The notes below the pieces were generated by a model. The model worked only from the letters and a program-made list of their open reading frames with translations. It was not told the DNA's origin and ran no database searches. A stretch of DNA of 32,592 nucleotides from a bacterium (GTDB taxonomy: Bacteria; Patescibacteriota; Saccharimonadia; Saccharimonadales; Saccharimonadaceae). Each line of letters begins with the position of its first letter. Position 1 is the first letter of the stretch. A program made the translations under genes and the position numbers. The DNA lies in the NCBI GenBank assembly GCA_030432305.1, contig JAUIHN010000002.1:1-32592 (forward strand). The letters are read 5' to 3'. Of this stretch, positions 1 to 32,592 are shown in pieces.

Positions 1-519
1 TTTTTTGCGGCTGATTTTATTGCCGAGGCTGGCTTTTTTGGAAGTGTCGTGACTGTGCTCGCTACGCTTACTATTGTCGGTGTCGTCATGGTGCTACTCG
101 ATCGACTACCACAGGCGTCGCCGGTAACAAATATGGAGCAGCTGTCGCCACTTCGGGCTCTCATCATTGGCATTTTGCAGATATTCGCACTCATTCCAGG
201 TGTATCGCGCTCTGGGTCGACGATTATCGCCGGACGTTTGATGGGACTGAGACCTGCTACGGCCGCCGAATACAGCTTCTTGGCCTCTATCCCAATCATG
301 GCCGGAGTAACGCTAAAGTTGCTCATGGGGAGCGAAGAGCGCCAGTATTTTCTTGCTAACTTCGAGCCGCTTATATTAGGCAATCTCGTGGCGTTTTTCG
401 CAGGACTATTTGCCATTGGCTTCCTATTAAACTATCTCTCTAGCCACTCGCTGGCGATATTTGGCTGGTATCGTATCGGCCTGGCGGCTGTTGTTGGCCT
501 GATACTTTTGGTACAATAA
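1..519 (+). CDS. uppP: Undecaprenyl-diphosphatase (3' part, start outside window)
   Basis: The reading frame is open from the first base, so this is the C-terminal part of a gene that begins upstream. The protein is a multi-pass membrane enzyme that dephosphorylates undecaprenyl diphosphate to recycle the lipid carrier for cell wall synthesis. The visible motif PGVSRSGST matches the BacA/UppP signature PGxSRSxxT, which holds a catalytic Ser/Arg. The remaining segments are hydrophobic helices ending in a short tail (ILLVQ). The other family motif, an E-rich one near the N-terminus, lies outside the window and cannot be checked. ndk starts 20 bases downstream. Confidence 0.93.
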   Translation, partial: FFAADFIAEAGFFGSVVTVLATLTIVGVVMVLLDRLPQASPVTNMEQLSPLRALIIGILQIFALIPGVSRSGSTIIAGRLMGLRPATAAEYSFLASIPIMAGVTLKLLMGSEERQYFLANFEPLILGNLVAFFAGLFAIGFLLNYLSSHSLAIFGWYRIGLAAVVGLILLVQ

Positions 520-539
520 GCCTATATAAAGGAGTGAAT

Positions 540-1049
540 ATGAGTAAACTTGAAGTAGAGCGGACGCTCGTACTATTTAAGCCGGATACCGTACAGCGCG
601 GGCTGGTAGGGGAAATTCTAACCCGTTTTGAGCGTGTTGGCCTAAAGGTCGTGGGTACCAAAATGATTTTTCCAGACCGCGACCATTACTATCGGCACTA
701 CGAAGATATTGGCCAAATGGTGACACGCCGCGGCCAGCAGGCATTTGATGTCACACTTGAGATGATGCAGGTCGGTCCGGTTATCGCTATGGTGCTCGAG
801 GGAGTTGAGTCCGTCGCGCTGGTGCGCAAGATGGTTGGCGGTACCGAGCCAAAATCTGCTGCTCCAGGCACTATCAGGGGTGATTTTAGTCACATGAGCT
901 TTGAATACGCCGACGGCAAGAAAAAGGGCATTCCGAATCTGATTCACGCTTCAGGCGACGCAGAAGAGGCTACAAAGGAAATCGGCCACTGGTTCAGTGC
1001 CGACGAGATTTACAGCTACGAAATCGCCCACGAACGCTTCGTGCGATAG
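540..1049 (+). CDS. ndk: Nucleoside diphosphate kinase
   Basis: Transfers the gamma-phosphate of ATP to NDPs through a phosphohistidine. The N-terminus (ERTLVLFKPDTVQRG) and the core AAPGTIRGDF are diagnostic. The catalytic histidine sits in NLIHASGDAEEA, the counterpart of the usual N-x-x-H-x-S-D motif. I chose ATG 540 because GGAG at 531-534 lies 5 bases upstream; the in-frame GTG at 534 overlaps that ribosome binding site. At 169 residues it is longer than the usual 140. The extra length is a loop between GDF and the active-site histidine (HMSFEYADGKKKGIP) and a C-terminal extension (FSADEIYSYEIAHERF). Such longer forms also occur in archaea and other Patescibacteria. Confidence 0.95.
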   Translation: MSKLEVERTLVLFKPDTVQRGLVGEILTRFERVGLKVVGTKMIFPDRDHYYRHYEDIGQMVTRRGQQAFDVTLEMMQVGPVIAMVLEGVESVALVRKMVGGTEPKSAAPGTIRGDFSHMSFEYADGKKKGIPNLIHASGDAEEATKEIGHWFSADEIYSYEIAHERFVR

Positions 1050-1056
1050 TTCCTGT

Positions 1057-1062
1057 TATAAT
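1057..1062 (+). promoter_or_regulatory. Extended -10 promoter of tRNA-Arg leader
   Basis: TGTTATAAT gives a consensus -10 (TATAAT) with an extended TGn motif. It lies just after the ndk stop. No good -35 is visible. Transcription would begin near 1069, immediately before the structured leader at 1071. Confidence 0.6.
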
Positions 1063-1070
1063 TACCGATA

Positions 1071-1160
1071 GCCCCCAGCAGTGCGTAAGCGCTGCCTTCA
1101 GGGGGAAGAGTGAGCCTTTTGAATTTATTTCTAAAGGCGAGTGGAGGGGTAAACCCCTCC
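1071..1160 (+). ncRNA. Structured leader motif, copy A (upstream of tRNA-Arg)
   Basis: Three hairpins can be drawn. The first is GCAGTGC/GCGCTGC closed by a GTAA tetraloop (1078-1095) and enclosed by CCCCC 1072-1076 / GGGGG 1101-1105. The second is GCCTTT/AAAGGC (1114-1138) with loop core GAATTTATTTC. The third is GGAGGGG-TAAA-CCCCTCC (1143-1160). The same order of elements, with identical AGGGGGA, GAATTTATTTC and GAGGGGTAAACCCCTC blocks, occurs just before 16S rRNA at 32045-32125. I do not recognise it as a named RNA family. The third hairpin lacks a T-run, so it is not a typical terminator. Confidence 0.6.
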
Positions 1161-1173
1161 TGAAAGGTCACCG

Positions 1174-1250
1174 GCCTCGGTAGCTCAATTGGGGAGCCTT
1201 CAGCGCTAAGAAATAGCAGAACTGCTCTATCCGATTGTTCTAGGCTACCG
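1174..1250. repeat. Partial direct and inverted copies of tRNA-Arg 5' half
   Basis: 1174-1192 repeats the first 19 bases of the tRNA-Arg gene (acceptor plus D-arm). 1220-1250 is an imperfect inverted copy of the D-arm and the start of the anticodon arm. Neither has an anticodon loop or T-arm, so they are tRNA fragments. Together they could fold back on each other in a transcript running into the intact tRNA at 1283. Confidence 0.6.
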
Positions 1251-1282
1251 AACCTGTTTGTGAGTAGTACAATAGAGACCAT

Positions 1283-1359
1283 GCCTCGGTAGCTCAATTG
1301 GATAGAGCAGTTCCGTCCTAAGGAAAAGGTTGCAGGTTCGACTCCTGCCCGGGGTACCA
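1283..1359 (+). tRNA. tRNA-Arg(CCU)
   Basis: Acceptor GCCTCGG pairs with CCGGGGT (two wobble pairs). D-stem is GCTC/GAGC. The anticodon loop GTCCTAA gives anticodon CCU (reads AGG). T-stem GCAGG/CCTGC holds loop TTCGACT. Discriminator is A and CCA is encoded. The outermost anticodon-stem pair is G-A. Confidence 0.92.
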
Positions 1360-1397
1360 ATATAAAACACAGGTCTTTTGGCCTGTATTTTATATTG
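1359..1397 (+). terminator. Terminator after tRNA-Arg
   Basis: Hairpin of ACAGG/CCTGT extended by AATATAAAA/TTTTATATT, directly following the CCA end. The T-rich 3' arm suits an intrinsic terminator. Confidence 0.7.
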
Positions 1398-1440
1398 GTT
1401 ATTCTGGCATGGGTCGAACTGTGCTTTTGCGGGAGCAAAA

Positions 1441-1506
1441 GAGGTTCGGCGTAGTGAACGAAGCGAAAAAGTGTTTACATTTTTTGCGAGTGAACGGAGG
1501 AGCGGA
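1441..1506 (+). repeat. Dispersed ~66-bp repeat, copy 1
   Basis: Shares roughly 85% identity with the reverse complement of 4651-4719, including a block running unbroken through CGAAAAAGTG and TTTACATTTTTT. The centre can form a hairpin. It lies about 45 bp past the tRNA-Arg terminator; copy 2 lies past the tRNA-Asp terminator. Nothing in the sequence gives it a coding role. Confidence 0.6.
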
Positions 1507-1584
1507 GTGCAACGAAGCGATCTCTTGCCCGTCCGTGTCTCTACTGGAGCAAGCGGAAATAGAGAGGCTTTAGCTGACCGCTGG

Positions 1585-1598
1585 ACTGCCCGGGGTAC
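1585..1598 (+). repeat. 14-bp duplicate of tRNA-Arg 3' end
   Basis: CTGCCCGGGGTACC repeats bases 1345-1358 of the tRNA-Arg T-arm/acceptor exactly, about 240 bp downstream. This spacing and position resemble an attachment-site remnant, but no integrase is present. Confidence 0.5.
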
Positions 1599-1606
1599 CT
1601 GTTCTC

Positions 1607-2011
1607 ATGTATTATGAAAGTAGTATGCGCGTCTCTCCAGAACTGATAGCTCCATCTCAGGATTTCCTCAAACCCAGTACGATAGCTTTTATATTTGATT
1701 GTATCGAAAGGGATGAACTGGATCGATTACCTCCAGACCCAATTGTCCGTCAAGATACAGACGGTGCACTAATCGCGATAGATGGTCATAATCTGATTGC
1801 CGTAAAACTGTACAGACAAGAGGAAATCGAAGTTCATTTGGCTAGTTCGGCAACTGATGGGCTGCCTGTCCACACACAAGCGGATACTCAGCGCAATAAT
1901 GACTTAAGAGAAAAATTTGAAATCGTCTTAGATGAGCGAAATCGTGTATCAGGTGAGGGTATTGCTAGCTTTCGCGACCTGATAAAACGGTATCCGGAGC
2001 TATTCCTGTAA
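1607..2011 (+). CDS. Hypothetical protein with ParB/Srx-like segment
   Basis: 134 residues, mixed alpha/beta composition, no signal peptide or membrane segment. I do not recognise it with certainty. The stretch IVRQDTDGALIAIDGHNLIAV resembles the strand-DGHNR-helix pattern of ParB/sulfiredoxin-fold nuclease domains, which would suggest nucleotide or DNA binding; this is inference from one motif. ATG 1607 is the longest start and ATG 1625 (MRVSPELI) is an equally plausible alternative; neither has a clear Shine-Dalgarno. A -10-like TATTAT lies just upstream of 1625. The next gene begins 16 bases after the stop. Confidence 0.65.
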   Translation: MYYESSMRVSPELIAPSQDFLKPSTIAFIFDCIERDELDRLPPDPIVRQDTDGALIAIDGHNLIAVKLYRQEEIEVHLASSATDGLPVHTQADTQRNNDLREKFEIVLDERNRVSGEGIASFRDLIKRYPELFL

Positions 2012-2015
2012 GTGT

Positions 2016-2021
2016 TATACT
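2016..2021 (+). promoter_or_regulatory. Extended -10 for leaderless PH-domain gene
   Basis: TGTTATACT (extended -10) ends 6 bases before ATG 2028, which places the expected transcription start at the start codon. No Shine-Dalgarno is possible in such a transcript. Confidence 0.5.
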
Positions 2022-2027
2022 GATACT

Positions 2028-2564
2028 ATGGGCGAGCAAGAGCAGCGGCAAGTAGAATTCAACGGTCAGCGCGAGGGTGAGGAGGTGCTCTTTGTCTTTC
2101 GTCGCCACATTATCGCCATGCGAAAAGGTTTTTACATGCTACTGGTGCCGTTTGCGATCTCAGCGATTCCTCCGCTTATCTGGCAAAACAACTTAGAACT
2201 ATTCTTGCTTCCGCTCGCTGGCCTTTTGATCGGACTTATTCTTTTTGGCTATCATTTTCTGATGTGGCGCTTTACGTACTATATCGTGACCGACCAGCGC
2301 ATCCGTCAGGTGACGCAAACTGGCTTTTTCGGCACCGATGTGGTCGAGCTAAGCCTGTCAAAGATTCAAAACATTAGCTATAATGTACCAGGGTTCTTTG
2401 GTGAAGTTTTTCATTTTGGGACACTTGTTGTGCAGACATTTGTTGGCGATTTGGTCGTCCGCAATGTCGAGCACCCGGAAAAGATATATAACATGCTGCA
2501 GGATGCTGTAGCGCAGACAGTAGATAAAGGTGGACATGAAACGCATGAAGAAATTACTACCTAA
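2028..2564 (+). CDS. Membrane protein with bacterial PH (bPH2/DUF304) domain
   Basis: 178 residues. An N-terminal cytoplasmic stretch (EVLFVFRRHIIAMRKG) is followed by two membrane helices (about residues 36-55 and 60-82). A PH-like beta-rich domain follows, with the family signature YYIVTDQRIRQVTQTGFFG and VELSLSKIQNISYNVPG. Family members are membrane-bound and of poorly known function. The 3' end overlaps the foldase gene by 29 bases, indicating coupled translation. Its own ATG lies 6 bases behind a -10 box. Confidence 0.85.
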   Translation: MGEQEQRQVEFNGQREGEEVLFVFRRHIIAMRKGFYMLLVPFAISAIPPLIWQNNLELFLLPLAGLLIGLILFGYHFLMWRFTYYIVTDQRIRQVTQTGFFGTDVVELSLSKIQNISYNVPGFFGEVFHFGTLVVQTFVGDLVVRNVEHPEKIYNMLQDAVAQTVDKGGHETHEEITT

Positions 2565-3606
2565 GCGTCGTTCGAAGAAGGAGTCGGCACCGCCGTCTCG
2601 TATCACGAACGAAACAGTTGCCGAGCACCGCGAGCGCATTTTGGCAGGCGGACGCCGCTACAAATACCCGGTTCAGTATGCTCGCCACCGCTTGGTTATC
2701 GTGACAGTTACACTGACGATTGCGGCACTGCTCTTAATTGGGCTTGTCGGTTGGTGGCAGTTATATGTTGCCCAGAGCAGCAACGCCATACTCTACCGTG
2801 TCACGCAGGTCGTGCCGGTTCCGGTGGCCTCTGTTGACGGCCAGGCGGTTCGCTATAGCGACTACCTGATGTACTACAATAGTTCAATTCATTTCCTGCA
2901 AAAGAGCGAACAGCTGGTACTGGGCAGCGAAGATGGTCAGCGACAAGCGGATTTTCAGAAACGTCAAAACCTCGATATCGCTATTCGTAATGCCTATGCC
3001 GAGAAGCTCGCCAAGGAGCTAGGTGTGGTCGTAGAACCAGAACAGCTGGAGCGAGTGAACCAAGAGCACCTGACGATGGCGAACGGGCCAATCTCACAGG
3101 AGACGTACAACGCGTCGACCCTGAGCCTGCTTGGCTGGTCGCCGGAGGAAGAGCAGCGCGCCACCAAAAACCAGATATTAAAGAGTAATGTCGCCTACAA
3201 AATCGATGAAGAGGCAAGTGATAAGGTGGAGCAAGCCGCTGATTTGCTGCAGGCTTCTAAAAATGATTTTGCTAAAGTGGCCGACGAACTGGGCGGCGAG
3301 GGCAACGGTAAGGTCATCGCCGGTGTTTCTGGTATGGTGCCGCTTGTGAATAATGATGGTGGCCTGACTGATGCCGCTCGTAAACTTGATAAGGGACAGG
3401 TCTCATCTGTGATTCGCAGTACGACAGGCGATGGCTATTACTTTGTGAAGTTGCTCGAGAAAACAGGTACCCAACTGAATTACGAGTATATACAAATACC
3501 GCTTACTGAGTTTGACAGGCGTCTTGAGCAGCTCAGGGAAGATGGTAAGATACACGAATATATAAAGGTGGAGAGCATCAGTAATCCGAAAATAGAAGAA
3601 GAGTAG
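2536..3606 (+). CDS. Membrane-anchored PpiC-type peptidyl-prolyl isomerase / foldase (PrsA/SurA-like)
   Basis: About 356 residues. A very basic N-terminus (KRMKKLLPKRRSKK) precedes one membrane helix near residues 55-78 (LVIVTVTLTIAALLLIGLVG), which places the rest outside the membrane. The SurA-N-like helical region follows (SVDGQAVRYSDYLMYY ...), then a parvulin-type domain containing DGYYFVKLLEK near the C-terminus. This architecture matches PrsA/SurA chaperones that help exported proteins fold. I use ATG 2536; ATG 2545 is also possible and would sit better relative to AAAGGTGG at 2526. sodA follows 10 bases downstream. Confidence 0.82.
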   Translation: MKRMKKLLPKRRSKKESAPPSRITNETVAEHRERILAGGRRYKYPVQYARHRLVIVTVTLTIAALLLIGLVGWWQLYVAQSSNAILYRVTQVVPVPVASVDGQAVRYSDYLMYYNSSIHFLQKSEQLVLGSEDGQRQADFQKRQNLDIAIRNAYAEKLAKELGVVVEPEQLERVNQEHLTMANGPISQETYNASTLSLLGWSPEEEQRATKNQILKSNVAYKIDEEASDKVEQAADLLQASKNDFAKVADELGGEGNGKVIAGVSGMVPLVNNDGGLTDAARKLDKGQVSSVIRSTTGDGYYFVKLLEKTGTQLNYEYIQIPLTEFDRRLEQLREDGKIHEYIKVESISNPKIEEE

Positions 3607-3616
3607 AGGAGGAATT

Positions 3617-4219
3617 ATGTTTAGCTTGCCAGAATTATCATACGACTACGGGGCGCTTGCTCCGGCCATAAGCGGCGAAATTATGGAGCTGCACCATAGC
3701 AAGCACCACCAGACGTACGTCGATAAGCTAAATGCAGCTATGGAGGAGGCTCCCGAGCTTCAGGGCAGGGCAATCGAAGACATACTGGCAAATCTAGGGA
3801 GCGCGCCCGAATCGGTGCAGACAGCACTTAGGAATAATGGCGGTGGTCATTATAACCACAGTTTGTTTTGGCAAATGATGTCACCTGATGGCGGCGGTGA
3901 GCCGAGCGGTGAGTTGGCTGAGAAGATCAACGAACGCTACGGCAGTTTCCAGAGTTTCGTAGATGAATTTACTACACAGGCGACGGGACTATTCGGCAGT
4001 GGTTGGGTGTGGCTGATGCCAAATATGGACATTATTACAACAGCGAATCAAGACAATCCAATTATGGAAGGCCAGCCAGCACCACTCCTCGGTCTTGATG
4101 TCTGGGAGCATGCGTATTACCTAGACTACAAAAACGTCCGACCGGAGTACGTGAAGGCTTGGTGGGGTGTGGTGAATTGGGAATTTGTCGTAGACCGATA
4201 TCAAGAAGTTTCGAAATAG
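3617..4219 (+). CDS. sodA: Superoxide dismutase [Mn/Fe]
   Basis: 200 residues, the usual family length. Metal ligands are all visible: His26 (in LHHSKHHQTY), His in GGHYNHSLFW, and Asp and His in the signature DVWEHAYY. It detoxifies superoxide in the cytoplasm. The ribosome binding site is strong (AGAGGAGGAATT before ATG). Whether it uses Mn, Fe or both cannot be decided by eye. It sits between a foldase and a Nudix-like protein whose ATG comes one base after its stop, so all three are probably one operon. Confidence 0.97.
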   Translation: MFSLPELSYDYGALAPAISGEIMELHHSKHHQTYVDKLNAAMEEAPELQGRAIEDILANLGSAPESVQTALRNNGGGHYNHSLFWQMMSPDGGGEPSGELAEKINERYGSFQSFVDEFTTQATGLFGSGWVWLMPNMDIITTANQDNPIMEGQPAPLLGLDVWEHAYYLDYKNVRPEYVKAWWGVVNWEFVVDRYQEVSK

Positions 4220-4220
4220 T

Positions 4221-4628
4221 ATGGAAACAAAAGTCCTTATTATTGCTGTCGTTGAAAAAGACGGCAAGATCTTGATGCGCAAAAAACCGGACGGTTCGCC
4301 CCCGTATGACGAGACGTGGTATATTTTCGGAGCACCTTTAGATCCAAGCGGTTCAGTTGAAAATGCGATTACCCATGAGGTTAAGGTCAGGGCGGGGATA
4401 AATATTACTGTGCGGGAGAAGATTTCCTGGGATACAGAGATAAAGGATGACGTAGATGGTATCAAGAAGCACTTTGTGTACCTAGACGTTCTCTGTGATT
4501 ATAGTAGTGGCGAACTTGTAGCAGGTGAGGGTGTCGAGAGGCTGGAGTGGGTGAGTAAAGCAGAGCTCGCTAGCTATGATATCGTGCCACCTTCGCGGAT
4601 TTTGTTTCAGAAGTTAAGGTATGTGTAA
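4221..4628 (+). CDS. Nudix-fold protein with degenerate Nudix box
   Basis: 135 residues with the general Nudix layout: strand VLIIAVVEKDGKILMRKK, then a Nudix-box region. The catalytic helix, normally REUxEExGU, reads HEVKVRAGI, so both metal-binding glutamates of the EE pair are gone and the arginine is His. Hydrolase activity by the standard mechanism is therefore doubtful; it may bind a nucleotide without cleaving it. The downstream strand (EGVERLEWVSKAEL) is typical of the family. It starts one base after the sodA stop, consistent with translational coupling. Confidence 0.75.
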   Translation: METKVLIIAVVEKDGKILMRKKPDGSPPYDETWYIFGAPLDPSGSVENAITHEVKVRAGINITVREKISWDTEIKDDVDGIKKHFVYLDVLCDYSSGELVAGEGVERLEWVSKAELASYDIVPPSRILFQKLRYV

Positions 4629-4650
4629 TTTCGACCGGATATCGCTCGTA

Positions 4651-4719
4651 AACTCGCTCCTCCGCTCGTTCACGAAAAAATGTAAACACTTTTTCGTTTC
4701 ATTCACTCCGCCGAACCTT
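4651..4719 (-). repeat. Dispersed ~66-bp repeat, copy 2 (inverted)
   Basis: Reverse complement of copy 1 at 1441-1506 with a few substitutions and small indels. It begins shortly after the Nudix stop codon and lies on the 3' side of tRNA-Asp. An adjacent short palindrome CGCGAGTT-g-AACTCGCG lies at about 4731-4748. Confidence 0.6.
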
Positions 4720-4750
4720 CGGTTCGCATCCCGCGAGTTGAACTCGCGTA

Positions 4751-4794
4751 TTGAAATCAAAAACCACCCCAAAAAGGTGGTTTTGAATTTCAAT
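4751..4794 (-). terminator. Terminator after tRNA-Asp
   Basis: On the minus strand AAAACCACC / GGTGGTTTTT forms a hairpin with T-run right after the tRNA CCA end, flanked by TTGAAAT/ATTTCAA arms. Confidence 0.75.
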
Positions 4795-4795
4795 C

Positions 4796-4873
4796 TGGCG
4801 CGCCCGACCGGATTCGAACCGGCGATCTCCTCCGTGACAGGGAGGCGTGATGGGCCAACTTCACTACGGGCGC
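4796..4873 (-). tRNA. tRNA-Asp(GUC)
   Basis: Acceptor GCGCCCG/CGGGCGC. D-stem GTGA/TCAC. Anticodon stem CCTCC/GGAGG with loop CTGTCAC (anticodon GUC). T-stem GCCGG/CCGGT with TTCGAAT. Discriminator G (usual for Asp) and encoded CCA. A minus-strand promoter TTGTTT-17-TATTAT can be drawn upstream, to the right. Confidence 0.94.
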
Positions 4874-4950
4874 AGATGTTTCAAGAACTATCGTATAATA
4901 CCAGTTTTCTCTCTCACAAACAAGACTACCAAGCCGCCTACCTGGGCTAC

Positions 4951-5196
4951 ATCACTACTGTCGTAGCGATGTGACACTTCGTCGCCTCGGAAATGACTGC
5001 AAGCATCATTTCTCTCGTCTCCTCATGGTAGATTACTCCTCTCAGAGAATGTAACATTTCGTCACTTCGAAAGTGCTTTCAAGCAAGCACTTTGCTCGTT
5101 TCCTCATGTTAAATTACCGCTGCTACGGCAATGTACCATTTCGTCGCCTCGGAAATGAATGCAAGCATCATTTCTCTCGTCTCCTCATGGTATAAT
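4951..5196 (+). repeat. Three tandem 81-bp palindromic promoter-like units upstream of tRNA-Thr
   Basis: Units begin at 4951, 5032 and 5113, an exact 81-bp period. Each has a small upstream hairpin, an outer inverted repeat (TAACAT/ATGTTA in unit 2, TACCAT/ATGGTA in unit 3, degenerate in unit 1), an inner 7-bp stem and a loop containing CAAGC. Inner stems are GAAATGA/TCATTTC in units 1 and 3 and AAAGTGC/GCACTTT in unit 2. Each unit ends in an extended -10-like box: TAGATT, TAAATT, and finally TATAAT at 5191-5196, which is positioned to drive tRNA-Thr. Stems change while pairing is kept. The same unit occurs once before ssrA (18910-18988). Confidence 0.75.
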
Positions 5197-5212
5197 AACA
5201 GATATACCCTGT

Positions 5213-5288
5213 GCCGCCTTAGCTCAGCTGGTAGAGCGGTACTTTCGTAAAGTATAGGTCGCCGGTTCAAATCCGGCAGGCGGCTCCA
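5213..5288 (+). tRNA. tRNA-Thr(CGU)
   Basis: Acceptor GCCGCCT/AGGCGGC. D-stem GCTC/GAGC. Anticodon stem GTACT/AGTAT with loop TTCGTAA (anticodon CGU, reads ACG). T-stem GCCGG/CCGGC with TTCAAAT. Discriminator U and encoded CCA. The U discriminator matches the T-box bulge before thrS. No terminator is visible before the next CDS 29 bases downstream. Confidence 0.94.
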
Positions 5289-5317
5289 TAAAAGGCATTT
5301 AAATCAACTTTAGCTAT

Positions 5318-5692
5318 ATGAAAAACATACCAATCGACCCAGTCAAAAACTTTGTCCGTGACCGCACCATGGTGACGCTTGCCGGCGCTCTATTGGCATT
5401 AGGAGTCGCTTACATTATCTATGTCACGGTTGCTCTTGAGTCGAGCGACCTACAGGTGGCGACGCGCTACACGGCGTTTGGCGACACTCACTTTTACCGC
5501 AATAAGTGGTACTACTTACTGTCCTTTGTCCTATTTGGTGTTGTGCTGCTCGGCGTGCATATCGCTCTGGCGGTGAAATTATATGGCAGGCAACAAAAAC
5601 AGGTAGCGGCGGCGCTCCTCTGGCTTACACTCTTTCTGCTCATCATCGGATGGATAATCACTCGGTCAGTGCTACAGATCGCCTTTTTGTAA
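5318..5692 (+). CDS. Small three-helix membrane protein, function unknown
   Basis: 124 residues with three predicted membrane helices: about 19-40 (VTLAGALLALGVAYIIYVTVA), 67-88 (LLSFVLFGVVLLGVHIALAV) and 98-120 (AALLWLTLFLLIIGWIITR). An extracytoplasmic loop follows the first helix. I do not recognise the family. Its stop is 4 bases before the start of the glycosyltransferase, so the two are likely co-translated and may work together in the membrane. It lies 29 bases after tRNA-Thr without a visible terminator, so it may be co-transcribed with that tRNA. Confidence 0.75.
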   Translation: MKNIPIDPVKNFVRDRTMVTLAGALLALGVAYIIYVTVALESSDLQVATRYTAFGDTHFYRNKWYYLLSFVLFGVVLLGVHIALAVKLYGRQQKQVAAALLWLTLFLLIIGWIITRSVLQIAFL

Positions 5693-5696
5693 GAAC

Positions 5697-7379
5697 ATGA
5701 CGAATATCGAAATCCCTCTCGGAAAAAAGCGCACCAAAGCGTATCGTTTTTTTGAAATGCTGCCGGCTATGCTTAGCTATGGCACTATATTGATGCTTAT
5801 CGCTCTTTCGTTTCTGAGTCCGCTACTGGCGGCCATTTATCTTTTGATTCTCATTATCACGTTATTAGTAAAGGCGGTAGGCATTGCTGCTCACACGATT
5901 GCTGGTCATCGACGCCTAAAACAGGCAATGAAGATTGACTGGCACGAACGTCTTGGGCAGCTTGAGAATCCAGACGCAAGCTATCAGACAGAAGCCGCCA
6001 ACGCTGAGAAAGAATACAGTACGAAGGTTCATTTACGAAATCTCGAACGCTTGGCGGCGAACCCTGAGCGGTTTCCGAAGCCCTCAAGTGTATACAACGC
6101 TGTAATTGTCGCAACATATAATGAATCCTATGAGGTACTGCAGCCCACCATCCAATCACTGGCGGATACAACCTACGACAATAAACACCTTATTGTAGTT
6201 CTGGCATACGAAGAAAGGGGCGGAGAGGCCACTAAGCAGACCGCTAAAAGGCTGGCCAAGGAGTATGCAGGCACCTTTAAAGCGTTCCATCTGGTGGAGC
6301 ATCCGGCGAATATGCCCAATGAAGTTATCGGTAAAGGGGCAAACATCACCTACGCGGGCTTTTTCTTGAAAGAATGGGCCAAGAAACAGGGGATCTCGTA
6401 TAGTGATGTTATTGTAACTACACTTGATAGTGACAACCGACCACACCCGACATATTTCAACTATGTAACGTACGAATATATCGTGCACGAAAATCGCAAG
6501 CGCTACTCCTACCAGCCCGTCTCGCTCTTTTTAAACAACATTTGGGATGCGCCCGCACCAATGCGCGTGATTGCGACTGGTAATTCGTTCTGGAATATTA
6601 TTAGCGCCATGCGCCCGCAGATTCTTCGAAACTTCGCTTCGCATTCCCAGCCGATGGATGCTTTGGTAGAGATGAATTTTTGGAGCACCAAGACAATCGT
6701 TGAGGATGGCCATCAGTACTGGCGGAGTTATTTTCATTTCGATGGTAATTATGCCGTGATGCCTATTTACGTTCCGATTTACCAAGACGCAGTATTGTCC
6801 GACACGTATATGAAAACCTTGAAAGCGCAATTTATCCAGCTCCGTCGCTGGGCGTACGGCGCTTCGGATATACCGTACGTGGCGACTAAGGTCATAAGTC
6901 GTCGTCGCCAAGTGCCATTCTGGGCCGGCTTCACTAGGTTAGTGCGGTTGATTGATAGCCACGTGACGTGGGCGAGCCTGGCGCTCATCGTGGCGTTTGG
7001 TGGCTGGATCCCACTGCTTATTAATCAAGAAGCTGCCAGGGACATTGCGGCGCATCAACTGCCTGTGATAGTCGGTAATATTCAGAGGTTCGCGATGATA
7101 GGTCTGTTTATCACGATATTTTTAAGCCTGCAAATACTGCCGCCGCGCCCAGAGCGATACAAGCGTAGGCATTCTGTCTTTATGGTGCTGCAGTGGGTGC
7201 TGATGCCAGTGATATCGATTGTCTATAATTCGATGGCGGCGTTTAATGCTCAGACCCACCTCTTCCTAGGGAAATACCTGGATAAATTTGATGTTACCGA
7301 GAAGGCGACTCATCAGTCTGTGGCGCGCGCCCGGAAGGCGAAATCGAAGGACGACCACGCCGACGAGTCGACGCAATAA
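5697..7379 (+). CDS. Family 2 glycosyltransferase, membrane-bound (cellulose/hyaluronan synthase-like)
   Basis: 560 residues. Two N-terminal helices (about 20-65) precede a cytoplasmic GT-A domain. NAVIVATYNES starts the nucleotide-sugar fold, LDSDNRPHP (around 242) carries the DxD metal motif, and QLRRWAYGASD (around 382) resembles the (Q/R)xxRW motif of processive synthases. Three C-terminal helices follow. It would polymerise or transfer sugars from a nucleotide donor across or onto the membrane; the product is unknown. The last 86 bases overlap nrdR on the opposite strand, and no terminator is visible between the two convergent genes. Confidence 0.88.
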   Translation: MTNIEIPLGKKRTKAYRFFEMLPAMLSYGTILMLIALSFLSPLLAAIYLLILIITLLVKAVGIAAHTIAGHRRLKQAMKIDWHERLGQLENPDASYQTEAANAEKEYSTKVHLRNLERLAANPERFPKPSSVYNAVIVATYNESYEVLQPTIQSLADTTYDNKHLIVVLAYEERGGEATKQTAKRLAKEYAGTFKAFHLVEHPANMPNEVIGKGANITYAGFFLKEWAKKQGISYSDVIVTTLDSDNRPHPTYFNYVTYEYIVHENRKRYSYQPVSLFLNNIWDAPAPMRVIATGNSFWNIISAMRPQILRNFASHSQPMDALVEMNFWSTKTIVEDGHQYWRSYFHFDGNYAVMPIYVPIYQDAVLSDTYMKTLKAQFIQLRRWAYGASDIPYVATKVISRRRQVPFWAGFTRLVRLIDSHVTWASLALIVAFGGWIPLLINQEAARDIAAHQLPVIVGNIQRFAMIGLFITIFLSLQILPPRPERYKRRHSVFMVLQWVLMPVISIVYNSMAAFNAQTHLFLGKYLDKFDVTEKATHQSVARARKAKSKDDHADESTQ

Positions 7380-7779
7380 GCTGGTACTTGGCGGCGTACT
7401 GCACGGCAGCTAGCTCGTCGTAGTTTTTAAGCACCTGATGAGTGACTGCGGCAATGTCATCTGGGGTGATAACGGCATAGCCGGTCGAAAGGGTCTGTTC
7501 GACGGTTTTGGCGAGCCATAGGGAGTCGTAGGCGGCTTTTTTGGTGCTGTGTGTGAAAGCCCCGGCTATGCTTAAGCAGAGCTTACTGAGGCTAAAGGTA
7601 TCGGTTTTATTATCTGGCAGGGACACCTTTTTATTATCAGCGAGCGATGGCTGTTCGGTCGTCGTGAATACAAAGCTGCATTTGGGGCATTTTCGCCGTC
7701 GCCAGATGCTGGCTTGTTTTTTATGCGGTCTCGAATTAATGACGCTGGTGCTGCGGTGAAAACAATTTATGCAAATCAT
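7294..7779 (-). CDS. nrdR: NrdR-like transcriptional repressor of ribonucleotide reductase
   Basis: 161 residues. The N-terminal zinc ribbon has two Cys pairs (ICINC ... RRRKCPKC) and the diagnostic FVFTTTE. An ATP-cone domain follows (about 48-135). NrdR senses dATP/ATP through the cone and represses nrd genes by binding NrdR boxes. The cone is divergent at its start (KVSLPDNKTDTFSLSKL rather than V-x-K-R-D-G). The C-terminal tail (RRRGRPSISPSGRAP...) is extra and is encoded entirely inside the region overlapping the glycosyltransferase. No nrd gene lies in the window. The ATG has no Shine-Dalgarno. Confidence 0.82.
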   Translation of the reverse strand: MICINCFHRSTSVINSRPHKKQASIWRRRKCPKCSFVFTTTEQPSLADNKKVSLPDNKTDTFSLSKLCLSIAGAFTHSTKKAAYDSLWLAKTVEQTLSTGYAVITPDDIAAVTHQVLKNYDELAAVQYAAKYQLIASTRRRGRPSISPSGRAPQTDESPSR

Positions 7780-7843
7780 AGCTATATATTGTCATATCGC
7801 TATAGAAAAAGCTAGTGTATAAACTACCGCGGAAGTGGAAAAA

Positions 7844-7872
7844 GCAGCTCAGTACTATACATACTGAGCTGC
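7844..7872 (-). terminator. Terminator of the 39-codon mini-gene
   Basis: GCAGCTCAGTA/TACTGAGCTGC perfect 11-bp hairpin followed on the minus strand by TTTTT. Confidence 0.8.
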
Positions 7873-7896
7873 GGCGGTTGAACCCAAGGGGGCAGA

Positions 7897-8016
7897 TTAC
7901 TTGTGTGACACCCTAGATTTAACAGCTTTTCGGGCCTCATGCCAGGTTTTATCGTACTCAAACGATAGGTGGAAGCTTTCTAGGGAACGGAGTTGTTTGT
8001 GTGGATCGTTGATCAT
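7897..8016 (-). CDS. 39-residue small protein, function unknown
   Basis: The frame encodes MINDPHKQLRSLESFHLS followed by FEYDKTWHEARKAVKSRVSHK. It is basic, with a likely amphipathic helix and no membrane segment. I do not recognise it. Support comes from its own signals: a near-consensus promoter (TTGACA, 17-bp spacer, TAATAT) placing the transcript start at the ATG, and a perfect intrinsic terminator 25 bases after the stop. That makes it either a leaderless mini-gene or a short ncRNA that happens to contain an ORF. It lies between nrdR and tRNA-Val, all on the minus strand. Confidence 0.55.
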   Translation of the reverse strand: MINDPHKQLRSLESFHLSFEYDKTWHEARKAVKSRVSHK

Positions 8017-8022
8017 ATTTTT

Positions 8023-8051
8023 ATATTAGCATAAGCGTTAAAATATGTCAA
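8023..8051 (-). promoter_or_regulatory. Promoter of the 39-codon mini-gene
   Basis: Reading the minus strand: TTGACA, 17-bp spacer, TAATAT, then AAAAAT and the ATG at 8016. This is the closest -35 match to consensus in the window. From here to tRNA-Val (about 8052-8220) I see no supported gene. Confidence 0.7.
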
Positions 8052-8222
8052 GTGTCTAAAGTTTAATACATATATCACTGATGATATATGAAAATGCGTA
8101 CCGTACTGAGATAGCGCGTGGATAACTGAATAGAATATGAGGAAAACAAGAACTCGCCCCTCAAAACAATTAAATAACAGATGAGAACTCCTGGAAACGC
8201 AAGCTACGATAGATAATAAAAT

Positions 8223-8240
8223 AATCACCCCAAGGTGATT
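8223..8240 (-). terminator. Terminator after tRNA-Val
   Basis: AATCACC-TTGG-GGTGATT hairpin followed by ATTTTATT on the minus strand, a few bases after the CCA end. Confidence 0.7.
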
Positions 8241-8246
8241 TATTTA

Positions 8247-8323
8247 TGGTGGGCGATGAGGAATTCGAATCCCCGACCTCCTCAACGTCAATGAGGCGCT
8301 CTAGCCAGCTGAGCTAATCGCCC
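8247..8323 (-). tRNA. tRNA-Val(GAC)
   Basis: Acceptor GGGCGAT/ATCGCCC. D-stem GCTC/GAGC. Anticodon stem CCTCA/TGAGG with loop TTGACGT (anticodon GAC). T-stem GGGGA/TCCTC with TTCGAAT. Discriminator A and encoded CCA. Confidence 0.93.
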
Positions 8324-8338
8324 TCAACTAGCTTTATT

Positions 8339-8391
8339 ATCATAGCAAACAGGGGCGGCGCTTGCAATGTCGAGATGTGGTGGAGTATAGT
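8339..8391. promoter_or_regulatory. Divergent promoters of tRNA-Val (-) and thrS (+) sharing one -35
   Basis: TTGCAA at 8362-8367 is its own reverse complement. To the right an 18-bp spacer leads to TATAGT (8386-8391), driving thrS. To the left a 17-bp spacer leads to TATGAT on the minus strand (8339-8344), driving tRNA-Val. The two promoters would use the same -35 hexamer. Confidence 0.6.
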
Positions 8392-8397
8392 GTTAGC

Positions 8398-8553
8398 TAA
8401 GCAATGACGCGGAGTAACGACCCGCCGAGCACGTGGAAGCGGTTGCGGCAGCACGGAAAAATGCCGGAGCAAGAGAAATAGCCAAGGTGGAACCTCCCGG
8501 CACTTCGGGACCGAGGCACGCACGCATAAGTAAAAGCGGCGTGCTTTTGTAAT
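8398..8553 (+). promoter_or_regulatory. T-box leader of thrS with antiterminator/terminator
   Basis: The T-box bulge UGGAACC is at 8488-8494. Its flanks pair as an antiterminator: GCCAAGG 8481-8487 with CCGAGGC 8511-8517 around an inner TCCCG/CGGGA hairpin. The competing terminator GCACGC-a-CGC / GCG-GCGTGC (8516-8544) with TTTT shares GGC with the antiterminator. The bulge base A pairs with discriminator U, which is what tRNA-Thr at 5213 carries. Stem I is short (GCAA/TTGC and GCGG/CCGC around 8401-8446). ACG triplets occur, for example at 8431, but the specifier is not certain. Uncharged tRNA-Thr should allow readthrough into thrS. Confidence 0.78.
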
Positions 8554-8569
8554 TTAAAGGAGGTTTCTA

Positions 8570-10108
8570 GTGAACGAAGAACAACTATACGCAATGCGCC
8601 ACAGCTTAGCGCATATTACTGCCCAGGCGGTGCAGCACCTCTGGCCGGAGGCAAAATTTGGCGTCGGGCCAGTGGTTGAGAACGGCTTTTATTATGATAT
8701 CGACCTCGGTGAGGTAAAAATATCTGAAGACGATTTTAAGCGCATCGAAAAAGAGATGCGAGCTATTATCAAGCGTGATTTTCCGTTTGAGCGGAGCGAA
8801 AAACAGATTGATGAGGCGATTGATTGGTCTAAGGAAGCAAAGCAGCCGTATAAAGAAGAGTTGCTGAACGACCTCAAACGCAGCGGCACGACTGTCGCCA
8901 AGGACCTAGATAGCGCCGAGCTTGGCCTGGCAGCAGATGGTGACACTGCTATTGAAAACGTGTCATTTTACACCGATGGTGACTTTACCGACCTCTGTCG
9001 CGGCCCACACGCCGAAAGTACAGGTAAAGTCGGTGTATTTAAACTAATGCGCGTTGCTGGCGCCTATTGGCGCGGTAACGAGAAGAATCCACAGATGCAG
9101 CGGCTGTACGGGGTTGCTTTCGAGACTCAGGAAGAACTCGATACTTACTTGACTATGCTCGAGGAGGCTAAGGCGCGTGATCATCGTAAGCTCGGTAAGG
9201 AGCTCGATATCTACACCATGAGCAACCTGGTGGGTGCTGGCTTGCCGCTGTTTACGCCGCGCGGCACGATTCTGCGCGAAAAAGCGGCCCAACTTTCAAA
9301 TCAACTACGTGAAGCCAAAGGATTTACTAAGGTTTGGACACCGAATATCACCAAAACGTCGCTGTACGAGACTTCGGGGCACTGGGCGAAATTTGGCGAC
9401 GAGCTTTTCCTAGTTACTAGCCAAGAAACAGATGACAAGATGGCCTTAAAACCGATGAACTGCCCGCATCATGCACAGATCTACATTTCGCAGCCTCGGA
9501 GCTACCGTGATATGCCAATTCGCTACCTCGAGACCACGACCGATTATCGTGACGAAAAAACAGGGGAGTTAGGCGGGCTTAACAGGGTGCGCTCGCTGAC
9601 TCAGGATGATAGTCACGTGTTTGCGCGGCCAGACCAGATTGAGGCTGAGATAGATAGTCTGCTTTCTAGTGCCCGTGAGCTGTATGAGACTATCGGCATG
9701 AAGTTTCGGGTAGCTTTAAGCTACAGAGATGATTCTGACAATTATCTAGGCGACAAAGGGTTGTGGCAGGTAGCGCAAGAGCAACTAAAAGCTGCCGTAA
9801 AGAAGAATCAGCTGGAATACTTCGAGCAAGAGGGTGAAGCGGCCTTTTATGGGCCAAAAATCGACTTCATGGCCACCGATGCCATTGGCCGCGAGCATCA
9901 GGTGGCAACGGTGCAGCTGGATTTTGTGCAGCCGGAGCGGTTTGAACTTGAATACGTAGCAGATGATGGCAGCAAGCAACGACCTGTCATGATTCACTGC
10001 GCGTTACTCGGCAGCATCGAACGATTCCTGAGTGTTTATATCGAGCATACTAGCGGCTGGTTTGACTTCTGGTCGGCGCCAGAGCAGGTGCGGATTTTGA
10101 CTATGTAG
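8570..10108 (+). CDS. thrS: Threonyl-tRNA synthetase, editing and catalytic domains (frame ends early)
   Basis: 512 residues to a TAG at 10106. It starts at GTG 8570 with AAAGGAGG 6 bases upstream. No TGS domain precedes it. The editing domain opens with MRHSLAHITAQAVQHLWP (HxxxH) and contains DLCRGPH. The class II core shows motif 2 around MNCPHH and YRDEKTG, and a motif 3 region with IHCALLGSIERFLSVYIEH. The normal enzyme continues into an anticodon-binding domain. Here that domain is encoded immediately downstream in the -1 frame (10099-10359), so the gene is split by a frame change after QVRIL. Regulated by the T-box upstream. Confidence 0.93.
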   Translation: MNEEQLYAMRHSLAHITAQAVQHLWPEAKFGVGPVVENGFYYDIDLGEVKISEDDFKRIEKEMRAIIKRDFPFERSEKQIDEAIDWSKEAKQPYKEELLNDLKRSGTTVAKDLDSAELGLAADGDTAIENVSFYTDGDFTDLCRGPHAESTGKVGVFKLMRVAGAYWRGNEKNPQMQRLYGVAFETQEELDTYLTMLEEAKARDHRKLGKELDIYTMSNLVGAGLPLFTPRGTILREKAAQLSNQLREAKGFTKVWTPNITKTSLYETSGHWAKFGDELFLVTSQETDDKMALKPMNCPHHAQIYISQPRSYRDMPIRYLETTTDYRDEKTGELGGLNRVRSLTQDDSHVFARPDQIEAEIDSLLSSARELYETIGMKFRVALSYRDDSDNYLGDKGLWQVAQEQLKAAVKKNQLEYFEQEGEAAFYGPKIDFMATDAIGREHQVATVQLDFVQPERFELEYVADDGSKQRPVMIHCALLGSIERFLSVYIEHTSGWFDFWSAPEQVRILTM

Positions 10109-10359
10109 AAGAAATTACATCTATTCTATCAGAGGTGGTGCTGATGCAGCCGGTGAAATATAACGAAGTGCGTTTCACAACAGATGATCGAAATGAATCG
10201 CTCGGCAAGAAGATTCGTGAAGCCACGACTATGAAAATACCGGTTCAGCTGATTATCGGGCCAAAGGACAAAGAAGCGCGTGAAGTAAGTGTTCGTACCA
10301 AAGATGGTGAAGAGAAGGTAGCTCTTGAGCAGCTTGCAGAATACCTGCGGAGACTATGA
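10099..10359 (+). CDS. thrS: Threonyl-tRNA synthetase anticodon-binding domain, -1 frame fragment
   Basis: In the frame one base back from thrS, the sequence reads DYVEEITSILSEVV, then KYNEVRFTTDDRNESLGKKI, then IPVQLIIGPKDKEAREVSVR and a tail ending EYLRRL. This is the HGTP anticodon domain of class II synthetases and matches the end of ThrRS. Compared with known ThrRS, about six to eight residues are missing where the frames join. That fits a small deletion, for example between GACTATG-like repeats, rather than a canonical slippery site. It could be a real inactivating mutation, a strain-specific split or an assembly error. An internal start (GTG 10135) could allow a separate short protein. 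Confidence 0.8.
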   Translation, partial: DYVEEITSILSEVVLMQPVKYNEVRFTTDDRNESLGKKIREATTMKIPVQLIIGPKDKEAREVSVRTKDGEEKVALEQLAEYLRRL

Positions 10360-10360
10360 G

Positions 10361-10954
10361 ATGGAGCGCTTAATACTTGCAGTTGACTGCGACGATGTAT
10401 TGCTTCCATCGCAAGAGCATATCGTTAATCGATATAATATGCAGTGGGGTGCTAGAGTATCGTTAGAGAACTCGTATAATGCAGCCAGTGAGACATGGGA
10501 GGCTGATCCGGCAATAATAGCAGAGCGAATATATGACATCCAGCTCTCAGAAGAATATGGTGAGATCGAACCATTCCCTGACGCAGTTGAGGCTTGCCGA
10601 CGCCTAGCCGAACAATATGAGCTCCATTTGGTGACCGCCCGTCCGGAGCGTATTATATCAGTGACGACCGCTATGTTGAACCGATATTTTAGTGGTATCT
10701 TCAATAAAATTGAACATATTGGAATGAGCGGTAGTAAAGGGGATGTCTGTCGTAGCCTTGAGGCTAGTGTGCTGATTGACGATAACCTGCATCACCTTGA
10801 GAGGGCCGCGCAGTGCGATGTGCCCCATTTATTGTGGTTTGGTGACTATCCGTGGCAGAGCGATAGTGCGGGGGAGGTGGAGGTAGTACGTTGTCGTGAT
10901 TGGTATGAAGTGGAGGCCGAAATTGGACGAATTGCCATTAGCCAACCTGCGTGA
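10361..10954 (+). CDS. HAD-type 5'-nucleotidase (NT5C-like)
   Basis: About 197 residues from ATG 10361, one base after the thrS-fragment stop. HAD motif I is VDCDDVL (nucleophile Asp and Asp+2), the middle motif is LVTARPE, and the acidic motif IV is IDDNLHHL. Length and motifs fit the NT5C family, which dephosphorylates (deoxy)nucleoside monophosphates, but the substrate is not determined by sequence. The 3' end overlaps the alkyltransferase-like gene. An upstream in-frame start at 10325 would overlap thrS and is less likely. Confidence 0.82.
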   Translation: MERLILAVDCDDVLLPSQEHIVNRYNMQWGARVSLENSYNAASETWEADPAIIAERIYDIQLSEEYGEIEPFPDAVEACRRLAEQYELHLVTARPERIISVTTAMLNRYFSGIFNKIEHIGMSGSKGDVCRSLEASVLIDDNLHHLERAAQCDVPHLLWFGDYPWQSDSAGEVEVVRCRDWYEVEAEIGRIAISQPA

Positions 10955-11270
10955 TCGCGTATATGCACTTATGAGTGAGTTGCCGAAAGACAAGGTGACA
11001 ACGTACGGTGACCTCGCGGCCATGTCTGGTAGCCCGAGAGCTGCCCGGATAGTTGGTGGTATCGCTCATACTGGTCCAGAGAACCTGCCGTGGCACAGGC
11101 TTGTCAACGCTCAAGGTGGCTTGGCGGTAGGCTTCTGGGGCGGACAGGACGCTCAGCGACAGCTGCTGGAGCAGGACGGAATAGAGTGCGATGAGCAATG
11201 GCGTGTGAAGGATTTTGGAGAACGAAGATGGCGACCAGAGTGGAACGAGTCGGCTATCCGCTTATTGTAA
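10905..11270 (+). CDS. Alkyltransferase-like (ATL) protein, MGMT fold without the acceptor cysteine
   Basis: About 121 residues with the MGMT C-terminal domain: RVYALMSELPKDKVTTYGDL, RAARIVGGI, then PWHRLVNAQGG. The normal PCHR acceptor site is PWHR, so it cannot accept alkyl groups. This Trp-for-Cys form defines ATL proteins, which bind O6-alkylguanine and flag it for nucleotide excision repair. ATG 10905 is given; TTG 10923 is a serious alternative because GGAGG lies 6 bases before it. The gene overlaps the nucleotidase by about 50 bases and its end overlaps miaA by 43 bases. Confidence 0.85.
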   Translation: MKWRPKLDELPLANLRDRVYALMSELPKDKVTTYGDLAAMSGSPRAARIVGGIAHTGPENLPWHRLVNAQGGLAVGFWGGQDAQRQLLEQDGIECDEQWRVKDFGERRWRPEWNESAIRLL

Positions 11271-12112
11271 TCGTTGGACCGACGGCCAGTGGTAAAACTA
11301 CTGTCGCCGTGGAACTCGCCGAACAATTAGGTGGCGAGATTATATGCGCCGACAGCAGAACTATCTATAAAGATATGGATATCGGTACCGCCAAGCCGAG
11401 CAGCGAGGAGCGCCAGCGCGTAGTGCACTGGGGGATTGACCTAGTGTCCCCCGACCAGGAGTTTACAGTCTCTGATTTCAAGCAGTATGCAGATGAAAAA
11501 ATCGCTGATATACGGTCGAGAGGTAAAGTGCCAATCTTGGTTGGCGGTACCGGACTGTATACTGATGCGGTTATTTTTGACTATCAGTTTGGAGGAAAGG
11601 CAGATGTGTTAAAAAGGGAGTATCTTGAGAGTCTGCGTCTCGAAGAACTCCACGTATATTGCTATAAAAACAACATAGAACTGCCGGAAAATAGACGAAA
11701 TAAAAGATATGTAATACGTACTATCGAACGCAGTCGACGCACCGGCAGGCGGCAACAGGAGCCAATCGACGGTAGTATCATTGTAGGAATAGCAACGGAA
11801 AAGGACGAGCTGCGAACACGGATAGCAGATCGAGCTGAACAATTGTTTGCGCAGCCAGTTGTCGAGGAGGCAAAGATGTTGGGCAAAAAATATGGGTGGG
11901 AGAGTGAAGCGATGACAGGCAACATCTATCCGCTTCTTCGTTCACATCTCTGTGGTGAGATGTCACTTGAGGAGGTGAAGAGCAGGTTCAAGGATTTAGA
12001 CTGGAAGTTGGCGAAGCGGCAATTGACATGGTTCCGTCGTAATCCTCACATCGAGTGGCTTACTAGAGGTGATGTTACGACGTATGTAAATGAGGTGTTC
12101 GCTGCCAAATAG
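11228..12112 (+). CDS. miaA: tRNA dimethylallyltransferase
   Basis: 294 residues. Adds a dimethylallyl group to A37 of tRNAs that read UNN codons. The P-loop GPTASGKT opens the protein. DSRTIYKDMDIGTAKP is the substrate-binding signature, where the usual Gln of DSRQ is Thr, and GGTGLYTDAVI follows. RNKRYVIRTIE and KLAKRQLTWFRRNPHIEW mark the C-terminal region. ATG 11228 is chosen because GGAG lies 7 bases upstream and the protein then starts shortly before the P-loop; GTG 11198 would add an unlikely tail. It overlaps the ATL gene, so the two are translationally linked. Confidence 0.95.
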   Translation: MATRVERVGYPLIVIVGPTASGKTTVAVELAEQLGGEIICADSRTIYKDMDIGTAKPSSEERQRVVHWGIDLVSPDQEFTVSDFKQYADEKIADIRSRGKVPILVGGTGLYTDAVIFDYQFGGKADVLKREYLESLRLEELHVYCYKNNIELPENRRNKRYVIRTIERSRRTGRRQQEPIDGSIIVGIATEKDELRTRIADRAEQLFAQPVVEEAKMLGKKYGWESEAMTGNIYPLLRSHLCGEMSLEEVKSRFKDLDWKLAKRQLTWFRRNPHIEWLTRGDVTTYVNEVFAAK

Positions 12113-12165
12113 GAATCGTGATATCATATTCACAGTAGAACACGAAAGTTATTCTATAGAGAGCT

Positions 12166-12774
12166 ATGATTGACGCATTATTTGGATCGAAGACAAGGGT
12201 AAAGCTACTTCATCTCTTCCTGAGCAACCCAGGAAAGTCTTTTTACGTACGTGAGATTACGCGACTGATTGATGAACAAATCAATTCCGTACGACGTGAG
12301 CTGGCCAACATGCTGGAGGTGGGGGTCATTACTAGTGATAGCGCCGACAACAAGCTGTATTACGAGGTCAATCAGCGCTACGAGCATTATGTTGCCCTGA
12401 AGGCAATATTTACCGGTAGTTCAGACCAGGCGCTCGCTCCTATCGAGGACGACTCCTCGTGGCACAGCCTGTTCGAGGATGTTCCGTCTCTAAATCTCGT
12501 CGTGGCAGCTGGCGTACTTGTAAAGGGGTCGCTTTCGGGCGTTGATTTGCTCCTAGTAGGTAGTCCGCCTGCTGCGAAGCTGAAAAAGGTTATGAAAAAA
12601 ATCGAATCACTGGAGGGGCGAGAGCTCAACTATAGCGTTCTTAGTTATGACGAATTCTATTATCGACTGAGCATACGTGATAAGTTTATTACTGGCATAC
12701 TGAGCGGCAAGCATTCTGTGCTGGTTGATACCGATAATATTTTAAAAGCGACCGAGAAAGAGGAGAGTAAGTAA
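12166..12774 (+). CDS. Winged-helix DNA-binding protein with nucleotidyltransferase-like tail
   Basis: 202 residues. The N-terminal winged helix (about 1-75: LFGSKTRVKLLHLFLSNPG, FYVREITRLI, SVRRELANMLEVGVI, LYYEVN) resembles ArsR/MarR-type regulators that bind DNA. The C-terminal part (LVVAAGVLVKG... VDLLLVGS...) resembles a degenerate MNT-type nucleotidyltransferase fold, a combination seen in archaea and Patescibacteria. The stop overlaps the ATG of the MBL gene (TAATG), so they are co-translated. A promoter TTCACA-17-TTCTAT lies just before the ATG. Target genes are unknown. Confidence 0.75.
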   Translation: MIDALFGSKTRVKLLHLFLSNPGKSFYVREITRLIDEQINSVRRELANMLEVGVITSDSADNKLYYEVNQRYEHYVALKAIFTGSSDQALAPIEDDSSWHSLFEDVPSLNLVVAAGVLVKGSLSGVDLLLVGSPPAAKLKKVMKKIESLEGRELNYSVLSYDEFYYRLSIRDKFITGILSGKHSVLVDTDNILKATEKEESK

Positions 12775-13409
12775 TGTTTGAGATTGAGTATAGGGGCGGG
12801 AATAGTGTTATTATTGCAACAAAAGGCTTAAAATTGGTCTCTGACCCCAAGCTTTCTCTACTGGGCCTAAAAGACGTCAACACAAAAGGTATGATTGAAC
12901 TCGCTACGGAGCGACGCTTTCTTACGGATGGTACGGATGCACGCCTGGTTATCGAAGGCCCCGGGGAGTACGAAATAGGTGAGTTTTCTATTCGCGGGAC
13001 TGCGGCCACGCGCCATATCGATACCGATTCTGATGTTTCTGGAACAACGATATACCGTATTGACGTCGGTGACGTAGGTATTGCGCTACTGGGCAATATT
13101 GCCGGTAAGCTAGAAGAAGAGCAGCTCGAGGCGATAGGTGTAGTAGATGTCTTGATACTTCCGGTGGGTGGAGCGGGCTATACACTTGATGCCGTCGAAG
13201 CAGTACGTTTGGTGCGTCAGATTGACCCGAAAGTTATAATCCCTATTCATTATGCCGAGAGTGGCGTGACGTATGAGGTGCCGCAGGATGATCTCAAGAC
13301 ATTTACAGATGAGATGGGCGTGGCTATTGAGGCAGTCGATAAATACAAGCTGAAGTCGGTGACTGCACTTCCAGCTGCCATGACGGTTGTAGAGATTAAG
13401 CGGACGTAG
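12774..13409 (+). CDS. MBL-fold protein lacking the HxHxDH site
   Basis: 211 residues with the overall UlaG-like metallo-beta-lactamase layout: an N-terminal strand pair (EIEYRGGNSVIIAT, KLVSDP), a long central part, then VDVLILPVGG and PKVIIPIHY near the C-terminus. The metal-binding HxHxDH motif is absent; only the distal His in PIHY remains. It is therefore probably not a standard Zn hydrolase. It is coupled by a TAATG overlap to the winged-helix gene, which suggests a joint function. A bidirectional terminator follows at 13433. Confidence 0.78.
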   Translation: MFEIEYRGGNSVIIATKGLKLVSDPKLSLLGLKDVNTKGMIELATERRFLTDGTDARLVIEGPGEYEIGEFSIRGTAATRHIDTDSDVSGTTIYRIDVGDVGIALLGNIAGKLEEEQLEAIGVVDVLILPVGGAGYTLDAVEAVRLVRQIDPKVIIPIHYAESGVTYEVPQDDLKTFTDEMGVAIEAVDKYKLKSVTALPAAMTVVEIKRT

Positions 13410-13432
13410 TCTAGGATAAGTATTGACATACA

Positions 13433-13458
13433 AAAACAGCCCCGGGAGGGGCTGTTTT
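13433..13458. terminator. Bidirectional terminator between the MBL gene and rpmB
   Basis: AAAACAGCCCC-GGGA-GGGGCTGTTTT, a perfect 11-bp stem with A-run and T-run on either side, between convergent genes. Confidence 0.9.
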
Positions 13459-13473
13459 AAAAAATGCCAAGCA

Positions 13474-13677
13474 TTATTTCGCAGCCGTGAGTACACCCTT
13501 TTTCTTAAGGGTTCGAATTGCGCTTGCGCTGAGGGTCATCGTGACTTTCTTGCCGTCAACAGTAAACGTCTTTTTCTGCAGGTTTGGCTTAAAGACACGG
13601 TTTGTGCGGCGCAGCGAGAAGCTGACGTTGTTGCCAAATTGCTTGCCTTTTCCGGTGAGTTCGCATCGAGATGCCAT
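13474..13677 (-). CDS. rpmB: 50S ribosomal protein L28
   Basis: 67 residues. The N-terminus MASRCELTGKGKQFGNNVS and the block RRTNRVFKPNLQKKTF are characteristic of bL28. The C-terminal basic helix follows (LSASAIRTLKKKGV). Structural protein of the large ribosomal subunit. It is a single-gene unit: the convergent terminator lies 15 bases beyond its stop, and a minus-strand -10-like TATAAA lies upstream. No clear Shine-Dalgarno is seen. Confidence 0.95.
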   Translation of the reverse strand: MASRCELTGKGKQFGNNVSFSLRRTNRVFKPNLQKKTFTVDGKKVTMTLSASAIRTLKKKGVLTAAK

Positions 13678-13771
13678 CTTTTATTATCCACTTCATTTAT
13701 ACAATAATCTGTACCAGTATACAGGGATAAACGGCTTTCGTCAATAGGGGTGGGTGCGGTACAATAGGGTA

Positions 13772-14389
13772 ATGAGTTTTGAATATATCGCGATTGTACT
13801 AGGGGTGATTCTGGTATCGATGACGTTACATGAAGTGATGCACGGGTTCATGGCCTATTGGCTCGGCGACGATACTGCCAAGCACCAAGGTAGATTAACG
13901 CTTAACCCGATTAAGCATATCGATCCCTTCCTGACGATTCTACTGCCACTACTGTTAGCTATCAGCGGAGGACCAATCTTCGGTGGCGCTAAGCCTGTGC
14001 CGTTCAATCCGACGCGCCTTAGGTACGAAGAGTGGGGCGTGGCGCTAGTGGCACTGGCTGGACCTCTGACAAATCTTGTTTTGGCATTTCTTTTTTTTGG
14101 GGCGGCAGCATTAATCGGTGGAGTGATAGGCGGCGTGCTACTGCTGGCCGTACAGGTCAATCTAGGCTTCTTCGCATTCAATATGCTGCCTCTTCCGCCG
14201 CTTGATGGCTCGCGCGTGCTCTATGCGCTTGCGCCTGATTTTGTGCGTCGCGGCATGGAGGAGATCGAGAAATTCGGCATCTTTGTTGTTTTTGCAATGC
14301 TGCTACTATTCAACGCTGTACTCGTTGGCTACATGCTGGGTGTTATAGGGTTCTTTATAGAGGTGTTTGAGGTCATCTTTCGAGTCTAG
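13772..14389 (+). CDS. Site-2 protease family (M50) membrane metalloprotease
   Basis: 205 residues, a compact S2P core. The catalytic HEVMHG (HExxH) lies in the first membrane helix. The third metal ligand is in NMLPLPPLDG, the conserved NxxPxPPLDG motif. Hydrophobic helices surround both. Such proteins cut substrates inside the membrane; small forms without PDZ domains are common in Patescibacteria. I use ATG 13772, which lies 6 bases after a -10 box (TACAAT 13760-13765) and so appears leaderless; GTG 13754 would lie upstream of that box. Confidence 0.92.
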   Translation: MSFEYIAIVLGVILVSMTLHEVMHGFMAYWLGDDTAKHQGRLTLNPIKHIDPFLTILLPLLLAISGGPIFGGAKPVPFNPTRLRYEEWGVALVALAGPLTNLVLAFLFFGAAALIGGVIGGVLLLAVQVNLGFFAFNMLPLPPLDGSRVLYALAPDFVRRGMEEIEKFGIFVVFAMLLLFNAVLVGYMLGVIGFFIEVFEVIFRV

Positions 14390-14418
14390 TAAGCGGGACC
14401 CGGGCACAGTTGGCGTGC

Positions 14419-14424
14419 TATACT
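14419..14424 (+). promoter_or_regulatory. Extended -10 promoter of the 6S-like RNA / tRNA-Pro unit
   Basis: TGCTATACT; no -35 match. Expected start near 14431, where the RNA's closing stem begins. Confidence 0.55.
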
Positions 14425-14430
14425 AGAAAT

Positions 14431-14582
14431 AAGCCCTAAGGGCCGGTCCGATGTATATGATTTTCCTGAATATCATATTTGATTCGGGAGCTTTACATGA
14501 TTCGTGACCGTGGTTACGTTTTGCGAGCACCCACCTTGCTACACGCGGGGATAATCAGCATTGAACTGGCACCTGGGGCTTT
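14431..14582 (+). ncRNA. Structured RNA, 6S (SsrS)-like candidate
   Basis: A long closing stem pairs AAGCCC with GGGCTT and AGGGCCGGT with ACTGGCACCT. Inside are a hairpin ATATGAT/ATCATAT, a terminal hairpin CGTGAC/GTTACG and a 3' hairpin CCTTGC/GCGGGG next to GCACCCACC. The GCACCCACCUUG stretch followed by a small hairpin recalls the 3' side of the 6S RNA bubble. 6S RNA binds sigma-70 RNA polymerase. The 5' domain is unlike classical 6S, so the identity is tentative. The tRNA-Pro gene starts 16 bases downstream, so both are probably in one transcript. Confidence 0.45.
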
Positions 14583-14597
14583 ATGAGTGCAATGATA

Positions 14598-14757
14598 CGG
14601 GGTGTAGCGCAGTCTGGTAGTGAGGACTGCCAGTGGCAATCCGCAAGGGAATCTCCCGGACAAGCTGTGCTTGTCGCGCGGAGTTCCGGGGTCGCGGGAC
14701 GTGACCGTACGGCTGGGGGCCGTGAGGTCGCTGGTTCAAGTCCAGTCACCCCGACCA
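14598..14757 (+). tRNA. tRNA-Pro(GGG) interrupted by an 83-nt structured insertion
   Basis: Acceptor CGGGGTG/CACCCCG, D-loop AGTCTGGTA, anticodon stem TACGG/CCGTG with loop CTGGGGG (anticodon GGG), T-stem GCTGG/CCAGT with TTCAAGT, discriminator A and encoded CCA. Bases 14624-14706 are extra and lie between the D-arm and anticodon arm. Removing them leaves exactly 77 nt, the normal length. The insertion forms three hairpins: GGACTGCC/GGCAATCC (14624-14642), GGAATCTCC/GGAGTTCC enclosing GACAAGC/GCTTGTC (14648-14687), and GGTCGC/GTGACC (14690-14706). It is too small for a group I or II intron. The D-stem has a G-A mismatch. Confidence 0.75.
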
Positions 14758-14806
14758 CATGCTTTTTCGGAAATTATGATACAAAATAAACAGAGAAACT
14801 AGACAC

Positions 14807-15703
14807 ATGAATCAACGCATAGAAGTACGATCCATCGTAAGAAAAGACGATAAGATTCTTCTTTTGAAGCGCGCGAGCGGCCGAGAGGATTTGCTTGGAA
14901 GATTTGAGCTGCCGGGAGGCCGCATTAATACAGACGAGCAGCCCGAAGAGGCTGCCACTCGCTTAATAAAAGAGCTGGTTGGTCTCGACGTCAACGTTTT
15001 ATATCTTTCAGATGTATTTACCTATTTCGACCAAGGAAAGCGCAGTATCCAACGTACGGTTATAGTGTACGTTGCAAGCGTATCTGGAGGTAGAAAAGAC
15101 ATCGAGCTTGCTCCAAAATATACTAAATATGTGTGGAAAGGGCTGTCTGATGTCAAACAAGACGACGTAACAGATGTCTCGCATGTACTACTTTCGGCAC
15201 ACAAAGAAAAGCCAGGGGTCACGACGGCTGTCGACGGGGTGAAAATCCGCAGCGATGTCAGCTATTCGGCGAAAAAGCAGGCCGGAGCTGTACTGTACTC
15301 TGACGGTGGCTCTAGAGGTAATCCTGGTCCTTCGGCGGCGGGATATGTTATTAAAGACAGCAACGACAGGCTGGCCTATGAAGGCGGGGCGTACCTCGGG
15401 ATAACTACCAATAATCAGGCGGAGTATCACGGTGTTCGCCTGGGGCTTGAGAAGGCGAGGGAGCTGGGGGTGAAGTCTGTTGAATGCTATATTGACAGCA
15501 TGCTTGTAGTCAATCAGCTTAATGGCCAGTATGTTATCAGAAACAGGGAGCTGTGGCCGATTCATGAGCGGATAAAGGAGCTAATAGGGCAGTTTGATAA
15601 GGTGACATTTCGGCATGTTAAGAGGGAATTCAACCAGCAGGCTGATGGTATGGTAAATAAAATCCTGGATGCACGCGCCAAAAAAGAAGCCAGTAAGGTG
15701 TAG
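14807..15703 (+). CDS. Fusion of Nudix-like domain and RNase HI
   Basis: 298 residues. Residues 1-140 form a Nudix domain (GRFELPGGRINTDE...), but the helix reads RLIKELVGL instead of REUxEExGU, so one glutamate of the catalytic set is kept and two are lost. Residues about 160-295 are RNase HI of the short type with all four catalytic acids: YSDGGSRGNPG, NQAEYHG, YIDSMLVV and NQQADGM. RNase HI cuts the RNA strand of RNA-DNA hybrids. A fusion of these two domains is unusual; no frameshift lies between them. The stop abuts the -10 box of RNase P RNA. No clear Shine-Dalgarno precedes ATG 14807. Confidence 0.88.
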   Translation: MNQRIEVRSIVRKDDKILLLKRASGREDLLGRFELPGGRINTDEQPEEAATRLIKELVGLDVNVLYLSDVFTYFDQGKRSIQRTVIVYVASVSGGRKDIELAPKYTKYVWKGLSDVKQDDVTDVSHVLLSAHKEKPGVTTAVDGVKIRSDVSYSAKKQAGAVLYSDGGSRGNPGPSAAGYVIKDSNDRLAYEGGAYLGITTNNQAEYHGVRLGLEKARELGVKSVECYIDSMLVVNQLNGQYVIRNRELWPIHERIKELIGQFDKVTFRHVKREFNQQADGMVNKILDARAKKEASKV

Positions 15704-15709
15704 TATACT
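15704..15709 (+). promoter_or_regulatory. -10 box of RNase P RNA
   Basis: TATACT directly after the stop codon of the RNase H fusion; predicted start near 15716. No -35 match. Confidence 0.45.
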
Positions 15710-15713
15710 GGTA

Positions 15714-16158
15714 GGGGTAGCTCGTTAAACGATCGCCCCGCACTGTGCGGGGAGGAAAGTCCGGGCAGCATAGGACATGACAGTCGCTAACGGCGACCGG
15801 GGGTGACCCTAGGGAAAGTGCCACAGAAACGAAACCGCCCCGCACCTGAAACTTGGATGTAGCGAAGCTACATAACGAAGTTCCAAGTTTCAGGTGCGGG
15901 GTAAGGGTGAAAGGAGTGCCTGCGAAAGCAGGAACGACGTGTAGCGACCGCGAAAGCGGCTCGCGTCAAGTCCGTTGGGTAAGAGCCCACAGCGACGCGT
16001 GGTGACGCGCGAAGGAGGTAAACCCTGTCAGCTGCAAGGAGATCTGCGTTCAAGATGGTCCGTCTGCAGGTCGTTTAACCCGCTTGATCCTGCGAGCAAT
16101 TGTAGGACTAGATAGATGATCGTTCACGACAGAACCCGGCTTATCGACGAGCTATCAA
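15714..16158 (+). ncRNA. rnpB: RNase P RNA (type A)
   Basis: P1 pairs GTAGCTCGT (15717) with ACGAGCTAT (16147). The universal cores are present: GAGGAAAGTCCGGGC near 15751, CAGAAA, AAGGGTGAAA near 15902, GGTAAGAGCCCAC near 15977 and the 3' core AGACAGAACCCGGCTTA equivalent near 16130. The RNA is the catalytic subunit that matures tRNA 5' ends. One variable-region arm (around 15838-15900) is a perfect 19-bp helix starting CCCCGCACC, capped by a second hairpin ATGTAGC/GCTACAT. At about 445 nt it is at the long end for bacteria. Confidence 0.95.
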
Positions 16159-16161
16159 CTA

Positions 16162-16195
16162 AAATTACCACGGATAGTCCGTGGTAATTTTTTTG
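16162..16195 (+). terminator. Terminator of RNase P RNA
   Basis: AATTACCACGGA-tag-TCCGTGGTAATT followed by TTTTTT; strong intrinsic terminator. It can also act on rplT transcripts from the other strand. Confidence 0.9.
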
Positions 16196-16206
16196 TAAGA
16201 AGATGG

Positions 16207-16554
16207 TTATACCTTGCTGGTAAGTTTCGCAACTTCAGAAAAGGCCCTCGGCTCGTTTACTGCAAGCTCAGCCAGCACCTTGCGATCCAGCTCTACGTTG
16301 GCGGCTTTTAGGCCGGCGATAAGCTGACGATACGAAGTGCCGTTCTCTCGGGCAGCAGCGTTGATACGAGTAATCCAAAGCGAACGGAGGTCGCGCTTCC
16401 TGTTGCGGCGATCTCGGTACGAGTACTCGAGAGCCCTAGTGACAGCCTGCTTTGCTAGGCGAAACGACCTCGTGCGGGCGTGCTGCATGCCTTTGGCCTG
16501 CTTGAGCACCTTCTTGTGGCGTGCGCGGGCACTTACGGTTTGTCTTGCTCTCAT
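16207..16554 (-). CDS. rplT: 50S ribosomal protein L20
   Basis: 115 residues, normal for bL20. Recognisable blocks are [13 protein letters not shown], the basic helix [21 protein letters not shown] and the C-terminal [20 protein letters not shown]. It binds 23S rRNA early in assembly and in many bacteria represses the infC-rpmI-rplT operon. The ATG overlaps the rpmI stop by 4 bases. It is the last gene of infC-rpmI-rplT. Confidence 0.97.
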
Positions 16555-16751
16555 GAATTTGCTCCCATTGCTCGTTTAAGATTCTTGGCGAATTTGCCTG
16601 TAATCTCTGATTCGGTCTTGATGACGCGCTTTCGGCTCTTGCTTTTTTTACTGAGCAAGTGGTTGCCAAAGGCACGACGACGCATCAGTTTACCAGTTTT
16701 GGTAACCTTTACTCGTTTGGCGGTACCCTTATGGGTTTTAAGTTTTGGCAC
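16551..16751 (-). CDS. rpmI: 50S ribosomal protein L35
   Basis: 66 residues. [21 protein letters not shown] is the typical bL35 N-terminus, followed by [19 protein letters not shown]. It starts at GTG, with AAGGAG located inside the end of infC, one base after the infC stop. Gene order infC-rpmI-rplT is conserved across bacteria. Confidence 0.97.
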
Positions 16752-16752
16752 G

Positions 16753-17259
16753 TTATTTACTCCTTACTGTTGCGCTCAAGTTGCGGCCGAGCATCTGGGG
16801 CTTTTGTTCCACGATGGCTTCGTCTTGCAACTCGTTCACGATTTTTTCCATCAGCTCATATCCTAGTTCCTTGTGGGCCATCTCTCGACCTCGATAAAAA
16901 ATCTGCAGCCTGACTTTGTGTCCATCGGCGAGGAAGCCTCGAACTTTTCGTAGCTTCACCTCGAGATCGCCAGAGCCAATCTTCAGACCAAACCGCATCT
17001 GCTTGAGCTCGCTAGCTTTACTGCTTTTACGGTTCTTCTGCTGCTCTTTCATCTTCTGATACTGGTATTTACCCCAGTCGATGACTTTCGCCACAGGAGG
17101 GTCTGCACTCGGAGAGATTTCGACCAAATCCAGTCCCGCATCTTCGGCTGCTTTAAGGGCGTCTGCCCTGGCTAGAATGCCTAGCTGCTGTCCATCTGCG
17201 CCGATAACTCTTAGTTCTTTCGCACGAATAGACTCATTGATACGAATTGATTGGTTAAT
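16753..17259 (-). CDS. infC: Translation initiation factor IF-3 with AUU start
   Basis: 168 residues. The true N-terminus lies upstream of the first ATG/GTG/TTG codon: the frame continues through [19 protein letters not shown] and [20 protein letters not shown] into [21 protein letters not shown], all typical of IF3. The only fitting start is ATT at 17259-17257 with AAGGAG 7 bases upstream. AUU starts allow IF3 to limit its own translation in other bacteria. The C-terminal domain contains [21 protein letters not shown]3 binds the 30S subunit and checks the initiation codon. Confidence 0.95.
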
Positions 17260-17316
17260 TACTGCTCTCCTTTTGGCCTCGAAACCTTTGTTGAATATGA
17301 TTGATACTCGTCGATA

Positions 17317-17345
17317 ATTCTACCAGATATGGCCTCTCTGTTCAA
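17317..17345 (-). promoter_or_regulatory. Promoter of infC-rpmI-rplT
   Basis: Minus strand TTGAAC, 17-bp spacer, TAGAAT. The -35 lies in a small inverted repeat CCTCTTGAACAGAGAGG at the end of comM that may also slow comM transcription. Confidence 0.7.
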
Positions 17346-17350
17346 GAGGC

Positions 17351-18862
17351 TTATCTATATTGCAAGGCTTCGCTGATATGACTCGGAGTGATGTGTTCGG
17401 AGTGGTCGAGGTCGGCGATGGTACGCGCGACCTTGATGGTTTTGAAGTATCGCCTGGCGCTAAGGTCTAATTTTTTTGAAGCGGTTTCAAGCAGAGCGTG
17501 GGCTTCGTCCGAGAGCGCAGCGTACTTCTTGATGTCACGGTTTGTCATATTTCCGTTGTTTTTCATACTACTTCTATATCTGTTATGCTGAATTTTTTTT
17601 GTGTCATTAATCAATTTCTGGGCATTTTTGTGTTGCTTTTTAGACACCGAATCTGATTTTAATAGGTAGCGATGAGGAACCCTGGAGACGGGAATAATCA
17701 TGTCGATACGATCGAGCAGTGGGCCGGAAAGTCGCTTCTGGTAGTTAAGGATTTGCATGCTGCTACAGCTGCATTCGTGCGTGGCGTCGCCATAGTACCC
17801 ACAGGGGCAGGGGTTCATGGTTGCGACTAACATAAAGTCAGCCGGGAATACGACGTGGCCATTAGCGCGGCTAATTGACACAGTTTTATCTTCAAGCGGC
17901 TGCCTGAGGGCTTCAAGACTCGAGCGCGGGTACTCGGGAAGCTCATCCAGAAATAGCACACCGAGGTGCGCTAGACTAATGTCACCTGGTTTTGGGTTGG
18001 TACCGCCACCAACGAGCGAGACTCTGCTAGAGGTGTGATGCGGCGAACGAAAGGGGCGAGAAGCGACCCGTTCCTCTGTTGATTCGCCCGCTAAGCTGTA
18101 CAGTTTTGTGAGCGTGACTTGCTCTTCGGCCGTGAGCGGTGATAGTAGGCCAGAAAGAGCGCGTGCCAGCATTGTCTTGCCGGCGCCAGGAGGGCCGGTG
18201 AATAGAATATTGTGCGGCCCAGCAGCCGCGATAATAAGGGCGCGCTTGGCTTGCTCTTGACCATAGATGTCGTCGAGCTCAGGGCCGGTTGATTCCTCGG
18301 GGCTAGATTTCTGGCCTGTCTGCTTGCCCGCCGGCGTTATGCGCATCTCTTGCTTGAGGTGGAGAAAGAGCGCTTTTAGGGAGTCGACGCCAATAATCTC
18401 GATACCTTCGATGAGACTCGCCTGGTCTACGTTGGCAGAGGGGAGGTAGATATGCGTCAGGCCGCGCTTTTTCGCTGCCTCGGCGATAACAATAGCGCCC
18501 CTGATGGGGCGCAAGGTGCCATCGAGGGCTAGCTCACCCGCAAAGGCGGCCTTATCGAGTTCCTCCTGGCGCAACTGGCCGCTACTCGCCAGGATAGCGA
18601 GCGCAATCGGTAAATCGTAGTGAGTGCCGTCCTTTGGTAGCTCTGCCGGAGCCAGGTTGATAGTGATGCGGCGGGCAGGGTACTCTAAAAGCGAGTTTGC
18701 GATGGCGCTTTTGACTCGCTCTTTCGCCTCGTCGATAGCCTTGCTGCCCATGCCGACGATCTGAAGAGAGGGTAGACCTTTGGTTGTGTCGCTCTCTACC
18801 TCTATGATACGACCCTCAAAACCAATTGGAGCAACTGTCATAACCTTAGCGACGACGGACAT
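17351..18862 (-). CDS. comM: ComM/YifB-type AAA+ ATPase (Mg-chelatase-like)
   Basis: 503 residues. The N-terminal Lon-protease-like domain (GFEGRIIEVESDTTKGLPSLQIVGM, PKDGTHYDLPIALAI) is followed by the AAA+ core: Walker A GPPGAGKTMLA (around 221), Walker B VLFLDELPEYPR, NPCPCGYYG with Cys residues, and sensor regions. ComM is a helicase that extends heteroduplex during natural transformation. I choose ATG 18862 (MSVVAKVMTVAP) because family similarity begins there; the longer frame to 18955 runs into the ssrA-side promoter unit. Saccharibacteria often keep competence genes, which fits. Confidence 0.94.
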   Translation of the reverse strand: MSVVAKVMTVAPIGFEGRIIEVESDTTKGLPSLQIVGMGSKAIDEAKERVKSAIANSLLEYPARRITINLAPAELPKDGTHYDLPIALAILASSGQLRQEELDKAAFAGELALDGTLRPIRGAIVIAEAAKKRGLTHIYLPSANVDQASLIEGIEIIGVDSLKALFLHLKQEMRITPAGKQTGQKSSPEESTGPELDDIYGQEQAKRALIIAAAGPHNILFTGPPGAGKTMLARALSGLLSPLTAEEQVTLTKLYSLAGESTEERVASRPFRSPHHTSSRVSLVGGGTNPKPGDISLAHLGVLFLDELPEYPRSSLEALRQPLEDKTVSISRANGHVVFPADFMLVATMNPCPCGYYGDATHECSCSSMQILNYQKRLSGPLLDRIDMIIPVSRVPHRYLLKSDSVSKKQHKNAQKLINDTKKIQHNRYRSSMKNNGNMTNRDIKKYAALSDEAHALLETASKKLDLSARRYFKTIKVARTIADLDHSEHITPSHISEALQYR

Positions 18863-18909
18863 AGTATCATAAGTTAAGCACGCTCGCGTTTGCTTGTAAA
18901 CTGTAGTGT

Positions 18910-18988
18910 ACCTGCTCCGTACAGGTGTAACATGCCGTCTCGAAGCAAAGAACAAGCTCTTTGCGTACTCGTCTCCTAATGTTATAAT
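18910..18988 (+). promoter_or_regulatory. Palindromic promoter unit of ssrA (same family as 4951-5196)
   Basis: Small hairpin ACCTG/CAGGT, outer repeat TAACAT/ATGTTA, inner stem GCAAAGA/TCTTTGC around loop ACAAGC, link CTCGTCTCCT, then extended -10 TGTTATAAT (TATAAT 18983-18988). A possible -35 TTGCGT (18961) lies inside the inner stem. Layout and conserved blocks match the tRNA-Thr units while the stems differ. Confidence 0.72.
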
Positions 18989-19001
18989 ATGTGCATGGTA
19001 T

Positions 19002-19400
19002 GGGGCTGATACAGCTTCGACAAGAGGACATTAACAAACTACTTGGCAGATCGAACTATGCACGTTACGCATATATCTAATTGCAAACAAACTTGCATCA
19101 GTAGCTGACTCAGTGAAGAGCCTTTTCAAGGCTCCTCATCTGGCAGTTGCGCCAATTGCAGCTTAATTTCGCTGTAATCATCGGTATTCGTCAGGCGACG
19201 TAGCGAACATCGGTGTTATATGTATGTCGCTTACCTGTTTATGGCGCAGAGACAGTAAATGGGGAAAATCTATCTCGCCGTAGCTGGAATTTTTTGTCTT
19301 TCTTTTATTCTCAGTTATCGTTATTTCAAGATAGACTATGTCTGTAGAGAAGTAGTTGGTTACCTTTTGGACCGGGGGGCAGTACCCCGCAGCTCCACCA
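19002..19400 (+). ncRNA. ssrA: tmRNA
   Basis: It starts GGGGCTGATACAGCTTCGAC and ends CAGCTCC-A-CCA; these ends pair as the tRNA-like acceptor. The tag frame runs from GCA 19083 to TAA 19164 and encodes 27 residues beginning ANKLASVADS and ending LAVAPIAA, unusually long but with the expected small hydrophobic C-terminus. The T-arm CGGGG/CCCCG has loop GGCAGTA instead of TTCRA. tmRNA rescues stalled ribosomes and tags the product for proteolysis. CCA is encoded. Confidence 0.95.
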
Positions 19401-19414
19401 CGTTATATTATTTT

Positions 19415-19440
19415 AATCACTCGGCGTCTGTCGGGTGATT
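19415..19440. terminator. Terminator shared by ssrA and the NlpC/P60 gene
   Basis: AATCACTCG/CGGGTGATT 9-bp stem followed by TTCGTTT on the plus strand. The stop codon of the minus-strand gene lies within it. Confidence 0.65.
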
Positions 19441-19968
19441 TTCGTTTCGGCTGTTCATCTGTGTTTCTAAGCCTAATTCTAGTAATTTATCTAGCGGTAT
19501 GATGCGAGTTTTGTAGATTTCTCCCTTTACAGCTCCTTTTTCAACGTTTTGGGTGCGGCCACTGGCGTGGATAACAGTCATTTTAGCCGCTAAAATACCC
19601 AAATGCACACCAGGGTAGCCTTTTAGGTAAAAGGCGGCCACGTCACCTACATCGCTCGGGTACCAATCTTCAATAAGGGTTGCTAGCTGCAGTGAGTGGC
19701 GATATTCTTTCGGCCACTCATGGGTCTTCGCACCGAGCGCCCGGCTAATACTGGCAATGACGAGTCCGCTGCAATCGAATTCGCCGTTTTGACCGAGACC
19801 TCGTTCCATGCAACTATCGAGCGTGATAGTGCCGTGTCGGCAAAGGTCTTCAGGCTTAAAATGATTACGAAACTTGCTGCCCAAATACGCTTCGCCGGCC
19901 GCAACAACTTCCTCGCCAAAAACACTCATGTGACTATCATGAGAAAAATTACCAGCAAGGTCAATCAT
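19417..19968 (-). CDS. NlpC/P60 family cell-wall peptidase
   Basis: 183 residues. The catalytic Cys is in FDCSGLVIASI, the His in PGVHLGIL, and HASGRTQNV supplies the third region; this is the NlpC/P60 fold that cuts peptide stems of peptidoglycan. No signal peptide or anchor is visible from ATG 19968, so export would need another route, or the protein acts on imported muropeptides. A second in-frame ATG (19929, MSVFGEE) starts closer to the domain. For a host-attached Saccharibacterium it could act on host or own wall; that is inference only. Confidence 0.85.
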   Translation of the reverse strand: MIDLAGNFSHDSHMSVFGEEVVAAGEAYLGSKFRNHFKPEDLCRHGTITLDSCMERGLGQNGEFDCSGLVIASISRALGAKTHEWPKEYRHSLQLATLIEDWYPSDVGDVAAFYLKGYPGVHLGILAAKMTVIHASGRTQNVEKGAVKGEIYKTRIIPLDKLLELGLETQMNSRNENHPTDAE

Positions 19969-20037
19969 GAGAGTTTTGTGTGCGTAGCGCCTAATTTTTA
20001 ATCAAAAATGCCTGTCATGGTTGCTTTGGAACAAAAT

Positions 20038-20068
20038 AAAACAACCGCCTGCGAGTAGCGGTTGTTTT
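20038..20068 (-). terminator. Hairpin terminator, stronger on minus strand
   Basis: AAACAACCGC/GCGGTTGTTT with TTTTATTTTG following on the minus strand; it would end transcripts coming from the 20120-20560 region. Confidence 0.65.
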
Positions 20069-20119
20069 AGAAGTGGTTGTTTTTGCGTAGTGTTTATTTT
20101 TGGCCCCTGCACAATTTTT

Positions 20120-20560
20120 TTATTCAGAAGCTACCCCTATAATAAGCCGGTAAAGCGCTTGTGTCAACAATATTTTTGGAAATAGTTTACCCGAAATTAT
20201 CGGTGATTGTGGATAATCCACATGTAGTGTTTGTGAAAAAAGTACATCCATATAGACAGGAATCGATTCAGCGAAAGCCAACGTCGCGACATAAAGTAAA
20301 AGACATATAGTAACTATTTGGCAGGCATAGAATTTACGCTGTGGTGTAGTCGGGGCTGCCAATGGATGGTTAAGGCCGGCGGCATTGGACGTTTGGTGCG
20401 TGGGCGCATGGAATGTATTAGCTGCGATTTGGCGCCTACGTGCAGTTTCATCAAAAAACCGCCAGCCACTACGCAATATGTACGCAATAAATATATGTAG
20501 AACGTGATGGGTGGGTCGCCAGCTCGACGTTTGCCTATGTCGTCTTGGCCTGTAGCACAT
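20120..20560 (-). CDS. Possible hypothetical protein with one membrane helix
   Basis: 146 residues, not recognised. The N-terminal half is rich in Arg, His and Thr and looks poorly protein-like. The C-terminal half starts with a hydrophobic segment (ACQIVTICLLLYVATLAFA, around 82-100) that could be a signal or anchor, followed by about 45 residues (SIPVYMDVLF..., ending LYRLIIGVASE). A minus-strand terminator 50 bases beyond the stop supports transcription in this direction. A shorter protein starting near the hydrophobic segment is possible. Low certainty. Confidence 0.33.
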   Translation of the reverse strand: MCYRPRRHRQTSSWRPTHHVLHIFIAYILRSGWRFFDETARRRQIAANTFHAPTHQTSNAAGLNHPLAAPTTPQRKFYACQIVTICLLLYVATLAFAESIPVYMDVLFSQTLHVDYPQSPIISGKLFPKILLTQALYRLIIGVASE

Positions 20561-20569
20561 AAGGCCACG

Positions 20570-21012
20570 AGCCAGACGGTCGGCGATTGGATGCTGAGCC
20601 GTATAAAAATGAGGGCAGAAACGTAAAACTATGCTAGACGCGGAGCTGGCTTTGCTGGCTGGTCTGCGGCGCAGTCATGAGAAAACATGGTGCCACATGA
20701 TCACGGAATAAAAATTTGGCGGAGTAGTGAGTGTGCAAGGTTGACCGTAAAGTGCGCTGCTGTTGGGTATGAGCGGCGCACTTTACGGTAGGGCAGGTTA
20801 GTAGAAGCTGGGGGTTTATCATAGCGTGTTATGAATGTAGCAACGTAGCGCTAAAGTTCCTTAAAAACTCGAACATACCTACGAAAGTATAAAAGAGAAA
20901 CACTATAAAACAACGTTGTATTATACATAACAATACAAGTTTTCAAGATACGGTAGGCAGACATGAGTACGCAATAAATGTATTTCACAACAATTTTGTT
21001 TGCGTAAAAGGG
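20570..21012. other. Gene-poor stretch with one strong inverted repeat
   Basis: No convincing CDS in either direction. The clear structure is a perfect 13-bp inverted repeat at 20745-20788: CCGTAAAGTGCGC and GCGCACTTTACGG, 18 bases apart, without a T-run on either side. The right part (20850-21010) is AT-rich with short palindromes such as ACAACGTTGT. The phrase GTACGCAATAAAT occurs near 20480 and again near 20960. Confidence 0.5.
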
Positions 21013-21041
21013 TTGACCTCTCATACTGTTCATGCTAGTAT
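21013..21041 (+). promoter_or_regulatory. Promoter of the 21-kb structured RNA
   Basis: TTGACC, 17-bp spacer, TAGTAT with extended TGC just before the -10. Expected start near 21048. Confidence 0.7.
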
Positions 21042-21047
21042 TCTAAG

Positions 21048-21480
21048 TACGCTTTTATCAAAAACAAAAAAGCAAAAAACATTAACAACTCGTATATAAC
21101 TCTGACCGCGACAGGGCGGAAAATCGGTGACGACACTCGCATGGAGCTATGTCACATACAAGGCAACCTGCGCCAATAGTGGCGTTACCGATGCTCCGCC
21201 TTAAGACTTTTCTTATAGGCTTTGCCTCTTAGGTTCTGTCTTTTGTCGTAGAGCGGCGCATCTTTTCGGAATATGCTTGAGCACCCTGTGCTCGTATAGA
21301 ACGCAATCGATGCGAACGATATGCTCAGGACTTTCCTGGGCGGTCAGATTGCCTGCAGTAGCAGGGGTCACTGGCACACGCGCCCAATAGTATTTCTTTA
21401 GCGGCGCATGCTGTTGCCGTTTCGATCGTCTGCTGCTGCGGCTCTTTTAATTTTAAGAGGCAGTATCCCTCGGGAGGGGG
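21048..21480 (+). ncRNA. Long structured leader or ncRNA, family not recognised
   Basis: A long-range helix joins TCTGACCGC 21101-21109 to GCGGTCAGA 21340-21348 and continues with CAGG 21112 / CCTG 21335. Inside are GCGGA/TCCGC (21116/21195), ATCGGT/ACCGAT (21123/21187) and CGCCA-ATAG-TGGCG (21171-21184). Further arms are GTTCT/AGAAC (21233/21298) enclosing GAGCAC-cct-GTGCTC (21279-21293), and ATCG/CGAT (21306/21317). After the closing helix come CCTGC-AGTA-GCAGG (21353) and CCCTC-GG-GAGGG, which overlaps the ribosome binding site of the gene at 21482. It could be a riboswitch-like leader for that gene or an independent RNA. Confidence 0.6.
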
Positions 21481-21481
21481 T

Positions 21482-21859
21482 ATGTTTACAAGAATTGTAG
21501 CAATTATGACGGTCGTATCAGCAGTTATGCTTGGCGTTTTACTCTTTACGACCACTCCTTCAAGCACCGGTCCGCTCGGGATTCTCGGCTTTTTTGTTTT
21601 TATGTATATAACAGCACTTGGGGTGCTGACTTTTTTGTTTTGGAGCATTGGACTCCTCGCGGCAAAATTGCCATCTAAGCGACGACGCACATTCGCTGTT
21701 ACCCCTAAGGGGGCGTACTATTATGCGAGCGTGATTGCTCTGGTACCGGTTATGCTGATTGCGATTCAATCTGTCGGTGAAGTCGGGGTGTACCAGGTTC
21801 TACTGGTGTCGTTCTTTGTGGTCATTGCTTGGATATATGTGACAAATCGGCTTTCATAA
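21482..21859 (+). CDS. Small four-helix membrane protein, function unknown
   Basis: 125 residues with four likely helices: 4-22, 33-60, 75-95 and 101-120. The loop after the second helix carries KLPSKRRRTFAVTPKGAYYY, giving a basic cytoplasmic turn. I do not recognise the family. The start ATG 21482 lies behind GGGAGGGGG at the end of the long structured leader, where it could be sequestered by CCCTC. Position suggests a link to the ATPase two genes on, which starts its own promoter unit. Confidence 0.7.
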   Translation: MFTRIVAIMTVVSAVMLGVLLFTTTPSSTGPLGILGFFVFMYITALGVLTFLFWSIGLLAAKLPSKRRRTFAVTPKGAYYYASVIALVPVMLIAIQSVGEVGVYQVLLVSFFVVIAWIYVTNRLS

Positions 21860-21885
21860 ACTCTTTATGCTTAATGTGATTATGG

Positions 21886-21891
21886 TATAAT
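21886..21891 (+). promoter_or_regulatory. Extended -10 for leaderless acidic-protein gene
   Basis: TGGTATAAT ends 7 bases before ATG 21899, so transcription should begin at the start codon. No -35 match. Confidence 0.55.
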
Positions 21892-21898
21892 TACAGAT

Positions 21899-22333
21899 AT
21901 GGAACAAACGCCTTCTTCACCTGGCCGTAGCCCTGAGTTGCCATCGGTTTCACCACCATCAAACGGCGAAAAGGTAGCTGACGCTTCAAATCCCGAAATT
22001 GATACCGGGGGCTCTGCTGAGCGTCAAGAGCGAAGTGCTGCCGAAGCTGCACCAGTGAGTGGGCAGGCTGCGACGCCTCCTCCGTCTACAATTGCGCTAC
22101 CGACACCCCCGTTGCCAACGACGAACGTTGCTGATGACACAACACAACCGGCATTAAACGCGCCAACTGTTGCCAACGACGATGATCTTAACGAGAAGGA
22201 GTGGGTGGATAAAGCAAAAAAAGTACTAGCAGAGACAAAAGACGACCCATATCGTCGCGAGAAAGAGGTGACTCGCTTGCAGGAGGATTATCTAATGAAG
22301 CGCTACGGGAGAGAGCTGGGATCTATACAGTGA
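21899..22333 (+). CDS. Acidic, proline-rich protein upstream of T4SS-like ATPase
   Basis: 144 residues. Residues 1-95 are disordered-looking (Pro, Ser, Thr, Ala, Glu). Residues 96-144 form a charged helical tail (NEKEWVDKAKKVLAETKDDP, REKEVTRLQEDYLMKRYG). I know of similar short proteins directly before VirB4/TraG-like ATPases in Saccharibacteria, but no function. It appears leaderless behind an extended -10. The ATPase starts 20 bases after its stop, so both are likely one operon and may interact. Confidence 0.7.
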   Translation: MEQTPSSPGRSPELPSVSPPSNGEKVADASNPEIDTGGSAERQERSAAEAAPVSGQAATPPPSTIALPTPPLPTTNVADDTTQPALNAPTVANDDDLNEKEWVDKAKKVLAETKDDPYRREKEVTRLQEDYLMKRYGRELGSIQ

Positions 22334-22353
22334 GAGGTGGAGAGTTGTAGATT

Positions 22354-25191
22354 ATGATGGGGATACTCATTACTGTTATCTCGGTGGGCGTCGTTGCGGC
22401 GATTTTTGGGTATCTGATGTTTGTCCAGTACCAAAAGACAGTACGTGAGGCAAAAAACTACGAGCGTGGACTAAAAATGATACCGCTTCGTATACATCTA
22501 CCACCGTCCAGTACGGACATAGAGGGCGGTAGTAGGGACGAGCGCGATTTGACAGAGGAAATACTGTCTCAAGCGCAAGTGATGTATAACATTATCTCGA
22601 GCACGGCCACCAAGGGGTTTAAGAGTAAAATCTACGGACAGCGCCATCTGTCCTTCGAGATTGTCGCGCACCAAGGAATCGTACAGTACTACGTGGTGGT
22701 ACCGATCGTACTCGAGGATGTCGTGAGACAGGCAGTGGCCGCAGCGTATCCTTCGGCTCGCCTCGAAGAGGTAAAGGATCGTAATATCTTTAGCCAGATG
22801 GGGAAAATGAGCGGTACGATAGGTGGCGAGTTTACCCTGAAGAAGGATTTTGTCTACCCAATCGCCACCTATCAGGAGTCGAAGCGCGATGCATCGCGGG
22901 CGCTTCTTAATGCCTTGTCTTCGGCAAACAGGGAAGACGGCGTAGCGGTGCAATTTCTACTACGACCAGCGAATGAGAACTGGACGAAGCAGTCGATTGA
23001 TGTAGCCGGGCATATTATCAAGAACAAAGGTGAAAACAAAGGGGTGGCATCTGGGTCGATCAAATCGCGAGATTTGCTTGAAGCACTCTGGAAGCCACCC
23101 GAGACGAGCGAAACAAAAGCCGAAGAAAAACAGCTGACAGCACTCGAGCAGTCGGCCGTCGAAGCTATTCAGGAAAAAACGCGCTACCCGGGTTATGAGG
23201 TGTTGGTGCGCGTTGTGGTATCGTCGAACACATCTGCGCGCTCGCAGGCCCTGATGAAGAACATCGTGGCGGCATTCTCGCTGTTTGATTCACCGAGCTT
23301 TAATGGCTTTAAGTTTGCGGTTTCAAAAAACATCGAACAACTTGTGACGGCGTATATATTCCGATTTTTCCCGCAATCGGTCAACAAAAACATCCTAAAC
23401 AGTATCGAGCTAGCAACTCTTTTTCATTTGCCGAGCCAGAATACCATACCGACGTCACAAGTGGTGCGACAATCGTCGAAACAGGTTGATGGCCCGAATG
23501 AGGTGATGGACGAAGGGCTGCTACTTGGCTATAACGAATTTCGTGGCACCAAGAAACCGATTCGTCTCAGTTCCAACGATAGACGTCGTCATACTTACAT
23601 CATTGGTCAGACGGGTACAGGTAAATCGGTACTACTGGAGAATCTTGCCTTTCAGGATATGATGGATGGTCGCGGTTTCGCGTTTGTCGACCCGCACGGT
23701 GATTCGGTAGAGAGTTTGCTCGGCAAAGTGCCAAAAGAGCGTGTCGAGGATGTTATTTACTTTAACCCCGGCGACATGACGAACCCTATCGGTCTAAACA
23801 TGTTTGAGTTCGACAGTCCCGACCAAAAGGACTTTCTGATTCAAGAGGCGATAAACATGCTTTACGGTCTCTATGACCCCGGTCACACCGGTATTGTTGG
23901 CCCACGGCTGGAGCATATCTTCCGTAACGCTGCGCTGCTGTTGATGGCGGATCCGGCTGGCGGCACGTTTGTTGACATCCCTAAGGTATTGATTGATCCG
24001 GAGTTCGTCAGGAGTAAGCTGAAACACGTGACCGATCAGACGGTTATCGACTTCTGGACGAAAGAGTTTCCGGCGTCTCAGCGTTCAAATGAAGCCGGAG
24101 AGGTTATTAGCTGGGTTGTGAGCAAATTTGGTCCGTTCATCAGTAATGATGCTATGCGCAATATTATCGGTCAAACAGAGAGCGGCTTCAACCTGCGCGA
24201 GATTATGGATGGCAACAAAATCTTGCTTGTGAACCTCAGTAAGGGGCGTATGGGAGAACTGAACTCGAAACTGCTCGGTATTATCTTCGTGATGAAGTTT
24301 CAGGCTGCTGCTATGAGCCGTGCGGATATACCAGAGCAGGAGCGGCGCGATTTCTCGCTGTATGTCGATGAGTTTCAGAATTTCGCTACTGAGAGCTTTG
24401 AGTCGATCTTGTCTGAGGCGCGTAAGTACCGGCTTAACCTCATCTTGGGTAATCAATTCATGACGCAGTTAACAGATAAGGTGCGCGAAGCGATTATTGG
24501 TAACGTTGGTACCGTGATAGGTGGTCGTATCGGTATCACGGATGCTGAAATTTTGGTGAAAAAATTTGCTCCAACCTTTGATGTCGAGGACCTTACCAAG
24601 CTACCGAACTATCAATCGATTGTAAGTGTGATGATTGATAACGTGCCTTCGGCGCCGTTTAGTATGTCGTTTGTGCCACCAATGGGGCAGTCGAACCAAG
24701 AGCTGAGTGACGCGCTGAAGCGCCTCTCTGCGACCAAATACGGTAAGCCGCGGGCTCAGGTCGAAGAAGACATCTTTAAGCGTCTCGGGAGGTCCAAGAC
24801 TGGCCAGGCGCTGCCTACGCAGATTCAGGCTGTTGGTTCAAACCGAGGAGCTGCTGGCGCCTCTGGATCGTCGTTTCTTGATGAATGGCTCGCCAAGCGT
24901 CAGAAAGCTGGTGCTGGTCAACCAAAGCCAAAGCCACCGGTAGCAGCGCAGCAGGCAAGGCCAGTCTCGCCGCCAGCCCCTAAAGCGCCTGAAGCTAGTA
25001 TAGCCTCACCTGAAGCGGCGGCCCCAGTACCTGAAGAGAAAACGCCACTGCCAGATGTAGCGACGGCATATCCGGAGTTACCGGCGACCCCTCAGGAACC
25101 ACCACAGCCTACTGAAGCTCAAAACAATCTTCACTTAAGGGGTGATAGCGCGAATCACGACGCTGAGGTCTCGATAAAACTACACGAATAA
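22354..25191 (+). CDS. VirD4/TraG-like type IV secretion ATPase (coupling-protein type)
   Basis: 945 residues. One N-terminal membrane helix (about 3-25). A 390-residue mixed domain follows, then the RecA-like motor: Walker A IGQTGTGKSVLLE (around 417) and Walker B SLYVDEFQNFATESF (around 670), with ILGNQFMTQLTDKVREAI after it. This matches hexameric DNA or protein pumps of the VirD4/TraG/VirB4 group. The last 130 residues are Pro/Ala/Glu-rich and disordered. No other T4SS component (VirB3, B6, B8, relaxase) is in the window. It is convergent with the next gene: the stops are one base apart and no terminator is visible. Confidence 0.88.
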   Translation: MMGILITVISVGVVAAIFGYLMFVQYQKTVREAKNYERGLKMIPLRIHLPPSSTDIEGGSRDERDLTEEILSQAQVMYNIISSTATKGFKSKIYGQRHLSFEIVAHQGIVQYYVVVPIVLEDVVRQAVAAAYPSARLEEVKDRNIFSQMGKMSGTIGGEFTLKKDFVYPIATYQESKRDASRALLNALSSANREDGVAVQFLLRPANENWTKQSIDVAGHIIKNKGENKGVASGSIKSRDLLEALWKPPETSETKAEEKQLTALEQSAVEAIQEKTRYPGYEVLVRVVVSSNTSARSQALMKNIVAAFSLFDSPSFNGFKFAVSKNIEQLVTAYIFRFFPQSVNKNILNSIELATLFHLPSQNTIPTSQVVRQSSKQVDGPNEVMDEGLLLGYNEFRGTKKPIRLSSNDRRRHTYIIGQTGTGKSVLLENLAFQDMMDGRGFAFVDPHGDSVESLLGKVPKERVEDVIYFNPGDMTNPIGLNMFEFDSPDQKDFLIQEAINMLYGLYDPGHTGIVGPRLEHIFRNAALLLMADPAGGTFVDIPKVLIDPEFVRSKLKHVTDQTVIDFWTKEFPASQRSNEAGEVISWVVSKFGPFISNDAMRNIIGQTESGFNLREIMDGNKILLVNLSKGRMGELNSKLLGIIFVMKFQAAAMSRADIPEQERRDFSLYVDEFQNFATESFESILSEARKYRLNLILGNQFMTQLTDKVREAIIGNVGTVIGGRIGITDAEILVKKFAPTFDVEDLTKLPNYQSIVSVMIDNVPSAPFSMSFVPPMGQSNQELSDALKRLSATKYGKPRAQVEEDIFKRLGRSKTGQALPTQIQAVGSNRGAAGASGSSFLDEWLAKRQKAGAGQPKPKPPVAAQQARPVSPPAPKAPEASIASPEAAAPVPEEKTPLPDVATAYPELPATPQEPPQPTEAQNNLHLRGDSANHDAEVSIKLHE

Positions 25192-25192
25192 G

Positions 25193-25537
25193 CTACTTCT
25201 TTTTGAATATGGCTGAGAGGAAGTCGTAGCCAAGGCCAACTATCCAGCCAATTACAAAGCTGCCGACCGCCTCAAAGCCGGACAGGCTATAGCCTAGATT
25301 TTTTGCCATCAAGTAAAGTGTAAGAGTCGTCACAAAAGAAGCAACTGCTCCAAAAAGGAGAGGATTGGGACGGGCAATTGTCTTGCCGAGTAGGTCGCTA
25401 CACCACGCCACCGCCCTTACGTGAATAAACGCACTGAATAGCTGCCTGTAACGAGGCATATCGTGGGTCGCCTCTGCCACGATGGCATCAAAGTCTCTCG
25501 TGCTTCGAACAGTGTTCTTGGGTCTAGAAGAGTGCAT
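25193..25537 (-). CDS. Small membrane protein with two helices, function unknown
   Basis: 114 residues. A basic, mainly helical N-terminus (1-55) precedes two C-terminal helices (about 60-78 LLFGAVASFVTTLTLYLMA and 85-108 FEAVGSFVIGWIVGLGYDFL), ending FKKK. The GYSLSGFEAVGSF stretch seems familiar from Saccharibacteria genomes, but I can give no function. One base separates its start from the stop of the upstream 400-residue membrane protein, so both are one operon. Confidence 0.75.
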   Translation of the reverse strand: MHSSRPKNTVRSTRDFDAIVAEATHDMPRYRQLFSAFIHVRAVAWCSDLLGKTIARPNPLLFGAVASFVTTLTLYLMAKNLGYSLSGFEAVGSFVIGWIVGLGYDFLSAIFKKK

Positions 25538-25538
25538 A

Positions 25539-26741
25539 CTACAGGCCTCCCAAATGGTTATGTCTAATGATATATATTTCAGTCAGGAGTTGTCTAGAGC
25601 GTAGATAAAGGAATGTCACAACTGTTGCCAAAAGAACAGCACTAACGATATTGAAACGCTTTGAGAGAGTCGGAAGGCTATTAGTCGTCTGCTCAACACT
25701 TTTGGCGAAGGGGCAATTAACTGGTGTTTTAATTACATCACCGCCAAACGCCAGGCTGGCCGTACAATCATACGAGGCGGTCACATATTGCCCTTGTGCG
25801 GTAGCAGGGATAGAGGGGACGAGCTGCATGATGAATACTCGCTCTATGCGTTCTCCCGCCGCAATACGTGCGTTGTTCCAGGTCAGATTCTTCGTATCGA
25901 AGTCGTACTCTCCGCCTCCGTAGTCGAGAATACGTGAGTATTCCAGGATATCTTCCAGGTTGACCGACGGGGTGACCGTAATTGCTGCATCGCTCGTGTT
26001 TTCTGCTAAGAGTGTGTAGACGACACGATCGAGCGGCTGAAACATATCTATAGACGGATTGTCTGAGGAGATTTCGCGCGCATCTAGAGAAAGGTTGAGT
26101 ATGGACAGACACTCCTCATCGCGGTTCCAAGAGGTGAGCTGGAGCGGTTGTTTTGGGGCATCGAGCCATGAACTACATGGGGACGGCGGTAGTTTTTCTG
26201 TTACGAGACTGGCACCGCTTTGTGTAAGCGCGAACCAGCCACCCAGCGTCTCTGATGAGCCTAGGAATACCGACAGGTCTTTGAGTTCATCTGGAAGAGG
26301 CTGGTAATAAGCGACGCTTGAGGTACCGTTCGCTGCCTCAAAGAAGTAAGCAGTACTCGAGTCAGTTCTCGGGTTCTGCATCGACCAAAGAGACGAGCTT
26401 GCCTCATAGGGGAGGCTGTCTAGCTCGGCGGCTGCAATCTCAGCGCGGCTGATGCCCAAAGAGGTGAGCAGGTCTTTGCTGTTTCTTGCGTTTTGGTCGT
26501 AATATTCGAGATACTGCTCCGTAGAGGCTACGCCTCCATCAATAAAGACCTCAGGGTTATTGGCGTTGGCCGACTCGGGCGGAATCGTGGTTGCAATAAG
26601 CTGCACTACGAGCGCGAGAAGGCTAAAAATGAGCCCAATCTGCCGTTTTGAGGTCTCATTTCGGAGCTGTTTAACGTACACGCCAAGATTCCCCGCCAGC
26701 GTGGGGCTGTAGGCTAACTCTGTGACGATTTTTCTAAACAT
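25539..26741 (-). CDS. Membrane-anchored extracytoplasmic protein, Saccharibacteria-type family
   Basis: 400 residues. A cytoplasmic N-terminus (SPTLAGNLGVYVKQLRNE) is followed by one membrane helix (about 36-54, ending before PPESANANNP), a large outside region (55-360) and a second helix near 365-385 with a short basic tail. The outside part contains a beta-rich DUF11-like repeat (VVYTLLAENTSDAAITVTPS). Three Cys residues could form disulphides. Similar proteins appear common in Saccharibacteria; the role is unknown, perhaps on the cell surface. A promoter TTGTGC-18-TAATCT lies upstream on the minus strand. Confidence 0.78.
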   Translation of the reverse strand: MFRKIVTELAYSPTLAGNLGVYVKQLRNETSKRQIGLIFSLLALVVQLIATTIPPESANANNPEVFIDGGVASTEQYLEYYDQNARNSKDLLTSLGISRAEIAAAELDSLPYEASSSLWSMQNPRTDSSTAYFFEAANGTSSVAYYQPLPDELKDLSVFLGSSETLGGWFALTQSGASLVTEKLPPSPCSSWLDAPKQPLQLTSWNRDEECLSILNLSLDAREISSDNPSIDMFQPLDRVVYTLLAENTSDAAITVTPSVNLEDILEYSRILDYGGGEYDFDTKNLTWNNARIAAGERIERVFIMQLVPSIPATAQGQYVTASYDCTASLAFGGDVIKTPVNCPFAKSVEQTTNSLPTLSKRFNIVSAVLLATVVTFLYLRSRQLLTEIYIIRHNHLGGL

Positions 26742-26806
26742 GTTTGTCTATGCCCACCACCTCTTTTCTACCAGATTAGCATAAGAAATATGTTCAGCAC
26801 AAGTGC

Positions 26807-26835
26807 TTGAGTGAACAGTAGCTTTTCGCTATAAT
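26807..26835 (+). promoter_or_regulatory. Promoter of gyrB-gyrA
   Basis: TTGAGT, 17-bp spacer, TATAAT (26830-26835). It overlaps the divergent promoter region of the 400-residue membrane protein. Confidence 0.75.
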
Positions 26836-26876
26836 AGGTACATTGTAAATAGCTAAAGCGGCTTATATGTAAGTGA

Positions 26877-28874
<1,998 letters not shown>

Positions 28875-28877
28875 ATT

Positions 28878-31388
28878 ATGAATGATGACAATAACGCACC
28901 GCTAGAAGGTGAAGTAGTAGAAAATACCACACACTCGAGAAGCGTCGAGTTCAGAACCCTAGAGAATGTCATGGAAGAGAGCTTCTTCAGGTATTCGATG
29001 AGCGTAATCATCGATCGTGCCTTGCCTGATGTTCGGGACGGCCTTAAGCCGGTACATCGTCGTATTTTATACACCATGGGCGAGCAGGGTCTTAGGCCGG
29101 GCGGTAAGTTTGCCAAGTCTGCACGTATTGCCGGTGAAGTAATGGGTAAATATCATCCGCACGGTGACTCGGCGATTTACGATGCTATGGTTCGTCTCGC
29201 TCAGGATTGGACAATGCGCTATACGCTTGTACAGGGGCAGGGCAACTTTGGCTCAATGGACGGCGATCCACCAGCGGCCAGTCGTTACACCGAGGCTCGT
29301 CTGGGGCGGGCTGGCAATGAACTGCTGACTGATCTTGATAAAGAAACGGTTGATTTTCGCGATAACTACGACGGTAGCGAACAAGAGCCGGTCGTGCTTC
29401 CGGCCAAGCTGCCAAACTTGCTCCTGAATGGTCAGATTGGTATTGCTGTCGGTATGGCGACCAGCATCCCGACACACAATCTGAGCGAGCTGGTTGACGC
29501 CACCATAGAGCTCATTGATAACCCCGAAGCAACAATTGACAACCTCCTGAAGCACGTCAAAGGTCCTGACTTCCCGACAGGAGCTACCGTTTACGGCGGT
29601 GCGCCGATGAAGCAGGCCTACCAAACAGGGCGCGGTAGCGTCACGATACGCGCGGTAGCAGATATTGAGGAGACGAAACGCGGTCGTCATCAGATTGTAG
29701 TGACGGAGATGCCATATGCCGTTAATAAAGCATCACTTATTGAAAAGATTGCCGACTTAGTGAAAGATAAGAAACTGACCGCCATCAGCGATTTGCGCGA
29801 CGAGTCGGCTCGCGGCAGCGTGCGGATTGTGGTTGAGCTGAAAAAAGATGCGTATCCGAAAAAAGTGCTGAATCAGCTCTATAAACTCACTGCTCTGCAG
29901 ACTAATTTCAACTACAATATGCTCGCGTTGGTTGATAGCATCCAGCCGCGTGTACTAGGCTTACAGGATATCCTTAGCGAATTTGTGAAGCATCGCCAGG
30001 TAGTGGTACGCCGCCGCACCGAGTACGAGCTGCGTAAGGCCAAAGAGCGAGCTCATATTCTGGAAGGCTACAAAATTGCCCTGGATCACATCGATGAAGT
30101 AATTAAGACAATCCGTGCCAGCAAGACACAAGAAGAGGCCGAGACAGCGCTCATAGCAAAATTTAAGTTGAGCGAGATTCAGGCAAAAGCTATCCTTGCT
30201 ATGCAGCTGCGCCGTCTGACAGGGCTTGAGCGCGAAGCAATTGAGAATGAGCTGAAAGAATTACTCGAACTCATCAAGAAACTCGAAGCGATTCTGGCTG
30301 ATGAAAAAGAGATCCTTGCAATTATCAAAACCGAACTACTTGAGATGAAGGATAAGTACGGTGATGAACGGCGCTCGAAAATAATTAACCATGAACTCGG
30401 TAAATTTTCTGACGAAGAGCTCATCCCAGAAGAAGAGAGCGTAGTACTTCTTACTACAGAAAATTATATCAAGCGGACACTACTGAGCGATTATCGACGT
30501 CAAAACAGGGGCGGTAAGGGTAAGCGTGGTATGACAACCAAAGAGGAGGATGTTATTACGCAGTTGGTGACAGCCAGCACGCATGATTACTTGCTCTTCT
30601 TTACGAACAGAGGTCGTGTGTTCCGTCTGAAAGCGTATGAAGTGCCGGCGGCTGGCCTGACGGCGAAAGGTGTCGCAGCGGTTAATCTACTCCAGCTGCA
30701 ACCAGAAGAAAGAATTACCTCTATTATTCGCCATCAAAAAGACGCCAGCGATGAAGGCTATCTCTTTATGGCGACGATGAAAGGTACTATCAAGAAGACG
30801 CCTCTCAAGGATTACGCCAATATCCGTACTAATGGTTTGATTGCTATCAAACTTGATGACGGCGACGAACTACGCTGGATCAAGAAGACGACGGGAGAGA
30901 ATGATGTGATTATATCTACATCTGCCGGCCAGGCGGTTCGCTTCAACGAAAAAGATGCCCGTCCAATAGGACGCTCAGCTCGCGGTGTGCGTGGTGTTCG
31001 ACTCAGGCCAAACGATTGGGTGGTCGGCATGGATATCGTCTCCAGTGACGAACAGACACTACTTGTTATCAGCGAGAAGGGCTTTGGCAAGCGAACGAAA
31101 GTTTCGCAGTTCCCAAGCCACAAGCGCGGCGGTGTTGGCATCAAGGCAGCGGTTGTGACAGCAAAGACGGGGCCTATCATATCTGTGCAGTCGCTCGGTG
31201 ACGATATGGCCGAAGCGTTACTTATCTCGAAGCACGGCCAGACAATCCGTCTCAGCCTCGATGACATCAAGCTGCTTGGCCGAACAACCCAAGGCGTAAC
31301 TATCATGCGGCTAGGTGAAGGCGATGCCGTTTCTTCTATAGGATTGATGGAGCAGGCCATAGACAAAGAGGCGGGTGGTAGCGAGTGA
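28878..31388 (+). CDS. gyrA: DNA gyrase subunit A
   Basis: 836 residues. The catalytic Tyr is in [10 protein letters not shown] (around 136). The quinolone-determining region reads [12 protein letters not shown], with the sensitive-type Ser and Asp at the positions equal to 83 and 87 in E. coli. The coiled-coil (about 400-500) is intact. The C-terminal pinwheel has the GyrA box QNRGGKG (around 541), with Asn for the usual Arg, which supports gyrase rather than topoisomerase IV. It cleaves and rejoins DNA. It starts 3 bases after gyrB, and its stop overlaps the next gene's GTG. Confidence 0.98.
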
Positions 31389-31816
31389 TCGAGCTGTCTC
31401 CGTATGTGCTGACGGTCGCAGCGTCACTCCTGATTTCTCAAGCGCTGAAATATCTCATTTTGCTTCTGCGCGGAGGTAACTTTGATCATATCCGGCAACT
31501 TTATGCCTCTGGAAATATGCCGAGCACCCATAGCACCTCTGTTGTGGCGCTTTTGGTGATGATTGGTCTCCGGGACGGAACCGACTCTGGGTTGTTTAGC
31601 TTAGCCTTGCTATTTGCTGTTATCGTCATGTACGACACGATTATTCTGCGGCGTTCGGTTGGCGATCAGGGCACAGCGGTGCAGGCACTGATTAAGACAA
31701 TGAAGAGCACGATTGTTTTGCCGCGCGCCGCCAAAGGTCACACGCCGTACGAGTTGGTGGCCGGTGCTGTGCTGGGGCTAGTAATTGGCGTAGTTGTCTT
31801 TTTCGCTACGAATTAA
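31385..31816 (+). CDS. Divergent PAP2 (DUF212) membrane protein
   Basis: 143 residues with four hydrophobic segments. The signature [14 protein letters not shown] and the later [10 protein letters not shown]... [14 protein letters not shown] match the DUF212 divergent PAP2 family, relatives of lipid phosphatases. The substrate is not known. It starts at GTG 31385, sharing bases with the gyrA stop (GTGA), and so is coupled to gyrA. No terminator is seen before the rRNA promoter 14 bases past its stop. Confidence 0.85.
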
Positions 31817-31829
31817 CAGATAAAATGTC

Positions 31830-31858
31830 TTGACCTGAGGCTAATTTCAAGATAGAAT
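31830..31858 (+). promoter_or_regulatory. rRNA promoter
   Basis: TTGACC, 17-bp spacer, TAGAAT (31853-31858); expected start near 31865. A second -10-like TATAAT at 31954-31959 has no clear -35. The leader from 31865 to the 16S start is about 270 nt with no supported ORF. Confidence 0.72.
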
Positions 31859-32044
31859 CAGTAACAGTCTGATTGCTTATAGGCAACACTCAACGGAGTA
31901 TAGAAAACAATTTATGCGAGTTGGACAGATGATGTATGGGTCGTAGAGATCCATATAATCGGTCCTTAACAATTTAGTTGTGCAATATCATCGTCAGTTT
32001 ATTTTATGTTTAAAAACTACCGGTAACGGAAGTTAGATGAACCA

Positions 32045-32125
32045 GGTGCGAAGCACCCTTTAGGGGGAGCAGCCAGTTTCGCGAATTTATTTCGCGAATA
32101 ACTGCGCGAGAGGGGTAAACCCCTC
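32045..32125 (+). ncRNA. Structured leader motif, copy B (upstream of 16S rRNA)
   Basis: GGTGC-GAA-GCACC (32045-32057), AGGGGGA (32062), long hairpin CAGTT/AACTG with TCGCGAA/TTCGCGA (32074-32104), and GAGGGG-TAAA-CCCCTC (32110-32125). It has the same order and spacing as copy A: AGGGGGA to GAATTT is 21 bases in both. The middle stem differs completely in sequence but pairs in both. It ends 9 bases before the 16S start. Confidence 0.62.
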
Positions 32126-32133
32126 TTCCATCT

Positions 32134-32592
<459 letters not shown>

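Follow-up and report, generated by a model that had tools for sequence, protein, structure and literature searches.

Three repeats stand directly upstream of a tRNA-Thr gene in this contig, raising the question of whether they form a promoter element that regulates stable RNA genes, as a sequence-only reading of this DNA had proposed, or belong to something that spreads by itself. They belong to a family of short, palindromic DNA elements that had not been described before. This family is probably MITE-like, that is, made up of short non-coding mobile palindromes that insert at -10 boxes and stack in tandem.

The array before tRNA-Thr and its relatives

The window, meaning the whole stretch of 32,592 nucleotides that was analysed, contains one tandem array, located by Tandem Repeats Finder at 4969–5192 (period 81, 2.8 copies, 73% matches). 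The array consists of three units of approximately 81 bp (4948–5199) and serves the tRNA-Thr gene (CGT; 5213–5288), from which it is separated by a gap of 16 nt; the units found in the window and the genes that they serve all lie on the forward strand. Gapless repeat families within it gave spacings of 80/82 and 81/81, and the array, earlier described as exact, is thus exact to within 1 nt. The units are non-identical in sequence, with 90% identity between units 1 and 3 over 70 nt.

The left boundary is a relic -10 box and target copy, TACATCACT (4948–4956), which aligns with the single TGCTATAATAACA promoter of relatives. Hairpin h1 of unit 1 (4949–4972) pairs this left target copy with its own inverted copy (ACATCACTAC tgtc GTAGCGATGT). 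Unit 1 itself (4967–5035), recognised by repeat spacing and by a covariance model, has a weakened outer stem and encloses the inner hairpin GGAAATGACTGCAAGCATCATTTC (4989–5012). A relic -10 box, TAGATT followed by ACT (5029–5037), marks the boundary with unit 2 (5047–5116), and a second relic, TAAATT followed by ACC (5110–5118), marks that between units 2 and 3. Unit 3 (5129–5197), the best match to the family, leads into TGGTATAAT, an extended -10 box that has stayed intact and precedes AAC (5188–5199); it is both the right target copy and the putative working promoter of tRNA-Thr. Consensus TATAAT is therefore kept by the last unit only, in agreement with the sequence-only reading. Its inverted repeats, weakened outer stem and both-sided stem changes between units (TAACAT/ATGTTA versus TACCAT/ATGGTA, and GAAATGA/TCATTTC versus AAAGTGC/GCACTTT) were also as described. 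Units 1, 2 and 3 scored 73.8, 75.8 and 87.9 bits, respectively, with a covariance model built from 20 copies, the window units included. Single units folded only modestly better than shuffled sequences (z -1.5 to -3.0), and the strength of the observation lies in the comparison between copies.

The fourth unit that had been noted in the window was recovered at 18923–18989 (51.7 bits; 3′ end TGTTATAAT), where it serves the tmRNA gene ssrA (19002–19400; RF00023, 94.2 bits). Between the two sites, the ORF at 14807–15703 appears by eye, from its sequence only, to be a fusion, Nudix-type in its N-terminal part and RNase HI-like in its C-terminal part.

With unit 3 as query, relatives were detected in 25 of 198 genomes of the same family. 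Their common layout runs from a -10-like box through the small hairpin h1, an outer arm, CGTCGCCTCGG, an inner hairpin, CTCGnCTCCT and a second outer arm to an extended -10 box. The inner hairpin varies in sequence among copies, its tip often being GCAAGC, and the conserved core is thus CGTCGCCTCGG, a hairpin of variable sequence and CTCGnCTCCT. The search of Saccharibacteria genomes with a covariance model, which had been proposed as a check, found upstream copies in many of them: model R1, whose E-values are rough and which, like its seeds, favours promoter copies, matched 226 of 394 family genomes, all draft or reconstructed, in 39 of 61 genera. The richest genome contains at least 20 copies, and that of the window contains seven at five sites (three before tRNA-Thr, and one each at tmRNA, ftsZ, a signal peptidase gene and the rplK-rplA region).

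Among 84,980 genomes, a strict sequence pattern matched Saccharibacteria only, and across the order, family f1 dominated, accounting for 51 of the 52 genomes that had matches. A phylum-wide search added six genomes from other Patescibacteria families, one of them with at least seven copies; these retain a core of the CTCGGAAA-hairpin-TTTCTCTCG type. The hosts found are thus Patescibacteria only. No element match was found in phages or plasmids, nor did the strict pattern match any IMG/VR viral contig, and an origin from phages or plasmids was rejected on these grounds. No matching described element was found, as the earlier reading had supposed, and the literature on Saccharibacteria repeats or mapped promoters yielded nothing on this one.

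Promoters with and without the element

The sequence TATAAT, with at most one mismatch, ends 81 of 108 copies, a fraction biased upward by the inclusion of the box in the model. An ORF starts within 70 nt of 68 of the 81 promoter-type copies, although one of these (L090) truly precedes a tRNA. The distance from the -10 box to the start codon peaks at exactly 6 nt (20 of 68) and lies between 4 and 11 nt in 50 of 68. From this clustering, the downstream -10 box looks like the working promoter, with the element upstream of the transcript, and the 6-nt spacing suits leaderless transcripts. In family f1 genes in general, the start codon is often found 6 nt past TGnTATAAT, suggesting that leaderless extended -10 mRNAs may be common in Saccharibacteria.

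The copies sit mostly at promoters of housekeeping genes. Pfam analysis of the genes downstream identified FtsZ (in two genera), FtsA, RecA, DNA polymerase I, DNA polymerase III alpha and ParA, tRNA synthetases of the Leu-, Met-, Glu- and Gly/Pro-type, and thymidine kinase, RNase HII, LemA, phosphoglucose isomerase and signal peptidase. A tRNA or tmRNA lies downstream of only four or five sites. The suggested role as a regulator of stable RNA genes was therefore not borne out, since most copies precede protein-coding genes such as ftsZ, ftsA, recA, polA and those of aminoacyl-tRNA synthetases.

Orthologous promoters were compared at three sites. At the first, the tRNA-Thr gene is conserved together with its neighbour. 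The element is absent in approximately 25 other genera, where nearly every promoter has just one extended -10 box, of the TGnTATAAT type; in the closest relatives it reads TGCTATAATAACA or nearly so. The same place in the window reads TACATCAC, TAGATTAC, TAAATTAC and, last, TATAATAACA, each separated from the next by one element. In 21 other family genomes, the tmRNA promoter is free of the element. The ftsA promoter of genus g17 is empty in nine genomes, with a constant distance from the -10 box to ATG; two further genomes carry two stacked units and a relic, and two closely related ones carry a remnant that lacks the inner hairpin. This remnant (GCACGCGTCTCCTTGTGTTATAAT; L144 and L145, in G121 and G016) lies approximately 35 nt upstream of ftsA and suggests hairpin deletion as a route of decay. 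The flanks of the stacked unit in G071 are TATATGAAGCTT and TATAATGAAGCTT, the latter being the ftsA leader. Promoters that bear the element thus have a -10-like box on both sides, whereas their element-free orthologues at tRNA-Thr, tmRNA and ftsA have one extended -10 box, and these are the empty orthologous sites expected of a MITE. In the tRNA-Thr and tmRNA comparisons, vertical descent of the window copies at the same sites across many genera was not seen.

Target duplication, dispersal and a proposed mechanism

The left and right boxes that flank each element were compared for a set of 45 promoter copies after de-duplication. They agreed at positions +1 to +3 past the hexamer in 61 cases versus 44.0 (sd 4.9) after permutation (4 of 5000 permutations); upstream positions showed no significant excess, and positions +4 to +9 showed none. 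In a larger copy set, hexamer position 5 was also in excess. This agreement marks a duplication of approximately 9 bp (TATAATNNN) at insertion, running from the hexamer through +3. The fixed length is that of a MITE target duplication and is a statistical one, many single copies, the decayed boundaries of the window included, having no exact 9-bp match.

The target also occurs in a third, inverted form. The reverse complement of the left NNN lies inside the element beside the left box in 24 of the 45 copies versus 7.0 expected by permutation. Over all copies, promoter-type or not, the arm matches the left and right flanks far beyond permuted pairs (0 of 300), and the inverted target is present in both classes. 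Box duplication and inverted NNN together give the plan target, inverted target, core hairpin, target. The same plan is seen at a non-promoter target, the tRNA 5′ end GCGCCCGTA in L240, and by eye in L237, L239 and L247. In genus g12 (L014, L016, L021, L023, L024 and L033) and in L036, copies adjoin tRNA 3′ ends, where the tRNA end, repeated in both direct and inverted form (e.g., GGGGTGAGAT ... ATCTCACCCC), closes a multi-hairpin structure and the orientation of the core relative to transcription is reversed. Exact direct repeats of at least 8 bp are absent around most of the copies examined from G300 and from the other Patescibacteria families, the exceptions being L236, L237, L240, L245 and L247.

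Within genomes, the element is dispersed. Near-identical copies with unrelated flanks were found in one genome each for L013/L032/L042, L082/L090/L096/L122 and L244/L246; G075 has three such copies, alike from left box to right box, and G041 has four. The long versions of G300 are nearly alike in L243, L244 and L246, with differing flanks. These versions and those of G365 (L053, L075 and L077) are near-identical non-promoter forms with extended outer palindromes, dispersed within one genome, and some of them adjoin terminator-like sequence. Tandem stacks occur elsewhere in G071, G172, G072, G319 and G236. Random scatter, as of a simple mobile repeat, had been named as the outcome that would speak against a promoter element: dispersed copies of a mobile type are largely what was found, but they are targeted to promoters and not random.

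A mobilising gene was sought among the Y1 transposases. Y1_Tnp was present in 7 of 20 element-rich versus 1 of 20 element-poor or element-free genomes. Within approximately 1 kb of twelve Y1 loci (L202–L213), model R1 gave no match at E ≤ 1, and mobilisation of the RAYT/REP kind was rejected because the transposases are present with no element copy beside them. The window's own genome (G000) has four RAYT-like Y1 genes of approximately 200 aa, on C38 (L202), C45 (L203), C31 (L204) and C62 (L205). In L202 and L204, the Y1 gene has different hairpins of its own beside it, for instance CCGGAAGGACTGTCCTTC, which recurs upstream in L202, and distinct families of the REP type may be present here. 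In G041, the NNN on the left moves with the element and that on the right is of the host locus, a pattern that fits homology-driven copying better than classical transposition and hints that a transposase may not be the only means of spread, recombination between -10 boxes being another.

We propose a mechanism in which the core hairpin enters the -10 box of a promoter, its commonest site in Saccharibacteria; this step is shown by the comparison of promoters, and the duplication of approximately 9 bp of the box by the permutation statistics. A third, inverted copy of the target, likewise shown statistically, lies beside the core; it was possibly made by snap-back or template-switch copying and can pair with either flanking target copy to give nested inverted repeats. 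Movement may be driven by an enzyme or by templated copying. To judge from its spacing and conservation, the downstream TGnTATAAT copy would continue to drive the gene, and since extended -10 promoters need no fixed -35, housekeeping promoters would tolerate the insert. Arrays would grow when one box is entered repeatedly, or by duplication from box to box, and their upstream boxes would then decay, the pattern seen in the window, G071 and G172.

More broadly, it is conceivable, and we suggest it tentatively, that these elements represent a new class of mobile DNA across several Patescibacteria lineages, each element having as one arm the reverse complement of the target that it entered, and the class spreading through the TGnTATAAT motif common to all promoters. 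An arm copied from the target would imply homology-guided, snap-back or template-switching insertion at easily opened DNA, for example at -10 boxes and the ends of tRNA genes. The genomes of Patescibacteria are very small, yet the family has put DNA into the promoters of genes that are among the most needed (ftsZ, ftsA, recA, polA, tRNA and tmRNA). An element that targets -10 boxes and preserves their function would explain how a DNA parasite survives in a crowded genome. Natural promoter variants with and without the insert are also now at hand for bacteria that have hardly been studied.

Competing explanations and known systems

The paired stems are what a selected structure would also show. 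Among 109 distinct copies, standard pairs occupy 92.4% of stem cells, both-sided changes occur at all 16 stem pairs, and the covariation for which a test had been proposed scored 0.606 versus 0.177 in shuffles (0 of 500) and at most 0.107 in slid structures; this alignment was fitted to the model and its absolute figures lean upward, and 20 independently aligned copies gave 0.428 versus 0.168. That the elements act as structured RNA (a leader, an attenuator or a small RNA whose transcription would begin at the -10-like box upstream, often present at constant spacing) is nevertheless very improbable. Selection on RNA would tolerate G.U far above A.C, as it does in the tRNA control from the same genomes and loci (42 versus 7), but the 1726 stem cells of the element contain 32 G.U and 54 A.C, and the palindrome is thus kept at the DNA level. 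This test, together with the lack of any Rfam match to the element, led us to reject an RNA element. The reversed orientation of the core at tRNA 3′ ends also contradicts it, as do start codons 6 nt past the downstream -10 box, whose transcripts would exclude the element. The short RNAs once suggested for these repeats find no support here for the same reasons.

Nor does compensatory change mean, as had been argued, that the fold is selected: the arm also repeats the insertion target in inverted form, and template-switch correction of inverted repeats could suffice to keep arms matched without selection. Perfect "compensatory" covariation can stem from DNA copying instead of selection on a fold, which calls for caution. 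We regard it as unlikely, though deserving of weight, that the family is a selected cis-regulatory promoter element, its palindrome and core binding a regulator or extruding as a cruciform and its dispersal being the spread of a useful regulon module; in one variant, an inverted target arm that pairs with either -10 box would be a supercoiling-sensitive switch. Strong covariation, a place directly upstream of the -10 boxes that are likely to drive housekeeping genes, and recurrence at the same genes in different genera (ftsZ in g1 and g35, leuS in g8 and g34) all agree with such a role. One copy is moreover kept in place in three g36 species (L061/L064/L065) with changes in both arms, indicating that some copies are old and that a regulatory role for some is possible. 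However, the same core occurs outside promoters (g12 tRNA 3′ ends, G365 and G300 long palindromes, L239/L240 tRNA 5′ ends), the element is absent from most orthologous promoters examined, upstream units decay, and the arms follow the local target instead of a fixed operator. If no mobile element were involved, a promoter segment would have been duplicated locally in tandem, through slippage or unequal crossing-over. Such plain duplication probably contributes to array growth, the near-copies among array units (window units 1 and 3, and the inner stem common to the G172 units) being of the kind that it would produce. As the sole explanation it is already contradicted and scarcely credible, leaving unexplained the single copies of the same core at unrelated genes across genera, the restriction of the strict pattern to Saccharibacteria, and the empty sites that lack the core.

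The family was also compared with known systems. Integron attC sites are poorly conserved palindromes in which structure outweighs sequence, and in this the elements resemble them; identity with attC was set aside since the element boxes do not fit, by eye, the RYYYAAC/GTTRRRY core. REP/BIME sequences mobilised by RAYT (TnpA-REP) are likewise short, intergenic, dispersed hairpins, and Y1 transposases of RAYT size occur in several element genomes, but no R1 match flanks the RAYT genes found here. Target duplication is not known for Y1 transposition. Classical MITEs are small, non-autonomous and palindromic (PMC10969869), and the Saccharibacteria family shares these features with them, together with a target duplication of approximately 9 bp and near-identical copies with different flanks. 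Unlike them, it has no fixed terminal inverted repeats, its outer arms varying freely and following the local target; it contains an inverted target copy, and no parent transposon was found in a search confined to Y1_Tnp. The MITE review makes no mention of Patescibacteria (PMC10969869). Correia elements of Neisseria (CREE/NEMIS), compared here by description, are also short, non-coding, dispersed palindromes with a conserved core and many copies 5′ of genes, and a -10 box or promoter can be supplied at the element end (PMC2649163; PMC10969869). CREE, however, have defined repeat ends and a sequence of their own, whereas in the Saccharibacteria family the arms vary by copy according to the local target, and what is duplicated as the target is the -10 box itself.
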